Of a stretch of 64,000 nucleotides of DNA, positions 1 to 64,000 are shown piece by piece. Made by a program: the position numbers and the translations under genes. Under the pieces are notes generated by a model. The model was not told the DNA's origin, searched no databases, and was given only the letters and a program-made list of their open reading frames with translations. Position 1 is the first letter of the stretch; every line of letters begins with the position of its first letter. The stretch is from Haloterrigena sp. KLK7 (GTDB taxonomy: Archaea; Halobacteriota; Halobacteria; Halobacteriales; Natrialbaceae). Location: the NCBI RefSeq assembly GCF_037914945.1, contig NZ_CP149787.1:1-64000 (forward strand), given 5' to 3'.

Positions 1-62
1 ATATTCCGAGCCGAGTGTACCTACCCGAAGCCTCTTATGAACCAGCCCCCAAAGGTCGGGTG

Positions 63-1280
63 ATGAGCGACACTGTGGACGACGTCGACCTCCCATACGA
101 CGAGGACGAGGCGTCCCAACAGGAGAAGATCCAGGCGCTCGAGGAACGGCTGGAAGTCCTCGAGTCGCAAAACGAGGAGATGCGTGACAAGCTCCTCGAT
201 GCGAACGCCGAGAACAACAAGTACCAGCAGAAACTCGAGCGACTGACCCACGAGAACAAGAAACTCAAGCAGTCGCCGTTATTCGTCGCCACCGTCCAGG
301 AGGTCACGGACGAGGGCGTCATTATCAAACAGCACGGGAACAACCAGGAGGCGCTGACGGAGGTCACCGAGGAGATGCGGGAGGACCTGGCGCCCGACGA
401 TCGAGTTGCCGTCAACAACTCGCTGTCGATCGTCAAGACGCTCTCGAACGAGACGGACGTCCGCGCACGCGTGATGGAAGTCACCGAGAGCCCCGAGGTC
501 AGCTACGAGGACATCGGCGGCTTAGAGGAGCAGATGCAGGAGGTCCGCGAGACCGTCGAGATGCCCCTCGAGAAGCCCGAGATGTTCGACGACGTCGGGA
601 TCGAACCGCCGAGCGGCGTCCTGCTCTACGGCCCGCCGGGGACGGGCAAGACGATGCTCGCCAAAGCGGTCGCCAACGAGACCAACGCCACCTTCATCAA
701 GATGGCCGGCTCCGAGCTGGTCCACAAATTCATCGGTGAGGGCGCGAAACTCGTCCGCGATCTCTTCGACGTCGCCCGCGAACACGAACCCGCCGTCATC
801 TTCATCGACGAGATCGACGCCATCGCCGCCAAGCGGACGGAGTCGAAGACCTCCGGCGACGCCGAGGTCCAGCGGACCATGATGCAGCTCCTGAGCGAAA
901 TGGACGGCTTCGAGGAGCGCGGCGAGATCCGCATCATCGCCGCCACCAACCGCTTCGACATGCTCGACCGCGCCATCCTCCGGCCCGGTCGGTTCGACCG
1001 CCTCATCGAGGTTCCCAAGCCCGACGCCGAGGGCCGTGAGATCATCTTCAAGATCCACACCCGCGGCATGAACGTCGCCGACGACGTCGAGTTCGGCGAA
1101 CTGGCCGAGGACGTCGAGGAGGCCTCCGGGGCCGACATCAAGGCGATCTGCACCGAGGCCGGTATGTTCGCCATTCGCGACGACCGCACGGAAATCCGTA
1201 TGGAGGACTTCCACAGCGCCTGGGACAAGGTCCAAGCCGACTCCAGCGAGACCGAGGACGTCTCGAAGACCTTCGCCTAG
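63..1280 (+). CDS. pan: Proteasome-activating nucleotidase (PAN, AAA+ ATPase)
   Basis: Hexameric ATPase that unfolds substrates and feeds them to the archaeal 20S proteasome in the cytoplasm. The 405-aa product has an N-terminal coiled coil (about residues 18-72), an OB-type domain (about 75-130) and one AAA+ module with Walker A GPPGTGKT at 190-197 and Walker B FIDEID at 247-252; the second region of homology (AATNRFDMLD, RPGRFDR) is intact. The start at 63 was chosen because the TATA-like CTCTTATGA at about 32-40 lies 27 nt upstream, which fits a leaderless mRNA; an in-frame upstream ATG would precede that site. The C-terminus is KTFA, so the gate-opening HbYX tripeptide has Phe in place of Tyr. 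Length is normal for haloarchaeal PanA. Confidence 0.96.
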   Translation: MSDTVDDVDLPYDEDEASQQEKIQALEERLEVLESQNEEMRDKLLDANAENNKYQQKLERLTHENKKLKQSPLFVATVQEVTDEGVIIKQHGNNQEALTEVTEEMREDLAPDDRVAVNNSLSIVKTLSNETDVRARVMEVTESPEVSYEDIGGLEEQMQEVRETVEMPLEKPEMFDDVGIEPPSGVLLYGPPGTGKTMLAKAVANETNATFIKMAGSELVHKFIGEGAKLVRDLFDVAREHEPAVIFIDEIDAIAAKRTESKTSGDAEVQRTMMQLLSEMDGFEERGEIRIIAATNRFDMLDRAILRPGRFDRLIEVPKPDAEGREIIFKIHTRGMNVADDVEFGELAEDVEEASGADIKAICTEAGMFAIRDDRTEIRMEDFHSAWDKVQADSSETEDVSKTFA

Positions 1281-1385
1281 ACGGCTTTTACTCTCCGTTT
1301 CTCACGCCTCGAGAGCGGCGCGTTTCGAGGTCCTGATCGTGAACTGAGTTCGCGATCGTCCGCGTTCGAATAGCGGGCGGACCAG

Positions 1386-1523
1386 CTACAGTGCCGTGAA
1401 GACGAGATAGGGTACGATAAACAGGGCGACCGTCAGCACGGCGAGGATCGCCAGATAGCCGATACCCGTGCCGGCCGCGGCGAGCCACGCCGGATGATCG
1501 AACTCACTGAGATCGATTGCCAT
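1386..1523 (-). CDS. Small single-span membrane protein, 45 aa
   Basis: This short gene begins with MAIDLSEFDHPAWLAAAGTG and continues into one long hydrophobic helix (about residues 20-45) with IGYLAILAVL and VALFIVPYLVF. The layout, a short amphipathic Asp/His/Trp head followed by one transmembrane span, looks like a real small membrane protein, and I recall similar reading frames beside PAN in other haloarchaea (memory, not searched). It is convergent with pan, which ends about 105 bp away. Function unknown; a bitopic regulator or stability factor is possible. Confidence 0.6.
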   Translation of the reverse strand: MAIDLSEFDHPAWLAAAGTGIGYLAILAVLTVALFIVPYLVFTAL

Positions 1524-1613
1524 ACGAATACCGTCTGGGGAGACGAGTATAAGCGTACCGGAACCGAGAACCAGTCGGTATCAGTTGCGAGCCGGTCCCC
1601 GCACGCGACGACC

Positions 1614-1787
1614 CTACCGCCACGCGTCCAGCGAGACGGCGTCCCGCTCGGTCATCGAGAGCCAGACGTCGTCCCGTGTGATATCGGCGATCACGAGGTG
1701 TGGCTGTCCGTCGATCTCGTCGATCGCGGCGACGACATCCCCGTCGGCCGCCGACTCACTTCCGACCGATCCGGCCTCGAGTGTCAT
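1614..1787 (-). CDS. Small acidic conserved haloarchaeal protein, 57 aa (DUF7556-like)
   Basis: A 57-aa acidic product starting MTLEAGSVGSESAADGD, with a core that reads VVAAIDEIDGQPHLVIADIT followed by RDDVWLSM and an ending SLDAWR. The pattern of an Ala-rich acidic lead, a self-contained beta-rich core and a terminal WR matches short haloarchaeal proteins I associate with DUF7556; the family name is from memory. No catalytic motif is visible. It is transcribed away from guaAA and toward the 45-aa gene, from an AT-rich upstream stretch (about 1790-1925) that presumably carries its promoter. Confidence 0.5.
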   Translation of the reverse strand: MTLEAGSVGSESAADGDVVAAIDEIDGQPHLVIADITRDDVWLSMTERDAVSLDAWR

Positions 1788-2019
1788 ATTTCACGATAGT
1801 CTTCCAGGATGTATGAACGTTTTGGTACTGGCCGAGAAGGTGGTTGACTACTTGTTGTTATCGGGTTCTATTGACGGTAAATTGGATGTATTGGCTATAT
1901 ATTTTGAGAAAGTAAATTACAGAGTGTCGCGGTACCGAGCGACAGCGCGGGTGGAAACCGACGCGCGGCGACGACGGTTTCCGGACCGTTTTTACCGGGT
2001 GACTGGCTAGGAACGCTCA
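1788..2019. promoter_or_regulatory. AT-rich divergent intergenic region; guaAA promoter
   Basis: The block at about 1800-1925 is far more AT-rich than its surroundings and separates the 57-aa minus-strand gene from guaAA. A TATA-like TTTTTACC at 1989-1996 sits about 28 nt before the guaAA ATG, the spacing expected for leaderless initiation. No coding signal was seen here. Confidence 0.5.
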
Positions 2020-2574
2020 ATGACGAAGATCGTCGTGGTGGACAACCACGGACAGTTCACCCACTTAGAGCGCCGGGCCCTTCGCGACCTCGGCGTCGAC
2101 ACGGAGTTGATCGACAACGAGACACCGCCCGAAGACGTCGACGCCGACGGCGTCGTCCTCTCCGGCGGTCCCGACATGGACCGGATCGGCCACTCGGCCG
2201 ACTACCTCGAGGCCGACGTTCCGGTACTCGGCATCTGCCTCGGCATGCAACTGATCGCCGCGGAACTCGACGGTCGCGTCGGCGGCGGCGAGTACGGCGG
2301 CTACGCCGACGTGAACGTCGAGATCGTCGACGACGACGACCCGCTGACCGGGTCGCTCCACCCCGAAACGCGCGTCTGGGCCAGCCACGCCGACGAAGTG
2401 AAGGAGCTCCCCGACGGCTTCGAGCTCACCGCCCGGAGCGACGTCTGCGGCGTCGAGGCCATGAGCGACACCGACCGCGACCTCTACGGCGTCCAGTGGC
2501 ACCCGGAGGTCGCCCACACCGAGGAGGGCGACGAGATCTTCGAGAACTTCCTCGAGATCTGCGAGTCGGAGTAG
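2020..2574 (+). CDS. guaAA: GMP synthase, glutamine amidotransferase subunit A
   Basis: Class I glutamine amidotransferase that releases ammonia for conversion of XMP to GMP by the separate ATP pyrophosphatase subunit (GuaAB), not present in this window. The 184-aa protein has the nucleophile Cys73 in GICLGMQ and the triad partners His161 and Glu163 in QWHPEV; the early SGGPDMDR motif marks the oxyanion-strand region of GuaA-type amidotransferases. Archaea usually split the enzyme into two genes, and the length fits the stand-alone A subunit. The ATG at 2020 lies 28 nt from a TATA-like element. Confidence 0.93.
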   Translation: MTKIVVVDNHGQFTHLERRALRDLGVDTELIDNETPPEDVDADGVVLSGGPDMDRIGHSADYLEADVPVLGICLGMQLIAAELDGRVGGGEYGGYADVNVEIVDDDDPLTGSLHPETRVWASHADEVKELPDGFELTARSDVCGVEAMSDTDRDLYGVQWHPEVAHTEEGDEIFENFLEICESE

Positions 2575-2728
2575 GGCGACTCGAGTCGCCTCGATCACTG
2601 ATCGGGCCGCCTACTGTCTTCTCCATTCTTCGATCGCGGTCCGACGGTCGCGGTGAGCACTGCTACGTTTTCCCTCGCGTCGGTGTCGGTAACATCGGTG
2701 TCAGGTAGTATCGCTAGTGTCGCCGCGG

Positions 2729-2735
2729 TTATATA
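2729..2735 (+). promoter_or_regulatory. TATA box (TTATATA) upstream of leader ORF and NmrA gene
   Basis: TTATATA at 2729-2735 is about 30 nt before the ATG of a 25-codon leader ORF (2763) and about 110 nt before the NmrA-like gene (2843). It therefore predicts a transcript that starts at the leader ORF, not at the main gene. Confidence 0.5.
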
Positions 2736-2762
2736 CGGGTTCGGAGCCGAATCAGGTAACGT

Positions 2763-2841
2763 GATGAAACCAGTTGCGAACGGCGTTTCGCTCCCGACCG
2801 TATCGACTCCGACCACCCTCCTCGCGACGGAGGTGAACTGA
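2763..2841 (+). CDS. Putative leader peptide (uORF, 25 aa) ahead of the NmrA-like gene
   Basis: Reading frame MKPVANGVSLPTVS... of 25 codons, ending TGA one base before the ATG of the NmrA-like gene. Its start coincides with the transcript start predicted from the TATA box at 2729-2735, so it would be translated leaderlessly. Its last codons contain GGAGGTGA (2829-2836), a full-strength Shine-Dalgarno sequence for the next gene. This suggests translational coupling. The peptide itself is not recognised and could be non-functional as a product. Confidence 0.4.
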
Positions 2842-2842
2842 G

Positions 2843-3745
2843 ATGACCAGCGTCCTCGTCACCGGCGCGACCGGCAATCAGGGCGGTTCGGTCGTCGACC
2901 ACCTGCTCGCGTCCGAGACCGACTTCGACGTCTACGGGCTGACGCGTGACGCCTCGAGCGACGCGGCCGAGGAACTGGCCGATCGCGGCGTGACGATGGT
3001 CGAGGGCGACCTGAACGACAAGGACTCGCTGGCGCCCCACGTCGCCGAGGTCGACGCGGTCTTCGCGGTCACCAACTTCTGGACGGAAGGGTACGACGCC
3101 CAGGTCCAGCAGGGGAAGAACCTCGCCGAGGTCGCGACCGAGGAAGGCGTCGAGCAGTTCGTCTTCAGCGGCGTCGGCGGCCACGAGCGCGACACCGGCG
3201 TTCCCCACTTCGATTCCACCTGGGAGATCGACCAGCACGCCCAGGAACTCGACCTGCCGCTGACCGTCCTCCAGCCCGTGTTCTTCTTCCAGAACCTCGA
3301 GGCCTTCGCGGAGGACGTCGTCGAGGACGGCCAGCTCGCGCTGCCCCTCGAGGAGGGCGTCTCGCTCCAGATGATCGACACCGACGACGTCGGCCGCGCC
3401 GCCGCGGTCGCGCTCGCGAACCCCGACGAGTTCGTCGGCGAGCGGATCGAACTCGCGGGCGACGAGAAGACCCTCGCCGAGACCGCCGAGGTCCTCACCG
3501 AGGTCACCGGCGAGGACGTCGACCCGGTCCACGTCCCCATCGAGGACGCCTACGAGAGCTTCGGCGAGGAGTTCACCGTCATGTGCGAGTGGTTCAACGA
3601 GGTCGGTTACGACGCCGATATCGACGCACTCGAGGAGCAGTTCGGCTTCGCGTTCACCGACCTCGAGTCGTACCTCCGTGAGAACGGCTGGGAGGACAAG
3701 GACGGCATGGCCTCGGTCCCCGGCTGGGTCAAGGCGATGCAGTAG
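2843..3745 (+). CDS. NmrA-like NAD(P)-binding protein
   Basis: 300-aa atypical short-chain dehydrogenase of the NmrA/HSCARG type. The N-terminal Rossmann fold is clear: VTGATGNQGGSVV at about residues 6-18 (GxxGxxG), then an acidic/basic strand end (TRD) that contacts the cofactor and VEGDLND. NmrA proteins bind NAD(P) without clear dehydrogenase activity and often act as redox sensors or repress partner regulators; the usual Tyr-xxx-Lys catalytic pair is not evident. It starts one base after a 25-codon leader ORF and has the ribosome-binding sequence GGAGGTGA 6 nt upstream, so unlike most genes here it is read from a leadered mRNA. Target unknown. Confidence 0.85.
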   Translation: MTSVLVTGATGNQGGSVVDHLLASETDFDVYGLTRDASSDAAEELADRGVTMVEGDLNDKDSLAPHVAEVDAVFAVTNFWTEGYDAQVQQGKNLAEVATEEGVEQFVFSGVGGHERDTGVPHFDSTWEIDQHAQELDLPLTVLQPVFFFQNLEAFAEDVVEDGQLALPLEEGVSLQMIDTDDVGRAAAVALANPDEFVGERIELAGDEKTLAETAEVLTEVTGEDVDPVHVPIEDAYESFGEEFTVMCEWFNEVGYDADIDALEEQFGFAFTDLESYLRENGWEDKDGMASVPGWVKAMQ

Positions 3746-3856
3746 TCGGCCGCGTCGCTCCGCGTTGTCGTTTTTCGATCCGTTGATTCGCGACCGGACC
3801 GCGATGCCAGTCGCTGATCGTCGAGAAGACAATCGAGAAGGGGACGTCCCGAGCCG

Positions 3857-4111
3857 TTACTCGCCGAACAGTTCGTCGACGGCGTCCCGCGCGACGAGCG
3901 CGGCGTCGTCGGCGACCCGTTCGGGGTCGGGATCGTCCGGTCCTCCGGGTGCGTTCAGATAGACGTCGACCTCGAGGACGCCGTCCTCGAAGGTGACGGT
4001 GACGTCGAGATCACGCACCGCCGATTGCTTGTACTGCGAGAAGACGTAGCCTTCCGCAGCGTCGGAGGCCGTCTGGACGACCTCCTCGTCGGTCGGTTCG
4101 CCGGTCGACAT
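3857..4111 (-). CDS. DUF3194 family protein
   Basis: 84-aa acidic protein with the DUF3194 pattern (TASDAAEGYVFSQYKQSAVR near the start, then beta strands VTVTFEDGVLEVDVYL). The family is archaeal and is typically encoded directly after prefoldin beta; here its ATG abuts the prefoldin beta stop codon with no spacer, so the two are surely co-transcribed and probably translationally coupled. Function unknown; the context suggests a role in protein folding or assembly. Confidence 0.82.
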   Translation of the reverse strand: MSTGEPTDEEVVQTASDAAEGYVFSQYKQSAVRDLDVTVTFEDGVLEVDVYLNAPGGPDDPDPERVADDAALVARDAVDELFGE

Positions 4112-4513
4112 TTATGCGCCGCCTGCGCCCGGACCGCCCGGGCCGGCCGGGCCGCCCATGCCGCCGCCGGCGCCGCCGAGCAGTTCCTCGAGCTCGTCCT
4201 GGAGCTCCTCGAACTGGTCCTGAACGCGCTCTTCCTGCTTCTCTAAGGTCTCGAGTCGGATCTCGAGGGAGTCGACCTTCTCCTCGAGGTCCTCCTCGGC
4301 CTCGTCGTACTCGGTCTCGACGAGCAGTTCGCCGACCTTGCGGTACATCGGCGTCTCGGCGTCGATCTCCTCGAGCTCCTCGAGGGCGTTCTCGGCGTCG
4401 GTGAGGTTCGATTCGGCTTCCTGCTTCTGGACGGCGACCTGCTGTGCGGTCTCCTGAAGGTCCTGAAGCTGTTCGATTTTCTCTTGTGCTTCCGGCGGCA
4501 GATTACCCTGCAT
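4112..4513 (-). CDS. pfdB: Prefoldin subunit beta
   Basis: Beta subunit of the hexameric prefoldin co-chaperone, which captures unfolded proteins and passes them to the thermosome. The 133-aa product is almost entirely two long helices (about residues 8-48 and 68-112) around a short beta hairpin ([16 protein letters not shown]), followed by a Gly/Pro-rich tail ending [10 protein letters not shown]. The start [10 protein letters not shown] is preferred over an in-frame upstream ATG because a TATA box (CTTTAT, plus-strand 4538-4544) is 28 nt away. It abuts the DUF3194 gene downstream. Confidence 0.94.
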
Positions 4514-4537
4514 ACCTCGACCGTCGCCCTCCGGACT

Positions 4538-4544
4538 GATAAAG
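4538..4544 (-). promoter_or_regulatory. TATA box of pfdB
   Basis: Minus-strand GGCTTTATCAG centred about 28 nt upstream of the pfdB ATG. It shows that pfdB has its own promoter rather than depending on the L37ae-rpoP-pcc1 transcript. Confidence 0.5.
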
Positions 4545-4621
4545 CCAAGCTTTGTCATCGAGTCGGGGAGTCGGCGAGGGCAGCCCCCACGCCTATCCGT
4601 CGCGGCGGTGTGGAACGGGCG

Positions 4622-5716
4622 ATGCGACGACGCACGGTGCTCGCGACCGGCGGGGTCGTCCTCGCGGGGCTGTCGGCCGGCTGTCTCGAGACGGTTCGCC
4701 GGGACGACGCCTGGCGCGAACTCGTCGTCGATCCGCCCGAGGGGGTCTACGTCCCGCCCCACGCCGACGGGATGGTGACCTACGGGACCGCGACCGCCGG
4801 CGGGCGCGAGATCGCCCTGCTGGCGACGCGCCCGCACTCCTTTTGGATCGTTGCCGACGCCGAGCGCAATCGAGCGGACGTCCGCTCCCGGCACGACGTC
4901 CACCTGATGGTGACCGTCCGCGACGCCGAGACGGGGGCCTTCGTCCCGGCGCCGGTGCGGACGACGATCCGGGCGCGCGGTGACGCTACCGACGCCCGCG
5001 ACGACACCGACGGCCCGGTCGACGAGCGCTCCCTCTGGCCGATGCTCTCCCAGCGGATGGGACCCCACTACGGCGACAACGTCCCGCTCGAGGGCGACGG
5101 CCAGTATACGGCGGCGATCCGGATCGGGGCGACGACCGCGGACGCGATCGGCGGCGTCGCCGACGGCCTCGAGACCGAGACGAGCGTCGACGTCGACGTC
5201 GACTTCGAGTTCGATACCGACGAGATCGAGGAGATACCGCGTCGGTTGATCGACGAGGACGAGGGCCGCGGCGAGGCCGACGCGCTCGAACCGATGGCTC
5301 ACGCCGTGGGCTCCGGAGACGGTGACGACCGCGAATCGGCCGCGGAACTCGGCAGCGCGACGAGCGACGATATCGAGTACACGGCGACGCTCCTCGACGC
5401 CGATCGATCCGGGGCCGACCGGCCGGCGCTCGCGGTGACGGCGCGAACGGCCTACAATTCGTATCCGCTCCCGTTCGCCTCGCTCTCCGCAGCGGTCGCC
5501 CGAAACGGAGAACAGGTCGCGAGCGCGTCGCTCGAGGAGGCGATCGATTCGCGACTCGGCCACTGCTATCGGACCGCCGTCGATCCGACCGTTCTCGAGG
5601 GCGGCGACGAACTGACGATCGACCTCGAGACGCCGCCGCAGGTGGCGCGCCACGAGGGGTACGAGACCGCGTTTCTCGAGGGCGATTCGGTGACGGTAGC
5701 GCTCGACGCGCCCTGA
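4622..5716 (+). CDS. Tp34/P19-type metal-binding lipoprotein (DUF7350-like)
   Basis: 364-aa exported lipoprotein. The N-terminus [11 protein letters not shown] ... LAGLSAGC is a twin-arginine signal followed by a lipobox with Cys at about residue 20. The body carries the Tp34/P19 iron-transport type signature: [13 protein letters not shown], an [12 protein letters not shown] strand and [12 protein letters not shown] with the conserved Met/His and Tyr. A second beta domain at the C-terminus contains [18 protein letters not shown] and a late His pair ([13 protein letters not shown]). Such proteins bind Fe or Cu outside the membrane. The neighbour is a convergent DUF2243 membrane protein, a family often found beside this one. 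A TATA-like CTATCC about 27 nt upstream supports this start. Confidence 0.75.
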
Positions 5717-5740
5717 GCGGTAGTTCGACGCGCAGATAGC

Positions 5741-6241
5741 TCACTCGAGGTGTCCCGCGTCGGCGTTTCTCGGGCCGACGGCCCGGTCGACCACCCGAAG
5801 GAGACCCAACCCGAGCGCGAGCATGACGACGCTGACGACCACCCAGTGGGGGTTCCACGCCTCGGTCCCGTGGACGACGTTGTGCAGGTCGAGCACGTAG
5901 TGGTCGACGATCCCGTCGAAGACGTTGAACACGCCCGCTCCGACGAGGATCGAGCCGACGAGATAGGTCGTCGAGAACCGGCGGTCGGTCCCGTTGACCA
6001 CGCGCCAGAGCAGCCCGAAGCCGACGCACGTGACGGCGAGCGTGGCGATCAGGAACAGCCCGTCGAAGAACACGTTCGTCCGGTAGCCGTCGAGGCTGTA
6101 CGGGTCGTAGTAGCCCGAGAGGAGGTGATGCGTCTGCAACGTGAGGTGGAAGATCACCGTGTCGACGACGGCGCCGAATCCGAAGCCGATCGTTCCCCCC
6201 GCGAGCAGGAGTCGCCGCCGCAGGCTGTCAGCCGTCGCCAT
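5741..6241 (-). CDS. DUF2243 integral membrane protein
   Basis: 166-aa protein with about four transmembrane segments (FGFGAVVDTVIFHLT, FDGLFLIATLAVTCVGFGLL, YLVGSILVGAGVFNVFDGIV, WVVVSVVMLALGLGLL). It has the DUF2243 hallmarks of a His in helix 1 (VIFHLTLQTHHLLSG), FFDGLF, and a repeated FDGIVDHYVLDLHNV with conserved Asp and His residues, which could be metal ligands. Its 3' end faces the Tp34-like lipoprotein, suggesting a shared role in metal handling at the membrane. It lies on the same strand as pcc1 and pfdB and interrupts what is usually a compact cluster. Confidence 0.8.
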   Translation of the reverse strand: MATADSLRRRLLLAGGTIGFGFGAVVDTVIFHLTLQTHHLLSGYYDPYSLDGYRTNVFFDGLFLIATLAVTCVGFGLLWRVVNGTDRRFSTTYLVGSILVGAGVFNVFDGIVDHYVLDLHNVVHGTEAWNPHWVVVSVVMLALGLGLLRVVDRAVGPRNADAGHLE

Positions 6242-6319
6242 ACGAACGCTTCGCCGTCGACGGCCAAAAATCGGGAACCGGCACCTGCTACGCGCGAACG
6301 CCGCCTCGAGCGTGCCCGC

Positions 6320-6583
6320 CTACGACTCGAGGGCCGCCGTTCCGAGATCGGCCGCCTGCTCGGCGACGTCGACCAGCGTGAACCAGGTGTTCAGCGCCGC
6401 TCGCAGGGCGATCACGTCCGCGGCGTCGATCTCGATGCGAACGACCGAGCCGTCGCGATCGATGGTCGTCCGCGAGCGCTCGTCGTCGATCTCGCCGATC
6501 TCGCGGGCGACGCTGTCGGCGACGAGCCGCGCGCGAGACGGCGTCTCGTAGTCGAACTCGAGGGTCGCGTCGTGAGAAGGCAC
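6320..6583 (-). CDS. pcc1: KEOPS complex subunit Pcc1
   Basis: Small dimerising subunit of the KEOPS complex, which makes the t6A37 modification of ANN-decoding tRNAs. The 87-aa product starts at a GTG (PSHDATLEFDYETPSRARLV) and has the Pcc1 pattern of beta-alpha-beta-beta-alpha with VADSVARE, the paired strands RSRTTIDRDGSVVRIEIDA and the helix DVIALRAALNTWFTLVDVAE. It is six bases downstream of rpoP and clearly in one operon with rpoP and L37ae. Confidence 0.88.
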   Translation of the reverse strand: MPSHDATLEFDYETPSRARLVADSVAREIGEIDDERSRTTIDRDGSVVRIEIDAADVIALRAALNTWFTLVDVAEQAADLGTAALES

Positions 6584-6589
6584 GCGCGG

Positions 6590-6724
6590 TTACCGGACGT
6601 CGACTTCCTTGACGTCGCGGCTGCGCTCTTTGAGGAGCACGCGGTGGCCACAGTAGGGACAGCGGACGCCACCGTACTCGTCGAGCTGGACGTCGCGTTT
6701 ACAGCGGGAGCACTTGTAACTCAT
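6590..6724 (-). CDS. rpoP: DNA-directed RNA polymerase subunit P
   Basis: 44-aa zinc-binding subunit of archaeal RNA polymerase (homologue of eukaryotic Rpb12). It contains the CxxC pairs at Cys5/Cys8 and Cys22/Cys25 (KCSRC and RCPYCGHR) and the conserved basic [11 protein letters not shown] segment. It lies between L37ae and pcc1 with short spacers, the normal order in haloarchaea. Confidence 0.95.
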
Positions 6725-6746
6725 ACTGAGTGTAGAGAGTGTGGGG

Positions 6747-7010
6747 TTACTCGTCGTCCTCGGCGAGCGCTGCGCGGATCGAGCGCTTGACGGTGCGGCC
6801 GGCGGGGGTCTCCGGACGGTAGGCGCCGCCGGTGAAAACCTCGCCGGTCTCCTCGTTCTTCCAGATGCCGGTGCCGACGCGGGTGACATCGTCGCCGTCG
6901 ACTTCGGCGTTTTCCATGTCGTCTTCGATCTCGCTGACGCGACGTCGGGCGACGCGACCGTAGCGTGCGCCGAACCGGCCCGCGCTACCGACCGTTCCTT
7001 TCTTGGCCAT
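6747..7010 (-). CDS. rpl37ae: 50S ribosomal protein L37ae, zinc-finger cysteines lost
   Basis: 87-aa large-subunit protein with intact rRNA-binding ends ([22 protein letters not shown] and [22 protein letters not shown]). In the usual family the middle holds a CxxC...CxxC zinc ribbon; here the same segment reads [20 protein letters not shown], with no cysteine anywhere in the protein, so the fold must be held without zinc. Lead gene of the L37ae-rpoP-pcc1 operon; a TATA-like TTTAAGAA (minus strand) lies upstream. Confidence 0.92.
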
Positions 7011-7062
7011 AGTAGGGCTAGCTATCGGCAGCGGATTCTTAAACCTGTTGAGTTAGGGCCGC

Positions 7063-7266
7063 TCAGTCCGTCGCCTCCTCGGCGACCGGCCCGATCAACA
7101 GCTCCAAGAAGACGAGCGCCAGCGCGGCGAGGTAGCCGACGGGCGCGAGGGGGGCGGCCAGCAGTCCCGTCCCGATGCCCGTTAGCGCGATAGCTGATCG
7201 GAGAACGAGCCCACTCAGTGCGAGCAGCGGAATCGCAGCCAGCACGGCGTCGGGACGCTCGAACAT
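7063..7266 (-). CDS. Small membrane protein, two predicted spans
   Basis: 67-aa hydrophobic protein (MFERPDAVLAAIPLLALSGL ... APVGYLAALALVFLELLIGP) with two predicted transmembrane helices and an acidic C-terminus. The upstream AATTATATCTAATTA is a strong AT-rich promoter stretch right before the start. No family is recognised. Confidence 0.6.
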   Translation of the reverse strand: MFERPDAVLAAIPLLALSGLVLRSAIALTGIGTGLLAAPLAPVGYLAALALVFLELLIGPVAEEATD

Positions 7267-7501
7267 GGCTAATTATATCTAATTACCCCCGATCGGATAA
7301 GGGTCTGAGAACCAGCAGACAGTGTCTCTTCCATAAGGTCGTGACAATACTTGCGCGACGGACGTCGAGAGCGCTCGCGACCCGCCACCGGCGTCGGGAT
7401 CTCGGAGCGCCGGCGATCAGTGATACCGGACATCCCAGTATCGCACCGCCGCGGGTACGGAACGCCGCAGAAATGTCCCGCCCTTTCCGGCGAAGCAGAT
7501 A
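7267..7501. other. Intergenic region, promoter then no recognised feature
   Basis: About 20 AT-rich bases directly upstream of the 67-aa membrane gene look like its promoter. The rest (about 7300-7501), between that gene and the end of the DUF2103 gene, contains no convincing gene, repeat or RNA. Confidence 0.4.
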
Positions 7502-8263
7502 TTACTGGAACTCCGCGTTCGTCAGCACTTCGTTGAGGTCCTCGCGGATCCGTTCGCCCATCTCCCGGTCGCGTGCGGTGGTGACCACGCGGTTCTCCTG
7601 GACGCTCGAGCCGTCCCGCAGGAGCATGCGAACGTTGCCGCCGTCGTCGGCGCGGGTAACTTTCGCCCGAAGCCCCGACTGCGACCCCTTCCCGCCGGCG
7701 TCGATCGGGCCCGGGATGACCTTCTTGACGTGCGGGTGGCCGGCGACGGTCCGGATCGCCCGCATCCCCGTCCGGCCGCCGATCAGCGTCGAGTGGCTGC
7801 CGCCGATCTTCTCGACGGGCGGCGTCTCGACCACGTCCAGCGCGCGGTTGCCCCGCCGCTCGAGGACCGCGTCGACGGGGTCCTCGTCCTCGACGCGGTA
7901 GAACTGGTGGTGGATGTCCTCGCGGACGGCCTGAATCACCGCGCGCTCGCCGCCGGCGTAGACCTCCTCGGGGCGTTTCCGGCGGATCTCGTCGCCGATC
8001 AACCCCGCGAAGTTCCGGAGTTCGACGACCTCGTTCTCGCCGTCTTCGGGCATCGTGGTGATCGTCGTCTCGCCCAGAATCGGATCGTCGTCCCGCCTCG
8101 CCGAGTCGGCGTCGTCTCCGCCGTCACCGTCGGCCGCGAGCATCGTGAGCGTCGCTCGTTCGCGCGCCGCCTCGAGGACGATCGCTTCCGTGTTGGCTTC
8201 CCGGCAGACGAGACAGAAATCGCCGGGTTTCTCGAGCGGCGTTGCACAGTGGCGACACTCCAT
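7502..8263 (-). CDS. DUF2103 family metal-binding protein
   Basis: 253-aa archaeal protein with an N-terminal zinc ribbon (Cys3, Cys6, Cys17, Cys20 in CRHC...CLVC) and a conserved core: KIGGSHSTLIGGRTGMRAI, VAGHPHVKKVIPGPI and the basic GGKGSQSGLRAKVTRADDGG with RMLLRDGSSVQENRVVTT. This is the DUF2103 signature. Between them lies a low-conservation acidic linker (about 45-75). The small-domain fold and basic loop suggest nucleic-acid binding, but no function is established to my knowledge. Confidence 0.8.
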   Translation of the reverse strand: MECRHCATPLEKPGDFCLVCREANTEAIVLEAARERATLTMLAADGDGGDDADSARRDDDPILGETTITTMPEDGENEVVELRNFAGLIGDEIRRKRPEEVYAGGERAVIQAVREDIHHQFYRVEDEDPVDAVLERRGNRALDVVETPPVEKIGGSHSTLIGGRTGMRAIRTVAGHPHVKKVIPGPIDAGGKGSQSGLRAKVTRADDGGNVRMLLRDGSSVQENRVVTTARDREMGERIREDLNEVLTNAEFQ

Positions 8264-8424
8264 AGACTAGACGGTCGTTGGCGGGTCGGATGTAAAACAA
8301 GCGCGTTTTCGACCGGTGTCACCCTCCGACCCGCCTCCGGCGACGGTCGCACCGTCCCGTCTGTCCGTCCGCGTCGACGACGGTAACGACGATCCGATAC
8401 TCGGTGATCGTGTACCGCCGGAAC

Positions 8425-9261
8425 CTACAGAATGTCGTCGAGAATCGTCCGCACTGCGTCCGTCTGCACGACGTCGTACGGGACCCGCATCGGCGAGACG
8501 GAAATTTGCCCCTCGAGCAGCGCGTGCCGATCGGTGTCCTCGGGGTCGGGGATGTCCCGGTTGGCCATCTGCTGCCAGAGCCGATTCGTGAGCTGGAACT
8601 GCCCGTCCTCGAGGGCGGCGTCCATCTCGTAGACCTCCGTCGGTCGGGTGAGTTCGAACCCGTCGTCGTCGACGTCCGGTCGCGGGACGTTGACGTTCAG
8701 GTAGTCGACGCGGTCGAACAGGCCGGTTCCGGGCGACCCCTCGACGAGCGCGGCGGCGATCTCGCCCGCGTGCGCGAAGTCCTCGGGCTCGAGTTCCGAC
8801 TCCATGCCCAGCGTGTCCATCGAGACGGCGATCGAGGGCGTCCCGAGGAAGGCGGCCTCCATGGCGGCGCTGACCGTCCCCGACCGCGAGAAGACGTAGG
8901 CGCCGAGGTTCGCCCCGGAGTTACAGCCGGAGACGACGAGGTCCGGGGTCGGCTCGAGGGCGTTGACGCCGACGATGGTGCAGTCACAGGGCGTGCCGTC
9001 GACGGCGTAGCCGAGTTCGTGGTCGGCGTGGGGGACCGGCGAGGTGAAGGCGTCGGCCTCGAGGTCGATCGAGAAGTCGTCGCTCTCGGAACTGGTCCGT
9101 CCGTAGGACAGCGACCGGCCGACGGCGCTCCGGTTGCGGTCGGGGGCGATGACGGTGACGGTGGCGACCTCGGTCAGGGCGTCGTAGAGCGCCCGGAGAC
9201 CGGGCGCGTCGATCCCGTCGTCGTTCGTCAGGAGGACGTGGGGCGCGTCGTTGGGATCCAT
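8425..9261 (-). CDS. surE: 5'/3'-nucleotidase SurE, copy 1
   Basis: 278-aa metal-dependent nucleoside monophosphate phosphatase. Metal-binding Asp14 and Asp15 lie in LLTNDDGID, followed by APDRNRSAVGRSLS (conserved Ser) and VVSGCNSGANLG with the third metal ligand Asn. The family is cytoplasmic and acts in nucleotide salvage and stress. A second, diverged SurE is encoded at 55022-55828; the two share the LTNDDGID and SGTxSAAxEAAF motifs and a haloarchaeal C-terminus containing LEGQISVSPM. Confidence 0.92.
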   Translation of the reverse strand: MDPNDAPHVLLTNDDGIDAPGLRALYDALTEVATVTVIAPDRNRSAVGRSLSYGRTSSESDDFSIDLEADAFTSPVPHADHELGYAVDGTPCDCTIVGVNALEPTPDLVVSGCNSGANLGAYVFSRSGTVSAAMEAAFLGTPSIAVSMDTLGMESELEPEDFAHAGEIAAALVEGSPGTGLFDRVDYLNVNVPRPDVDDDGFELTRPTEVYEMDAALEDGQFQLTNRLWQQMANRDIPDPEDTDRHALLEGQISVSPMRVPYDVVQTDAVRTILDDIL

Positions 9262-9332
9262 TCGTCGTACGCGTGGCCTAGACGGCGAGCTACCTATCGG
9301 TTCGGTTCCGTGACGCCGCGGACGCGGGCGGC

Positions 9333-9800
9333 TCAGGAACCGGTGTCGAACGCGTCAGTCCTGTCGTCGACCGCGTCAGCGAGTCGCGTCCCGCAGTTCG
9401 GACAGTACCGCGAGCCCGCGTCGACGACGGCCTCGCAGTCGGGACAAGAGACGGTGGCGCCCGCGTCGAGCCCGCTCCCGAGTTCCTCGCCGCAGTCCGG
9501 GCAGTAGGCGGCCTCCGCCGAGGCGCTGGCGCCGCAGTTCGGACACTCGCGGCCGTCCTCCCAGAGGACGCGTCGCTCGGAGTTCGCGACGTAGTTGTAC
9601 GCGGCCCAGACGACGTTTCCCAGACCCATCGAGAACCAGAACGTCAGGATCGCGACCAGCAGGTGCGAGACCAGCGATCCGAACGCCCGGTCGATCATCA
9701 CGACGTGGTCCGGCGCCTCCTCCTCGATCGTCCAGCCCCGGGCGACGAGTTCGTCGATTTCCCGCTGCAATCGCGTGCTTCGCGCGGATGTTCTGCGCAT
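9333..9800 (-). CDS. Membrane-anchored double zinc-ribbon protein
   Basis: 155-aa protein. A cytoplasmic N-terminal helix (LQREIDELVARGWTIEEEAP) and strand (DHVVMIDRAF) are followed by a hydrophobic segment (about residues 45-70, LVAILTFWFSMGLGNVVWAA) and two zinc ribbons: CPNCGA...CPDCGE and CPDCEA...CPNCGT. The Leu-rich start resembles the haloarchaeal N-terminal pattern of short membrane zinc-ribbon proteins. Function unknown; binding of nucleic acid or protein is possible. Confidence 0.7.
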   Translation of the reverse strand: MRRTSARSTRLQREIDELVARGWTIEEEAPDHVVMIDRAFGSLVSHLLVAILTFWFSMGLGNVVWAAYNYVANSERRVLWEDGRECPNCGASASAEAAYCPDCGEELGSGLDAGATVSCPDCEAVVDAGSRYCPNCGTRLADAVDDRTDAFDTGS

Positions 9801-9930
9801 GGGGCCCGTAGGACTCGAGCGGACAAAAGCCTGTTAGCGGCCGTCGCTCGCCCGCCGCGGCTCGCACGTCACCGAGCGAGACTCTCGCACCCGCTGATCG
9901 AACGCGCGAATTTACCGTCGAGCGCGTTCT

Positions 9931-10467
9931 ATGGGACGCATGATCGACCCTCTGCAGTTCGTCGCGGCGGCCGTATCGATCGCACAGGCGAATCCGGACC
10001 CGGGAATCAACGTCGATATCGGAACGACGGGCGGCATCGTCGGCGGGGCGGTCAGCGCGTTCCTGACGACGCTGGTCGTCGGCGCGATCATGGTCGCGAT
10101 CGTCCCCGCGTACACGGAACGGATGATGGCCGACGTGCTCGAGGACCCCGTCGGTGCCTTCCTCTACGGGATCCTCTCGCTGTTCGCCCTCGGGCTCCTG
10201 ATACTCCTGCTGGTCGTCACCATCGTCGGAATCTTCGTGGCGATTCCGCTGGGGATCGTCGCCTATCTCATGTGGGCGGTCGGGTCCGTCGTCGGCTATC
10301 TCGCTATCGCCGATCGACTGGTCGGTCGCACGGGCGGCTGGCTGACGCCGTTGGTCGTCGCCGCCGCCATGAACGGCGCGCTCGCACTGACCGGGATCGG
10401 CGGCCTCGTCTCGCTCTGCGTCGGCGCCGCCGGCTTCGGCATCGTCCTCCGGGACGCGCTCGAGTGA
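9931..10467 (+). CDS. Conserved haloarchaeal polytopic membrane protein
   Basis: 178-aa protein with four to five hydrophobic helices (GGAVSAFLTTLVVGAIMVAIVP, FLYGILSLFALGLLILLLVV with TIVGIFVAIPLGIV, VVGYLAIADRL, the C-terminal LTGIGGLVSLCVGAAGFG). It resembles the transmembrane half of some bactofilin-like membrane proteins of haloarchaea, but the polymer-forming domain itself is absent. A second ATG at 9940 would fit a leaderless start better (the AATTTACC element is 27 nt before it), so the first three residues may not exist. Confidence 0.65.
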   Translation: MGRMIDPLQFVAAAVSIAQANPDPGINVDIGTTGGIVGGAVSAFLTTLVVGAIMVAIVPAYTERMMADVLEDPVGAFLYGILSLFALGLLILLLVVTIVGIFVAIPLGIVAYLMWAVGSVVGYLAIADRLVGRTGGWLTPLVVAAAMNGALALTGIGGLVSLCVGAAGFGIVLRDALE

Positions 10468-10494
10468 GCTACGGTCGCGACTGCGGTCGCCCCG

Positions 10495-10884
10495 TCACCA
10501 CGGAACGAATCGGCGGAGGCGAGCGAGGATCGACGGGTCCTCGCGGCGGACGCGCAGCGTCGTCCCCTCCGCCTCGAAGGCCGCTTCGATCGCAGGAATC
10601 CGCTCGCCGTCGGGCAGCCGGACCGACTGCTCGCGACAGGGCACCGTCCCGCCGCTGGTCGGTCCGAACGTCGGCGCGCGGGTCGTCGGCTCCGGAGCCG
10701 GTCGGTCGTACTCGAGTTCGTACACCGTCGTTCCGTCGACCTCTTCCGTGTGCCAGTCGACGAGTTCGCGGTCGCCGCTCGTTCCGACTACGCCGGTCCC
10801 TCGGTCGGTGGAGCCGTCGTCGCGGTCCCGTCGGTCGTCGCGGTCGCTCCGATCCGCGACGAATCCGTGGCCTCCAGAGGTCAT
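10495..10884 (-). CDS. Hypothetical acidic/Arg-rich protein, 129 aa
   Basis: 129 aa with a low-complexity head rich in Arg and Asp (RSDRDDRRDRDD) and a better ordered tail that contains DGTTVYELEYDRP, SVRLPDGERIPAIEAAFEAE and a C-terminal RVRREDPSILARLRRFVPW, which looks like a small beta domain and helix. It lies 38 bp upstream of where truD ends, on the same strand. No family recognised. Confidence 0.5.
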   Translation of the reverse strand: MTSGGHGFVADRSDRDDRRDRDDGSTDRGTGVVGTSGDRELVDWHTEEVDGTTVYELEYDRPAPEPTTRAPTFGPTSGGTVPCREQSVRLPDGERIPAIEAAFEAEGTTLRVRREDPSILARLRRFVPW

Positions 10885-10922
10885 ACGGGCACTTCGTCAC
10901 ACGGCTTCAAAAACGGTCTCCC

Positions 10923-12284
10923 TCAGCCGAGGTCGACCGGATCGACCTTCAGGTACTCTCGAAGGAGGACCGTCGCGTACGATCCCTTCGGCAGCGCGAA
11001 CGAGAGCGTGAGGGGGTCGGTCTCGAGCGTGAGCCCCGTCCGAACCAGGATCGCCCGTCGGGTGCCCGCCGAGTAGAACTCGCCGGGCAGGTCGAAGTCG
11101 GCGGGCTCGAGGTTCAGGTCGTCGAGGACGGCGCGTTCGATCTCGCCCTGCTCGCCGTCGGCCAGTTCCGTCTCGGTGCCCACGAGCGGCGCCGTGACGA
11201 ACGCCCGGCCGCGCTCGCAGTGGCGACGGACCGAGCGCACGCGACGGTCGGTGACCCGCTGGAGGCGGTCGGTGTCGGGGAGCTCGAGGCCCGCGGGGGC
11301 GTCGGTGTCGGCGAAGCAGGCCACGTCGCCCGCGACGGGTTCGTCGAACGGCAGCCCGCGCTCGAGGCGCTCGGAGAGCATCAGGTTGAACGCGTACGAC
11401 TGGGCGGCGTGGACGAACAGCCGCTGGAGATTCGACGGCAGGCGCTCGAGGGCCGCGCGGTAGTCCTCGGGTTCGGGATCGCCGTCGACCTCCGCGAGTC
11501 CGTGACAGAGCGAGCGCTCGTAGCGCAGGCGATTCGGGAAGCGCTCGAGGGCCTCCTGCCAGTCGCGGGTCTCCTCGACGAACGTGCGGGCTTCCTGGGT
11601 AGACTCGGGCTCCGCGTCGGTCGGGTTCCCGAGGTAGGCCATCACCGCGCCCGCCCAGTCGCCGCGGACGATCTCGAGGCCGACCTCGTGGGTGACCGGG
11701 CGGCGGCTGCCGAACCGCTGCTGGCCGAAGAAGTTGGGGACGCCGACGGAGACGTCGGCGGAGTCGGCCGCGTTATCGTCGTCCTCGAGGCCCCCGAAGG
11801 CGTGCAGTTCGTCCGTGATCTCGGTCGCGGCGTCGGGCCGCTCGGGATCGCTGACGACCAGTTCGAACTCGTTGCCCGCGAGGTCGCCGAACTCGAGCGA
11901 CCGGCCCGCTCGGCCGACGACCTCGATGTCGGCGCCGCGGACCTCGGGGAGGTCGGCGGGGTCGGCGCCGTAGATCGAGAACAGTTGCGTGGTGACCGCG
12001 TACTTGTCCTTCGTCCCGGCCCAGTTGATCCGCTCGCGGGAGACGCCGAGCGCGTCCGAGAGCCTGCCGGCGAAGTCGTTGGTGTCCCAGCCCGACAGCG
12101 TCGCGCGAACGACGAGGTAGGGGTAGGCGTCCGTTCCCGCGTCGACCGGCTGCGTGTCGAACCGCTCGCGTTCGCGCACGCGGAAGTGGTCGTCGTCCTC
12201 GCGCAGGCGGCCGCCGACGCCGGCGGTATCGGTGACGTAGTGCTCCATGCCGACGGCCTGCTCCGTGGGATGTGCCGGGCGCAT
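10923..12284 (-). CDS. truD: tRNA pseudouridine(13) synthase TruD
   Basis: 453-aa pseudouridine synthase acting on U13 of tRNA (archaeal TruD type, with the extra insertion domain). The catalytic Asp is Asp93 in [28 protein letters not shown] and the C-terminal [14 protein letters not shown] are also conserved, as is the early VREREF-like element. Length is normal for haloarchaea. The gene is monocistronic as far as spacing shows. Confidence 0.94.
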
Positions 12285-12418
12285 GCTGGATGGCGGCGCT
12301 TGGGCGGCCGGGGATAAATCGGTTCGTTCTCGCCTCGAGCGGGACGCGAGCGAGTCGACCGGAGCGCGATGAGACGAGTGACCGAACGAGTTATTGGACT
12401 GTTGACCGAACGACGCGT

Positions 12419-12664
12419 ATGGACGCGACCGACCTCCGGCGGCCGCTCGAGCTATCGGCCGGCCTGGCGATCGGAATCGGACTCGTGGCGGTCGCGACGG
12501 GCGACTGGCCCGAATTCGGGTTCCTGCTCGGAATCGGCCTCGTTCCGGTCACCGTCATCGCGTTCGAGCGCATCGACGGGCCGCTCGCGGCGCGGACGGC
12601 GCGAATCGGTGCGATCGTCGTGGGCGGCGGACTCGTCGGCGCGGCGCTCTGGCTGTCGGCCTGA
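12419..12664 (+). CDS. Small membrane protein, 81 aa
   Basis: 81 aa with three hydrophobic segments ([55 protein letters not shown]), a typical small haloarchaeal membrane protein. The ATG at 12419 is preferred over in-frame starts further upstream because GTTATTGG about 30 nt before it looks like a TATA element. It converges on pth2, leaving only 5 bp between the stops. Function unknown. Confidence 0.6.
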
Positions 12665-12669
12665 CGGGC

Positions 12670-13008
12670 TCAGAACAGGGAGAGCTCGCCCGTGACACTG
12701 TCGACGCGGTCGTCGGCCGCCGGACCGACGGCCAGCGTCGTGACCGTTCCGGGCTCGAGTTGCGTGTGGCCCGCATCTCTAACGATCGCGTTGGGAATGC
12801 CCTCGCTGTCGGCGATCGCGGAGAGTTCGTGGAGCTGGCGCTCGCTTTCGCCCTTGAGAACGACCTTCTTCTGACCGCCCTGTTTCCACTGGCTCTGGAG
12901 CTGGCCGTCGGCCTTCTCGTAGGCCGACAGCGACGCGTGGGCGACCTGCGCGGCGAGTTTCCCCTGTCCCATGCCGATGTCCGTGCGGGCGACGATTGCC
13001 TGTTTCAT
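12670..13008 (-). CDS. pth2: Peptidyl-tRNA hydrolase, archaeal/eukaryotic type (Pth2)
   Basis: 112-aa enzyme that releases peptides from stalled peptidyl-tRNA. It has the Pth2 signature from the first residue: [49 protein letters not shown] and the C-terminal [16 protein letters not shown] with the conserved Gln/Pro-Gly-Thr. The start at 13008 matches the family N-terminus; an in-frame extension upstream is Arg-rich and not family-like. Confidence 0.95.
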
Positions 13009-13052
13009 GCCAGAGCGGAGGAGGGGAACGCCTTTAGCACTGACTATCGCGA

Positions 13053-13874
13053 TCAGTGAACGATCTCGTTCTCGAGGCCGAGTTCGCGCTCGGTCCGGCG
13101 CGCCTCCGGCCCCGCCTCGACGAGCGTCGGTTTGCAAACCGGCTCCGAGAACCGGTCGGGATCCGGCTCGACGCGTTCGGCCACCTCCGAGAAGACCGAT
13201 CCCCGTCGACCGCCCGCCGAGACAATTCCACCGTACTCGCGTTCCTCGAGGGGCGTGTCGTCGGGATCGGGGAACTCCTCGCGAATGAGGTCCGCGGTTT
13301 CTCTGACGTACTCAGCGGCCTGCCGCTGCGTGTACTGGCTCTCCTCGTAGTACGTCTCGGCGTGGTCGGCGGCCAACTCCTCCGAGGAGTGTTCCGGCGA
13401 CTCGTAGTCGATCGCCGCCGGCGTGGTGAAGCCGCTGGCGAAGCGAACGTTCATCGTGAAACAGTCCGGATATCTGACGATCAGCGGGGCGTACACCATC
13501 TCGGACACGGTGTGCCACTGCTGGATCCGCCATCCGCCCTCGACGTAGTACGCGGCGATCTCCGCGACCCGATCGTCGCGGTCGCCCCGAAAGTAGGCCA
13601 TCGCGACCTCGTCGTAATTCTCGCCCGCGATCTGCTCCAGTCGCCGCTGGAAGCTCTCGGCGGCGTGCGCGAACTCCTCCTCGTAGGCGGTGAGCAGCGG
13701 GACGTCCGGATCGGCGAGCAGGTCCGCCTTCCGCTCCTGGGCCTCCGCGATGGTCATCATGTTCTCGTGAAAGAGCCGCTCGGCCTCCAGGTCGGGAAGC
13801 GGGATCCTGACCGCTCGCTGATGCAGTACCCGTGCATCGCCGTTGAATCGCTCCTGTTGCCCCTCCATAGGCAT
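13053..13874 (-). CDS. Conserved haloarchaeal hypothetical protein, 273 aa
   Basis: 273-aa acidic soluble protein beginning [22 protein letters not shown]. It is mostly helical in appearance ([59 protein letters not shown]) with a central [20 protein letters not shown] segment containing paired Trp and His. No enzymatic motif is recognised. The upstream sequence has a TATA-like CAATTAG 27 nt before the start. It is divergent from dcd. Confidence 0.6.
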
Positions 13875-14000
13875 TCGTTCGGGGTACCACCTACTAATTG
13901 ATTCGGGCCGTTATCCGGAAAGTGTATTCCCAGTTGTAATCGGATGCAGACTATTCGAATTTCCGTCACGATTCCGGTCTCCCCGAACCGGATCGGGTGA

Positions 14001-14006
14001 TTTAGG
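14001..14006 (+). promoter_or_regulatory. TATA box of dcd
   Basis: TGATTTAGGG, with the TTTAGG core at 14001-14006, about 28 nt before the dcd ATG; leaderless arrangement. Confidence 0.45.
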
Positions 14007-14030
14007 GCCCCGTGGTTCGCCCTACCCGAT

Positions 14031-14630
14031 ATGATCCTCTCCGACGCGGACATCCTCGAGCGACTCGAGGCCGGCGACCTCGTCGTCGAGCCCCTCGACG
14101 AACCCGAACTGCAGATCCAGCCCGCGAGCGTCGACCTCCGACTCGGCCGGGAGTTCCTCGAGTTCCAGCGGACGAACATCCCCTGCATCCACCCCAACTC
14201 CGAACAGGAGGTCGACGAGTACGTCACCGAGACGATCGTCGAGGAGGGCGACGATTTCATCCTGCATCCGGGGGACTTCGTGCTCGGGACCACCCACGAG
14301 CGCGTCGAGATCCCGGCCGATCTGATCGCGCACGTCGAGGGGCGCTCCTCTCTGGGTCGCCTCGCCGTGGTGGTCCACGCGACGGCGGGACTGTGCGATC
14401 CCGGCTATCGCGGACAGATCACCCTCGAGCTGTCGAATCTCGGTACCGCACCCGTCGCGCTCACGCCCGGGATGCGCATCTCCCAGCTGACGTTTACCGA
14501 ACTGAAGACCGAGGCGGACCGCCCCTACGGCAGCGACCGCGGCTCGAAGTACCAGGACCAGGACGGCCCGCAGGCCTCGCGGATCCAGAGCGACCACGAG
14601 TTCGGCGGCGACCAACTCGAGCGCGACTAG
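14031..14630 (+). CDS. dcd: dCTP deaminase
   Basis: 199-aa homotrimeric enzyme of pyrimidine deoxynucleotide metabolism that converts dCTP to dUTP for dTMP supply. Family motifs are all present: [11 protein letters not shown] near residue 30, [17 protein letters not shown] (104-120) and [12 protein letters not shown] with the catalytic Glu133. Some family members in archaea are bifunctional dCTP deaminase/dUTPases; the sequence alone does not decide this. Confidence 0.95.
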
Positions 14631-14832
14631 GTCACCTCGGACTCGCGTTCGCTCTCGGTAGAGAGCCGTTCGACTATCGTGCGACCGGTCCGGTTCCAGT
14701 CGGTCGTAGCGCGATTCCGTTATTCGGAACTCATCGCGAAAACCGCGATCGGTACGGGAGAGATAATTATCGAAGCGGAAGTGCCGCCTTTCGACCGGTA
14801 CCCCATATCACTCGACGGGCAGGACCTCTCTC

Positions 14833-15288
14833 TTAGTCGTCCCCGGTACGAACAACGGACAGCTGGAAGGTGTCGAATTCGCGTATCACGTTGAGAAATT
14901 CGTCCGGATCGACCGGCTTTTCGATGACGGCATCTTCGTCCGCATCGTGGTCGAGGTCGCGCGATTCGATGAGGTCTTCGTCCACTCCGGACAGAACGAT
15001 GACGGGAACGTCGTCCAGTTCGGGCTGATGTTTGATTTCGTGCAAGACGTCTTCCCCGTCCACGCGCGGTAGGTTGAGGTCTAATAAGACGATATCCGGA
15101 TGAGGGGCGTCCTCGTATTCGTCTTGCCGGTGAATGAAGTCCAGTGCTGCTTGGCCATCGGGGATGATATGGAGTTGGTTATTGATCTGTCCGTCACGGA
15201 AGGCTTCCTCGAAAAGGCGCACGTCCCCCGGATTGTCTTCGATCAGTACTATTTGCGCCTCGTCCGTGGGCGAAGGGCGGCATTCCAT
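14833..15288 (-). CDS. Single-domain response regulator (Rcp1/CheY-like receiver)
   Basis: 151-aa stand-alone receiver. The acidic pair is in VLIEDNPGDVRL, the phospho-acceptor Asp in PDIVLLDLNLPRVDG, the conserved Ser in VIVLSGVDE and the Lys in VIEKPVDPDEF. The ED-NPGD-RL...DG-AALDFIH pattern is that of Rcp1-type receivers, which are usually paired with phytochrome- or PAS-type histidine kinases; no kinase is present here. The start is set by a TATA box (minus-strand CTTATA, 15312-15317) 27 nt before the ATG. A TTG two codons earlier is possible but less likely. Confidence 0.88.
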   Translation of the reverse strand: MECRPSPTDEAQIVLIEDNPGDVRLFEEAFRDGQINNQLHIIPDGQAALDFIHRQDEYEDAPHPDIVLLDLNLPRVDGEDVLHEIKHQPELDDVPVIVLSGVDEDLIESRDLDHDADEDAVIEKPVDPDEFLNVIREFDTFQLSVVRTGDD

Positions 15289-15364
15289 AACCAATTCTAT
15301 TAGTGAGAAGGTATAAGTGGCTCGGCTGGTGGGCCGTATATTCGCGCGTACTTACGGAGAATCG

Positions 15365-15440
15365 AGGAGAAAGCCCCGTCCCTTCAGGGCGGGGAGAATG
15401 TCAAGGCTCACGTTGTGGTGCCCGTTCCACAGGCACATTC
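15365..15440 (-). mobile_element. Relic of an IS200/IS605-type element right end (TnpB-associated hairpin)
   Basis: The stretch contains the hairpin CCCCGTCCCTTCAGGGCGGGG (plus strand 15374 onward; 8-bp stem with one G-U pair). Read on the minus strand it is flanked by GACATTCTCC before the stem and GGGGCTTTCTCCT after it. This organisation matches what I know of the 3' ends of haloarchaeal TnpB elements, where the guide-RNA-like transcript ends. About 60 bp upstream on the minus strand resemble a decayed coding tail (frame with VPVERAP), but no transposase gene remains. Identification rests on recognition of the motif, not on a database search. Confidence 0.45.
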
Positions 15441-15489
15441 CGTTCCGGGTACCCACAAGTTATTCCGCCAGCGGACGTAGGGGCGGCAA

Positions 15490-16389
15490 ATGCAATTCGT
15501 CGAAGAAATCGTCGTGGACGAGTTTCTCCCGACGGTCCGGTCGCTGCTGGCCGGGGAACTCCGCGACCGCGGGCTCACCCAGAGCGAGGTCGCCGACGTC
15601 CTCGGTATCAGCCAGAGCGCCGTCTCGAAGTACGCCCACGGCGACGTCACCACCAACGAGCGCATCGCCGACGACGAGCGCGTCGAGGCGCTCGTCTCCG
15701 AACTCGCCGACGGCCTCGCGGCCGGCGACGTCACGCCCGTCCAGGCGCTGATCGAGATCGAAGTCCTCGTTCGCGACCTCGAGAGCGGCGGCGATCTACT
15801 CGCGCAACTGCACGAAGAGGCCGTTCCCGAGCTCGCCGACCACGGCGCGAGCTTCCGCGTCCACGACCCCGAAAACGACCTGCGGACGAGCGAACGCGTC
15901 CTCTCGTCGCTGCGTCGCGGGCTGCGTATCCTCGAGAACGCTGGCGGCTTCGCGACCCTGATCCCGGCCGTCGGCTCGAACCTGGTCGCCTGTACGCCCG
16001 ACGCCGAGGACGTCGACGACGTCGCCGGCGTCCCCGGCCGAATCTTCGACGTCAAGGGGCAGACGACGGTGCCGTCCGACCCCGAGTTCGGCGTCTCCGA
16101 ACACGTCGCGAGCGTCCTGCTGGCCGCGCGCGAGCACGGCGCGGACGCGTCGGCGGCGATCAACATCAGGTACGACGAGCAACTGATCGCTGAGCTGACC
16201 GAGCAGGGCCACGTCACCGCCGAGTTCGACGAGTCCAGCGACGTCGCCTCGAGCGTGGGCGCCGCGATCGAGGACGATCCAGAGGCGACGGTGCTCTACC
16301 AGACCGGCGGCATGGGGATCGAGCCGCTGATCTACGTGTTGGGGCCGGACGCCGAATCGGTCGCGGACGCGGTCCGCTCGCTGATCTGA
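15490..16389 (+). CDS. thiR: Thiamine biosynthesis regulator ThiR (XRE-type HTH + ThiN domain)
   Basis: 299-aa transcription factor. Residues about 20-55 form a helix-turn-helix (LTQSEVADVLGISQSAVSKY), followed by a helical linker and a C-terminal ThiN domain (about 125-299) with NDLRTSERVLSSLRRGLRIL, LIPAVGSNLVACTPDA, GRIFDVKGQ and YQTGGMGIEPLIYVLG. ThiN is thiamine-phosphate synthase in other proteins; in this fusion it senses thiamine phosphates. The likely regulon includes thi4, 2.2 kb downstream. A TATA-like AGTTATTCC is about 28 nt before the ATG. Fused ThiD-ThiN enzymes have a different N-terminus, so regulation is the better call. Confidence 0.85.
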   Translation: MQFVEEIVVDEFLPTVRSLLAGELRDRGLTQSEVADVLGISQSAVSKYAHGDVTTNERIADDERVEALVSELADGLAAGDVTPVQALIEIEVLVRDLESGGDLLAQLHEEAVPELADHGASFRVHDPENDLRTSERVLSSLRRGLRILENAGGFATLIPAVGSNLVACTPDAEDVDDVAGVPGRIFDVKGQTTVPSDPEFGVSEHVASVLLAAREHGADASAAINIRYDEQLIAELTEQGHVTAEFDESSDVASSVGAAIEDDPEATVLYQTGGMGIEPLIYVLGPDAESVADAVRSLI

Positions 16390-16390
16390 G

Positions 16391-17104
16391 ATGGCAGGCC
16401 TGCGCTCGCGGCTCCGAACGCTGCGCGCGGAGACCGACGCCGAGAGCGCACGGGAGTTCTACGGTCGCTGGGCCGCCCTCTACGATCTCATCGCGCGTCG
16501 AACGCCCGGGATTCCGAACCTGCGCCGGCGCTGCGCCGCCGCCTGCCGTCTCGAGCCCGGCGACACCGTCGTCGAGATGGGCTGTGGCACGGGCGCGAAC
16601 CTCCCCTACCTGCGCGATCGGGTCGGCCCCGAGGGAACCGTCGTCGGAATCGACTTTACCGGCCCAGTGCTCGAGCGGGCTCGAGACCTGACGGCCGAGT
16701 ACGACAACGTCCACGTGGTTCGGGGAGACGCGATGCGACCGCCGCTGGCCGCTGATTCGGACGTCGACGCCGTCCTCGCGACGTTCGTCGTCGGCATGCT
16801 CGACGATCCCGCGGGCGCGGTCGACGACTGGTGCGACCTCGTCGGTCCCGGCGGGCACGTCGTCCTCGCCAACGCCGCCTCGAGCCGCGAGTGGTACGCG
16901 CCGCCGGTCAACGCGGTCTTCCGGGCGATCGTCGTGCTCTCGACGCCGCCGACGACGAAACTGCGCTACGAGACGGATCCACACCGACGGTTGGACGAGA
17001 AGATCGCCGCCGCCCACGCGCGCCTCCGCGAGCGGTCGACGGCCGTCGCCGACGAGCGCCACGTCTTCGGGGTCGTGCGACTGACCGGCGGTCGACTCGA
17101 GTGA
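16391..17104 (+). CDS. Class I SAM-dependent methyltransferase (UbiE-like)
   Basis: 237-aa Rossmann-fold methyltransferase. SAM motif I is VVEMGCGTGANLPYL at about residues 59-73, followed by VVGIDFTGPVLERAR and motif II/III segments VVRGDAMRPPLAADSDVDAV and LVGPGGHVVLANAASS. The N-terminal AREFYGRWAALYDLI helix is common in UbiE/small-molecule methyltransferases. It starts one base after the thiR stop codon and is likely co-transcribed with it. Substrate unknown. Confidence 0.82.
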   Translation: MAGLRSRLRTLRAETDAESAREFYGRWAALYDLIARRTPGIPNLRRRCAAACRLEPGDTVVEMGCGTGANLPYLRDRVGPEGTVVGIDFTGPVLERARDLTAEYDNVHVVRGDAMRPPLAADSDVDAVLATFVVGMLDDPAGAVDDWCDLVGPGGHVVLANAASSREWYAPPVNAVFRAIVVLSTPPTTKLRYETDPHRRLDEKIAAAHARLRERSTAVADERHVFGVVRLTGGRLE

Positions 17105-17133
17105 GCGGTTACGGCTGCGCGTTGCGCGTCGGC

Positions 17134-17544
17134 TCAGGCCGACGCCTCGAGGCCCTCGTACGCCGCGATCGGCTCGCGGATCTCGTCGGGTAACGGCGAC
17201 GGTCGTTTCGTCTCGGGATCGATGTGGACCATGGTCGTCTCCGCCGTCGCGGCGACGTCGTCACCGACGCTGATCTCGTAGGCCATCGTGCAACTCGAGT
17301 CGCCGAGCCGCGAGACGTGAAGGGAGACCTCGGGATCGTCGCCCTTGACGATCGGTCGTCCGTAGTCGATCTCGAGGTTCGCGATGACGAACGAGATGTC
17401 CTCGGCGGCGATGTCGACGACCTCCTCGAGGTAGTCGGTGCGCGCGATCTCGAGATAGGTCGCGTAGACGGCGTGATTGACGTGGTCCAGCGGATCGAGG
17501 TCGCGATATCGGACGGGCACCTCGACGGTAAACGGAGCACTCAT
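17134..17544 (-). CDS. Acyl-CoA thioesterase (4HBT hotdog fold)
   Basis: 136-aa hotdog-fold thioesterase. The family pattern is visible as VPVRYRDLDPLDHVNHAVYATYLEIARTDYL, with the catalytic Asp (DLDPLDHVNH), and the strand run FVIANLEIDYGRPI, VSLHVSRLGDSSCTMAYEI and AATAETTMVHID. The start MSAPFTVEVPV matches the family N-terminus; an upstream in-frame extension is not family-like. Acyl substrate cannot be inferred. Confidence 0.88.
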   Translation of the reverse strand: MSAPFTVEVPVRYRDLDPLDHVNHAVYATYLEIARTDYLEEVVDIAAEDISFVIANLEIDYGRPIVKGDDPEVSLHVSRLGDSSCTMAYEISVGDDVAATAETTMVHIDPETKRPSPLPDEIREPIAAYEGLEASA

Positions 17545-17629
17545 TGTGCGTTGTCGAAGTCGGCTGCCGCAAAAGAGGACTGCGGTTCTGGCAATTCCGC
17601 TGCGGCCGGCCGCGCCTCTCGGTCGCACG

Positions 17630-18403
17630 TTACGTCGCTTCTCGCTCGTACAGACGGGCGTGTGCCGTACAGAACGCCGGTTCGCGCAACTGGGCCTCGA
17701 TTAAGTCCTCGTGGTAGTGGGCGTTGAAGAGGCGACAACCCTCCCGCTCGCAGAAGGCCTCGCCCGTCTCGAGGTAGTGGTACGCCTGCAAGACGTACCC
17801 CTTCAGCGCGTCCGTCGTCCGGGGGTCGTCCTCGACCAGAAAGTCGCCCTCGACCTGGTTCTCGAGAACCTCGCGGGGCGGCGCGTCGCCCGATAGCAGC
17901 GCGTGGCGCTGCTTTTCCTTGTAGTATTCTTCCGGCTTCGCGGGAGCCTCGTAGAGACCGGGAACCGAGATCAACGCCGGCTGGCCGAGGACGTTGACGC
18001 GCTTGTGCCAGCGGCCGTCGTGATCGCCCCAGGTCCCGATCGCGCGATCCAGAATCGGCACGTGGAGCGTCTCGAGGTCCCGTTCGTCGTCCGGGAGCGC
18101 GCTGTTGAGCGCCCGCTGGACGGCCACGCCGTCGTAGAGGACCCCGCCCTCGCGCTCGGGGTGCTCGAGGGCCCGTTCCTCGTAGCGGATCGTCCCGAGC
18201 ATCGTGTTGCCGGTCTCGCGGTCGTACGGCGAGGGGACTCGCGCCTCGGCGAATCGCTCGGCGAGGTCGTCCGTTCGGTGGACGTCCAGAAAGCGGTCGC
18301 GAACCGATACCGATGCGTCGATTCGGGCCTCGAGCCAGTCACCGATCGCGTCGACGTCGGCGACGGTCGAGGGAACGCGATAGCAGACGACGGTGTCGAC
18401 CAT
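17630..18403 (-). CDS. Conserved haloarchaeal protein, possible metal-binding (DUF6775-like)
   Basis: 257-aa cytoplasmic protein starting MVDTVVCYRVPSTVADVDAI. The C-terminus has clustered Cys and His residues: CEREGCRLFNAHYHEDLIEAQL and AFCTAHARLYE, which look like metal ligands. I associate this layout with the DUF6775 putative metallopeptidase family, but only from memory. A TATA-like GTATTTCAC lies about 30 nt upstream of the ATG. No partner gene is evident. Confidence 0.55.
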   Translation of the reverse strand: MVDTVVCYRVPSTVADVDAIGDWLEARIDASVSVRDRFLDVHRTDDLAERFAEARVPSPYDRETGNTMLGTIRYEERALEHPEREGGVLYDGVAVQRALNSALPDDERDLETLHVPILDRAIGTWGDHDGRWHKRVNVLGQPALISVPGLYEAPAKPEEYYKEKQRHALLSGDAPPREVLENQVEGDFLVEDDPRTTDALKGYVLQAYHYLETGEAFCEREGCRLFNAHYHEDLIEAQLREPAFCTAHARLYEREAT

Positions 18404-18607
18404 GTATTACCTACCGGTACCACCCAGTGAAATACTTGTGATCGACGAGCGGGAACGATCCCTCACCATCGCGGCGCGTCCGGACGTCATCGGCGACAGC
18501 AGTACGTTGAGAGTCTCTCGCGGAGAGAGTAACGGACCGAGAGTGAGCGACGCGGTGCTCGTCGGGACGTCGATGCGGTCGAAAAACGCGTTATTTTCGA
18601 GATTCGG

Positions 18608-19540
18608 TCAGTCGTCCGCCGGCGTCGCCGCGCGCGAGGTGATGTCGACGGGTTCGGCGTCGACCTCGAGTTCGTCGAGCGCGACCTGGGCGGCGCGCTT
18701 GCCGGAGACGAGCATGGCGCCGAAGGTCGGGCCCATGCGCGGGAGGCCGTAGGTCGTCGCGGTGGCCATCCCCGTGGCGATTAGTCCGTCGTGGACGAGA
18801 CCGGTGTGCTCGACGACGGCGTCCTCGGACTTGCCGACCCACATGGAGTCGTGGCCCGGCGAGTCGTGGCCGGGTGCGCCGTACGTGTCGTCGTCGGTCT
18901 GGTCCATACCGGTTGCCGATTCTTCGGCGTCGCCGATGCCGGGCGCGTCGAGGACGCCGCGCTCGTCGAGTTTCTTGACGGCCATCGCGTCGTGGCCCGT
19001 CGCGTCGATGACGAGGTCGGCCTCGACGGCGATCGGGTCGACGCAGGTGATCTCGCGGGGCAGCGCGTGGACCGGCGTCCAGTTCATGACGATCCCCGAG
19101 ACCTTGTGGTCCTCGCGGATGACGATGTCAGTGAACTCCGTCATGTTCTGCATCTTCGCGCCGGCGTCGCAGGCGGCCTTGATGAGCCCGGAACAGGCCT
19201 CGGGGCCGTTGGCGATGTAGAGCCCCTCGCTGTCCTCGGACTGTTTGTGCGAGACGTCGAGTTCGTCGAGGATCTGCTGGGCGGGGTCGCGGACGGTCAC
19301 CTTGTTCATCAGGAAACCGCCGAGCCAGAACCCGCCGCCCAGGTAGTTGTTCTTCTCGACGACCATCGTCTTGACGCCGCGCTCGGAGAGTTCCTTCGCG
19401 GCCGTCAGCCCCGAGGGCCCGCCGCCCACGATGATGACGTCCGAGTCCGAGAAGTCCATGAACTCCTCGGTCCACTCCTGTCCGATCGCGCGGGTAACGT
19501 CGGCCTCTCCCACCTGACTGAACTGCTCGAATTCGCTCAT
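18608..19540 (-). CDS. thi4: Thiazole synthase Thi4 (ADP-thiazole synthase)
   Basis: 310-aa enzyme that builds the thiazole moiety of thiamine from NAD and glycine. The N-terminal FAD/NAD fold is clear ([21 protein letters not shown], about residues 35-55; [17 protein letters not shown]). Cys166 in [10 protein letters not shown] corresponds to the active-site Cys of the yeast and Haloferax enzymes, where the Cys is the sulfur donor or otherwise essential; methanogen homologues have His. [19 protein letters not shown] and the C-terminal [20 protein letters not shown] are also typical. ThiR (15490-16389) is the expected regulator. The ATG at 19540 is six codons inside a longer frame and matches the family start. 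Confidence 0.93.
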
Positions 19541-19735
19541 ACAACTTAGTGGTAGCACCCCGTGGTGAAAAGTCTATCGTGACGAGTCTCTCGGAACCTT
19601 CAGATTTCGGACGTGTCACGGCGATGTACTCGGTACTGCTGGAGAACGTCGTCGAGAGCCGATTCGCGTCCACGTCGGTCACGACCCGTCGACCGAGACT
19701 CCGCGGGCCTCGACGGCGAGCGCTCGAGGGCGCCG

Positions 19736-21211
19736 TCAGTCGTCGGTCAACTCGGCGTCGGCGTCGTCCGTCGCGTCCGTTTCACCTGACGTGCGCTCGT
19801 CGCCGACTCGCGATTCGTCCCTCGAACCGCGACCGTCGTCGATGACGCCCTCCGTCCACGTTCCCAATCGGAACCAGGCGACGGCGACGAGAAACGAGGC
19901 GACCATGCCGAACGAGTAGGCCCACCAGATCCCCTCGATGCCCCAGTCGAGGCCGCCGACCTCGAGGCCGAGGCCGGGAACGGTCACCGTCCACGCGAAC
20001 GCGAGGACGAGCGCGACGGGCAGGCGGAAGATCCACCGCGAGAGGAAGGAGAGCACCATCGCTTCGCGGGTGTTGCCCGCGCCGCGGAAGGCGCCCTGGA
20101 CGACCATGACGCCCGCGAAGAGGGCCCAGAACGGCGCCATGATTCGCAGGAAGACGACGCCCTCGGCGATCACGTCGGGGTCGGCGACGAAGATCCGCAT
20201 GGCCTGGGCCGGAAACGCGATCAGGACCGCCGCGACGGCGCCGATCAGGACCATCGTCCCCGCGGTCGCGGTCCGCGCGACGGCCGCCGCTCGCTCGGGC
20301 GTCTCAGCGCCGAGGTTCTGGCCGACGCCGGTCGCGGTCGCGTTGCCGACGGCCCCGGCGACCGCCCACGTCACGGACATCAGCCGGACGCCGATGCCGT
20401 AGGCCGCCGTGGGCGTCGCGCCGAAGCGGGCGACCAGTCCGGCCATCGCGACCGAGGCGAAACTGCGCGCCCAGCCGTCGATCGTCGACGGGGAGCCGAC
20501 GTCGACGAGTTGTTTCAGAATGTCGACGTCAGGTGTGAGATCCTCGAGTCGGAGGCGAACGCCGAAACCCCCGTCGAGCAGGATGTAGATCCCTGCGGCG
20601 GCGGCCAGCCCGCGGGAGCAGAACGTCGCGATGCCGGCGCCGCGAGTCCCCCACGCCGGGAACGGTCCCCAACCGAGGATGAGGAACGGGTCGAGGACGA
20701 CGTTGACGCCGGCCGAGACGACGACGAGCCACATCGCCGTCTTCGTGTCGCCCGCGCCCTGCAGCGACGACCGGAACGCGAAGAAGAGGAAGGTCAGCGG
20801 TAAGGCGAGGAAGATGACCTCGATGTACGCCAGCGCTTCGGCGAACACCGGCCCGCGGGCGCCGATCAACTCGAGCAGCGGGCGGCGAAAGACCAGGCCG
20901 ACCGCGGCGAGAACGCTCGAGACGGCCAGCGTCAGCAGGATCGTCTGGGCGACCACGCGGTCGGCCGTGCGGTCGTCGCCGGCGCCGACGTACTGGGAGA
21001 CCAGGGCGATCGTCGCCGCGGTGATTCCCATCGCCGTCGAGACGAACAGCCACGAGAGGGGAAACATCAGCGAGACGGCGGCGACGGCGTCGCTGCTGAC
21101 GCGGCCGACCCAGAACATATCCGCGAGGTTGTAGACGGTCTGGAGCAGGTTCCCCAGGACCAGCGGCCACGCGAGGCGGGCGAGCTTCGGGGGGATCGCC
21201 CCCGTCGTCAT
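19736..21211 (-). CDS. MATE family efflux transporter
   Basis: 491-aa antiporter-type exporter with twelve predicted transmembrane helices. The family motifs LAWPLVLGNLLQTVYNLADM and FWVGRVSSDAVAAVSL begin the protein, and the second half repeats the motif set (VGSPSTIDGWARSFASVAMAGLV, AAYGIGVRLMS, QGAFRGAGNTREAM). The C-terminus is a short acidic cytoplasmic tail. MATE pumps expel drugs or metabolites using Na+ or H+. The ATG at 21211 is chosen, but a GTG at 21253 would add 14 residues in a style (RKRVDMTTGAIPP) also seen in the family. Confidence 0.88.
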   Translation of the reverse strand: MTTGAIPPKLARLAWPLVLGNLLQTVYNLADMFWVGRVSSDAVAAVSLMFPLSWLFVSTAMGITAATIALVSQYVGAGDDRTADRVVAQTILLTLAVSSVLAAVGLVFRRPLLELIGARGPVFAEALAYIEVIFLALPLTFLFFAFRSSLQGAGDTKTAMWLVVVSAGVNVVLDPFLILGWGPFPAWGTRGAGIATFCSRGLAAAAGIYILLDGGFGVRLRLEDLTPDVDILKQLVDVGSPSTIDGWARSFASVAMAGLVARFGATPTAAYGIGVRLMSVTWAVAGAVGNATATGVGQNLGAETPERAAAVARTATAGTMVLIGAVAAVLIAFPAQAMRIFVADPDVIAEGVVFLRIMAPFWALFAGVMVVQGAFRGAGNTREAMVLSFLSRWIFRLPVALVLAFAWTVTVPGLGLEVGGLDWGIEGIWWAYSFGMVASFLVAVAWFRLGTWTEGVIDDGRGSRDESRVGDERTSGETDATDDADAELTDD

Positions 21212-21407
21212 GTCGACGCGCTTGCGCTCCGGTTGCGAGTCCGTCTCTGCCACGTGTTCGTTCCCGTCCGTACCTCGCCCGTTCGGGAGAAAAGGGCTCG
21301 GCTCGACTGACGGATTGCCGGCTCCGCGAGGTCGGAACGAGCGCCCGCGGTCCGAGAGAGTCGGATTCGCGGATCGAAAGAGGGAGTACGTTAGTTGTGA
21401 ATATCCC

Positions 21408-21417
21408 TTATATTTAT
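21408..21417 (+). promoter_or_regulatory. TATA box of the GH97 gene
   Basis: TTATATTTAT, a strong AT-only box in a GC-rich context, about 35 nt before the ATG at 21447; predicts a 5' leader of only a few bases. Confidence 0.5.
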
Positions 21418-21446
21418 GTGCGAGGGTGTGACAGGCACTATCTGGA

Positions 21447-24400
21447 ATGCACGAAGAAAATTTACAACAATCGTTTTCGCATTCGAGTCGACGCCGGTTC
21501 CTCGGCGGTGTAACGGCGATGCTAGCCGCGGCAGCGTACACGCGAACCGTCCCCGAGGACGCGGCAGCGCGAGTGACGAACGGCGACGACCGCGCCGTCC
21601 AGTGCGTCAGTTCGCCGGACGGCGCCGTCGAGGTGACCGTCGACGTGTCCGACGGGACCCCGCGCTACGCGGTGGCGGTCGACGACACGACCTACCTCGA
21701 GCCGTCACCCGTCGGATTCGACTTCCGGAACCAGCCGTCGTTCGGGGCGGCGGCCGACGGACCGACCGGCGCCGACCTCGCGGTCACCGGAAGCGAACGC
21801 GTGTCAGAGACGGAGATCTGGGAGCCCGTCTGGGGCGCCTACGACAGCGTCGACGCCGAGTACAACGCGCTCGTGGTCGGGCTCGAGGAGACCGGCGATC
21901 CGGGCCGGACGGCGAACCTCGAGGTCCGCGTCTTCGATGACGGCGTCGGCCTGCGGGTCGTCCTCGGCGAGGACTTCGCGGGCAACAGCGGACGGGCCGT
22001 CCTCACGTCCGAAAACACCGGGTTCGCGTTCGCCGACGACTACACCGCCTGGTGGATCCGCAACGAGGTCACCAACCCGCGGTTCGAACAGGAGTACGAG
22101 GAGACCGCATTGAGCGAGATCCCCGGCGGGACGCGGGAGACCCGGCCCACGGGCACACCGCTGCGAAACGGCGCGCACACGCCGCTGACGGTCGAGGCCG
22201 GCGACGGGGAGGTCTATCTGAGCGTTCACGAGGCGGACCTCGAGGACTACGCGGCCGCGACGCTCGCCCCGCGGTCGGACGCGGGCGGAACGGAGCTCGT
22301 CACGGAACTCACCCCGCTGCCCGACGGGACGAAGGCCTCGCTGGAGCTCCCGAACGCGACGCCCTGGCGGACGATCCAGATCGGACGCCGGCCGGGCGAC
22401 CTGATCGAGTCGCAGCTGATCCCGCTGTTGAGTTCCGACCTGGCGGAGTCGGCCATGCCGACGGTCGACGGCGAACCCGACACCGACTGGATCGAGCCCC
22501 GCAAGTACGTCGGTATCTGGTGGACGATGATCGCCGGCTCCGCCAACTGGGAGTACCGGCCGGACGACTCGTTCGATAGCCCCGAGGAAGCGGCGGGATA
22601 CGTTCACGGCGCCCGCACCGAGCGGATGAAACGGTACATGGCCTTCGCGGCCGAGAACGGCATCGACAGCGTCCTCGTCGAGGGGTGGAACGAGGGATGG
22701 GACACCTATCCCGGCGACGGCACCGGCCTGCAGTTCGGCGTCGACGACTCCTACCCCGACTTCGACGTGCGCGAAGTGACCGACTTCGGCCGCTCGCTCG
22801 AGTCCGACGTGGAGATGACGATCCACAACGAGACCGCGGGTGCCCTCCCGCATTACGAGGACCAGATCCTGGACGACGACATCTTCGCTCAGTACGAGGA
22901 CGTCGGGATCCACTCGATCAAGAACGGCTACGTCTCCGACGAGGGGCTGGGGATCGAAGGCGACGGCTCCGAGCCGACGCACAACCAGCACAACCAGCTG
23001 GCGGTCAACCACCACCGGTTGGTGATCGAAAACGCCGCGGCGAACCGCCAGCTGCTCGAGATCCACGAGGGGATCAAGCCGACCGGCGAGATCCGGACCT
23101 ACCCGAACGTGGCCAACCGCGAGGTCGTGAAGGCCCAGGAGTACGACGGCTTCGAGCAGTTGAGCGCGGACGTCGATCCGGACCACCACGTCACGCTCCC
23201 GTTCACGCGGAACCTCGCCGGCCCGGTCAGCTACCAGCCCGGAATCTTCGATATCACCTTCAACGACGACCGAGGTGGACAGATTCAGACGACGCGCGCG
23301 AAACAGCTCGCCCTCTACCCGAACTACCTGAGCGGGCTGCAGATGGTCGCCGACCGCGTCGAGGCCTACGTCAACGCCGAACTCGAGGTCGGCGAGTGTC
23401 TCCAGGCCGCCTCGGGCGACATCGACGGCTTCGTCACGCTGGACGAGTGGCGAAACGCCTTCGGGACGAACTACGTCGCCGTCGATCCCAACCGCGTCCC
23501 GTCGGGGTCGTCGGTCTCCGTCACCGTCGAAGACGCCGACGCGGGCACGCACGAGCTCCACCTCCGATACGCGGCGGCACCCGAGGACAACGCGCAGCGA
23601 GTCGTCGAGGCGGGCGAAACCCAGGCGACGCTTCGCGTCAACGACGAGACGATGACGATCAATCCCGACTTCACCGACTACTGGGACCAGTGGGAGGTCT
23701 TCACGACGGAAGTCGACCTCGAGGACGGCGACAACGAGATCGGGATCGAACTGCAGTACGACGATTCGGGCGACGAGTTCTCCGGCGACGTCGGCGGCTT
23801 CAACCTCAACACGATCGGCGTCAGCGAGCTCGAGGAGCCGTCTCCGGTCCCGGCCGACTACGAGGGCTACACGCCCGAAAACGAGAACTTCGACGCGAAA
23901 CCCGAGTTCGCGTTCATCGAGAACGTGCCCGCGGCCGGCTGGGACGAGACGCGGGTGGTCGACGCCGAGATCGGCGACTACACCGTCACCGCCCGCAGGG
24001 CGGGCGACGAGTGGTACGTCGGCGCGATGACCGACGAGGGCGGCCGCGCGGTCGACGTGCCGCTCGAGTTCCTCGCTCCGGGGAACTCCGGCGGCAAGGG
24101 CAACGGAAACGGACCGAAGGGGCCCAAGTACGTCGCCGAGATCTACTCGGACGGCCTCGGCGGCGGCTACGAGTCCGATCCCGAGGCCGTCAGGATCGAC
24201 GAAGCCGTCGTCGACCCGAGCGCGACGATCCTCGCGTCGATGGCCCGCAGCGGGGGGACGGCGATCCGACTCCGTCCCGCAAACGGGAAGGAACGCAAGA
24301 AGCTTCCCACCTACGAGCGGCCGACACAGGACGTGAGTTACGACATCGACGGGGAAGCGGATCTCGGCGAGCCGTTCATCGCTGCCACCGGCTCGAACGA

Positions 24401-25268
24401 CGGCGACTTCGTCGGCGGGACGACCGTCGCGATCGAGGTCGACGGCGAGCGCGAGACCGTCGACAACGTCCGTCTCTCGCCCGGAGCGACCGACGAGACC
24501 GTCGAACTCGGCTACGCGATTACGTCGATCGGCACGTACGACGTCGTCCTGCGCGATCCGGACGACGGGAGCGTCCTCGAGTCGGCGACCGTCACCGTCG
24601 CGCCCGGCGACCTCGTCGCCGAGTTCGACGACCCGGCCGGCGACGACCACGGCCCCGGCGAGTACACCTACCCGACCAGCGACGACTTCCGGGACGGGGC
24701 GTTCGACCTGCGTTCGTTCGCCGTCTACGAGGCCGACGACGCGTATCGGTTCGCCTTCGAAGTCGAGGAGCTCTACGACACCTTCGGCGGGGAGTTCTCG
24801 CCCCACTACTTCGCGGTCTATCTCCGGGACCCGTCCCTGGACGGCGGCCGAACGACGGAGCTCGGCGACCTCGAGGTCACCGCCGCGTTCGAGGAGCCCT
24901 GGCACTACCGCGTCGCCGCCAGCGGCTTCGGCTCGAGCGTCGTCGACGCGGCCGGCACCGACTTCGGGTCGCCGAATACCATCGTCGACTTCGAGAGCGA
25001 CACGGCCATCCTGTCGGTCCCGAAGGACGCGCTCAGTGTAGACATCGCGAACGTCGAGGTCGTCCCCGTGGTCGGCTCCGAGGACCGCGGGACGTTCCGC
25101 GCCGTCGGCGTCGAGGCCGAAGGCTACGTCTTCGGCGGCGCACGCGAAGGCGCGGCCGAGAACGCCCCGCGGATCATCGACCTCCTGACGCCGTCGGACG
25201 TCGATCAGTCCGAGGCGCTCGCGTACGACGCGGACTCACCGGCGACGCTCCCGTTCGTCCCGCTGTGA
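21447..25268 (+). CDS. Secreted multidomain glycoside hydrolase family 97 protein
   Basis: 1273-aa exported glycosidase. A Tat signal (SRRRFLGGVTAMLAAAAYT, residues 14-32) lacks a lipobox Cys, so it is released or held by its other domains. Order: GH97 N-terminal beta domain (about 50-330); catalytic barrel (about 350-620) with KYVGIWWTM, DSVLVEGWNEGWD, IHEGIKPTGEIRTYPN, QEYDGFEQ and PFTRNLAGPVSYQPG; an inserted carbohydrate-binding-like beta domain (about 680-800); the GH97 C-terminal domain (FAFIENVPAAGWDETRV, GDYTVTARR, about 830-900); a CARDB-like beta domain (about 965-1050); and a glucodextranase-C-like domain (about 1055-1250, GDDHGPGEYTYPTSDDF). GH97 enzymes act on alpha-glucosides or alpha-galactosides; the sequence does not settle which. 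Confidence 0.88.
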   Translation: MHEENLQQSFSHSSRRRFLGGVTAMLAAAAYTRTVPEDAAARVTNGDDRAVQCVSSPDGAVEVTVDVSDGTPRYAVAVDDTTYLEPSPVGFDFRNQPSFGAAADGPTGADLAVTGSERVSETEIWEPVWGAYDSVDAEYNALVVGLEETGDPGRTANLEVRVFDDGVGLRVVLGEDFAGNSGRAVLTSENTGFAFADDYTAWWIRNEVTNPRFEQEYEETALSEIPGGTRETRPTGTPLRNGAHTPLTVEAGDGEVYLSVHEADLEDYAAATLAPRSDAGGTELVTELTPLPDGTKASLELPNATPWRTIQIGRRPGDLIESQLIPLLSSDLAESAMPTVDGEPDTDWIEPRKYVGIWWTMIAGSANWEYRPDDSFDSPEEAAGYVHGARTERMKRYMAFAAENGIDSVLVEGWNEGWDTYPGDGTGLQFGVDDSYPDFDVREVTDFGRSLESDVEMTIHNETAGALPHYEDQILDDDIFAQYEDVGIHSIKNGYVSDEGLGIEGDGSEPTHNQHNQLAVNHHRLVIENAAANRQLLEIHEGIKPTGEIRTYPNVANREVVKAQEYDGFEQLSADVDPDHHVTLPFTRNLAGPVSYQPGIFDITFNDDRGGQIQTTRAKQLALYPNYLSGLQMVADRVEAYVNAELEVGECLQAASGDIDGFVTLDEWRNAFGTNYVAVDPNRVPSGSSVSVTVEDADAGTHELHLRYAAAPEDNAQRVVEAGETQATLRVNDETMTINPDFTDYWDQWEVFTTEVDLEDGDNEIGIELQYDDSGDEFSGDVGGFNLNTIGVSELEEPSPVPADYEGYTPENENFDAKPEFAFIENVPAAGWDETRVVDAEIGDYTVTARRAGDEWYVGAMTDEGGRAVDVPLEFLAPGNSGGKGNGNGPKGPKYVAEIYSDGLGGGYESDPEAVRIDEAVVDPSATILASMARSGGTAIRLRPANGKERKKLPTYERPTQDVSYDIDGEADLGEPFIAATGSNDGDFVGGTTVAIEVDGERETVDNVRLSPGATDETVELGYAITSIGTYDVVLRDPDDGSVLESATVTVAPGDLVAEFDDPAGDDHGPGEYTYPTSDDFRDGAFDLRSFAVYEADDAYRFAFEVEELYDTFGGEFSPHYFAVYLRDPSLDGGRTTELGDLEVTAAFEEPWHYRVAASGFGSSVVDAAGTDFGSPNTIVDFESDTAILSVPKDALSVDIANVEVVPVVGSEDRGTFRAVGVEAEGYVFGGAREGAAENAPRIIDLLTPSDVDQSEALAYDADSPATLPFVPL

Positions 25269-25512
25269 CCGCTCGCTCGCGCGTCGGTAGCCGTCGTCGG
25301 TGATCGGCTCGGACGGGCCCCAACTCGGTCGCGCGTCCGAGCCCGGATTCGGTCCACCGACGGATACTCGAGGCGACGATTACACGCGAGTCGACCCGTC
25401 CACCCCATCCGTTTTCCCGTTGAACCGTCACCGACTGACGACCCTCATTGCGCGCGACCGACGCGTACTATTCGTGGTTATCGCTTATGGATCAGGGCCG
25501 CGTGAGTCGGTT

Positions 25513-26421
25513 ATGGCGGCGATCGACTCCATCGAACGGCTTTTCCAGACGGTTTACAGGGGGCCGGTCAAGCGAGCGGCACACGCGACGGGGATCAACG
25601 AACTCCTCGAGTGGGGACTCTGGGCGGGCTACCGGACGCTCAACGGCGGCGAGAAGACGCTCCGAATCGGCGGCGAGTCGGCGACGTTCGCCGTGCCGAC
25701 GCGGTCGACCCTCGGCGTTCTGAGCGTCGCGGAGACGGTCGAACGGCCGATCTATCGGGACCTCCTCGAGCGCGTTCGCCCGGACGACGTCTTCTGGGAC
25801 GTCGGCGCCAACGCCGGTACCTACAGCTGTCTCGTCGGATCTCGGCTCGCGGACGGCGACGGCACCGTCGTCTCGTTCGAGCCGTATCCGCCGACCGTGG
25901 ACCTGCTGAGACGGAACCTCCGCCGAAACGACGTCGACGCGACCGTCGTCCCGTTCGCGCTCGGGGACGCCGACGGGACGACCGAACTGGCGGTGCGCTA
26001 CGACGACGAACCCGGATCGCAGGAGCACACGCTGACGCCCGAGCGTCGCGACTCCGAGGCCGTCGTCGACGCGGTGACGGTCCCCGTCCGCCGCGGCGAC
26101 ACCCTCGTCGACGACGGGACGCTGCCCGAACCGACCGTGCTGAAAATCGACGCCGAAGGCGCCGGCCCGGCGGTGCTCGCGGGCCTCGAGTCGACGCTGT
26201 CGACCGGCGCCCCGCGTCGCGTCTACGTCGAGCCCCACGGGAACACGGACGAACTCGAGTCGACGCTCACCGAGTTCGGCTTCTCGGTCACTCGCGAGTA
26301 TCTCGGTCGGCACCGGGCGAACAGGAACCCGATCCTCGTGGCCACGCGGGCCTCGACGGGACCGACGGGGCGCGTCTCGCGACTGCTCGGTCGGGGCGGC
26401 GAGGAACCGCAGTCGTCCTGA
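25513..26421 (+). CDS. FkbM family methyltransferase
   Basis: 302-aa SAM-dependent methyltransferase. The FkbM pattern is clear: DDVFWDVGANAGTYSCLVGSRLADGDG (motif I), VVSFEPYPPTVDLLRRNLRRN, VVPFALGDADGTTEL and PTVLKIDAEGAGPAVLAGLE. FkbM enzymes commonly O-methylate sugars or glycans, and proximity to the GH97 glycosidase fits carbohydrate metabolism, although no operon link is visible (about 240 bp between them). The start MAAIDSIERL at 25513 is preferred to longer frames because TTATGG about 28 nt upstream can serve as a TATA box. Confidence 0.85.
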   Translation: MAAIDSIERLFQTVYRGPVKRAAHATGINELLEWGLWAGYRTLNGGEKTLRIGGESATFAVPTRSTLGVLSVAETVERPIYRDLLERVRPDDVFWDVGANAGTYSCLVGSRLADGDGTVVSFEPYPPTVDLLRRNLRRNDVDATVVPFALGDADGTTELAVRYDDEPGSQEHTLTPERRDSEAVVDAVTVPVRRGDTLVDDGTLPEPTVLKIDAEGAGPAVLAGLESTLSTGAPRRVYVEPHGNTDELESTLTEFGFSVTREYLGRHRANRNPILVATRASTGPTGRVSRLLGRGGEEPQSS

Positions 26422-26545
26422 CCGCGGACCGAGTCGCCGGGGCCACCTCGGACCGAGTCGCCGCGGCACGGTCCTCGCGCACGTGCGACCGCCCGACGCG
26501 CACACCGCACGCACACCCGCGCTGTCGGTCGGTTTTCGGCGAAAG

Positions 26546-26554
26546 CGTTATCAG
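26546..26554 (+). promoter_or_regulatory. TATA-like element ahead of the topA leader ORF
   Basis: CGTTATCAG at 26546-26554 is 28 nt before the ATG of the 21-codon leader ORF (26578), placing the transcript start at that ORF and leaving topA with a leader of about 55 nt. Confidence 0.4.
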
Positions 26555-26577
26555 ATCCTCGGTCGTAGCGAGCGACG

Positions 26578-26643
26578 ATGCAGGACACTCGCCCGTCCGT
26601 ACCGGAACCGATCGCTCGAGGAGGTGAGCCGTCGTGGAACTGA
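26578..26643 (+). CDS. Putative leader peptide (uORF, 21 aa) overlapping the topA start
   Basis: Frame MQDTRPSVPEPIARGGEPSW plus one residue, overlapping the first 10 bases of topA in another frame. The GlyGly codons of the peptide form part of GGAGGTGA (26620-26627), a full Shine-Dalgarno sequence 6 nt before the topA GTG. Ribosomes that start leaderlessly at 26578 would pass over the topA ribosome-binding site, suggesting coupling or attenuation. Peptide function unknown. Confidence 0.4.
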   Translation: MQDTRPSVPEPIARGGEPSWN

Positions 26644-29117
26644 TAATCACGGAGAAGGACAACGCCGCGCGACGGATCGCCGACATTCTGAGCGGCGGCA
26701 CGTACGACTCGAGTCGCGAGAACGGCGTCAACGTCTACGAGTGGGGCGGCAAGCGCTGCGTGGGGCTGTCGGGCCACGTCGTCGGCGTCGACTTCCCGGA
26801 CGAGTACTCGGACTGGCGCGACGTCGAGCCCGTCGAGCTCATCGACGCGAACGTCGAGAAGACGGCGACGAAGGAGAACATCGTCGCGACGCTGCGCATC
26901 CTCGCGCGCAAGGCCACCCGCGTGACGATCGCGACGGACTACGACCGCGAGGGCGAACTCATCGGCAAGGAGGCCTACGATATCGTCCGCGACGTCGACG
27001 AGGAGGTCCCCATTCGCCGCGTTCGATTCTCCTCGATCACGGAGAACGAGGTCCAGAGCGCCTTCGACGACCCGGACGACCTCGACTTCGATCTGGCGGC
27101 CGCGGGCGAGGCCCGCCAGATCATCGACCTGATCTGGGGCGCCGCGCTGACCCGCTTCCTCTCCCTGTCGGCGGGCCAACTGGGCAACGACTTCATCTCG
27201 GTCGGGCGAGTGCAGTCGCCGACGCTGAAGCTGATCGTCGACCGCGAGCGCGAGATCCAGGCGTTCGATCCCGAGACGTACTGGGAGCTGTTCGGCGACT
27301 TGACCAAGGAAGATACCACGTTCGAAGCTCAGTACTTCTACCGCGACGAGGACGACAACGAGGCCGAGCGCGTCTGGGAGGAGGCCGTCGCCGACGAGGT
27401 CTACGAGACGCTGGCCGAACGCGATTCGGCGACCGTCGTCGACGTCAACCGTCGGACCCGGACGGACACCCCGCCGACGCCGTTCAACACGACCCAGTTC
27501 ATCCGCGCGGCCGGCGCCATCGGCTACTCCGCCAAGCGGGCGATGTCGATCGCCGAGGACCTCTACACCGCCGGCTACATCACATACCCGCGGACCGACA
27601 ACACCGTCTACCCCGACGATCTGGATCCCGAGGAACTGCTCGACGACTTCGTCAGCCATCCGACGCTCGGCGAGTCCGCCGAGTCGCTGCTCGAGGCCGA
27701 CGAGATCGTCCCCACCGAGGGCGACGAGGAGACGACCGACCACCCGCCCATTCACCCGACCGGCGAGATCCCGAGCCGCGGCGGCGACGTGAGCGACGAC
27801 GAGTGGGAGGTCTACGAACTCGTCGTCCGGCGGTTCTACGCGACCGTCGCCGACGCGGCCGTCTGGGAGCACCTCAAGGTCGTCACCGAGGTCGACGACT
27901 ACCGCATGAAGTCCAACGGCAAGCGCCTCGTCGAGCCCGGCTACCACGACGTCTACCCGTACTTCAGCACGTCCGAGAACTACGTCCCCGACGTCGCCGA
28001 GGGCGAGGAGCTCGCGCTGACCGACGTCGAACTCGAGGAGAAGGAGACCCAGCCGCCGCGTCGCTACGGCCAGTCGCGGCTCATCGAGACGATGGAGGAC
28101 ATGGGGATCGGGACGAAGTCGACCCGCCACAACACCTTAGAGAAGCTCTACGACCGGGGCTACATCGAGAGCGATCCGCCGCGGCCGACGAAGCTCGCGA
28201 TGGCCGTCGTCGACGCGGCCGAGAACTACGCCGATCGCGTCGTCAGCGAGGAGATGACGGCCCAGCTCGAGGCCGACATGGACGCCATCGCCAGCGGCGA
28301 GGCGACGCTGGACGACGTCACCGACGAGTCCCGCGAGATGTTAGAGGAGATCTTCGCTAACCTCGCCGACTCCCGGGACGAGATCGGCGACCACCTCCGC
28401 AAGTCGCTCAAGGACGACAAGCGGCTGGGCCCCTGCCCCGAGTGCGGCGAGGACCTGCTCGTCCGGCGCAGCCGCCACGGCTCCTACTTCGTCGGCTGCG
28501 ACGGCTATCCCGACTGCGAGAACACCCTCCCGCTGCCCTCGACGGGCAAGCCGCTGATCCTCGAGAGCGAGTGTGAAGACCACGGCTTAAACGAGGTCAA
28601 GATGCTCGCGGGCCGGCAGACGTTCGTCCACGGTTGTCCGCTCTGTAAGGCCGAAGACGCCGGCGAGGGGCCCGTGCTGGGCGCATGTCCTGACTGCAGT
28701 GAGGAACACGACGGCGAGTTAGCGATCAAAACCCTCCAGAACGGCTCCCGACTCGTCGGCTGTACGCGCTACCCCGACTGCGAGTACTCGCTGCCCCTCC
28801 CGCGGCGCGGCGAGATCGAGGTCACCGACGAGCGCTGCGACGAACACGATCTCCCGGAACTCGTCGTCCACAGCGGCGACGATCCCTGGGAACTGGGCTG
28901 TCCGATCTGTAACTACCAGGAGTTCCAGGCCCGCGAGAGCGATACCGGGTCGGACCTCGAGGCGCTGGACGGCGTCGGCGCCAAGACCGTCGAGAAACTC
29001 GCCGACGCGGGCATCGAGAGTCTGGACGACCTGACCGAGGCCGATCCGGACGCGGTCGCCGAGGACGTCGACGGCGTCAGCGCCGATCGGGTCCGGACCT
29101 GGCAGGCGAAGGCGTAA
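26634..29117 (+). CDS. topA: DNA topoisomerase I (type IA)
   Basis: 827-aa enzyme that relaxes negatively supercoiled DNA by single-strand passage. TOPRIM motif with TDYDREGE (residues 101-108), the linker SVGRVQSPTLKLIVDREREI, catalytic Tyr318 in GYITYPRTDNT and HPPIHPTGEIP. The C-terminus has four Cys zinc ribbons (CPECGEDLLVRRS..., CPLC, CPDC, CPIC) and ends with a helix-hairpin-helix (GVGAKTVEKLADAGIESLDDL). It starts at GTG: the perfect GGAGGTGA 6 nt upstream decides this, and family N-termini (MELIITEKDNAARRIA) agree. Confidence 0.95.
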   Translation: MELIITEKDNAARRIADILSGGTYDSSRENGVNVYEWGGKRCVGLSGHVVGVDFPDEYSDWRDVEPVELIDANVEKTATKENIVATLRILARKATRVTIATDYDREGELIGKEAYDIVRDVDEEVPIRRVRFSSITENEVQSAFDDPDDLDFDLAAAGEARQIIDLIWGAALTRFLSLSAGQLGNDFISVGRVQSPTLKLIVDREREIQAFDPETYWELFGDLTKEDTTFEAQYFYRDEDDNEAERVWEEAVADEVYETLAERDSATVVDVNRRTRTDTPPTPFNTTQFIRAAGAIGYSAKRAMSIAEDLYTAGYITYPRTDNTVYPDDLDPEELLDDFVSHPTLGESAESLLEADEIVPTEGDEETTDHPPIHPTGEIPSRGGDVSDDEWEVYELVVRRFYATVADAAVWEHLKVVTEVDDYRMKSNGKRLVEPGYHDVYPYFSTSENYVPDVAEGEELALTDVELEEKETQPPRRYGQSRLIETMEDMGIGTKSTRHNTLEKLYDRGYIESDPPRPTKLAMAVVDAAENYADRVVSEEMTAQLEADMDAIASGEATLDDVTDESREMLEEIFANLADSRDEIGDHLRKSLKDDKRLGPCPECGEDLLVRRSRHGSYFVGCDGYPDCENTLPLPSTGKPLILESECEDHGLNEVKMLAGRQTFVHGCPLCKAEDAGEGPVLGACPDCSEEHDGELAIKTLQNGSRLVGCTRYPDCEYSLPLPRRGEIEVTDERCDEHDLPELVVHSGDDPWELGCPICNYQEFQARESDTGSDLEALDGVGAKTVEKLADAGIESLDDLTEADPDAVAEDVDGVSADRVRTWQAKA

Positions 29118-29129
29118 CGTCGACCGGCA

Positions 29130-30470
29130 TCAGATCCGCTTTTCGACCGTTTGAACGCCCTCCGAGAGCGTCTCGCGTTTGAAGTACAGCGCCTCGACCG
29201 CGAAGACCGCCGCTGCGATGACGACGACCAGCCAGAAGACGGCCGGGAGCTGCGAGTAGAGGTACCAGGTCAGCATGACGAAGAAGGCGGCCGAACCGAT
29301 CGCGCCGAGCAGCGGCGGGATCGGATTGACGTCGACGTCGTCGGAATCGCGCACCGTCAGCGCGAGCGCGCACATGGTGCCGAAGACGACGATAAAGGCC
29401 AGCGAGGCGAACTCCACGACGGCCTCGAGGCTCCCGAGGACGGCGAAGGCGGCCGTCAGGACGCCGATGACGATCACGGTCCGCTTCGGCGCGGCGTCGG
29501 CGTCCGGATCGCCCATCTCGTGGGGGAGGATGTCGTCGCCGATCAGGTTCTTGGCGAAGATGGCCTCGCTGAACAGCGTCGAGTTGATCGCGCTGGCGGT
29601 CGAGATGAGCCCGGCGAGTCCGACCGCCAGCGCGAGCCACTTCGAGATCAGCAGACCGCCGTAGAGCAGCGCCGGTTCGGGCTGGGCGGCGACGACCTCT
29701 TCGGGCAAGAGCGTCGTGATCACGAACCCGACGAGGATGTAGATGGCGGCCGCGATCGGGATCGAGATATACACCCCCTTCGCGAGGGTCTCGTCGGGAT
29801 CGTCGAACTGCTCCTGATCGTAGAACAGCAGCTGCCAGCCCTCGAAGGAGACGAAGCCGACCGAGGCGGCGATTACGGGATTGAGACCGAGTTGGGAGAA
29901 GCCGGTCCGCAGCTGAAAGTTCGCCGCGCCGTACCAGAGGCCGATGAGACCGAAGGCGGCGATGATTCCCGCCTGGACGAACACGAGATAGCGCTCGACC
30001 GCCGCCGACGAGCCCGCACCGAGCAGGTTCAATCCGACGAAGACCGCGAGCACGCCGACCGAGAGGAACTGTCGGATCGGCAGTCCCCAGACGTACTCGA
30101 AGCCGATCAGCATCTGGCCGTACATCCCGAACGCGTAAGCGTACATCGCCATCGTTCCGATGTAGCCGACGACGAGCGTCCAGCCGACGACGCCCGCGGT
30201 CGTCGATCTGCCGGTCAGTTCCTCGATATACGTGACCGAGCCGCCGTCGCTGTCGGTCGCGTCGTTGAGCTTGACGTACGAGTACGCACAGCAGATGACG
30301 ACGACGGTCGCGAGACTGTAGGCGAACCACGTCAGGACTCCGGCGGCGGCGACGACGATCCCGATCGCCGCGTAGATCCCGCCGCCGACGATACCGCCGA
30401 CGCCCAGCGCGACGGCCGTTCCGACGCCGAACCCGTCGTCTCCGCCACCGTCGTCTCCGTCGTCGCTCAT
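29130..30470 (-). CDS. APC-superfamily amino acid permease
   Basis: 446-aa amino acid/polyamine/organocation permease with about twelve transmembrane helices. The first helix has the unwound GVGGIVGGGIYAAIG motif of the superfamily (substrate site). FVSFEGWQLLFYDQEQFDDPDETLAKGV is the equivalent of helix 6 to the following loop, and LISTASAINSTLFSEAIFAKNLIGDDILP completes the core. The ATG overlaps the stop codon of the upstream solute-binding lipoprotein (ATGA), so they are translationally coupled. A permease of this class normally works alone, so the pairing with an ABC-type binding protein is odd. Confidence 0.87.
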   Translation of the reverse strand: MSDDGDDGGGDDGFGVGTAVALGVGGIVGGGIYAAIGIVVAAAGVLTWFAYSLATVVVICCAYSYVKLNDATDSDGGSVTYIEELTGRSTTAGVVGWTLVVGYIGTMAMYAYAFGMYGQMLIGFEYVWGLPIRQFLSVGVLAVFVGLNLLGAGSSAAVERYLVFVQAGIIAAFGLIGLWYGAANFQLRTGFSQLGLNPVIAASVGFVSFEGWQLLFYDQEQFDDPDETLAKGVYISIPIAAAIYILVGFVITTLLPEEVVAAQPEPALLYGGLLISKWLALAVGLAGLISTASAINSTLFSEAIFAKNLIGDDILPHEMGDPDADAAPKRTVIVIGVLTAAFAVLGSLEAVVEFASLAFIVVFGTMCALALTVRDSDDVDVNPIPPLLGAIGSAAFFVMLTWYLYSQLPAVFWLVVVIAAAVFAVEALYFKRETLSEGVQTVEKRI

Positions 30471-32062
30471 GATCCCGACCCCACTGTGGCGACCTCGTTT
30501 TCCCACACGAGCCGCGGATTGACTCGTGCGATCGGATGGACGCGGAAGTTCTCGACGCCCGCGTCCACCGCGAAGCTGTTCTCGAACGAGCAGATCGGCA
30601 GGCAGACGCGGTCCTCGAGCAACCGCGTGATCGCCGCCTCGTAGAGCCGGCGCCGCTGCTCGCGATCCGTCGTCGTTCGCGCCGACTCGAGCCGTTCCAT
30701 GACGGCGTCCTCGCGGTAGAAGGTCCCGTTGGTCACGCCGGTCAGATTCTCGTGGAACGTCGGGTAGAGGTGCGAGTCCGGGTCGGGAGTGCCCGTGATC
30801 TCGCCGACGAACACCGAGTAGTCGCGCTCGGAGCCGGAGACGTACCGCTCGAGGAATTTCGTTTCGGACACCGAGACGGTGAGCGCGCCGTGACTGGCGT
30901 CCCGGAGGCCGCCGGCCAGCGCCTCGCCGAACTCCTTGTGTTTCGGATCCGTCGAGGTCAAGATGCGCAGTTGGCCGCTGGCCTCGTCGGCCTCGCGGAA
31001 CAGTTGGCGGGCCCGCTCGGGATTTTTCCCGTTCGCGAGTTCCGCCCACTCGTCGGTCGGCATATTCCACTCCTCGGCCACCTGCGGCGGCAGCGGGCTG
31101 TACTGGCGCTGTCCCATCGGTTCGACGAACTCGGAAACCGCTTTCTCGAGGTCGATGCAGTAGCTGATCGCCTCTCGAACCTGGGGGTCCGTCGTCGGTC
31201 CCTCGTTGCAGTTGAATCCGAAGTAGAACGACGTATACCCCTGTTGGCGCTTCACCGACGCGTTCGCGACGTCGCTGACGTGATCGACGATCAACGGCGA
31301 GACCGGCTCGATCATATCGTTTCGGTTCGTCCGGAGGCTGGTCAGCTGGGTCACCGGGAACTCGACGTAGACCATTGTGAGCCGATCGACCGCGGGCGAG
31401 GTCTCGCCCCAGTAGTCGTCCCAGCGCCGCAGCGTGGTCTTCTTCTCCGCGCTGAACGATGCCACCTCGAACGGACCGGCCCCGATCGGGTCCGTGGCGA
31501 ACGCCTCCCTGTCGTCCTCGCGCTCCTGCCGGGGAACGATCGGGTGCGTGAGCGCGTGCTCGAGCCCCGGATACGGCTCCGCCAGCGTGAACCGGACGGT
31601 GTGTTCGCCGTCGGCCTCGACCGATTCGAACGGGCTCGCCAGCCACTGCGTCGGCGCGTCCTCCTCGAGCGGCGCGGTGTAAGAGTAGACCACGTCTTCG
31701 GCGGTCACCGCCCGGTCGTTCTGAAACCGCGCCCGCTCGTCGAGTTCGACGACGACCTCCCGGTCGTTGTCGGCGATTTCCGGCGCTCCGGTCGCGATCG
31801 CGGGACCGATATCCGTCCCCGTCCCGTAGCTGTAGAGTCCCTCGAAGATCCGATCGATCGCCTGCTCGGAGCCGATCCCGTGTGCGGTGATGGGATCGAG
31901 CGAGAGCGGCGGCCGGAGCGTCCCGACGCGGAGCGTCGAGTCCGATTCCGATCCCAGCGTCGTCGAACAGCCCGCCAGTGCTGCCGTGCTCGCGCCGCCG
32001 AGGGCGGCGAGCAGGTCGCGTCGCGTCGTCCCGTCCGTTCGCGTGTCTCCCTGAGTAGTCAT
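30467..32062 (-). CDS. ABC-type oligopeptide/solute-binding lipoprotein (SBP_bac_5)
   Basis: 531-aa extracellular binding protein with a Tat signal and lipobox (TRRDLLAALGG ... AALAGC, Cys at about residue 32). The body has the standard order of the cluster C family: LRVGTLRPPLSLDPI, IFEGLYSYGTG, a YSYTAPL strand, DPIGAGPFEVASFSAEKK, VREAISYCIDLEKA, then a C-terminal lobe ending ...LLEDRVCLPICSFENSFAV. It is coupled by ATGA overlap to an APC permease; no ABC permease or ATPase gene is near. It contrasts with the permuted relative at 61511-63421. Ligand unknown (peptide, sugar or nickel-type). Confidence 0.88.
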   Translation of the reverse strand: MTTQGDTRTDGTTRRDLLAALGGASTAALAGCSTTLGSESDSTLRVGTLRPPLSLDPITAHGIGSEQAIDRIFEGLYSYGTGTDIGPAIATGAPEIADNDREVVVELDERARFQNDRAVTAEDVVYSYTAPLEEDAPTQWLASPFESVEADGEHTVRFTLAEPYPGLEHALTHPIVPRQEREDDREAFATDPIGAGPFEVASFSAEKKTTLRRWDDYWGETSPAVDRLTMVYVEFPVTQLTSLRTNRNDMIEPVSPLIVDHVSDVANASVKRQQGYTSFYFGFNCNEGPTTDPQVREAISYCIDLEKAVSEFVEPMGQRQYSPLPPQVAEEWNMPTDEWAELANGKNPERARQLFREADEASGQLRILTSTDPKHKEFGEALAGGLRDASHGALTVSVSETKFLERYVSGSERDYSVFVGEITGTPDPDSHLYPTFHENLTGVTNGTFYREDAVMERLESARTTTDREQRRRLYEAAITRLLEDRVCLPICSFENSFAVDAGVENFRVHPIARVNPRLVWENEVATVGSGS

Positions 32063-32438
32063 CGTGAGTCGTCGGAACCGGTCGCCGTCGGCACGCCGGT
32101 ACGTCGAACTCTGGGGGTCATCAGACGTCGAGCAATCATCTCGTACTCAGACGTTACCGGCTAGTATTGCGTCGGACGACGAGTGCGGTCTGCCTGCACC
32201 TGATGGGGCCCACTCGACGGATCGACAGCGCGATCGCTCGACAGTCGAATCGGCTCCCGGGAGTAGAATTAATGAGTGTGTTCGCATATGTCAGTATCAG
32301 TCTCGCGACGCCGTCGGGCGTCGCAATCCAGAGCATGCCAGGACCTAACGAAATCACCCGGTTCGGGAGCACCGATCCGTGAACCGCCTCGGCCCGCTCT
32401 GTCTGTAGAATCAGCCAGCGTTCCGGCGACCGCCGCGT
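32063..32438. other. Intergenic region, no gene recognised
   Basis: 376 bp between the solute-binding lipoprotein (start) and the end of the TlpA-like gene. Short open frames on both strands (plus strand 32167-32382 among them) have no recognisable motif, no clear promoter spacing and unlike composition, so none is called. The upstream part should hold the promoter of the SBP gene. Confidence 0.35.
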
Positions 32439-33068
32439 TCAGTCGATTTCGGATCGTTCGTCGGTCGCGTTCAGTGCTTCGCCGGTCGCGTTTCCGTCTC
32501 CGGTACCGGCGTCTCGAGCTACGGCCTCGAGTGCGTCCTCGACGACCCGAACGATCGTCTCGCGCTCGAGGACGTCGGTCTCGTGCCACCGTTTCTCACC
32601 GTTCGGATCGACGACGATCGTGGTCGGATAGCCGACGACGCCGTAGGCGCCGGCCAGCCCCGAATCGTAACCGACGGACCAGTCGCCGCCGTGGCTCGCC
32701 CACCAGTCGCGGAGCGCGGCCGGCGACAGCGTCTCGGAGCGCTGGTACGTGGCCGAGAGGAATCGAACGGCGTCGCCGCGTCGCTCGCGGAGTCGATCGC
32801 GAGCGGCGGCGAGCTCGGGAATCTGCGCCTGACAGTTGCCACAGCCGGTGACGAAAAACGTGACGAGCGTGACCGAGCCGTTCGGGAGGCGGACCGTCCC
32901 GTCCTCGCTCCCGCTGGCGGCGATCGTTTCCACCGCGAGCGAGTCGCCGTCGCCGCTCGTCTCCGGACCGTCAGTGCCGAACGACGGCGGACCGAACCGG
33001 AGCAGAGTCCCGGCGCCGGCGAGGGCGCCCGCGCTTCCGACCCCGGCGAGGAGTTCGCGTCGGTTCAT
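32439..33068 (-). CDS. TlpA-like thiol:disulfide oxidoreductase
   Basis: 209-aa exported thioredoxin-fold protein. The N-terminus MNRRELLAGVGSAGALAGAG is a Tat-like signal/anchor. The active site is FFVTGCGNCQAQIPEL with Cys76 and Cys79 (CGNC rather than the common CPPC), the cis-Pro is in VVGYPTTIVVDPNG and LRDWWASHGGDWSVGYD is typical of TlpA/ResA proteins. Likely reduces disulfides outside the membrane (for example in haem or copper protein maturation); a peroxiredoxin of the AhpC/TSA group is less likely. It begins with an ATGA overlap to an 11-codon upstream ORF. Confidence 0.82.
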   Translation of the reverse strand: MNRRELLAGVGSAGALAGAGTLLRFGPPSFGTDGPETSGDGDSLAVETIAASGSEDGTVRLPNGSVTLVTFFVTGCGNCQAQIPELAAARDRLRERRGDAVRFLSATYQRSETLSPAALRDWWASHGGDWSVGYDSGLAGAYGVVGYPTTIVVDPNGEKRWHETDVLERETIVRVVEDALEAVARDAGTGDGNATGEALNATDERSEID

Positions 33069-33100
33069 CGGCTCACCCCCCGCGCAACGGGGACCAGCAT
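33065..33100 (-). CDS. Putative leader peptide (uORF, 11 aa) overlapping the TlpA-like gene
   Basis: Minus-strand frame MLVPVARGVSR followed by TGA that overlaps the ATG of the TlpA-like gene as ATGA. Within it lies GGGGGGTGAGCCG, a Shine-Dalgarno-like stretch 5 nt before the main start. The TATA element upstream is weak (CTAACG region). Same layout as the leader ORFs at 2763, 26578, 56203 and 58517. Confidence 0.3.
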   Translation of the reverse strand: MLVPVARGVSR

Positions 33101-33193
33101 AGCTCGCGTTAGGGGACGATGCGGCAAGAGTTCACTGCCGGCGACGCTCTCGAGACCACCACCGCCAAATATCGCACGCCCGTCGGTACGGCC

Positions 33194-33802
33194 ATGTCCG
33201 ACGAGCGCGAGCGGTGGAACGAGCGGTACAGCGACGTCGAGTTCGAACTCCCCGACGACCCGATTCCCGAACTCGAGCGCCGGATCGCTACGTTACCCGA
33301 GGGGCGGGCCCTCGACGTCGCGACGGGCACCGGGCGCAACGCGCTCTTTCTCGCGGCCCAGGGCTACGACGTCGACGCGATCGACGTCTCCGACGAGGCG
33401 ATCGAGCGGGCGCGGCAACGGGCCGACGAGCGCGACCTCGAGGTGAACTGGCAGCGCGCCGATCTGGCCGACGTCGACCTCTCGACCGACGAGTACGACG
33501 TGATCGCCGTGAGCTTCTTCGCCGCGCTCGAGCACCTGCCCGACCTCAAGGAGGCGCTGGCGCCCGGCGGCGTCCTCGTCTACGAGCACCACCTCCGCTC
33601 CGCCGATCCGGTCGAGGTCGGTCCCTCGAGCGAGCGCTTCCGGTACCGGTCGAACGACCTCCTGCGGGCGTGTCTCGACCTGACGATCCTCTCCTACGCG
33701 GAGCGGCGGCGACCGGTCGCCGGCGGCACCGCGGCGGTGGCGACCCTCGTCGCCCGCAACTCCCGCGGCGGAACGCAGTCGTATCCGAAGCTGACGGAGT
33801 AG
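33194..33802 (+). CDS. Class I SAM-dependent methyltransferase (TehB/UbiE-like)
   Basis: 202-aa methyltransferase beginning MSDERERWNERYSDVEFELP. Motif I is ALDVATGTGRNALFLAAQGYDVDAIDVSDEAIERARQ (about residues 38-75), followed by WQRADLADVDLSTDEYDVIAV and LKEALAPGGVLVYEHH. The WN-RY start and long acidic linker resemble tellurite-resistance/TehB-like and thiopurine-type methyltransferases in haloarchaea. A TATA-like AAATATCG is 27 nt upstream. Substrate unknown. Confidence 0.82.
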   Translation: MSDERERWNERYSDVEFELPDDPIPELERRIATLPEGRALDVATGTGRNALFLAAQGYDVDAIDVSDEAIERARQRADERDLEVNWQRADLADVDLSTDEYDVIAVSFFAALEHLPDLKEALAPGGVLVYEHHLRSADPVEVGPSSERFRYRSNDLLRACLDLTILSYAERRRPVAGGTAAVATLVARNSRGGTQSYPKLTE

Positions 33803-33821
33803 CGACGGCGGCGCGCCGCCG

Positions 33822-33990
33822 TTGGTCGAGCCGTTCGCGGCGATGGGGCCGCTCTCCGGCGGCCACGTCCGCGTCGGTCTCGAGGACGACGCCTGCTATC
33901 GGCGGGGCGAACTCGCGGAGCGCGACGCGAAACTGAGCGATCGCGTGGTTCGCGTCGCCGAAGAACTCGGCCGGCGGGGTCGCTGCCTAA
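33822..33990 (+). pseudogene. Fragment of a BKACE-type (3-keto-5-aminohexanoate cleavage) protein
   Basis: Frame with PLSGGHVRVGLEDDACYRRG and ELAERDAKLSDRVVRVAEELGR, which matches the C-terminal zinc-site and helix region of BKACE family enzymes (GGHVRVGLEDN..., rGxLAxxNAxLVerxvriaexlGR). There is no coding sequence for the rest of the enzyme upstream (it abuts the end of the methyltransferase gene), and after the match the frame degenerates. It is therefore a decayed remnant about 165 bp long. The match is from memory of the family motif. Confidence 0.6.
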
Positions 33991-34102
33991 TTGTTCGAAG
34001 CCCACTATCGCGGCTCCCGGAATCGATCGAACCATCGGATCGGTGATCGATCACTGAATCGGACCTTCTATTAGCCGGACACGGTATCGAAACTACTATT
34101 TC

Positions 34103-34108
34103 ATATAT
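34103..34108 (+). promoter_or_regulatory. TATA box (ATATAT) of the small wHTH gene
   Basis: ATATAT at 34103-34108 is 26 nt before the ATG at 34131, which sets the start of the downstream gene (an earlier in-frame ATG at 34107 would lie inside the box). Confidence 0.5.
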
Positions 34109-34130
34109 GGCCGTTATACGTGTTTATACA

Positions 34131-34346
34131 ATGACCAACTGCTCGAGTCGAGGGCTCTTACGGGTGCTCGACGAGCGCGGCGCGGTCGAAGTGGGGACCC
34201 TGGCGGCGACGCTCGACGAGCATCCGGTGACGGTGACCCAGGTGTGCTACGACCTCCAGTCGGACGGCCACGTGCGACAGGTCTCGGGCGGCGTCTATAC
34301 GATCACCGAGGACGGTCGGGAGCACCTCATGACGCTGTCGGAGTGA
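34131..34346 (+). CDS. Small winged-helix DNA-binding protein, 71 aa
   Basis: 71-aa protein starting MTNCSSRGLLRVLDERGAVE, with VEVGTLAATLDEHPVTVTQVCYDLQSDGHVRQ as the recognition helix and SGGVYTITEDGREHLMTLSE as the wing and last helix. This is the pattern of small haloarchaeal winged-helix regulators. The start is fixed by the leaderless spacing to the TATA box. It stands alone; target unknown. Confidence 0.7.
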   Translation: MTNCSSRGLLRVLDERGAVEVGTLAATLDEHPVTVTQVCYDLQSDGHVRQVSGGVYTITEDGREHLMTLSE

Positions 34347-34566
34347 CGACCGCCGGGGGGCGCTCCGCTCGATCAGCGGACTCGCACCGTTCTCTTCCCG
34401 TGGCGGAGATGAATCGCCGCGAAAACGATGGCGGCGTCGGCCGGCGGTTCCGAACCCGTTCCGAAACGGGCCGGCTGGTGGTCGCACCCGACGAGACACG
34501 CCGCGGTCCGGCGAAACCGACGGACGAATCGCCGGGGCTATACGGTCGAGGTGGCGTCGTGGGAAT

Positions 34567-35436
34567 ATGGACGAGCGGACGGTCGGTATCGGTCTGGTAC
34601 TCGCGTCGGCCGTGGGGTTCGGAACCGTCGGTATCTTCGGGACGCTCGCGGGCGACGTCGGCCTCTCGATTTCGACCATCCTCGTGTTTCGGTTCGCTAT
34701 CGCGACGCTGGCCCTCTGGGGCCTGTTAGTCTTGCAGGGCCGGCGGCGCCTCCTCGGCGGCCGGCCGCTCGGCTGGGCGGCCGTCCTCGGGATCGGCGGC
34801 TACGGCGGCATGAGCGGGTTCTACTTCTGGGGACTCGAGTATCTGACGGCGGGGCTGGTCGCGATCGTGCTCTTCACGTTTCCGGCGATCGTCGTCGTCG
34901 TCACGATCGCGACGAATCCGGAGCGAATCAACCGGACGCTCGTCGCCGCGCTCTGTCTCTCGCTCGGCGGCGTCGCCCTGATCGTCGGCGCGGATCCGGC
35001 CGGCGCCGATCCGCGGGGCGTGCTCATCATGCTCGGCTCGGCGATCTGCTACGCCGGATACATGCTGGGCAGCGAGCGCGTCCTCGAGTCGGTCGAGCCG
35101 CAGGTGCTGACGGCGCACGTATTGCCGGCGTCCGGGCTCCTGTTTCTCGGGATCGGCGTGGTAGGGGGGACGTTCGGGGTGCCGGCGGCAACTGACGCGA
35201 CGGCGTGGGGCATGTTAGTCGCGCTCGCGCTGCTTTCGACGGCGATTCCGATCTGCCTGCTCTATGCGGGCCTGTCCAAAATCGGGGCGAGCAGGGCGAG
35301 TATCATCAGTACGGCCGAACCCGCGGTCGCCGTCGTCCTCGGTGCGGCGGTGCTCGAGGAACCGGTATCGACGACGACGGTGCTGGGCGGGGCGCTGGTC
35401 GTCGTCGGCGTGATCCTGATTCAACGGCGAGGGTAA
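34567..35436 (+). CDS. EamA/DMT-family transporter
   Basis: 289-aa member of the drug/metabolite transporter superfamily: ten predicted transmembrane helices in two EamA halves. The first half starts TVGIGLVLASAVGFGTVGIF and the second has MLGSAICYAGYMLGSERVLE and the typical ending IISTAEPAVAVVLGAAVLEEPVS, with a Pro in helix 9. These proteins export amino acids or other metabolites. The family is large and the substrate is not inferable. Neighbours do not help. Confidence 0.85.
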   Translation: MDERTVGIGLVLASAVGFGTVGIFGTLAGDVGLSISTILVFRFAIATLALWGLLVLQGRRRLLGGRPLGWAAVLGIGGYGGMSGFYFWGLEYLTAGLVAIVLFTFPAIVVVVTIATNPERINRTLVAALCLSLGGVALIVGADPAGADPRGVLIMLGSAICYAGYMLGSERVLESVEPQVLTAHVLPASGLLFLGIGVVGGTFGVPAATDATAWGMLVALALLSTAIPICLLYAGLSKIGASRASIISTAEPAVAVVLGAAVLEEPVSTTTVLGGALVVVGVILIQRRG

Positions 35437-35466
35437 CGACGCCGTCGGGGCCGACCTGCGGTCACG

Positions 35467-35537
35467 TGCGATCGCTGCGATAGAACGCGATCGTCGCGAC
35501 TGATTCCGGTGGTCAGATGCGATCGCTGCGATAGAAC
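35467..35537. repeat. Two direct repeats of a 20-bp unit resembling the nosL 3' end
   Basis: TGCGATCGCTGCGATAGAAC occurs exactly at 35467-35486 and 35518-35537 (51-bp period). Read on the minus strand the copies end in FYRSDRI-stop and FYRSDRT-stop, like the true end of the adjacent NosL gene (IYRGNRM-stop at 35547). They look like partial duplications of the gene's last codons placed just past its stop codon. Confidence 0.7.
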
Positions 35538-35546
35538 ACGTAGTGG

Positions 35547-36140
35547 TCACATGCGATTGCCGCGGTAGATCTCGGCCGTCTCGCGGTCGATCTCGTCGAA
35601 CTCGATGATATCGTCCTCGGTCAACGCTTCGGCGTCGTACTCCTCGAGGAAGGCGACGGCGTCGTCCCGGTCGGCGAACGTCCGCGGATTGATCCCCATC
35701 TTATCGTCGACCGCGTGCTCGTCGGTAATGAGCACGAAGTACGCCTCGGTGGCGTCGACGAGGTCGCCCGTCTCGTAGTCGACGGTCCAGGCGCCGGTGA
35801 CGGGCGACTCGACCGTGTTCGCGACGAGATAGGCGAACATGCAGCCCGAGGTGTCGAAGGCGGCCCCCTCTCCGTTCTCGTGGGCGACCTGACTGTGCCA
35901 GTTGGAGTAGTCGGCCGGCGTCATATTGCAGACCGGGCAGTTCTGGTCGTCGGTGAACGCGACGGGTTCGCCGCCCGGATGGTCGATGGTCGGATCGAAC
36001 GTCCGTTTCTCGTCCGTATCCTCGTTGGCGGAGTCGTCTTCGCCACCGCCAAGACAGCCAGCGCCCCCCGCGAGCGCGCTCGCCCCGAGCAGTCCGAGTA
36101 GCCGTCGCCGCTCGAGAGTCCCCGCGTTCGGTCCGGTCAT
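35547..36140 (-). CDS. nosL: NosL-type copper-binding lipoprotein
   Basis: 197-aa lipoprotein: Tat-like ERRRLLGLLGASALAGGAGC gives a lipobox Cys29. The NosL signature CPVCNM (Cys68, Cys71, Met73) binds Cu(I), followed by HSQVAHENGEGAAFDTSGCMFAYL with a further Cys and Met. NosL delivers copper to nitrous-oxide reductase in nos operons, but no nosZ is present here, so it may serve another cuproenzyme. Two short repeats of its last codons follow its 3' end. Confidence 0.85.
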   Translation of the reverse strand: MTGPNAGTLERRRLLGLLGASALAGGAGCLGGGEDDSANEDTDEKRTFDPTIDHPGGEPVAFTDDQNCPVCNMTPADYSNWHSQVAHENGEGAAFDTSGCMFAYLVANTVESPVTGAWTVDYETGDLVDATEAYFVLITDEHAVDDKMGINPRTFADRDDAVAFLEEYDAEALTEDDIIEFDEIDRETAEIYRGNRM

Positions 36141-36243
36141 ACAGTAGCTACCACGGCGACGGCCAAAACGAGCGTGGTTCGACCGCCGAACCGCGTCGAC
36201 GGAGTCGTCGGTCGACCGTCGGCTGCGACGTCCAGTGATCGTC

Positions 36244-36741
36244 TCACTCGAGGCGTTCCTTCGTCAGTCGATGCCGCGTGCGGAACATCGCTTCGAAGCC
36301 GACCCTCGAGAACGGCGTCGCGGCGTCGGTGAGCAGTCCCACGCCGGCGACGCCGCTGCCCGGGAGTTCGTACGCGACGTGATCCCGGAGCACCGTCCGC
36401 TCGCCGTCGGCGAAGAAGGCGTGAGTGTGCTCCCAGCGATCGAACGGCCCGCGGACCATCTCGTCGCGGAAGTACGCGCTGCCGTCGCCGCGTTCGCGGT
36501 CCGTGATCAGCGACGTCCAGCGCTGGCGCGGCCCGACGCCGAACGGCCGTATCGACAGCGAGAGCTCGGTTCCGGCCTCGAGTCGCTCCGGATCGGTAGT
36601 CCCGTCGGGCCCGATCACCGACTCGACGCGCAGCCCCATCCAGTCGGGCGTCACCCCCTCGAGGCCCTCGACTCGCGAGTGAAACGCCCAGACGTCCGCG
36701 AGCGGCGCGTCGATCGTCGTCCGGCGGTCGTAGGTCGCCAT
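36244..36741 (-). CDS. SRPBCC-fold (START-like) protein
   Basis: 165-aa protein with the Bet v1/START-like fold: an initial strand RRTTIDAPLADVWAFHSRVEG, GVTPDWMGLRVES, a central strand pair and the C-terminal helix AATPFSRVGFEAMFRTRHRLTKER. Members bind lipids, polyketides or other hydrophobic ligands. The family call is from fold pattern; ligand unknown. It precedes lrpA1 on the map but is not in one transcript with it (73-bp gap, same strand). Confidence 0.75.
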   Translation of the reverse strand: MATYDRRTTIDAPLADVWAFHSRVEGLEGVTPDWMGLRVESVIGPDGTTDPERLEAGTELSLSIRPFGVGPRQRWTSLITDRERGDGSAYFRDEMVRGPFDRWEHTHAFFADGERTVLRDHVAYELPGSGVAGVGLLTDAATPFSRVGFEAMFRTRHRLTKERLE

Positions 36742-36814
36742 CGCGCGTCGCTACGCCGGCCGGCGGGAAAACTGGACGGCCAAACGACGGGCGAGGCGTC
36801 GGCCACCGAGCCGA

Positions 36815-37243
36815 CTACTTTAGTCGTTCCTGGAGGAAAGAGGGATGTGCCGCAGTGACGCCGTCGATCTCGAGCAGTTGATCGGAGATGATCTCGCCCA
36901 GCGCGTCGCCGTCCGCCGCGCGGACCTCGGCCATCAGCATGTGGTCGCCGCTGGAGCTGTACAGCGCCTCGATCTCGTCCAAGTCCTTCAGCGCCTTCGT
37001 CGCCTCGACGTAGCGCTCGCTCGAGACGTCGATCCCCACCATCGCGATCGTCTTGCTCGAGAGTTTCTTCGGGTCGATGTCGGCCGAGTAGCCGACGATG
37101 ACGCCGTCCTCCTCGAGCTGGTTGATGTACTTGCGAACGGTCGGTTTCGAGACGTTCGCCCGCTCGGCGATCTCGGCGTAAGACGCCTGAGCGTCCTCCT
37201 CGAGCACCTCGAGGATGCGATCTTCCGTAGCCTGTGTACTCAT
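36815..37243 (-). CDS. lrpA1: Lrp/AsnC family transcriptional regulator LrpA1
   Basis: 142-aa regulator with an N-terminal HTH (ASYAEIAERANVSKPTVRKYINQLEEDGVI, about residues 20-49) and a RAM ligand-binding domain (AMVGIDVSSERYVEATKALKDLDEIEALYSSSGDHMLMAEVRA). The sequence is nearly identical to what I remember of Halobacterium LrpA1, which represses aspB and responds to amino acids. The start is followed by a normal ATG; the upstream has AT-rich bases (about 37244-37290) that may contain its operator. Confidence 0.9.
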   Translation of the reverse strand: MSTQATEDRILEVLEEDAQASYAEIAERANVSKPTVRKYINQLEEDGVIVGYSADIDPKKLSSKTIAMVGIDVSSERYVEATKALKDLDEIEALYSSSGDHMLMAEVRAADGDALGEIISDQLLEIDGVTAAHPSFLQERLK

Positions 37244-37386
37244 GCTACTCTCTTTTGCTCCGGCGGAAAAATATCTTTTGTATACGAAAACGACCGATAC
37301 GTCGGGGTAAACGACACCGACGTGAGGTGTTCGACCGCCGGATCGCCGGACTTATTCTCGCGGTGACCCCAGGTTCGCTATCCGAG

Positions 37387-37707
37387 ATGGTCGAGCCCAA
37401 TCACGTCAGCGGGATCGTCTGGTTGTGCTGTGGCGTCGCGATCCTGGCGCTCGGCTCCCTCATCGCCGTCCGCGGTCGGGCCGACCTCCATTCCGACTAC
37501 GACGAGTCGGTCGATCCGGCGTACGTCTCCCGGTGGGCCGGCGGCACGGCCCTGCTCATGGGCGCGCTCGTCGTCGCCTACGCCGTCCGGGAACTGCTCT
37601 ACGGTTTCGATCCCCTCCTGCTCGGCGGACTCATCGCCGCGTTGCTCGCGTTGAGTTACCTCTCGAAACTGTTCGCCCGCGGCTTCGGCGCGGGCGGCCG
37701 CGACTGA
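37387..37707 (+). CDS. Small polytopic membrane protein, 106 aa
   Basis: 106 aa with three hydrophobic helices (VSGIVWLCCGVAILALGSLIAV, GGTALLMGALVVAYAVRELL, PLLLGGLIAALLALSYLSKLF) and a Gly-rich C-terminus. The loop HSDYDESVDPAYVSRWAGG resembles DUF3784-type membrane proteins. The start MVEPNHVSG at 37387 follows a TATA-like TTATTCTC at about 37353-37360. Function unknown. Confidence 0.6.
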   Translation: MVEPNHVSGIVWLCCGVAILALGSLIAVRGRADLHSDYDESVDPAYVSRWAGGTALLMGALVVAYAVRELLYGFDPLLLGGLIAALLALSYLSKLFARGFGAGGRD

Positions 37708-37760
37708 ATCGGAGCGCGGCCGCCGTCCCGATCGGCCACCGCCCCCTCGACAGCGTGTAA

Positions 37761-37770
37761 CAATTTATTT
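37761..37770 (+). promoter_or_regulatory. TATA box of the LolA-like lipoprotein gene
   Basis: AATTTATTTG about 30 nt before the ATG at 37796. Confidence 0.45.
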
Positions 37771-37795
37771 GTCGAACGAATCACGGTGAAGTCGT

Positions 37796-38959
37796 ATGGA
37801 ACCGACACGCCGCGGGTTCGTCGCGCTCGGCTGCGGAGCAGTGACGACGGCGGTGGCGGGCTGTCTGAACGTCGGCGGCAGCGTCGAGACGACGGCCGCG
37901 GACCTCGAGTCGACGCTGGCCGAGCTCGACCGTCCGGAGACCGTGATCGCGACGGTCGAGACGACGTTCGATCGGGACGAGACGACGAGCGTCGCGACGA
38001 ACGAGATCAGAGCGCGGCTCACCGGCGAGACGTACGTCGAGGGCAGCAGCGACGACGCGACGTTTCGGAACGTCGACGACGGCGACCGGGGCTGGTTCCA
38101 CGACCTCGAGCGAAACCGAGTGGCGGTGCTGGACTCGCAGCGGACCGGCGAGAGCCACATCGAGTACATCTACGGCGAGACGACGACGTACTTCGACCAA
38201 CTCGAGGCGCGGCTCCGCGCGGCGACGACCCTCGACGGTCGGGAGGTCTACCACGTCCGATTCGACTCCCCGCCGGACGAGACCGTCGAGCGATCGATCG
38301 GCGTCCTCGTCGGCAACACGGAGTACGTGCTCCCGCTCGAGACAAAGGACCGCGAGGAGACGGCGTTCCAGAAGCGCGTCGATCGGATCGACGTCTGGTT
38401 CGACCGGGAGACGCTGTTCCCGGTCAAGCAGGTCATCGAGACCAGCGACGTCGACCTCGAGGCGGTCTGCACGACGCTCTCGCTCGGCGAGCCGGTCGAC
38501 GACGAACTGTTCGCGTACGAGCCGCCGGCGGACGCCCTCGTCGAGGAACACGTCTTTCCGTACCTCGACCGGTACGACTCGCTCGCGGACGCCGAAGCCG
38601 CGGCGGGCGTCGAAATGGTGCCCCCGACGCGCGTCCCCGAACGGTTCGAGCGCGCCGCGGCCGCCGTCGCCGACTACCCGTACGCGGACGATCTGCGGGC
38701 GGTCTCGGTCAGGTACGCCGGCGACGAGTCCGTCGGCGAGTCGATCCGGGTCGGTGTCTGCACCGGGTCCCGACCGTTCGAACTCGACGGCGAGGCGGTC
38801 ACCGTCGACGGCGTCTCCGGAACGATCGTCGAGAGCGACCTCGGCACGACCGTCGAGTGGCCCTGCGGCGAGCGGACGTACTACGTCGTCGCGACCGCAT
38901 CGGTCGATCGGGAGACGGTCCTCTCGGTCGCGGAATCGGTCGACGAAGACTGCGATTAA
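37796..38959 (+). CDS. LolA-like lipoprotein, paralogue 1
   Basis: 387-aa exported lipoprotein: twin-Arg region (PTRRGFVALGCG) and lipobox AVAGC near residue 23. The body has the pattern of haloarchaeal LolA-like proteins: VETTFDRDE, a beta-rich middle (DLERNRVAVLD...), the repeat-like DGREVYHVRFDSPPDETVERSI and TEYVLPLETKDREET, DVWFDRETLFPVKQVIETSDVDLEAVCT, then FAYEPPADALVEEH, and a C-terminal DUF4367-like domain ending with two Cys (PCGERTYYVV, DEDCD). A related gene lies at 47096-48244. LolA folds bind hydrophobic ligands; in archaea the cargo is unknown. Confidence 0.7.
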   Translation: MEPTRRGFVALGCGAVTTAVAGCLNVGGSVETTAADLESTLAELDRPETVIATVETTFDRDETTSVATNEIRARLTGETYVEGSSDDATFRNVDDGDRGWFHDLERNRVAVLDSQRTGESHIEYIYGETTTYFDQLEARLRAATTLDGREVYHVRFDSPPDETVERSIGVLVGNTEYVLPLETKDREETAFQKRVDRIDVWFDRETLFPVKQVIETSDVDLEAVCTTLSLGEPVDDELFAYEPPADALVEEHVFPYLDRYDSLADAEAAAGVEMVPPTRVPERFERAAAAVADYPYADDLRAVSVRYAGDESVGESIRVGVCTGSRPFELDGEAVTVDGVSGTIVESDLGTTVEWPCGERTYYVVATASVDRETVLSVAESVDEDCD

Positions 38960-39024
38960 CGAGGCCGACTTCGAATCGCGGCGAAAATGGAGCGCTCGGT
39001 GCGCCGAACCGCGGCGGCGAGCGA

Positions 39025-39960
39025 TTACTTGTGGCGGTCGAGCAGGTCGTAGCTGCGCTCCCACTCGGCGTCGTCGTCGAAGTAGCGCTCGGCCAGCGGC
39101 TGGTCGGGCATCTCGCCGACGGCGTGTTTCTCCTGGGAGTAGGAGGGACGGTCGTCCTCGACGTAGTACCGTCCCGTCAGGACGGTCCCCTCGTTGAGGA
39201 CGTCCTCGGTCTCGCGCATCATCTCGGCGGCTTCCGCACGGTCGTGGACGTCGAAGTCGTAGTCGTCGGACTCCTGGACGTCGATGTACGGGACGTACTG
39301 TCGCGCGTCCTTGTTCCAGGTGGGACACTGGGTCAGGAAGTCGACGTGGGCGAAGCCGTCGTGTTCGATGGCCTCCTTGATGATCTCCTTGGCCTGGTTC
39401 GGGTTGACCGCGGCGGTGCGAGCGATGTAGCTCGCGCCGGCGTTCAGCGACGTCGACAGCGGTCGCAGCGGCGTCTTCGCGCTGCCCGACGGCTGAGTCT
39501 TGGACTTGTGGCCCTTCGGACTCGTGGGCGAGGTCTGCCCCTTCGTCAGCCCGAAGATCTCGTTGTTGAACACGATGTACGTGATGTCGTGGTTCTCCCG
39601 GGCCGTGTGGATGAAGTGGTTGCCGCCGATCCCGTAGCCGTCGCCGTCACCGCCGGCGGCGATGACCTCGAGTTCGGGGTTGGCGAGCTTCGCGGCCCGA
39701 GCGACGGGCAGCGAGCGGCCGTGGATCGTGTGGAAGCCGTACGTGTCCAGGTAGCTGTTCAGCTTGCCGGAACAGCCGATCCCGGTGACGGTCAGCACCT
39801 CTTCGGGGGTCTTCCCGACTTCGGGAAGCGCCTGCTTCAGCGACTTCAGGACGCCGAAGTCCCCACAGCCCGGACACCAGGTCGGCTGCGGTTCGACACC
39901 GGGCGTGTACTCGTCCCGGTCGATCTCGCGTTCCTCACCGATCGCGTTGAATGCACTCAT
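39025..39960 (-). CDS. korB: 2-oxoacid:ferredoxin oxidoreductase, beta subunit
   Basis: 311-aa subunit that binds thiamine diphosphate and one iron-sulfur cluster. Key motifs: the cluster Cys in TWCPGCGDFG, TGIGCSGKLNSYLDTYGFHT and the TPP-binding AAGGDGDGYGIGGNHFIHTARENHDITYIVFNNEIFGLTKGQTSPT. Partner korA is 3 bp upstream on the same strand. Together they oxidise 2-oxoglutarate (or a related 2-oxoacid) to the CoA thioester and reduce ferredoxin; the choice of Kor over Por is from similarity of the N-terminus to haloarchaeal Kor. Confidence 0.9.
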   Translation of the reverse strand: MSAFNAIGEEREIDRDEYTPGVEPQPTWCPGCGDFGVLKSLKQALPEVGKTPEEVLTVTGIGCSGKLNSYLDTYGFHTIHGRSLPVARAAKLANPELEVIAAGGDGDGYGIGGNHFIHTARENHDITYIVFNNEIFGLTKGQTSPTSPKGHKSKTQPSGSAKTPLRPLSTSLNAGASYIARTAAVNPNQAKEIIKEAIEHDGFAHVDFLTQCPTWNKDARQYVPYIDVQESDDYDFDVHDRAEAAEMMRETEDVLNEGTVLTGRYYVEDDRPSYSQEKHAVGEMPDQPLAERYFDDDAEWERSYDLLDRHK

Positions 39961-39963
39961 TGG

Positions 39964-41865
39964 TTAGTCACCTGCAGCGGGTTCGATTCGTACCTGTGCG
40001 GTTGGCTGACGGTCCTCGTCGGCGAGGTTGACCTCGTAGCCTTCGACGATCTCGGCGGGTTCGAAGGGGTTGCCGTTGAACTTCAGCAGGCTGGTCATCT
40101 TGTCGCCGAAGCGGCCCAGCTCCTTCTGGATCAGGCCGCGGAACTGCGCGGTGGCGTTCATCTCGACGACCATCGCCTCGTCGACGCTCTCGAGGAACTC
40201 CGTCACTTCCTTCTCGGCGAAGGGCATCATGTCGGAGACGCTGATCCCCTTTACCGAGTGTCCTTGCGCGTTCAGGCGCTCGATAGCCTCCGCGACGGCA
40301 CCCTGGGAGGAGCCCCAGGTGATGATGCCGTACTCGGCGTCTTCCGGACCGAAGTAGGTCTGGGTCGAGTCCCGTTCCTCGTCGAGCTCCGCGCGGATCG
40401 ACTCGAGCTTCTCGAGTCGGCGCTCCATCTGCGCGACGCGGTTGTCGGGATCCTCGCTGATGTGCCCGACGGGGCTGTGCTCGTTCCCGGTCGCGAGGTA
40501 GCGTCCGCCCTTCTGGCCGGGGATCGAGCGGGGTGCGACGCCGTTTTCGGCGTCCTCGTGGTTGAACCGCTTGAACTTCCCGGAGTTGTCGTGTGCGGCC
40601 TCCCGGAGTTCCTCCTCGGTCAGCGTCGAGCCGAGATCCGGCTGCGGTTCGCGGTCGAAGAACTCGACGTCGACGTTGGTGTTCTCGCCGGAGAGCTTCT
40701 GGTCGTAGATGACGATCGCGGGGATCTGGTAGTCCCAGGCGATCTCGAAGGCCAGTCGCGTCTGTTCGTAGGCCTCTTCGATGTTCCCGGGCGCGAAGAC
40801 GACGCGCTGGGAGTCGCCCTGGCTCGTGTAGAGGACGTGCTCTAAGTCGGCCTGTTCGGGCTTCGTCGGCATCCCGGTCGAGGGACCCGCACGCATCGAC
40901 TCGACGAGGACGAGCGGCGTCTCGGTCATCTCCGCGAGCCCCAGCGGTTCGCTCATCAGCGCGAAGCCGCCGCCGGAGGACCCGGACATGGCCTTGACGC
41001 CGGCGTGGCTCGCACCGACCGCGAGGGCCGCCGCGGCGATCTCGTCCTCGACCTGTTCGGAGACCCCGCCCATGTCGGGGAAGTTCTGGCTGAGGATGGT
41101 GAACACGTCCGTCCACGGCGTCATCGGGTAGCCGGCGATGAACCGACAGCCCGCGTCGATCGCGCCGTAGGCGATCGCGTTCGACCCCGACAGCAGCGCC
41201 TGCTCGGTCTCGTGGGAGCCCTCGGGCACGCGCAGGTCGTGTTCGAAGTCGTACTCCTCCTGGGTCATCTCGTAGGCCTCGTGGAGGATCTCGAGGTTCG
41301 ACTCGAGGATGTCCCCGCCCATGGCGTCGGACATCAGGTCCTCGATGTGCTCGAGTTCCATGTCGAGCAGCGCCGCCGTCACACCCACGCCGGCGGTGTT
41401 GCGCATGACCTCGCGGCCGTGCTCCTTGGCGAGTCCGCGCAGATCAACCGGGAAGACGTGCCAGTCGTTCTCCTCCGCGCGCTCGTGGAGGTTGACGGCC
41501 TCGACGTCCTCCTCGCTGATCAGTCCCTCGTCGTAGACGATGACTCCGCCTTCGCGGAGTTCGTCTAAGTTCTCCGAGAGGGGCTTGATCTCCTCGTTGC
41601 CGTAGTAGGCCTCCTCCTGGGGGTTCCGAGCGAACGAGTCGCCCAGCGACAGCAGGCAGTTGTAGCCGTCTCCCCGTGACTGTACCTCCCGATCTGCGGC
41701 TCGGATTTCGACGTACGTGTGGCCGCCGCGGATTCGCGACGGATAGTGTCGATGGGTGAATACGTCGAGCCCCGAGCGCATTAGCGCCTTGGCAAAGTTC
41801 TGGCTCGTCGAGTCGATCCCGTCGCCGGAACCGCCCGCGATTCGCCAGATGAGTTCGTCGCTCAT
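39964..41865 (-). CDS. korA: 2-oxoacid:ferredoxin oxidoreductase, alpha (gamma-alpha fused) subunit
   Basis: 633-aa subunit with an N-terminal gamma domain (LIWRIAGGSGDGIDSTSQNF, about 1-190) fused to the alpha/pyrimidine-binding domain (SGSNAIAYGAIDAGCRFIAGYPMTP, AAALAVGASHAGVKAMSGSSGGGFALMSE and the CoA-side PSTGMPTKPEQADL). It forms an operon with korB, which starts 3 bp downstream of its stop. In haloarchaea this enzyme replaces NAD-dependent 2-oxoglutarate dehydrogenase in the citric acid cycle. Confidence 0.9.
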   Translation of the reverse strand: MSDELIWRIAGGSGDGIDSTSQNFAKALMRSGLDVFTHRHYPSRIRGGHTYVEIRAADREVQSRGDGYNCLLSLGDSFARNPQEEAYYGNEEIKPLSENLDELREGGVIVYDEGLISEEDVEAVNLHERAEENDWHVFPVDLRGLAKEHGREVMRNTAGVGVTAALLDMELEHIEDLMSDAMGGDILESNLEILHEAYEMTQEEYDFEHDLRVPEGSHETEQALLSGSNAIAYGAIDAGCRFIAGYPMTPWTDVFTILSQNFPDMGGVSEQVEDEIAAAALAVGASHAGVKAMSGSSGGGFALMSEPLGLAEMTETPLVLVESMRAGPSTGMPTKPEQADLEHVLYTSQGDSQRVVFAPGNIEEAYEQTRLAFEIAWDYQIPAIVIYDQKLSGENTNVDVEFFDREPQPDLGSTLTEEELREAAHDNSGKFKRFNHEDAENGVAPRSIPGQKGGRYLATGNEHSPVGHISEDPDNRVAQMERRLEKLESIRAELDEERDSTQTYFGPEDAEYGIITWGSSQGAVAEAIERLNAQGHSVKGISVSDMMPFAEKEVTEFLESVDEAMVVEMNATAQFRGLIQKELGRFGDKMTSLLKFNGNPFEPAEIVEGYEVNLADEDRQPTAQVRIEPAAGD

Positions 41866-42283
41866 AGCTAAATCAGTGGCCGGTGGGCCGACCGTGCCGT
41901 GATTTTGCTCTACGTGACCTAAAGCCTTTGCTATACATTGCCATAGATCTATCGTGAAGAATGTACAACCACACAGTATATACCATCAAAGACCATTATA
42001 TTTGGAGGAGAGTCGAGCGATAGTTGCTATTTGTGACGAAATGTTCAGCGTAGGCGACCGGACAGTTCGCGATTATTGCCCAGCAGAGAATGATTATATA
42101 CTGGAGACGACTCGATGAAAGGGCCATTCGGCTCGCTGTGGTGAGAGAAATTACCCGTAGTCAACGGCAATCAGGCGCTCGCCGGCCGGGCAGACAGCGA
42201 GGGGCGACCGTCGACGACAGTCGAAACTCGACGGGCGGTCGGACTCGAGCGCTCGAGTCCGACGTCGAAAAACCGGTCGCGGA
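41866..42283. other. AT-rich intergenic region upstream of korAB
   Basis: 418 bp between korA (start) and the end of aroC. Unusually AT-rich for this genome with several TATA-like stretches, including TATACATTGCC, CCATTATATTTGGAGGAG (about 41993-42010) and GATTATATACTGG (about 42091). It must contain the kor promoter. A 25-codon frame at 42041-42118 (MFSVGDRTVRDYCPAENDYI...) has a TATA stretch and a GGAGGAG upstream, but the spacing is poor and no homology is apparent, so it is not called as a gene. Confidence 0.4.
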
Positions 42284-43435
42284 CTACTCGTTCTGCGGGT
42301 TACTCGGGTGGTAGTCCGTGTCGTACTCGCCGGGCTGACCGTCGACGCGGTCGGGGTTGATCCGACCCGACAGCAGCATGAAGTCGACGAGCGTCAGCGC
42401 GAGCATCGCCTCAACGACGGGAACGCCTCGCGGCGGGAGGACGGGGTCGTGGCGGCCGATGACCTTCTCCTCCTTGAGCTCGCCCGTCTCCCAGTCGGCG
42501 GTCTGCTGGGACTTGGGGATCGAGGTCGGCGCGTGCAGCGTGACCTCGCCGTAGATCGGCTCGCCGGAGCTGATCCCGCCCTGAATACCGCCGTGGTCGT
42601 TCTCGACCGGCGTCGGGTTCCCCTCCTCGTCGAACTCCCAGTCGTCGTTACGTTCCTTGCCCGTCCACTCTCGAGCCTCGCGGCCGAGGCCGAACTCGAA
42701 GGCCGTCGTCGCCGGCACCGCCATCATGGCCTGTCCGAGTCGCGCGGACAGCGAGTCGAACCGAGGTGCGCCGAGGCCGACGGGGACGCCCTGGGCCTCG
42801 AAGTAGATGCTACCGCCGATGGAGTCGCCCTCCTCCTGGTACTCCTCGATCAGTTCCTGCATCTCCGCGGCGGTCTCGGGGTGGGCACACCGGACGTCGT
42901 TCTCCTCGGAGTGTTCTTTGATCTCCTCGAAGCTCACCTCGGGCGCCTCGACGTCGCCGATCTGGTTGACGTGGGCCTTGAGTTCGATCCCCTCTCGTGC
43001 GAGGAGCTTCTTCGCGACGGCGCCCGCGGCGACCCAGTTGACGGTCTCGCGGGCCGACGAGCGGCCGCCACCGCCCCAGTTGCGGGTGCCGAACTTCGCC
43101 GAGTAGGTGAAGTCGCCGTGGCTCGGCCGCGGCGCGGTGATGAAGGGCTCGTACTTGCCCGAGCGGGCGTCCTTGTTCTGAATGACCAGCCCGATCGGCG
43201 TCCCGGTCGTGTAGCCGTCCTGGATCCCCGACTTGATCGAGACGTCGTCGGGCTCGCCGCGGCTGGTCGTGATCATCGACTGACCCGGCTTTCGCCGATC
43301 GAGGTCCTCCTGAATGTCCTCCTCCGAGAGCTCGAGGCCGGCGGGACAGCCCGAGATGGTACAGCCCATCGCCTCCCCGTGGCTCTCGCCGAACGTGGTC
43401 ACCTGAAAGAGGCGACCGAAGCGGTTGCCGTTCAT
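42284..43435 (-). CDS. aroC: Chorismate synthase
   Basis: 383-aa enzyme that makes chorismate, the last common step of the shikimate pathway. Family motifs: MNGNRFGRLFQVTTFGESHG at the start, GCTISGCPAGL, RSSARETVNWVAAGAVAKKL with the conserved Arg/Glu, GDSIGGSIYFEAQGVPVGLG and PVLPPRGVPVVEAMLALTL. The family requires reduced FMN. The start at 43435 matches the family; a longer in-frame extension is not. aroA lies 2.2 kb away on the same strand, with a lipoprotein and a thiolase gene between. Confidence 0.95.
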   Translation of the reverse strand: MNGNRFGRLFQVTTFGESHGEAMGCTISGCPAGLELSEEDIQEDLDRRKPGQSMITTSRGEPDDVSIKSGIQDGYTTGTPIGLVIQNKDARSGKYEPFITAPRPSHGDFTYSAKFGTRNWGGGGRSSARETVNWVAAGAVAKKLLAREGIELKAHVNQIGDVEAPEVSFEEIKEHSEENDVRCAHPETAAEMQELIEEYQEEGDSIGGSIYFEAQGVPVGLGAPRFDSLSARLGQAMMAVPATTAFEFGLGREAREWTGKERNDDWEFDEEGNPTPVENDHGGIQGGISSGEPIYGEVTLHAPTSIPKSQQTADWETGELKEEKVIGRHDPVLPPRGVPVVEAMLALTLVDFMLLSGRINPDRVDGQPGEYDTDYHPSNPQNE

Positions 43436-43662
43436 TACGGGTTCCTCGGAGACGGGGCCACTTAGCGGTGCAGGATCTCCGGCGGACGGTGGCCACCGAA
43501 CCGATTCCGAGCGACTCGACCGAACGCGGCGCTCGAGGCGAACTCCCGTTCGAGCGTCGGCCGCGAAATGACCGACGTGCAGACTCTCCCGAAATCCTGA
43601 ATTCGACTGCCTCAGCCCACCCAAAGCGTCTTTGATCCGAGTGGTGTAAGTGGTGTCACACT

Positions 43663-44127
43663 ATGAACCGCCGTTCGCTGCTCGCCGGCGTCGCCGCCTC
43701 GAGCGCCGCGATCGCGGGCTGCGCCTCGATCGAGGCGACGGTTTTCCAGGAGTCGACGGCCCCGGAGGTCCCGTCGGATCCCGACGACCCGATCGCTCGC
43801 GCGACGATCGGCGCCTCGTCGGACGACTCGCCCCACCGCATCCGTCTGTGGAACCGAACCGACGACCAGCGGTCGATCGGGCTCGACCTCGAGGCCGAGA
43901 CGGCCACCTTCGAGGGGAACTACGATCTGGCTTCCGACGCCCACGTAGTCATCGTTCTTCACGATCGGGCCGAGTACGCCGTGACCGTGACCGTCGACGG
44001 CGACGAGATCGAATCGACGACCCTCGAGGCCGAATCGTTCGACGATCCCTGCCCGGCGACCGAGCTGTTCGTCCTCGAGGACGACGAGTTCGAGATGACG
44101 ACGGAGTCCGAGTCTGACCACTGTTAA
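43663..44127 (+). CDS. Small lipoprotein, 154 aa
   Basis: 154-aa lipoprotein with signal [20 protein letters not shown] (Cys20 is the lipid-attached residue). The mature part is a single small beta-sandwich-like domain ([42 protein letters not shown]) ending with [19 protein letters not shown] and a final Cys, suggesting a disulfide. No family recognised. The TATA-like TCTTTGA is about 30 nt before the ATG. Confidence 0.6.
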
Positions 44128-44251
44128 CCGAGCCGTTCGCCGCGATCGCTCGCCGCTCCCTGCCGCGACCACCGTTTGTCTCGCTCGACGCGTTCGCTTC
44201 GCTCACGGTCTCGCTCGCAAAATCTGGACCAAAAAGGCTAGCGGAACCGTC

Positions 44252-45394
44252 TCAGGGCAGTTCGAACTCGATCGCCGCTCCCTGTCCGAAGCCGACACAC
44301 TCCGTCGCGATGCCCCGGTCGACACCGCGGCGGTTCATCTCGTGGACGAGCGTCACCGGCAGCCGCGCGCCGGAACAACCGAGCGGGTGGCCGATCGCGA
44401 TGGCGCCGCCGTTGACGTTGAGTCGGTCGTCCGGGATTCCGAGTTCGCGCTGGGAGTACAGCGTCTGGCTCGCGAAGGCCTCGTTGATCTCGACCAGCCC
44501 GTAGTCGTCGATCTCCCGGCCGGCGCGCTCGAGTAGCCCCTCCGTCGCCGGAACCGGACCGACGCCCATGATCGTCGGATCGACGCCGGCGACGTAGCTG
44601 GTGCCGACTGCCGCGAGGATCTCGAGGTCGCGGTCCTCGGCGAGTTCGCGGCTCGTGACGAGGACGCCCGCCGCGCCGTCGGCGATCTGGGAGGCGTTGC
44701 CGGGCGTGACGGTGCCGTCGTCCTTGAAGACGGTCGGCAGTTCCGCGAGTTTCTCGGTGGTCGTCCCGGGTCGCAGGCCCTCGTCCTCGTCGTGGACGCC
44801 GTCGCCCGTCTCGATGGGGACGATCTCGTCGTCGAACTTGCCCTCCTCGGTCGCTTCGACCGCGCGCTGCTGGCTGCGGGCGCCGTACTCGTCTTGCTCC
44901 TCGCGGGAGATGTCGTACTCCTCGGCGACCTTCTCGGCGGTCATTCCCATTTGCAGATTGCGCATCCCGTACTCCTCGTCGAGTTCGGGATACAGCTGGC
45001 CGCTGTCGGCGGCGCCCATCTTCACGCGACTCATGCTCTCGACGCCGCCGGCGACGACCGCGTCGTGGCGACCCGCGGCGATCGAGTCCGCGGCGCTGAT
45101 GATCGCCTGCGCCGACGACGCGCACTGTCGGTCGATGGTGGTCGCGGGGACCTCCTCGCCGAGGTCCGAGAAGAGCGCGATCTGACGGGCGATGTTCGTC
45201 CGCTGTTCCTCGCGCTGCTGGGCACAGCCCCACATCAGGTCGTCGACGTCCTCGCCGGAGAGTCCCGTCTCCGCGAGCATCTCGTTCACCAGCGGAATCG
45301 AGAGGTCCTCGCTGCGGACGTCCGCGAGCGCGCCGTCTTCCTTTCCCTGTGCCGTTCTAACAGCGCTAACGATCACTGGTGTATTATCTGCCAT
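44252..45394 (-). CDS. Thiolase (acetyl-CoA C-acyltransferase)
   Basis: 380-aa thiolase. The acylated Cys is Cys91 in [13 protein letters not shown], the conserved [22 protein letters not shown] carries the second Cys and His, and the MSRVKMGA and [11 protein letters not shown] motifs are present. It catalyses Claisen condensation or thiolysis in fatty acid or polyhydroxyalkanoate metabolism. In haloarchaea such thiolases often pair with an OB-fold DUF35 partner, but none is adjacent. The start [14 protein letters not shown] is chosen because upstream residues are not family-like. Confidence 0.9.
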
Positions 45395-45506
45395 TGTATA
45401 GAATGATTTTTCGTGAAGGTAAATAGCTATCCTCTCCGGAAAGCGACGAACGGAATTACCGAACGACTGGAAGCGTCGCTCCCGAGCGGTCGGAACGGAC
45501 GCTCTC

Positions 45507-45610
45507 GACGTCGAGTTCGGGTTCGAGTACGACGAGACGGCTCGAGAAGTCACGATCGCTCACGAGAGCGGATCCCGTCCGAGATGGGGCTGTGGAGATC
45601 TGATCCGGAG
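45507..45610 (+). pseudogene. Possible pilin-like gene fragment
   Basis: Frame beginning at 45507 reads DVEFGFEYDETAREVTIAHE followed by SGSR. It resembles the conserved head-domain phrase of haloarchaeal type IV pilin-like proteins (xFDYDxxxxxVTxxHxGGdxI). No signal peptide or start is upstream and the frame loses coherence within about 35 residues. It is flanked by thiolase and aroA. Weak call: the phrase is short. Confidence 0.3.
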
Positions 45611-45684
45611 ACGATCGCACTGACGAGCAGTTCTCCGACGAGATCGCTTCCCCCGTTCCGTCCGCTCCCGTGAGAGCGTCGGCG

Positions 45685-46986
45685 CTACTGCTCGCCGCGC
45701 TCGAGCGCGACGCCCAACTCCTCGAGCAGGTCGAAGAAACCGGGGAACGAGACGTCGACGTGGTCGGCGCCCTCGATGGTCGTCTCGCCCTCGGCGACCA
45801 GTCCGGCGAGCGCGAGCGCCATGATGATCCGGTGATCGGCCCGTCCCTGAACCGTCGCGCCCTCGAGTCGGGAGTCGCCGCCGTGGACCGTCAGCGAGTC
45901 GCGCTCCTCGGTGGTTTCGACGCCCATTTTGCCCAGTTCCTCGGCCATCGCGCTCACGCGGTCGGTCTCCTTGTAGCGGACGTGCTCGGCGTTCGTAATG
46001 TGCGTGTCGCCGTCGGCGACGGCGCCAAGCGTCGCGATCGTCGGCAGCAGGTCCGGCGTGTCCTCGACGTCGACCTCGATCCCCGACAGCGGCGCGCTCG
46101 AGACGTCGATGACGCCGGCCTCGCGGTCCCAGTCGACGTCGGCGCCCATCCGCTCGACGATCTCGACGATGGCGGTGTCTCCCTGCGCGCTCGGGTTGGC
46201 GCCCTCGATGCGGACGCCCTCTGCCGCGTCTCCCGCGATGGCGCCCGCCGCGAGGGGGTAGGAGATCGACGAGAAGTCGCCGGGGACGGCGTACTCGCCT
46301 CCTGCCGGGTCGTAGGACTGGCCGCCCTCGACGGCGAACCCGTCGTCGGTGTGACGCGCGTCGACGCCGAAGTCCTCGAGGACCTCGAGCGTGATATCGA
46401 CGTAGGGCGCGGACTTCAGTTCGGTCTCGAGTTCGATCTCGATCCCCTCGTCGGTGACGGTGCCGGCCATCAGCAGGGCCGTGATGTACTGCGAGGAGAC
46501 GTCGCCCGGGATCGAGACCGCGCCGCCCGACAGCGGTCCGGTGACGACCAGCGGCGCCAGCCCGTTGCCCCGCGTGCTGTACGCCTCGGCGCCGAGATCG
46601 GAGAGCGCCTCGAGCAGCGGCCCCTGGGGCCGCGAGCGCAGCGATTCGTCGCCCGTGAGGACGGTCGTCCCGTCGGCCAGCGCCGCCGCGGCCGTGACGA
46701 GGCGCGTCGTCGTCCCGCTGTTCGCGCAGTCGATGACGTCCGCCGGCACGTCGGGCCGGCCGTCGAAGCCGTCGATCTCGAGGGTGGCGTCCCCGGCGCG
46801 GGTAACGTCGCCGCCGAAGAGTTCCACCGCGCGTGCGGTCGCCTGCGTGTCCGCGCTCCAGAGCGCGTCGCGGACCGTCGCCTCGTCGGCGTAGCCCGCG
46901 GCGAGGATCGCTCGGTGCGTGTAGCTCTTCGAGGGCGGTGCCCGCGCCGACCCGGCGACGCTCGAGGGCGTGATCGTGACGTTCAT
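45685..46986 (-). CDS. aroA: 3-phosphoshikimate 1-carboxyvinyltransferase (EPSP synthase)
   Basis: 433-aa shikimate pathway enzyme joining shikimate-3-phosphate and phosphoenolpyruvate. It has [20 protein letters not shown] (Lys of the PEP site), the [15 protein letters not shown] motif (substrate loop), [47 protein letters not shown] and [21 protein letters not shown]. It has the usual two-domain size. Neighbour aroC is nearby on the same strand but separated by two unrelated genes. Confidence 0.95.
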
Positions 46987-47095
46987 GGTCGCTCTGTGGG
47001 GTGGCCCCGCCTTACCGATACCGATCCTCGGAGTTCCGGCGATCGGCGACGCCGACGAAAACGAGAGCTATCGGGCTCGGCTGCGACGGAGCCCG

Positions 47096-48244
47096 TCACC
47101 GACAGCCGATCGAGGCCGTAATCTCCCGGAGCGGCTCGCCGTCGACCAGACTCGAGACCTCGTAGCTCACGTCGCCGCAGTCCCAGAAGACGCTCTGGAT
47201 CCGGCCGTCCCGGTAGTAGGCCGTCCGCCCGTCGATCTCGATCTCCTCGAGGACGTCCGGATCGAACCGGGCCCGTTCGCGGACGACGACGTAGAGTTCG
47301 CGCGCGACGACGTTCGGATCGTTGTACCACAGCGTCGTCGTCACCCCGCCGTACTTCTCGGCCCGCTCGACGACGGTGATTCGATCGAGGAGGTAGGCGT
47401 CGGGGACGTCAGCCGCCGGCAGCTCGTAGGGGACGGCCGCCTCGGCCTCGTCGAACGAGTCGAAGATCCCCTCGGGTTCCGTCCCGTCGGTGACGACCTG
47501 CGCGTCGGCCGGCGGCTGATAGGTGAACGTCTCCGACTCGACGCCCTCGTCGATCGCGAGGTCCTCGTAGGTGACGGTCAGCCGGTAGCGGACCTCGCCG
47601 CCGTCACGGACCTCGTTGCGTTCCCTGACCGGATACCGGTACTCGTCGTCGATACAGATCGTCCGGGAAACCTCGAGGTCCTCGAGTTCGTCCGTCGACA
47701 GCGGGACGGCGTAGGTCGTGTCCCCGACGACGAGATCGATCCGGCGCCCGGTCTCGTCGAGCGGCGGCCGCGTCTCGATGACGTGGGCCTCGCGGCCGTC
47801 GACGGTCGTCGTCCCCTCGTAACCGAGCCGGTAGTCCTCGAGCAGGGCCTCGAGGACCCGCAGCGTCCGATCGGCGTCGACCTTGGTGCCGTGAAACTGG
47901 ACGTCCACCACGTCCGTCTCCGGGTTGTACTCCCACGTCGTTTCCCGGTTGGTCACGGTGACCGAGCCGACGGGCGCGTCCGGATCGGTCGACTCGAGGA
48001 CCTCGAGGCGCTGTTTGGCCGGCGGTTGGCGGACGACGCGTTCCGTTCGCTCGACGGTCTCCGACGGCGTTTCGACGGTCATCGTTCGACGAGCCGTGAG
48101 GTCGCTCAGGTGGCGGCGCGTCTCGACCGCGTCGCGGAGCAGCGACTCGCTCGAGGGCCCGTCGTCGGCGGACGGATAGCTCACGCAGCCGGCGAGCGCG
48201 ACGCCGGCACCGGTACCGACTGCCAGAAACCGTCGACGATTCAT
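47096..48244 (-). CDS. LolA-like lipoprotein, paralogue 2
   Basis: 382-aa lipoprotein (MNRRRFLAVGTGAGVALAGC signal; Cys20). The mature part shares the plan of the protein at 37796-38959: an N-terminal helix, SVTVTNRETTWEYNPETDVV, a DGREAHVIETRPPLDETGRRI and VGDTTYAVPLSTDELEDL repeat-like pair, YRYPVRERNEVRDGGE, TYQPPADAQVV and a C-terminal DUF4367-like domain ending DCGDVSYEVSSLVDGEPLREI. Conserved phrases between the two paralogues are (Y)(E/Q)PPADA and DGREx(Y/H)V. It is an AT-promoter gene (TATA-like ACAAATTTTG upstream). Confidence 0.7.
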   Translation of the reverse strand: MNRRRFLAVGTGAGVALAGCVSYPSADDGPSSESLLRDAVETRRHLSDLTARRTMTVETPSETVERTERVVRQPPAKQRLEVLESTDPDAPVGSVTVTNRETTWEYNPETDVVDVQFHGTKVDADRTLRVLEALLEDYRLGYEGTTTVDGREAHVIETRPPLDETGRRIDLVVGDTTYAVPLSTDELEDLEVSRTICIDDEYRYPVRERNEVRDGGEVRYRLTVTYEDLAIDEGVESETFTYQPPADAQVVTDGTEPEGIFDSFDEAEAAVPYELPAADVPDAYLLDRITVVERAEKYGGVTTTLWYNDPNVVARELYVVVRERARFDPDVLEEIEIDGRTAYYRDGRIQSVFWDCGDVSYEVSSLVDGEPLREITASIGCR

Positions 48245-48378
48245 ACACGAGTGACTGTAATCAAAATTTGTAAGTGTGTGGGTTGACCGTTTCCGCGCTC
48301 GAGTCCGCGACCGAACGAGCGAAGCGACGTGAAAAGGTGGACTCGCCGGCAGTCACGCGAGCGAAGCGAGTGTGACTC

Positions 48379-48408
48379 CGACGAGTCCAGTCCGGACTGG
48401 ACTCGTCG
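48379..48408. promoter_or_regulatory. Perfect 30-bp palindrome at the M24 peptidase promoter
   Basis: Half-site CGACGAGTCCAGTCC followed directly by its exact reverse complement, with no spacer. It ends 2 bp before the TATA-like ATTATG (48411-48416), overlapping the BRE position, and 31 bp before the ATG at 48440. A dimeric or tetrameric regulator binding here would control access of TFB/TBP. A second, looser hairpin (AGTCAC...GTGACT, 48350-48376) lies just upstream. Confidence 0.6.
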
Positions 48409-48410
48409 AC

Positions 48411-48416
48411 ATTATG
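48411..48416 (+). promoter_or_regulatory. TATA box (ATTATG) of the M24 peptidase gene
   Basis: ATTATG 27 nt before the ATG at 48440; abutted by a 30-bp palindrome. Confidence 0.45.
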
Positions 48417-48439
48417 TGCTCGCCCGTCCCACACCCGGT

Positions 48440-49627
48440 ATGGAACTCGACGTCGACCTCGCCCCGTTGCGCGAGCACCTCGAGACCGCGGGCCTGGACG
48501 GCTACCTGATCGACGACGACGCCTCGGACGCCGACCAGCGGTACGTCTCCGGCTTCACGGCGCCGGACCCCTACCAGACGCTGGTCGACGGCGACGGCAC
48601 CCACCTGCTCGTCTCCGGACTCGAGTACGGCCGCGCGACGGCGGACTCGAGCGCCGACACCGTGACGCGGCTGTCGACCTACGGCTATCAGGACCTCGTC
48701 GCGGAACACGGCGCCTACGGGGCCAAGAGCCGAGTCCTCGCGGCGTTCCTCGAGGATCACGGCGTCTCGTCGGTCGCCGTCCCGAAGAACTTCCCGACGG
48801 GGACCGCGGACGGCCTCCGCGAGCGGGGGCTCACGGTGACGGTCGAACCCGAGGGGATCGTCGAGGACGTCCGCGCGACGAAGACCGACTGGGAACGCGA
48901 GCAGATTCGGACCGCCCAGCGGGCCAACGAGGCCGCGATGGCCCGCGCCGAGGAACTGATCGCGACCGCGGACGTGGAGGACGGGGTTCTAGTTCGGGAC
49001 GGCGAGCCCCTGACCAGCGAGCGCGTCACGGAGGCGATCGAGATCACGCTGTTGCGCCACGGCTGCGCGCTCGACGAGACTATCGTCGCCGCCGGCGCCG
49101 ACGCGGCCGACCCGCACGACCGCGGCAGCGGCCCGCTCGCGGCCGACTCGCTCATCGTGATCGACATCTTCCCGCGGGACAAGGAGACGGGCTACTTCGC
49201 GGACATGACACGGACGTTCGCCCGCGGAGAGCCGGGCGAGGAAGCTCGACGGCGGTACGACGTGACGCGAGAGGCGTACGAGGCCGCCCTCGAGGCCGTC
49301 GAACCGGGCACCACCGGCGCGGCCGTCCACGACGCGGCCTGCGACGTCATCGAGGCGGCCGGCTACGATACCCTTCGGAGCGATCCGGACACCGAGATCG
49401 GCTTCATCCACAGCACCGGTCACGGCGTCGGGCTGGACATCCACGAACAGCCCACCGTCTCCCCCTCCGGCGGCGAACTCGAGCCCGGCCACGTGATCAC
49501 GATCGAGCCCGGCCTCTACGACCCCGACGTGGGCGGCGTGCGGATCGAGGACCTGATCGCCGTCACCGAGGACGGGTACGAGAACCTGACCGACTATCGG
49601 GTCGGACTCGAGCCCAAAGCAGAGTAA
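48440..49627 (+). CDS. M24 family metallopeptidase (Xaa-Pro peptidase type)
   Basis: 395-aa aminopeptidase-P-like protein. An N-terminal creatinase domain (LREHLETAGLDGYLIDDDAS...) is followed by the pita-bread domain with the metal ligands: DSLIVIDIFPRDKETGYFADMTRT (two Asp), HSTGHGVGLDIHE (His), VITIEPGLYDP (Glu) and RIEDLIAV (Glu). Probably cleaves the bond before proline in peptides. The start at 48440 lies 27 nt after a TATA-like ATTATG and has a palindrome directly upstream. Xaa-Pro dipeptidase is the alternative. Confidence 0.9.
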   Translation: MELDVDLAPLREHLETAGLDGYLIDDDASDADQRYVSGFTAPDPYQTLVDGDGTHLLVSGLEYGRATADSSADTVTRLSTYGYQDLVAEHGAYGAKSRVLAAFLEDHGVSSVAVPKNFPTGTADGLRERGLTVTVEPEGIVEDVRATKTDWEREQIRTAQRANEAAMARAEELIATADVEDGVLVRDGEPLTSERVTEAIEITLLRHGCALDETIVAAGADAADPHDRGSGPLAADSLIVIDIFPRDKETGYFADMTRTFARGEPGEEARRRYDVTREAYEAALEAVEPGTTGAAVHDAACDVIEAAGYDTLRSDPDTEIGFIHSTGHGVGLDIHEQPTVSPSGGELEPGHVITIEPGLYDPDVGGVRIEDLIAVTEDGYENLTDYRVGLEPKAE

Positions 49628-49696
49628 CTGGCCTCTCGATCCGGGGTGTCGGTACCGGCTCGGGATGTCGGTTCCAGCTTGGATTCTTTTCCCTTC

Positions 49697-50047
49697 GGTG
49701 GCGCGCGCTGAGATCCAGTGAGCGACGGCGAACTGGATATCGAAGCGCGCGAGGGATGAGTGAGCGAGAGCGCGGCGCTACGCGCCGCGTACGCGAACGG
49801 CGCAGCCGTGAGCGCGAGCGAACGAATCGGCTGGGGAGGGTGTGGCAATTCCTTGCCGCCAGGAATAGCAGGATGCTTCGTTCGTGCAGGTATCGTAGCC
49901 GAAAGGAGGCTATCTCGCTCGCGCTGGCAACAGGGATTACCACACCCTCCCCAGCCGATTCGCTCACTCACTCCGTTCGATCGCTCATCCCTCGCACGGT
50001 TTCGGGACGTGGTTCGTAACTCACCACGTCCCAGCGCGCGCCACCGC
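49697..50047. repeat. Dispersed repeat: two copies in inverted orientation
   Basis: Plus-oriented copy at about 49924-50047 and inverted copy at about 49697-49850. Shared blocks (plus-copy sense) are CCACACCCTCCCCAGCCGAT (49940 onward; inverted in 49824-49845), CTCATCCCTCGC (49985 onward; inverted 49749-49760) and CAGCGCGCGCCACC (50032 onward; inverted 49697-49710), so the region can fold into a large stem with a central loop of about 80 bp. A third copy is at 54813-54933. No transposase gene or obvious coding frame is present. It fills the 501-bp gap between the M24 peptidase gene and the end of the FAD oxidoreductase gene. A MITE-like or structural RNA element are both possible. Confidence 0.65.
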
Positions 50048-50128
50048 AGGCTGGTCGATGGCAGCAGTGTGGGACAAGCTATCAAACGACCGCTTGAGAA
50101 CGTAATCTGCTCGACAACGTCTGCGCAG

Positions 50129-51214
50129 CTAGTTGCTCCTCACGACGCGCTCACCGGTCTCGAGTCCGTTGCGCAACGCGGCGTGCAGTCGTCCCTCGCC
50201 GGCGACCCAGTCGCCGAGACAGTACAGCCCCTCGGCTTCGGCCTCTCGCACCGACTCGAGATCGACCCCGTCCTCGGGCAGCGCGTAGCGCCAGCCCTGG
50301 TGGTCCGTCCAGTCGGGCTCGAGCAGGCGCTCGTCGTCTAGCAATTCGGCGGTCAGTTCGGCGAGGTCCTCGAGGTTCGCGTCGGGGTCCTCGTCGTAGT
50401 GTTCGACGGACCACTCGTGGTTGGCCTGGACGACGAGCAGCGACTCGCCGTCGGGGACGTGACCGGGCTTGCACTCCTCACGGGCGATCCAGCCGAGCTC
50501 GTGGGTCTTGTCCGTATTCACGAGCGCGTAGTACGGTCGCTCGAGCGCGAACGGGTAGTGAAAGACGCCCGTCCAGATCGTCCGGTAGGGGACGGCCTCG
50601 GCCGCGTCGGCGAGCCGATCGCGAACGCCGGTGTCGGCGTCAGTATCGGGGTCGGTGTCAGTATCGGCGCCGACGTCCCACTCGGCCGACCGCAACAGCT
50701 CGGCGGTCTGCGGCGCCGGCGGGTTCAACAGGAGGGCGTCGAACGGGCCCCACTGGTCGCCCGCGTCGTCCTCGAGTCGCCACGTTCCCGCGGCGGGCTC
50801 CCGGCGGATCGTCTCGACGCGCGTGTTCCGGTGGATCGACGCGTCGGTGCGCGCGAAGAGCCGTTTGGCGAGCTGGGTCAGGCCCCCCTCGTAGGTCCAC
50901 TTGTGATCGTCGGCGTCCCGGCCCTCGGAGACCGCGCCGTCGGCGTCGAAGGTCCAGACCGGGTCGGTGACGTCGACCAGCCCGTCGGTCTCGAGCGTCT
51001 CCGTGAGCAGGTCGACGACCCGCTGATCGTCCGATGTGACGTAATTCGCGCCGTAGTCGTAGGTCACGTCCCCGTGCCGGCGAGTGGCCGCGCGACCGCA
51101 GAGACCGCCGGACTTCTCGAGGACGGTCACGTGCGTCTCGGCGGCCGACTCGGCGATCGCGAACGCCGCGGCCGCGGCGGCCGCGCCGGCGCCGACGATT
51201 CCGATGCGTGTCAT
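50129..51214 (-). CDS. NAD(P)/FAD-dependent oxidoreductase (amine oxidase/renalase-like)
   Basis: 361-aa flavoprotein starting MTRIGIVGAGAAAAAAAFAI, the dinucleotide-binding GxGxxA motif, with GGLCGRAATRRHGDVTYDYGANYVT as the second FAD-contact segment, a KWTYEGGLTQLAKRL motif and LYCLGDWVAGEGRLHAALRNG at the C-terminus. The renalase-like class fits best. The middle contains a Thr/Asp repeat (GADTDTDPDTDADTG). The ATG at 51214 is preferred (nine codons into a longer frame) and a TATA-like AATACTTG is about 27 nt upstream. Confidence 0.82.
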   Translation of the reverse strand: MTRIGIVGAGAAAAAAAFAIAESAAETHVTVLEKSGGLCGRAATRRHGDVTYDYGANYVTSDDQRVVDLLTETLETDGLVDVTDPVWTFDADGAVSEGRDADDHKWTYEGGLTQLAKRLFARTDASIHRNTRVETIRREPAAGTWRLEDDAGDQWGPFDALLLNPPAPQTAELLRSAEWDVGADTDTDPDTDADTGVRDRLADAAEAVPYRTIWTGVFHYPFALERPYYALVNTDKTHELGWIAREECKPGHVPDGESLLVVQANHEWSVEHYDEDPDANLEDLAELTAELLDDERLLEPDWTDHQGWRYALPEDGVDLESVREAEAEGLYCLGDWVAGEGRLHAALRNGLETGERVVRSN

Positions 51215-51271
51215 GGCGGGGCGTTCGGCCCCCGCCGTCAAGTATTCCGGCCCGAACGGCGCCGCCCGCCG

Positions 51272-52003
51272 CTACAGCTCGCGGGCCATCGTCACCTCGT
51301 CGATCCACTCGCCGTCGATCTCGTAGTGGTCCCGGCGGATCGCCTCGGTGTCCCAGCCGTGTTCGGTGAGGAACTCGAGGGCGCGGTCGTTGGTGATGGG
51401 GACGCTGTTGTACACCTTCCGGTAGCCGTTGGCTTCGGCCCACTCGAGGCCCCGCTGGAGGAGCTTGCTCCCGATCCCGTGGCCGCGGTGGGCCTGGCGG
51501 ACGCCGACGGTCTGCTGGGCGGTCCCCTGCAACTGGTCGACCTGCGGGAGATCGAGGTGGGTCCAGCCGACGACGTCGCCGTCGATCGTCGCGACGAAGA
51601 ACATCCGCGATTTGACCGTGTTGTGTCTGGTGACGGAGTCCTCGTAGAGGAGCTGCTCGGCGATGGTCTCGGCGACGACGTAGGTCTCCTCAGACGTGAC
51701 GTCCCTGATCGTCTCGATGAGGCCGTCGAAGTCGGACTGGCGTCCCGGCCGGATGACGAACGAGCGCTCGTCGGTCTCGTGTTCCGCGACCGCGCCGAAC
51801 TCGACGGCGATCTGGAGCGTGCCGCCGTCCTCCTCGAGGTAGCCGTCGGCCTTCAGCGACTCGAGGCGGGACTCGAATTCCTCGGACGGCAGCGAGACCA
51901 TGTCCATGACCTTGTGCCGCGCGACGGTCCCGTTGCGTTCGACGTACTCGTAGATCCGTCTGCTGGCGTCGGACGAAAAGGTCGGCCGCTCTGTCACGCC
52001 CAT
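51272..52003 (-). CDS. GNAT N-acetyltransferase with N-terminal winged helix
   Basis: 243-aa protein. Residues about 10-60 form a winged helix (SSDASRRIYEYVERNGTVARHKVM, SRLESLKADGYLEEDGGTLQIAV) and residues about 85-243 a GNAT fold (FVIRPGRQSDFDGLIETIRDV, DGDVVGWTHLDLPQVDQLQG, and the acetyl-CoA loop VGVRQAHRGHGIGSKLLQRGLEWA). The HTH suggests DNA binding combined with acetylation; substrate unknown. TATA-like AAATCG upstream. Confidence 0.83.
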   Translation of the reverse strand: MGVTERPTFSSDASRRIYEYVERNGTVARHKVMDMVSLPSEEFESRLESLKADGYLEEDGGTLQIAVEFGAVAEHETDERSFVIRPGRQSDFDGLIETIRDVTSEETYVVAETIAEQLLYEDSVTRHNTVKSRMFFVATIDGDVVGWTHLDLPQVDQLQGTAQQTVGVRQAHRGHGIGSKLLQRGLEWAEANGYRKVYNSVPITNDRALEFLTEHGWDTEAIRRDHYEIDGEWIDEVTMAREL

Positions 52004-52188
52004 ACGGCCAGTACGGAGAGCGGCGATTTAGTCTTTGGGAGTAGGTAGCATGTACCACGGAAATCCGGTCACCGACGAACCGGTCGCCGAACTACTGAGC
52101 GGCTGACAGAACGCCCTCGAGCGAGCGGACGGTCACGGCGGCCGATCGATCGAACCGCTTTTGCGACGCCGGACGGTAGCAGGGGCCG

Positions 52189-53049
52189 ATGGACGTACTG
52201 ATCGTCGGCGCGGGGGCGATGGGGACGTGGCTCGGCCGTGCCGTAGACGCCTCGGTGACGTTCGCCGACGTCGACGCCGACGCCGCGGCCGCCGCCGCCG
52301 ACGCGGTCGGGAACGGCGCCGAGACGACGACGCTCGAGGGGACGGACAGCTACGACGTCGTCGCTATCGCCGTCCCGATGACCCACGCCGTCGACGCGAT
52401 CGCCGACCACGCCGACCGGGCCGAGGGGGCGATCGTCGACGTCTCCGGCGCGATGGGCCCGCCGCTCGAGGCGATGCGGACCCACGCGCCGGACAGGGAG
52501 CGAGCGAGCCTCCACCCGCTGTTCGCGCCCGAGCGAGCGCCCGGGTCGATCGCCGTCGTTCGCGACGAGACCGGACCGACGGTCGAAACGCTCCTCGACG
52601 CGCTCGCGACGCGGGGCAACGACGTACTCGAGACCACGGCGACGGAACACGACGACGCCATGGAGACGGTTCAGGCGGCGACCCACGCCGCCGTGCTCTC
52701 CTTCGCGCTGGCCGCGGAACCGGTGCCCGACGGCTTCGAGACGCCGATCTACGAGGGGCTGGGGACCCTGGCCGAGCAGATGACCGAGGGGACGCCCCGC
52801 GTGTACGCCGACATTCAGGAGGCCTTCGACGGCGCCGACGCGATCGCCGACGCCGCCGCGACGGTCGCCGAGGCCGACCGGGACGAACTCGAGTCCCTCT
52901 ACCGAGAGGCGGCCGATCGGTGGCAGGCGGACGCGGCGGCCGAGATCGACGGGACGAACGGCGAGACCGACGACGGGACCGGCGATACGAACGACGAGAC
53001 CGCCAAATACGAGACGAACGGCGACGCGAACGGAGGGACCTCCCGATGA
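52189..53049 (+). CDS. tyrA: Prephenate dehydrogenase
   Basis: 286-aa enzyme of tyrosine synthesis that oxidatively decarboxylates prephenate. NAD-binding GAGAMGTW at residues 7-14, then VAIAVPMTHAVDAIAD, IVDVSGAMGPPLEAM and the catalytic HPLFAPERAPG. The C-terminus is a Thr/Asn/Asp-rich tail (NGETDDGTGDTNDET) that is not part of the fold. It ends in an ATGA overlap with the methyltransferase gene, so the two are coupled. Its presence near aroC and aroA shows aromatic amino acid genes scattered over this region. Confidence 0.88.
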   Translation: MDVLIVGAGAMGTWLGRAVDASVTFADVDADAAAAAADAVGNGAETTTLEGTDSYDVVAIAVPMTHAVDAIADHADRAEGAIVDVSGAMGPPLEAMRTHAPDRERASLHPLFAPERAPGSIAVVRDETGPTVETLLDALATRGNDVLETTATEHDDAMETVQAATHAAVLSFALAAEPVPDGFETPIYEGLGTLAEQMTEGTPRVYADIQEAFDGADAIADAAATVAEADRDELESLYREAADRWQADAAAEIDGTNGETDDGTGDTNDETAKYETNGDANGGTSR

Positions 53050-54686
53050 GCGACCAGCGCGAGTCCGTGCGATCGAACGCGAAGTACCTGCAGAACGTCC
53101 GCCCGATCGACCCCGACGAGATCTGCGAGTACGTCGAGGGCAACCCCCACCCGGCGGTCGTTCGCCAGCACCTCCGCGAACTGGCGCCCGAACTCGAGTT
53201 GATCGAGCGCGACGACGGCACCTTCGTCCCCGTCGAGGACGACCCCGTGGCGCCGAACCGCGGCCCCGTCGAGCGCTTCCCCGCGGCGTACGAACGGCGA
53301 CTGGAAGACCTGCTGGTCGACCGCTACGGCGCCGACTGGCACGAAGACGCCACGGGCGAGCTCCTCCGGTCGACGATCCGCCGGTTCAAGCACCGCTACC
53401 TCGAGCGACGGCCGGTCGAGTACGACGACGACGTCGCCGCCGGCTACGCGATCTACCACCTTCCGGGCTACTACGCGGCCGTCCAGTACGCGCTGGACGA
53501 CCTCGCCGAACGGGGCCTGCTGGGGCGGTCGCTTCGCGTCCTCGACATCGGCGCCGGCGTCGGCGGCCCCGCGCTGGGCCTCTGTGACTACCTCCCCGAG
53601 GACGCCCTGCTCGACTACCACGCCGTCGAACCCAGCGCGGCCGCCGACGTCCTCGAGGAACTGCTCGCGGAGACCGGCCCGAACGTTCACCCGACGATCC
53701 ACCGGACGACCGCCGAGGCGTTCGATCCCGGCGCGATCGGTGCGGGTGGCGACGGCAGTGACGGCAGCGGCGGCAGCGGCAGAAGCGACGGCAGCGACAG
53801 CGACGACGCGTTCGATCCGACCGCCCCCGACGACGGCTTCGACCTCGTCCTCGCCTGCAACGTCCTGAGCGAACTCGAGGACCCGACGGCCGTCCTGCGG
53901 TCGGCCCTCGAGACGCTCGCCCCGGACGGAACGCTGCTGGCGATGGCGCCGGCGGACAAGAACACCAGCGTCGAGTTGCGGGCGGTCGAACGGGAACTCG
54001 AGGACGAACGGCTGTGGACAGCCGACAAGATGGGCCTCGAGGACGGCGAGGCGGGTGAGGACGGCGAGGGTGCGGCGGACGGCGATACCAGCCGCGAGGC
54101 CCACCGGCGCGGTCTGGTGACGGTCTACGGGCCGACCGTTCGCCTCTGGCCGGGCGAGCGCCCGACGGACCGGGGCTGGACCTTCGACGTCAGACCCGAT
54201 CTCTCCGTCCCCTCGTTCCAGCGGAAACTCGACGAGGCGACGCCCGACAGTGACGAGGAGCACGCCCCCGGCGAGTTCGTCAACGTCGACGTCCAGTTCT
54301 CCTCCTCGCTGTTGCGCCTCGACGGCAAGCGGCGGATCGACCTCGCGCTCGAGACGGGCGACTGGGCGAAGATGGCCGAGATGGAACGGCACGTGACCAA
54401 CCGGATCGACCTCGTCGCGGCGAAACTCAGCCGCTCGCTGAGCGACACTGACCGCGACGACGGTCACGGCGGCCGCTCCAACCCGCTGTTCAAGATCAGC
54501 GACGGCAGCGAGGCGATCGACCACTACGCCGTCGTCACGTCAGAGACCTCGCTCAACCGGCCGCTGCTCGAGGCCGACTACGGCGAGGTCTGCTCGTTCG
54601 AACGGATCCTCGCGCTCTGGAACGACGACGAGGAGGCGTACAATCTGGTCGTCGACGAGGAGACGATCGTCGACCGCATCGGCTGA
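53046..54686 (+). CDS. SAM-dependent methyltransferase, Rsm22-like
   Basis: 546-aa protein. An N-terminal domain (KYLQNVRPIDPDEICEYVEG, VVRQHLRELAPELELIERDD, ERRLEDLLVDRYGADWHE) precedes a Rossmann methyltransferase (VLDIGAGVGGPALGLCDYL, DLVLACNVLSELEDPTAV, LAPDGTLLAMAPAD). The later part (VTVYGPTVRLWPGERPTDRG) and the C-terminal NPLFKISDGSEAIDHYAVVT are characteristic. A Gly/Ser/Asp-rich linker (GAGGDGSDGSGGSGRSDGSD) sits in the middle. Similarity to the Rsm22 family of small-subunit rRNA methyltransferases is from memory. It is coupled to tyrA by ATGA overlap, an odd partnership. Confidence 0.72.
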   Translation: MSDQRESVRSNAKYLQNVRPIDPDEICEYVEGNPHPAVVRQHLRELAPELELIERDDGTFVPVEDDPVAPNRGPVERFPAAYERRLEDLLVDRYGADWHEDATGELLRSTIRRFKHRYLERRPVEYDDDVAAGYAIYHLPGYYAAVQYALDDLAERGLLGRSLRVLDIGAGVGGPALGLCDYLPEDALLDYHAVEPSAAADVLEELLAETGPNVHPTIHRTTAEAFDPGAIGAGGDGSDGSGGSGRSDGSDSDDAFDPTAPDDGFDLVLACNVLSELEDPTAVLRSALETLAPDGTLLAMAPADKNTSVELRAVERELEDERLWTADKMGLEDGEAGEDGEGAADGDTSREAHRRGLVTVYGPTVRLWPGERPTDRGWTFDVRPDLSVPSFQRKLDEATPDSDEEHAPGEFVNVDVQFSSSLLRLDGKRRIDLALETGDWAKMAEMERHVTNRIDLVAAKLSRSLSDTDRDDGHGGRSNPLFKISDGSEAIDHYAVVTSETSLNRPLLEADYGEVCSFERILALWNDDEEAYNLVVDEETIVDRIG

Positions 54687-54812
54687 CCGGTCGCTAGTGG
54701 TACGGTTTCGTTATTCGAACGAAAGTCAGAAACGAAGACGTTCGGTTCGTACGTGAGGCTATTGAACGGCTGTACCGTGCCTGAATCGAGTGAAAACGAG
54801 CGTTCTGTACCG

Positions 54813-54933
54813 TGGCAACAGGGAATCACCACACCCTCCCCAGCCGATTCGCTCCCTCCGGTCGCTCATCCCTCGCACGATATCGTCGATCGGCCTCGCA
54901 ATCGCTCAGCCGATCAACAGCGCGCGCCACCGC
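54813..54933 (+). repeat. Dispersed repeat, third copy
   Basis: Shares with the inverted pair at 49697-50047: TGGCAACAGGGA at 54813, CCACACCCTCCCCAGCCGAT from 54829, CTCATCCCTCGCAC at 54865-54878 and CAGCGCGCGCCACCGC at 54918-54933. Spacing between blocks differs by a few bases, so it is a diverged family, not a recent duplication. It lies in the gap between the Rsm22-like gene and surE copy 2; the rest of that gap (54687-54812, 54934-55021) holds only promoter-like sequence for surE. Confidence 0.65.
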
Positions 54934-55021
54934 CGCGCTCGAGCGACCGACAGCGAGCCGACCCCGCCATACGACCCACCGAAGCGGTGGGCTTTTCGCT
55001 CCGGCCTCCGACCCGACGGAT

Positions 55022-55828
55022 ATGAGCGACCCCCTCGAGATCCTGTTGACCAACGACGACGGGATCGACAGCACCGGCCTCCGGGCGCTGTACGACGCCC
55101 TCTCGGAGCTGGGCAACGTGACCGTCGTCGCCCCCGCGACCGATCAGAGCTCCTGTGGCCGCTCGATGTCCCACGAGGTCGACGTCGAGGAGCGCGAACT
55201 GGGGTACGCCCTCTATGGCACTCCCTCGGACTGCGTCGTCGCCGGACTGGCCGAACTCGGCCCGTTCCCCGACATCGTCGTCGCGGGCTGTAACGAGGGC
55301 GCGAACCTGGGCGAGTACGTCCTCGGGCGCTCGGGGACGATCAGCGCCGCCGTCGAGGCCGCCTTCTTCGACGTGCCCGCGATCGCGACCTCGATGTACG
55401 TGCCCCCCGAGGAGGGCCCGCTGAGCGAACTCGAGTTGACGGCCGAGGACTTCGCCGAGGCGACCCGCGTGACCTCCTATCTGGTCGACAACGCCCTCGA
55501 GGCCGGCGTCTTCGACCACGCGGCCTATCTCAACGTCAACGTCCCGCTGGCCGACGGAGATCCGGCGCCGCTCGAGATCACCCGGCCCTCGAAGCGCTAC
55601 GAGATGGACGCCGAGCGCGACGGCGACCGCGTCCACCTCAAGGACCGCGTCTGGGAGCGCATGGATCCCGAGACGCTGCCGGATCCGGACGGGACGGACC
55701 GCCGCGCGGTCGTCGAGGGACGGATCAGCGTCTCGCCGCTGACCGCACCGCACTCGACGAACCACCACGAGGCCCTGTCGGCGCTAGCCGATGCGTACCC
55801 GGAGTCGGTCGACTCGGCGGAGCGATAA
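55022..55828 (+). CDS. surE: 5'/3'-nucleotidase SurE, copy 2
   Basis: 268-aa SurE paralogue. Metal ligands Asp12 and Asp13 in LLTNDDGID, then VVAPATDQSSCGRSMS, IVVAGCNEGANLGEYVLGRSGT and KRYEMDAERDGD near the end, followed by VEGRISVSPLTAPHSTNHHE. It differs from copy 1 in that the loop after the first strand is QSSCGRSMS versus RSAVGRSLS, and NSGANLG is NEGANLG (Ser to Glu). The TATA-like GGCTTTTCGC is 28 nt upstream. One copy may have changed specificity. Confidence 0.9.
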   Translation: MSDPLEILLTNDDGIDSTGLRALYDALSELGNVTVVAPATDQSSCGRSMSHEVDVEERELGYALYGTPSDCVVAGLAELGPFPDIVVAGCNEGANLGEYVLGRSGTISAAVEAAFFDVPAIATSMYVPPEEGPLSELELTAEDFAEATRVTSYLVDNALEAGVFDHAAYLNVNVPLADGDPAPLEITRPSKRYEMDAERDGDRVHLKDRVWERMDPETLPDPDGTDRRAVVEGRISVSPLTAPHSTNHHEALSALADAYPESVDSAER

Positions 55829-56202
55829 TCGCCCCGAAACTGAGAGATGGGTGACGATGTCCGGCGGACCGGTGGCGAGACGCAGCGAACCGCTCCCGAG
55901 CGGCGCCGTCACCTCGAGGGGAACGGCGCCGGTACCGGCCGCTACCGAACTGATTTGTATCGGGGTGGTGAACGGTCAGCCATGGCGAGGGTCGGAATCG
56001 GTCACCGAACGGCGACTGGAACCCTCGAGCGTGCCAAAATCGGCCACTGCGCGCGTGGTCCGCTGTGACGCCGCGTCCCGGTGAGAGCGCGTCTGCTCGG
56101 TGTGGCAATAACCGACTTGCGGGTCGCAAGGCCCGTGCTATTCGCCGACCGAGGCGTTACGATAGTCAGCCCATAATTAGCAGCTACAGAGATAGGTGCC
56201 AA
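55829..56202. other. Intergenic region, no gene recognised
   Basis: 374 bp. No convincing gene; a minus-strand frame (56002-56256) has no motif and mixed composition. The last 30 bases contain a TATA element (ATAATTAG, 56173-56180) for the next transcript. No tRNA-like fold was noticed. Confidence 0.4.
56173..56180 (+). promoter_or_regulatory. TATA-like element (ATAATTAG)
   Basis: ATAATTAG is 27 nt before the ATG of the 20-codon leader ORF at 56203, so the transcript should begin there. Confidence 0.5.
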
Positions 56203-56265
56203 ATGAAACACAAAACCAAGGTAGATCGGTATCCAACGCACACAACTAACGACCACGGAGGGTGA
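56203..56265 (+). CDS. Putative leader peptide (uORF, 20 aa) ahead of an HTH gene
   Basis: Frame MKHKTKVDRYPTHTTNDHGG. Its last codons form GGAGGGTGA, a Shine-Dalgarno-like sequence, and the main ATG follows 7 nt after the stop. Same plan as the leader ORFs at 2763, 26578 and 58517. The peptide is basic and hydrophilic, unlike the usual acidic haloarchaeal protein. Confidence 0.45.
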   Translation: MKHKTKVDRYPTHTTNDHGG

Positions 56266-56272
56266 TCAACGG

Positions 56273-56659
56273 ATGGTATTCAATGCACTCTGGACCCGTC
56301 TTTCGTCGCTCTGGTCGAGCGACTCGACAGGCGAGACGGAAGACGGCGAGACGACGGGCGAGGAACCGGACGACAGCGAGGACGAAACACTGAGCTACGC
56401 CGAAGAGCTCGAGTACGGGGTCGACGAACACGACCTCCCCGACGAGGACAAAATTCTCAGACTGCTCGTCAAACGCGGCGGCCGCGTCGATCGATCGACC
56501 GTCCGCCAGGAGACCGGCTGGTCGGAGGAGCGCCTCGAGGATGTCATCGACCGCATGGAGGACGAGGGGCAAGTCAGCGCGATCACCGTCGGTCGCAAAC
56601 GGGTCGTCTGCCGGCGCGGGTTCGAGCCGAAGGGGTATCGCTCCCACCTCAACGAGTAA
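56273..56659 (+). CDS. HTH transcriptional regulator with acidic head, 128 aa
   Basis: 128 aa: an amphipathic start (MVFNALWTRLSSLWSSDS), a low-complexity acidic segment (TEDGETTGEEPDDSEDE) and a winged helix at the C-terminus (LPDEDKILRLLVKRGGRVDRSTVRQETGWSEERLEDVIDRMEDEGQVSAITVGRKRVVC). This resembles MarR/DUF7343-type haloarchaeal regulators. The first helix could be a membrane-associating segment. The ribosome-binding sequence GGAGGGTGA is 7 nt before the start and comes from the leader ORF. Confidence 0.7.
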   Translation: MVFNALWTRLSSLWSSDSTGETEDGETTGEEPDDSEDETLSYAEELEYGVDEHDLPDEDKILRLLVKRGGRVDRSTVRQETGWSEERLEDVIDRMEDEGQVSAITVGRKRVVCRRGFEPKGYRSHLNE

Positions 56660-56975
56660 CGGATCGACGCGGATACGTTCGGGACGCCGGGACGGTTTCG
56701 ACGGGGCCGAAGTCGACGGTAGTAGCGTTCTCGACGACTGATTTTCCAACGGGACGTCTGCACCGGACTCGAGCGTCGGCCGTGCGCGGCGCCGGGACAC
56801 TGGAATCGCTTTTCCCGTGGCTCAGAGCGCTCGAGTCGAGTCGGATCCGCCTGTAATTCGAGTCGACCGGACGGTTGCGGCGGTCGACAGGAGGGCTCGC
56901 CGCGACGGCGCTACCCCGGCGCGGACGGCGTACGAAGGCCGAATCCATATCCCTCGGACAGCCGTCTCTAGAGAC

Positions 56976-57122
56976 ATGTTAGAACTCGCACTGCTGTTCT
57001 TCGTGATCGCGATCATCGCCGGTGCGTTCGGCGCGGGCGGCGTCGCCGGAATGTCAATGGCCATCGCGAAGTGGCTCGTGCTGGTGTTCGTCGTCCTCGC
57101 GGTCGTCTCGCTGTTGCTGTGA
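56976..57122 (+). CDS. DUF1328 family small membrane protein
   Basis: 48-aa protein, [20 protein letters not shown] then [20 protein letters not shown], with two transmembrane helices separated by a Gly-rich turn. This is the typical DUF1328 pattern (small stress-related membrane proteins, YtjA-like, in bacteria). TATA-like CATATCCC lies about 30 nt before the ATG. Function unknown. Confidence 0.8.
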
Positions 57123-57189
57123 CCGCGTGGGGACGTCGAACCGATCGACCGCTCCCGGCGCGATCGGCTGGTATCGGGCGATTGGACGC

Positions 57190-57510
57190 TTAGCCGTACG
57201 CGGGCGGCGACGAGGGCCGCTGGAGCGCCAGATCGTCCCGACAGAGAACGCCGTCGACGAAGAGCCGCCCGTCGCTGGTGAGCGTCACCTCGTGGTCGGC
57301 GATTTCGAACGTGAACTCCCAGCACCCGCCGTCGTGCGCGGCGAGTTCCGTCAGGACGGCCGGGTTGATGTGCTCGTAGAGCGTGTACTCGACCTCGTCC
57401 AGATCGAGCCGATCCGCGGTGGCCAGCGCCTGCACGACGTCCACGATGATCTCGTCCTCCGTTCGGCGGGGCGTCGACTCCCAGTGGGGCCGCGACCGGC
57501 GGTTATCCAT
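57190..57510 (-). CDS. HalOD1-type output-domain protein, 106 aa
   Basis: 106-aa protein with one small alpha/beta domain: EDEIIVDVVQALATADRLDLDEVEYTLYEHINPAVLTELA, GGCWEFTFEIADHEVTLTSDGRLFVDG. This fits the haloarchaeal output domain HalOD1, found alone or fused to receiver domains. The start MDNRRSRPHW at 57510 is preferred; a longer frame is possible. Likely a signalling output partner, with no sensor next to it. Confidence 0.65.
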   Translation of the reverse strand: MDNRRSRPHWESTPRRTEDEIIVDVVQALATADRLDLDEVEYTLYEHINPAVLTELAAHDGGCWEFTFEIADHEVTLTSDGRLFVDGVLCRDDLALQRPSSPPAYG

Positions 57511-58186
57511 CGCCGGAGCCCCGCTGTGAACGCGCGCGCACTTGCCCACCGACCCTCGCGGCGACGGCCGATGATCGTCGGACGGCGCGACCCCGACGGT
57601 TCGATCGCCGCTCGGAACTCGAGGCGTCGATCGGTTCGTAACGGGACGCGTCGCGTGCGAGGGACTGCCGTCGCCGTGCGTTCCGCCGGCGTGAACCGAA
57701 CCGCGACGCTGCGATAGCCGATTTCCGGTACGCCACCCGCGTGGATCCCCACCACTGGTCGATCATCGTCACGTACGGCCCGTCCAGCGGACCGCTAATA
57801 AATAGGTTGTCACTAAATCCAATAGATTGCAGTTCCGGCACACCGTACGACGTTCCTGATTGTGTCTCCGAGACGATAGTATCGGTGTTCGATACTGACA
57901 ATGATACGATACCGTGCCGAAACGTAACTAGTTGGCCTGCGATTGCGACGACACCGACGGTAGGAGAAAATCACTGGACGGCGACACGATCTCGGTAATC
58001 GGTATGCGGATCCGACGGGGTCGAAATATCGTCACCCACTTTCTCACACGAAGATTTCTTTGAAACGAATAGTGGGCGAACTCATTTGACAATCCCCGTC
58101 GAATTCCGAGAGGAGTACTTATATTCCGTTGTGACTTTCCAAGTAGTAAGGTTCTTTCATGTAATCCGCGTTCTGTCGTCTCGGGG
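57511..58186. other. Intergenic region, AT-rich half, GATAC motif cluster
   Basis: 676 bp, the longest gene-free gap. 57511-57720 is GC-rich and holds no supported gene (a minus-strand frame 57503-57901 has no motif and turns Arg-rich). From 57780 onward the sequence is AT-rich. Inverted GTATCG gtgtt CGATAC at 57879-57895 forms a hairpin, followed by GATACGATAC at 57904-57913. A TATA box (CTTATATTCC, 58118-58127) precedes the zinc-ribbon gene by about 60 nt. Confidence 0.45.
58118..58127 (+). promoter_or_regulatory. TATA box (CTTATATTCC) upstream of the zinc-ribbon gene
   Basis: Strong AT-box about 60 nt before the ATG at 58187; suggests a 30-nt leader, or an undetected start. Confidence 0.45.
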
Positions 58187-58378
58187 ATGGCTCATAAGGA
58201 CGATGTAACGCGGGTTATGGCAGTCTGTGAAGAGTGTGGCTCCGTCTACGCGGCCCGACAGTGGCCCGACGGAACCGTTCGCGTTATCGGGCAAGAGGGG
58301 TGTTCCTGTGGCGCAACGACCTTCGAAGTCGCCGACGACTCCGAGGGAGAGTCGCCGCCCGATCCCGGGACCGAGTAG
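58187..58378 (+). CDS. Small zinc-ribbon protein, 63 aa
   Basis: 63 aa: MAHKDDVTRVMAVCEECGSV with CxxC, then YAARQWPDGTVRVIGQEGCSCG with CSC, and an acidic tail. Four Cys suggest a zinc ribbon with unequal spacing (CxxC and CxC). Small stand-alone zinc proteins of this form are common in haloarchaea; function unknown. A TATA box 60 nt upstream predicts a short leader. Confidence 0.6.
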   Translation: MAHKDDVTRVMAVCEECGSVYAARQWPDGTVRVIGQEGCSCGATTFEVADDSEGESPPDPGTE

Positions 58379-58516
58379 CGACGGCGACCGACGCTGGGAT
58401 GCGGAGCGAGCCGGCCGCTGGTAGCGTGCCCGGCGATGCCGGGCGACGGCGACCGATACCGGCGGCGAGCCGCGTAGCGTGGAAAACTTGGTGGTCCAGT
58501 CACAACGCTAGCTCAG

Positions 58517-58552
58517 ATGCATCCACACGACCACGCGAGGTGGGGGCGATGA
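58517..58552 (+). CDS. Putative leader peptide (uORF, 11 aa) overlapping the next gene
   Basis: Frame MHPHDHARWGR then TGA, overlapping the ATG at 58549 as ATGA. GAGGTG (58537-58542) inside it is 6 nt before the main start. A weak TATA-like AAAACTT is about 30 nt before the leader ATG. The peptide is His-rich. Same plan as other leader ORFs in this window. Confidence 0.35.
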   Translation: MHPHDHARWGR

Positions 58553-58941
58553 TCCTCGACGATTCCGAGCGACCGGCGGCGGAGTACGAGGCGCTGGCCG
58601 ACGCTCTCGAGGGGCTCCGCGAGGAGGTCGCGACCGAACAGCTCCGGGACTCGCGGCTCGAGGGGCTGTTCGACGAGTCGACCACGAGCAACCCCGACAT
58701 CTGGAACACGGTGACGGCCTTCATCGACGTCGAGGACGGCGAGGCCGTGGTGACCGACGAATCGAAACTCGCCCAGGGGAAGTGGGCTCCCGAGATCGTC
58801 GACGACTGCGACGCCATGCTGACCGTCGACATCAACTACGGCCAGATGCCCGACGAGTTCGCGTACACCGTGACGAAGAAACTGGACCGAAAGATCGAGG
58901 AGGCGCGTGCGGAAGCCGAGAAGGCTCGAGACGAGGAGTAA
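58549..58941 (+). CDS. Conserved haloarchaeal hypothetical protein, 130 aa
   Basis: 130-aa acidic protein: a helical start (LADALEGLREEVATEQLRDSRLEGLFDE), central NPDIWNTVTAFIDVEDGEAVVTDESKLAQGKW and DAMLTVDINYGQMPDEFAYTVTKKL, ending in a charged helix KIEEARAEAEKARDEE. The sequence reads as a well-behaved soluble domain and I recall relatives in haloarchaea. No function known. ATGA overlap with an 11-codon upstream ORF. Confidence 0.6.
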   Translation: MILDDSERPAAEYEALADALEGLREEVATEQLRDSRLEGLFDESTTSNPDIWNTVTAFIDVEDGEAVVTDESKLAQGKWAPEIVDDCDAMLTVDINYGQMPDEFAYTVTKKLDRKIEEARAEAEKARDEE

Positions 58942-59104
58942 CGGAGAGTTGCTGTTCGCGAGCCGGAACGCCGCCGGCTCGTTCGAGGTGCTCGAGCCCC
59001 GTCTTCCCGTCTCGACGCGGTAAGTACTCGTTTCCATCGACAGCGCCGTCCCGAGTGCGTTCTCGAGCGCAGTGTCACCAGATTCTTCACGGGGAACGAC
59101 GACG

Positions 59105-60628
59105 ATGGCGGTAATGGGAGACCGGGACGGCGCGGGAGCGACGGTGCGAACGGCGCTCCGATCGCGGCAATCCATGGGGCTGCTCGCGGCCGTTCTCATC
59201 CTCGCGGTCGGGACGGTGCGTCCCCCGCCGGCGGCGTTGACCGTCGCGGGGCAACGCGCGCTGGCGGTCTTCGCGTCCGCGCTCGTCCTGTGGCTGACGC
59301 GGCCGGTTCCGTACGTCGTCTCGAGCGTCCTCAGCGTCACGTTACTGTTCGCGCTCGGGACGGTCGATTCGTTCAGCGCGGCGGCGACGGGCTTTACGTC
59401 GACGCTCGTGTTCTTTCTGCTCCTCCTGTTGCTGCTCGGCGACGCCACGACGAGCGTCGGTCTCGATCGACGGTTGGCGCGCCGACTGCTGACGGCGGAC
59501 AGCACGCCGCGGCGCGCGTTGCACTCGGTCGCCGGGAGCGTCCTCGCGCTGGCGCTGGTGATGCCGTCGGCGATGGCCCGCGCGGTAACGTTCATCCCGA
59601 TCGTGAAGCGACTCGCGGCCGCGTTCGGATCGGCCGACGACGGCTTCGAAACCGGGGCGTTTCTCGTCCTCGGTCACGTCAACCCGATCGCGTCGATGGC
59701 GCTGATGACCGGCGGCGGAATGGCGCTGGTCACCTCCGAGATCGTCGCGACCTCGGTGCGGCCGATAACCTGGGTCGACTGGGCCGTGTTGATGCTCCCG
59801 CCGACGATCGGTCTGTACGCGGCGGCGACCCTCTGTGCGGGCCTGTTCGCGGCGGTCGACGGAGAGTCGACGCTCGGCGCGAACGCCGGGACGCGACTGG
59901 AAGCGGACGGGGAGGGGACTGAATCCGAGACCGACGGTGACAGACCGAAACTGGAGACGGACGGGGAGGGGACGCGACCGGAGACGGACGGCGACGGACC
60001 GCCCGCGCTGACTCGGGACCAACGCCTCGTCGGGCTCGTCCTCCTCGGCGCCATCGCGGGCTGGATCGTCGGCTCGTTCGCGGGAGTGCCGACGGTCCTC
60101 CCGGCGGTCGCCGCGGTCGTCGTCCTCTCGCTTCCGTCCGTCAACATCATCACGGCCGACGATATCACGGCGGTGAACTGGGGAATCATCTTCCTCATCG
60201 GCGCGATGTTATCGATCCTCGAGGTGCTGGAGGCGACCGGCGCGATCGTCGCGGTCGTCGACGCCCTCACGCGGTGGATCCCGTTCGCGGCGCTCGCCCA
60301 CTGGCAGCTCGTCGCGGTGTTGATCGGCCTCGCCGTCGGGATTCGAATCCTGTTCTCGACCGGTTCGGCGGCGATCGTCGTGGCGCTCCCGATCGTTCTC
60401 GAGCTCGCGGCCGTTTTCGACGTCAACCGGCTGTATCTGGCGCTGACCGTCCTGCTGGTCGTCGGCTCGACGACGGTCCTTCCGTTCAACACGACGGCAG
60501 TGCTGGTGTCGATGGATCGCGGGCCGCTGTCGCACCGCGACGTCGCCTCGTTCGGCCTCGTGACGATGCTGCTCGCGGTGGGCGTCGCTGCCGTTTCGTG
60601 GCTCGTCTACTGGCCGTTAGTGGGCTGA
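59105..60628 (+). CDS. SLC13-family permease (divalent anion/Na+ symporter type)
   Basis: 507-aa transporter with eleven or more transmembrane helices and two repeats of the family: SVLSVTLLFALGTVDSFSAAATGFTSTLVFFLLLLLLL and later IFLIGAMLSILEVLEATGAIV, with IRILFSTGSAAIVVALPIVLELA as the second substrate loop. SLC13/DASS carriers move dicarboxylates, sulfate or phosphate with Na+. A 36-residue acidic stretch in a cytoplasmic loop (LEADGEGTESETDGDRP, then ETDGEGTRPETDGDGP) repeats the unit ETDG. The start is uncertain: GTG at 59072, ATG at 59105 and ATG at 59114 are in frame. Confidence 0.8.
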   Translation: MAVMGDRDGAGATVRTALRSRQSMGLLAAVLILAVGTVRPPPAALTVAGQRALAVFASALVLWLTRPVPYVVSSVLSVTLLFALGTVDSFSAAATGFTSTLVFFLLLLLLLGDATTSVGLDRRLARRLLTADSTPRRALHSVAGSVLALALVMPSAMARAVTFIPIVKRLAAAFGSADDGFETGAFLVLGHVNPIASMALMTGGGMALVTSEIVATSVRPITWVDWAVLMLPPTIGLYAAATLCAGLFAAVDGESTLGANAGTRLEADGEGTESETDGDRPKLETDGEGTRPETDGDGPPALTRDQRLVGLVLLGAIAGWIVGSFAGVPTVLPAVAAVVVLSLPSVNIITADDITAVNWGIIFLIGAMLSILEVLEATGAIVAVVDALTRWIPFAALAHWQLVAVLIGLAVGIRILFSTGSAAIVVALPIVLELAAVFDVNRLYLALTVLLVVGSTTVLPFNTTAVLVSMDRGPLSHRDVASFGLVTMLLAVGVAAVSWLVYWPLVG

Positions 60629-60720
60629 CAACCGATCGCGATAAGCGTGAGGTATATATGAACGGGCCGGACTCTTCCCTGTAGGGAGGGTCGCCAATTC
60701 TACGCGTCGAGTTCACGACG

Positions 60721-61386
60721 GTGCCGACTGGTGTGATGGCAAAGCTGCAGCGAGAGATGGACGACGTCCGGAGTATCGAGCTCGACAACGCCTTCTACGT
60801 CGAAGACGGGACGTGGATCGAGTCTCTGACCGTCGCGTCGAACTCGGAGTTCGACCCGGAAACCGTCATCGAGGAGATCTCCGGCGCGTCGCTGTTCTAC
60901 AGCAGCGAAATCCCGACCGCGTCGGAAGACCTCACGATCCGTCGGCTCACGATCCTGGCCACCGAATCGTATCCGTTCATCCTGAGTCTCGTCCTGCGCC
61001 AGGAGGCGATTCCGAACCGCATCGTCCTCCAGAACGGCGACTTCGAGGTCGTGGTGACGACGCGCGACTGGGACCAGTTCCGCTCGATGGCCGACGAGGT
61101 CCAGGAGACCCTCGGCGAGTTCGAACTGCTGTCGGTCACCCAGAACGAGGACCCCGGCGAACCGCTCGATAGCGGGAGATTAACGGAGGTTCTCGTCTCG
61201 AAACTCACCGACGAGCAGTTGGCGGTCCTCGAGACCGCCTACGAGCACGGCTACTTCGACATCCCTCGCGAGTCGTCGGCGACCGAACTCGCCGACGAAC
61301 TCGAGATCGCGCAGTCGACGGTGAGCGAGCGACTTCGGACCGCCGAGCGAACGTTGCTCGAACTCATCTACGGGCCGCGAGAGTGA
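60721..61386 (+). CDS. Bat-type HTH regulator (HTH_10)
   Basis: 221-aa regulator: an N-terminal sensor-like domain (RSIELDNAFYVEDGTWIESLTV, LFYSSEIPTASEDLTIRRLTIL, EAIPNRIVLQNGDFEVVVTTRDW) and a C-terminal HTH_10 domain (LTDEQLAVLETAYEHGYFDIPRESSATELADELEIAQSTVSERLRTAERTLL). This is the bacterio-opsin-activator type that controls catabolic or stress genes; it may regulate the adjacent ABC operon. Starts at GTG 60721 (PTGVMAKL matches the family start style); ATG at 60736 is an alternative. A TATA box (GTATATATG, about 60651-60659) gives a leader of about 40 nt with a CTTCCCTGTAGGGAGG hairpin. Confidence 0.83.
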   Translation: MPTGVMAKLQREMDDVRSIELDNAFYVEDGTWIESLTVASNSEFDPETVIEEISGASLFYSSEIPTASEDLTIRRLTILATESYPFILSLVLRQEAIPNRIVLQNGDFEVVVTTRDWDQFRSMADEVQETLGEFELLSVTQNEDPGEPLDSGRLTEVLVSKLTDEQLAVLETAYEHGYFDIPRESSATELADELEIAQSTVSERLRTAERTLLELIYGPRE

Positions 61387-61419
61387 GATCACCTCGAGTG
61401 GTATCCATTCATCACATCG

Positions 61420-61432
61420 GGCTAATATAGCC
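61420..61432. promoter_or_regulatory. Small inverted repeat GGCTA-ATA-TAGCC
   Basis: GGCTAATATAGCC with further flanking CGG/CCG, within the 124-bp gap between the Bat-type regulator and the ABC operon. It could be an operator for the adjacent regulator or a transcription-termination hairpin. Low specificity. Confidence 0.35.
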
Positions 61433-61510
61433 GACCCGACTTAAAGAATGATAGCTATCGAGGCCGATAGGGAGTAAACAGAACCTAGTTAGCCCGTAAC
61501 GTGGGGGTGG

Positions 61511-63421
61511 ATGACGACCCAAGAAAATCATGACAGATCGGTCGCTGGGGGAAGTGACCGACTCACACGACGCGGCTACGTCGCCGCGGCCGCCGCGGCG
61601 CTCGGGACGAGCGTGCTCGCGGGCTGTAGCGGCAGCCGCGGCACCAGCCTCGAGCCGGACGTCCCGGACGGCGTTCCGGAGACCGTCGACACGCAGTACT
61701 GGCGGGACTGGGAGACCGTCGACGCCGACTCACCGCCGTTGGACTACAGCGCGACGGCCGGTGCGGTACTCGATCGGTTCCCCGTCGAGTTCTCGAGCGA
61801 GGACGACCCCTGGATGCGCGAACACGCGTTGATGGTCAAACGCGGCCTCGAGGACCTGGGAATCGCCGTCAGGCTCAACGACCGACCGCTGAATCAGCTG
61901 TACGCCCAGAGCTGGACGGCAAACGGGCTCGAGGCGGTCGTCTCGATGAGCACGCACGGGCCCGACCCGCAGCGGGGACTCGATCCCAATCCGCTGTTGA
62001 TGCGCCGGACCGAGGGCTCACTCTCGAACTACGACAACTACTACCACCCGGAGCTCCAGGAGGTGCTCACCGAGCAGGCCCAGACGACCGATCGCGCCGA
62101 ACGCGAGGAACTCGTCGACCGGGCACAGGAGCTCTTCGCCGAGGACGTCGGGGGGCTCATCACGCTCTTCCCGAACATCATCACGGCGGTGAACACGGAG
62201 CGGTGGACCGGCTACGTGGAGACGCCGGGGAACGGCCCGACGATGGACTCGTTCGTCTGGACCGAGGTCAACCTCCAGCCCGAGACGGACAGCCGAACCT
62301 ACGTCAAGGGCGTCACCACGTCGATGAACTCGCTGAACCTGCCGTGGGCCGCCGGCGGCGCGGAGGCCAAGCGACTCACGTTCATCTACGACGGCCTGTT
62401 CGACGCGACGCCCGACCTCGACGTGGTGCCCGCGCTCGCGACCGGCGGCGGGTTCGTCGACGACACGACCGTCGAACTCGAGCTCCGCGAGGGCGTCGAG
62501 TGGCACGATGGCGAGGCGTTCACCGCCGAGGACGTGAAGTTCACCGTCGAACTGTACGACGAATACGCATCGACGAGTCAGGTGCCGTTCTACGAGCCGA
62601 TCGAGTCGGTCGAGGTCCTCGGGGATCACGAGGTGCGGTTCAACCTGTCGAACCCCGACGCGTCGTTCATGACCCAGCGGCTCGTCCGGAGCGTCATACT
62701 CCCGAAACATCGGTGGGAGGACGTCGACAACCCGTCCCAGCACAATCCGGATGCGCCCGTCGGAACCGGCCCCTTCCAGTTCGAGAACTGGGAGCAGGGG
62801 ACCCGGTTCGAGGCCACGCGCAACGACGGCCACTGGATGTTCGACGACGACTGGCGGGCCGACGCCCTCGGCGACCAGGCCGAGCGCGGCCCCGGCGTCG
62901 AGAGCGTCATCTGGATCAACGTGAGCAACGTCGACGCGCTGATCGGCTCGCTCCAGAGCGGGTCGATCGACGCCATCGGGACGAACCTCTCGGACCTGCA
63001 GGCCGACCGCGCGGCCAACGCGGACGGAATCGAGAAAATGTCGACCGGGAGCTACGCGCCGCTGGACACGAAGCTCATGTTCTCCTGTCCGCCGATCCGG
63101 GACAAGGAGTTCCGCATCGCGCTGGCGAAGGCGGTCGACTCGAAGGGGTTCGTCGAGGACTTCCTTCAGGGTCAGGCGACGGTGCCGGCCGGCGAGAACC
63201 CGATCTCGTCGCTCACCCAGTGGCACAACCCCGATACGACCGACTACAGCTACGACGTCGAGGAAGCCAAGAACGTCCTCGAGCGAGCGGGCTACACCTG
63301 GGACGACGACGACAATCTGCGCTTCCCCAACGGCGAGGCGTGGAGCGCGTTCGTCGAACGAATCCAGCCCGAGAACACTCACAAACGCCGCGAGGAACTC
63401 GGTCAACCCGACTTCTCATGA
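61511..63421 (+). CDS. ABC solute-binding lipoprotein, SBP_bac_5 with circularly permuted lobes
   Basis: 636-aa lipoprotein with Tat signal (LTRRGYVAAAAAA) and lipobox Cys39 (VLAGC). Residues about 100-250 (EHALMVKRGLEDLGIAVRLN, TEGSLSNYDNYYHPELQEVL, a helical DRAEREELVDRAQELF) look like the C-terminal lobe of the family, yet they come first. After them, residues about 262-636 carry the normal N-terminal part: RLTFIYDGLFDATPDLDVVPALATGG, VEWHDGEAFTAEDVKFTVEL, NPDAPVGTGPFQFENWEQ, REFRIALAKAVDSKGFVEDF, YDVEEAKNVLERAGY. The protein ends at a point equal to the middle of the canonical C-lobe. It starts the dpp/opp-like operon that continues with a permease. Ligand unknown. Confidence 0.85.
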   Translation: MTTQENHDRSVAGGSDRLTRRGYVAAAAAALGTSVLAGCSGSRGTSLEPDVPDGVPETVDTQYWRDWETVDADSPPLDYSATAGAVLDRFPVEFSSEDDPWMREHALMVKRGLEDLGIAVRLNDRPLNQLYAQSWTANGLEAVVSMSTHGPDPQRGLDPNPLLMRRTEGSLSNYDNYYHPELQEVLTEQAQTTDRAEREELVDRAQELFAEDVGGLITLFPNIITAVNTERWTGYVETPGNGPTMDSFVWTEVNLQPETDSRTYVKGVTTSMNSLNLPWAAGGAEAKRLTFIYDGLFDATPDLDVVPALATGGGFVDDTTVELELREGVEWHDGEAFTAEDVKFTVELYDEYASTSQVPFYEPIESVEVLGDHEVRFNLSNPDASFMTQRLVRSVILPKHRWEDVDNPSQHNPDAPVGTGPFQFENWEQGTRFEATRNDGHWMFDDDWRADALGDQAERGPGVESVIWINVSNVDALIGSLQSGSIDAIGTNLSDLQADRAANADGIEKMSTGSYAPLDTKLMFSCPPIRDKEFRIALAKAVDSKGFVEDFLQGQATVPAGENPISSLTQWHNPDTTDYSYDVEEAKNVLERAGYTWDDDDNLRFPNGEAWSAFVERIQPENTHKRREELGQPDFS

Positions 63422-63612
63422 ACAACCAGTACCCAATGCATCACACCACAGCCCGTTTCCCGCGAACCCCGCGGGAGCGGAACCGATTCGAGGCGAACCG
63501 ACACCCCGACCGCGCCGCCGCTCGAGCCGATGGCACGTCCCTCGAGCGCGGCGACGTCGGTGCGACGAAGCGGCCGGCGACCGAGCGCGATACCGCGGGT
63601 GAGAGCCGATGA
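63418..63612 (+). CDS. Small Arg-rich ORF wedged between SBP and permease genes, 64 aa
   Basis: 64-aa frame starting MNNQYPMHHTTARFPRTPRE, strongly basic. It overlaps the SBP stop and the permease start by ATGA at both ends, so it would be translationally coupled on both sides. Near its end GGGTGAGAGCCG provides a Shine-Dalgarno-like sequence for the permease gene. Its composition, Arg-rich and low in acidic residues, is unlike a haloarchaeal protein, so it may serve only as a ribosome bridge or be spurious. Confidence 0.35.
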   Translation: MNNQYPMHHTTARFPRTPRERNRFEANRHPDRAAARADGTSLERGDVGATKRPATERDTAGESR

Positions 63613-64000
63613 GCAAGTTCCAGCGGTTCCTGCTCAAGCGGCTCGCGATCTCCGTCCTGCTGACGCTGATCGCGGTCTCGGTCATCTTCGTCGTCCTGCG
63701 GCTCCTGCCGGGGAGTCCCTTCGAGGCGCTCGTGACCTCGGGGAACTTAAACCAGGAACAGATCGACGAGATCCGGGCGATGTACGGCCTCGATCAGTCG
63801 ATCTGGGCCCAGTACGTCAACTACCTCGGGAGCCTGCTGACCTTCCAGTTCGGCTACTCGATCCTGCGGAGCCAGCCGGTCTGGGACGTCCTCGAGCCGC
63901 GGCTGATCAACTCGCTGATCCTGCTGGTACCCGCGCTGGTGACGACGGCGATCCTGAGTTCGGTGCTGGGCATGTACGCCGGCTGGAACCGAGGGAGCCG
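63609..64000 (+). CDS. ABC transporter permease (DppB/OppB-type), 3' end cut by window
   Basis: At least 130 residues are present; the gene runs beyond the window end. It begins MSKFQRFLLKRLAISVLLTL and continues with IAVSVIFVVLRLLPGSPFEAL, LDQSIWAQYVNYLGSLLTFQ (FGYSILR), the transmembrane LINSLILLVPALVTTAIL and the family GMYAGW. The conserved LLPGSPFEALV and FGxS motifs identify it as a DppB-family permease. It is the inner-membrane partner of the SBP just upstream; ATGA-coupled via the 64-aa frame. The RBS is GGGTGAGAGCCG. Confidence 0.92.
   Translation, partial: MSKFQRFLLKRLAISVLLTLIAVSVIFVVLRLLPGSPFEALVTSGNLNQEQIDEIRAMYGLDQSIWAQYVNYLGSLLTFQFGYSILRSQPVWDVLEPRLINSLILLVPALVTTAILSSVLGMYAGWNRGS

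Follow-up and report, generated by a model that had tools for sequence, protein, structure and literature searches.

Cluster C substrate-binding proteins (SBPs; Pfam SBP_bac_5, PF00496), including DppA, OppA, AppA and NikA, are the closest described relatives of the protein reported here. OppA and DppA have their native termini in the N-lobe and two chain crossings between the lobes. Glycine-betaine-binding proteins of the OpuAC type, which belong to another SBP cluster, are described as rotated relative to their relatives. TpMglB-2 (Tp0684), a 'Type Ic / cluster Bc' glucose-binding protein, is a natural and functional circular permutant, lipid-tethered and with same-topology relatives in many species (PMC4990184). 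While circular permutation of SBPs is already known from cluster B, no report of it in an OppA/DppA-type (cluster C) protein was found in the open-access literature, and a rotated class within cluster C has so far gone unrecognized. Among the very numerous family-5 SBPs, a large share of the haloarchaeal proteins, along with proteins from several bacterial phyla, carry this unrecognized chain order; curated models take permuted SBPs for truncated domains (in the proteins scanned, no NCBIfam or Pfam model matched the rotated order) and solved structures cover none of them.

We analyzed a 64,000-nt stretch of DNA from Haloterrigena sp. KLK7 (hereafter the window), in which one gene encodes a 636-aa SBP_bac_5 lipoprotein (Table 1). 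The original prediction, made from the sequence, held that this protein is circularly permuted, with C-lobe segments preceding the N-lobe, no duplicated N-terminal motifs and an end point just after AKNVLERAGY. The protein shares its segments, its kind of operon partners and significant matches to both of its parts with cluster C SBPs but differs from them in that it is rotated, would carry its lipid anchor on the other lobe and lacks conserved equivalents of DppA R383 and D436. Compared with TpMglB-2, which has a cluster B fold, a sugar ligand and a permutation that adds a fourth inter-lobe crossover, the chain break of the window protein lies inside the C-lobe.

Table 1. Features of the permuted SBP gene and its neighborhood, in window coordinates.
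Feature	Coordinates	Strand	Basis
HTH_10 regulator (bacterio-opsin-activator type), upstream	60721..61386	+	Domain match; Natrinema salinisoli annotation
Circularly permuted SBP_bac_5 lipoprotein gene (probable), 636 aa	61511..63421	+	ORF, Pfam, canonical HMM, AlphaFold2
Tat signal and lipobox: RR20-21, LAGC with Cys39	61511..61627	+	Sequence; alignment
Linker/extension, residues 40–83, from Cys39 to moved segment	61628..61759	+	AlphaFold2
Moved segment and joining linker to N-lobe, residues 84–257; equals second half of canonical C-lobe	61760..62281	+	Canonical HMM, profile match to DppA 354–491
N-lobe and first half of C-lobe, residues 258–611, HMM 57–391, ending in AKNVLERAGYTWDDDDNLRFPNG	62282..63343	+	Pfam, structure matches, HMM
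C-terminal tail, residues 612–636, and stop	63344..63421	+	Sequence, HMM, AlphaFold2
DppB-type permease gene, same operon; continues past the window to 64604 in genome coordinates	63609..64000	+	ORF list; Natrinema salinisoli annotation
Canonical-order SBP_bac_5 protein, control in the same window	30467..32062	-	Pfam, canonical HMM

The reading frame is intact (ATG start, 636 codons) and its segments run from the signal and lipobox through the second half of the C-lobe and then the N-lobe to the first half of the C-lobe. Pfam SBP_bac_5 covers only profile positions 2–288 of 368, at residues 305–609 (186 bits versus a cut-off of 32.4); the other SBP in the window, which had been predicted to have the normal order and served as control, does match in that order, over profile positions 2–363. 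With an HMM trained on 32 canonical archaeal SBPs of family 5 (mostly from outside Halobacteria), we found that positions 403–529 match approximately residues 99–229 (E = 5e-11) and positions 57–391 match residues 258–611 (E = 5e-62; P0001 numbering). These two matches are inverted and non-overlapping, with one copy of each and nothing major missing, in agreement with the predicted lack of duplicated motifs, and the inverted order is well outside what chance would give. A profile of residues 84–264 and their relatives matches DppA chain positions 354–491 (E = 9e-20) and also the corresponding stretch in dozens of further solved cluster C SBPs, and in a whole-family profile the later part (~250–570) aligns to chain positions ~10–350. 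Outside the moved piece, the protein matches chain positions ~10–370 of canonical relatives. This two-piece pattern is weak against single solved structures and strong with profiles.

The protein holds the full SBP_bac_5 complement of N-lobe and C-lobe segments and lacks the canonical N-lobe-to-C-lobe chain order, an inversion that makes it a permuted variant of SBP_bac_5 (cluster C) and not an ordinary member. A short linker connects its old C and N termini. The break falls within the C-lobe hairpin, past AKNVLERAGYTWDDDDNLRFPNG, and separates the AKxLLEEAGY...DG part from the next strand, so that the chain stops soon after the motif named in the original prediction and before the second C-lobe half. 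Among the matches listed, the best sequence and fold matches were all to cluster C proteins, and no PDB chain with the rotated order was found in sequence-profile and Foldseek searches of solved structures.

Structure prediction, which had been proposed as a check, yielded one compact AlphaFold2 model of the whole chain (mean pLDDT 90.2, pTM 0.86), with low confidence at residues 1–42 only and mostly >85 pLDDT from approximately residue 50; because the underlying alignment contained permuted proteins only, this model tests foldability and not history. The top Foldseek matches of the model were the cluster C SBPs AppA, NikZ, CtaP and DppA (E down to 4e-19), with sequential TM-scores of only ~0.41 by query and ~0.50 by target over ~360–420 columns, as expected for a partly rotated chain. 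When folded by itself, the moved piece reached a pLDDT of 62, in line with a need for the other half of its lobe, and the matches of this poor model were nearly all cluster C SBPs, none of them significant. The proposed fold match to canonical SBPs rests on sequence profiles together with model confidence.

Based on the segment order, the lack of duplicated or missing segments, the single fold predicted with confidence and the recurrence of this order in 157 distinct frames, we estimate a probability of about 0.88 that the 636-aa protein is a circular permutant of a cluster C SBP (SBP_bac_5, OppA/DppA/NikA-type), a reading that takes in its presumed flytrap action and its origin by duplication. 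That Pfam gives only one truncated domain would also fit a fusion of two unrelated partial SBP pieces, or a decayed or misassembled gene. However, each half is present exactly once with one breakpoint, the chain gives a confident compact model, and purifying selection acts on both parts in close orthologs (dN/dS of 0.08–0.24 in comparisons of the window gene with eleven orthologs); the order conserved among these frames, which come from many genomes, already refutes such an explanation, and we leave it only the slightest probability.

The permuted protein could have arisen by in-frame tandem duplication of an SBP, after which the N-lobe side of the first copy and the C-lobe side of the last would have been lost while the signal peptide was kept. 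One open frame in another haloarchaeon (L249; G002:C1:2360500-2367500) contains two tandem family-5 SBP copies, with a seemingly single signal region and a C-terminal tail that is dockerin- or EF-hand-like by appearance. Both it and the window protein are haloarchaeal family-5 SBPs with altered architecture, but each copy in L249 has the canonical order. This tandem frame shows that the duplication step of a duplication-and-truncation route does occur; we take it as a model of that step only and claim no ancestry of the permuted proteins.

Altogether, 157 distinct frames were classified as permuted and 77 as canonical, numbers that are not frequencies because the permuted frames were collected by similarity to permuted queries. 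A 636-aa frame of genome G200 looked permuted at first and was ruled out, its order being canonical by HMM. Full-length orthologs of the window protein (49–93% identity) occur in 37 of 194 Halobacteria genomes, its own included, and paralogs at 26–32% identity, aligned over most of the length, in many more. Three further SBP_bac_5 proteins are permuted in its own genome, and ten haloarchaeal genomes hold ~23 permuted versus 29 canonical family-5 SBPs (~23/52). No permuted SBPs were found in sampled genomes of the same phylum outside Halobacteria. A restriction of the permuted form to haloarchaea had to be dropped, since bacterial phyla carry permuted proteins too and a second clade exists (P2, below): the 157 frames span haloarchaea, Alphaproteobacteria, Trueperaceae, Thermomicrobia, Armatimonadetes and a Bacillota MAG.

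Permuted homologs were verified on plasmids of the Alphaproteobacteria Nitratireductor, Roseomonas, Neorhizobium, Ketogulonicigenium and Maritalea, and no lipobox was seen in these plasmid-borne proteins. A scan of bacterial and archaeal genomes returned 80 loci, a number that is no measure of class abundance as the query was one narrow bacterial subfamily; the matched gene was permuted in 80/80, including loci from Trueperaceae (one on a complete chromosome), Thermomicrobia, Armatimonadetes and a Bacillota MAG. In the phylum of the scanned Trueperaceae genome, colinear matches from the moved segment to the end were present in 10 of 111 genomes. Proteins from that phylum (L241–L245, from G338, G329, G327, G331 and G328) are 61–65% identical to the permuted SBP of Nitratireductor sp. 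OM-1, a likeness that suggests inter-phylum transfer. A permuted SBP on plasmid 2 of Halalkalicoccus jeotgali (L240), aligned over 98% of its length, has 38% identity to the Nitratireductor protein, which points to exchange between haloarchaea and Alphaproteobacteria.

Trees were built on de-permuted alignments and also on the N-segment alone. Most permuted proteins, including the window gene product and those of haloarchaea, Alphaproteobacteria and Thermomicrobia, form one clade (P1; support 99/95, or 99/97 on the N-segment alone). P2 consists of a paralog encoded in the window's own genome (frame G000:C1:625769-627430) and its relatives, and is placed with canonical proteins of haloarchaea (95/85). 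P1 chains stop past the first hairpin strand; in P2, L005, L101 and L108 stop approximately one helix sooner and have the AKxLLxxAG helix at the N terminus, and L097–L099 stop just past this helix.

These trees bear on the number of origins and leave the permutation itself untouched. Two separate origins for P1 and P2 are favoured by the sequence comparisons though not proven, because constraining all permuted proteins to one clade gives an AU p value of 0.024 on the full alignment but 0.23 on the N-segment alone; the former weakens a single origin and the latter is compatible with one. A single permutation, with tree error explaining the position of P2 among canonical proteins or with a later slide of its breakpoint, is a less probable account that nevertheless deserves serious weight: the P1 and P2 breakpoints fall within ~35 HMM columns of each other, and P2 itself has two breakpoints, which means that breakpoints can shift. 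Against it stand not only the placement of P2 in the full de-permuted tree but also the bootstrap trees, 0/200 of which unite all permuted proteins, and the scores of L005, L101 and L108, which reach 179–183 bits against the best canonical proteins versus 105–124 against P1.

Extending the account with two origins, we give even odds to a broader proposal in which cluster C SBPs were permuted at least twice, convergently in one C-lobe region, giving rise to a widespread class with a membrane anchor (archaea) or a free N terminus (bacteria) on the C-lobe, next to the ligand site; a freed N-lobe or altered docking to the permease may have favored this placement. Recurrent permutation in one region would make both the role of the anchored lobe in SBP function and the rise of natural circular permutants directly testable.

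The original prediction also suggested that permutation could alter how the two lobes close on the ligand, for which the analyses made gave no support. Because a cut inside the C-lobe should keep both inter-lobe crossovers, flytrap closure would be unchanged, and the chain would fold as the usual two-lobed flytrap; what would change instead is the lobe that bears the lipid anchor, shifted from the N-lobe to the C-lobe near a strand lining the ligand site. R20, R21, G38 and C39 are invariant in an alignment of 40 permuted haloarchaeal proteins. The permuted SBP would then bind its solute, close and hand the solute to the DppBC-type permease encoded just downstream.

The DppB-type permease gene is followed by a second permease gene and a 741-aa frame with two ABC ATPase modules, and this order (SBP, permease, permease, double ATPase) is likewise annotated in Natrinema salinisoli, which also has a helix-turn-helix gene at the place matching the upstream regulator. 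Together with the RR and LAGC export signal, the two permeases and the ABC ATPases indicate that the 636-aa protein most likely serves a Dpp-like importer as lipid-anchored SBPs ordinarily do, its anchor being on the other lobe. The regulator gene, and the lack of a DppB-type gene directly downstream in some permuted subfamilies (for example, L007/L008 and L055–L063), would suit a sensor or scavenging lipoprotein that serves no transporter; we consider this improbable, as permease and ATPase genes follow the window gene on the same strand and most permuted genes are arranged likewise, with a same-strand DppB-type gene downstream in 129 of the 154 that have enough flank.

In DppA, R383 and D436 clamp the ends of the dipeptide, and dipeptide binding is lost in the protein carrying R383D and D436R (PMC12136057). 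Both residues fall in the part equivalent to the moved segment, where neither is conserved at the aligned positions (numbering of PMC12136057), and the second (D436) site instead has R-x(1,2)-DP in 132 of 151 P1 proteins versus 5 of 77 canonical ones. For these reasons, the permuted protein probably does not bind a plain free dipeptide in the way DppA does. Some bacterial relatives adjoin M20/M28 peptidase and hydantoinase/oxoprolinase genes, and some a gamma-glutamylcyclotransferase-family gene; the L240 operon contains creatininase-family and M20 genes. The bacterial peptidase and oxoprolinase neighbors raise modified or cyclised amino-acid compounds as candidate ligands, a suggestion that is speculative for the window protein.

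Near upstream of the SBP operon, the window encodes an SLC13-type (Na_sulph_symp) permease (59072–60628), and Natrinema salinisoli has like neighbors. Elsewhere in the same genome (G000:C1:625769-635235), Dpp-like transporter genes follow a P2 permuted SBP (of the L015/L013 pair), and ~6 kb beyond it, on the opposite strand, is a P1 permuted SBP without a DppB-type gene directly downstream. Another P2 permuted SBP adjoins an SBP_bac_5 match with an in-frame TAG (L250; G006:C1:410258-411382), which is possibly a decayed gene.
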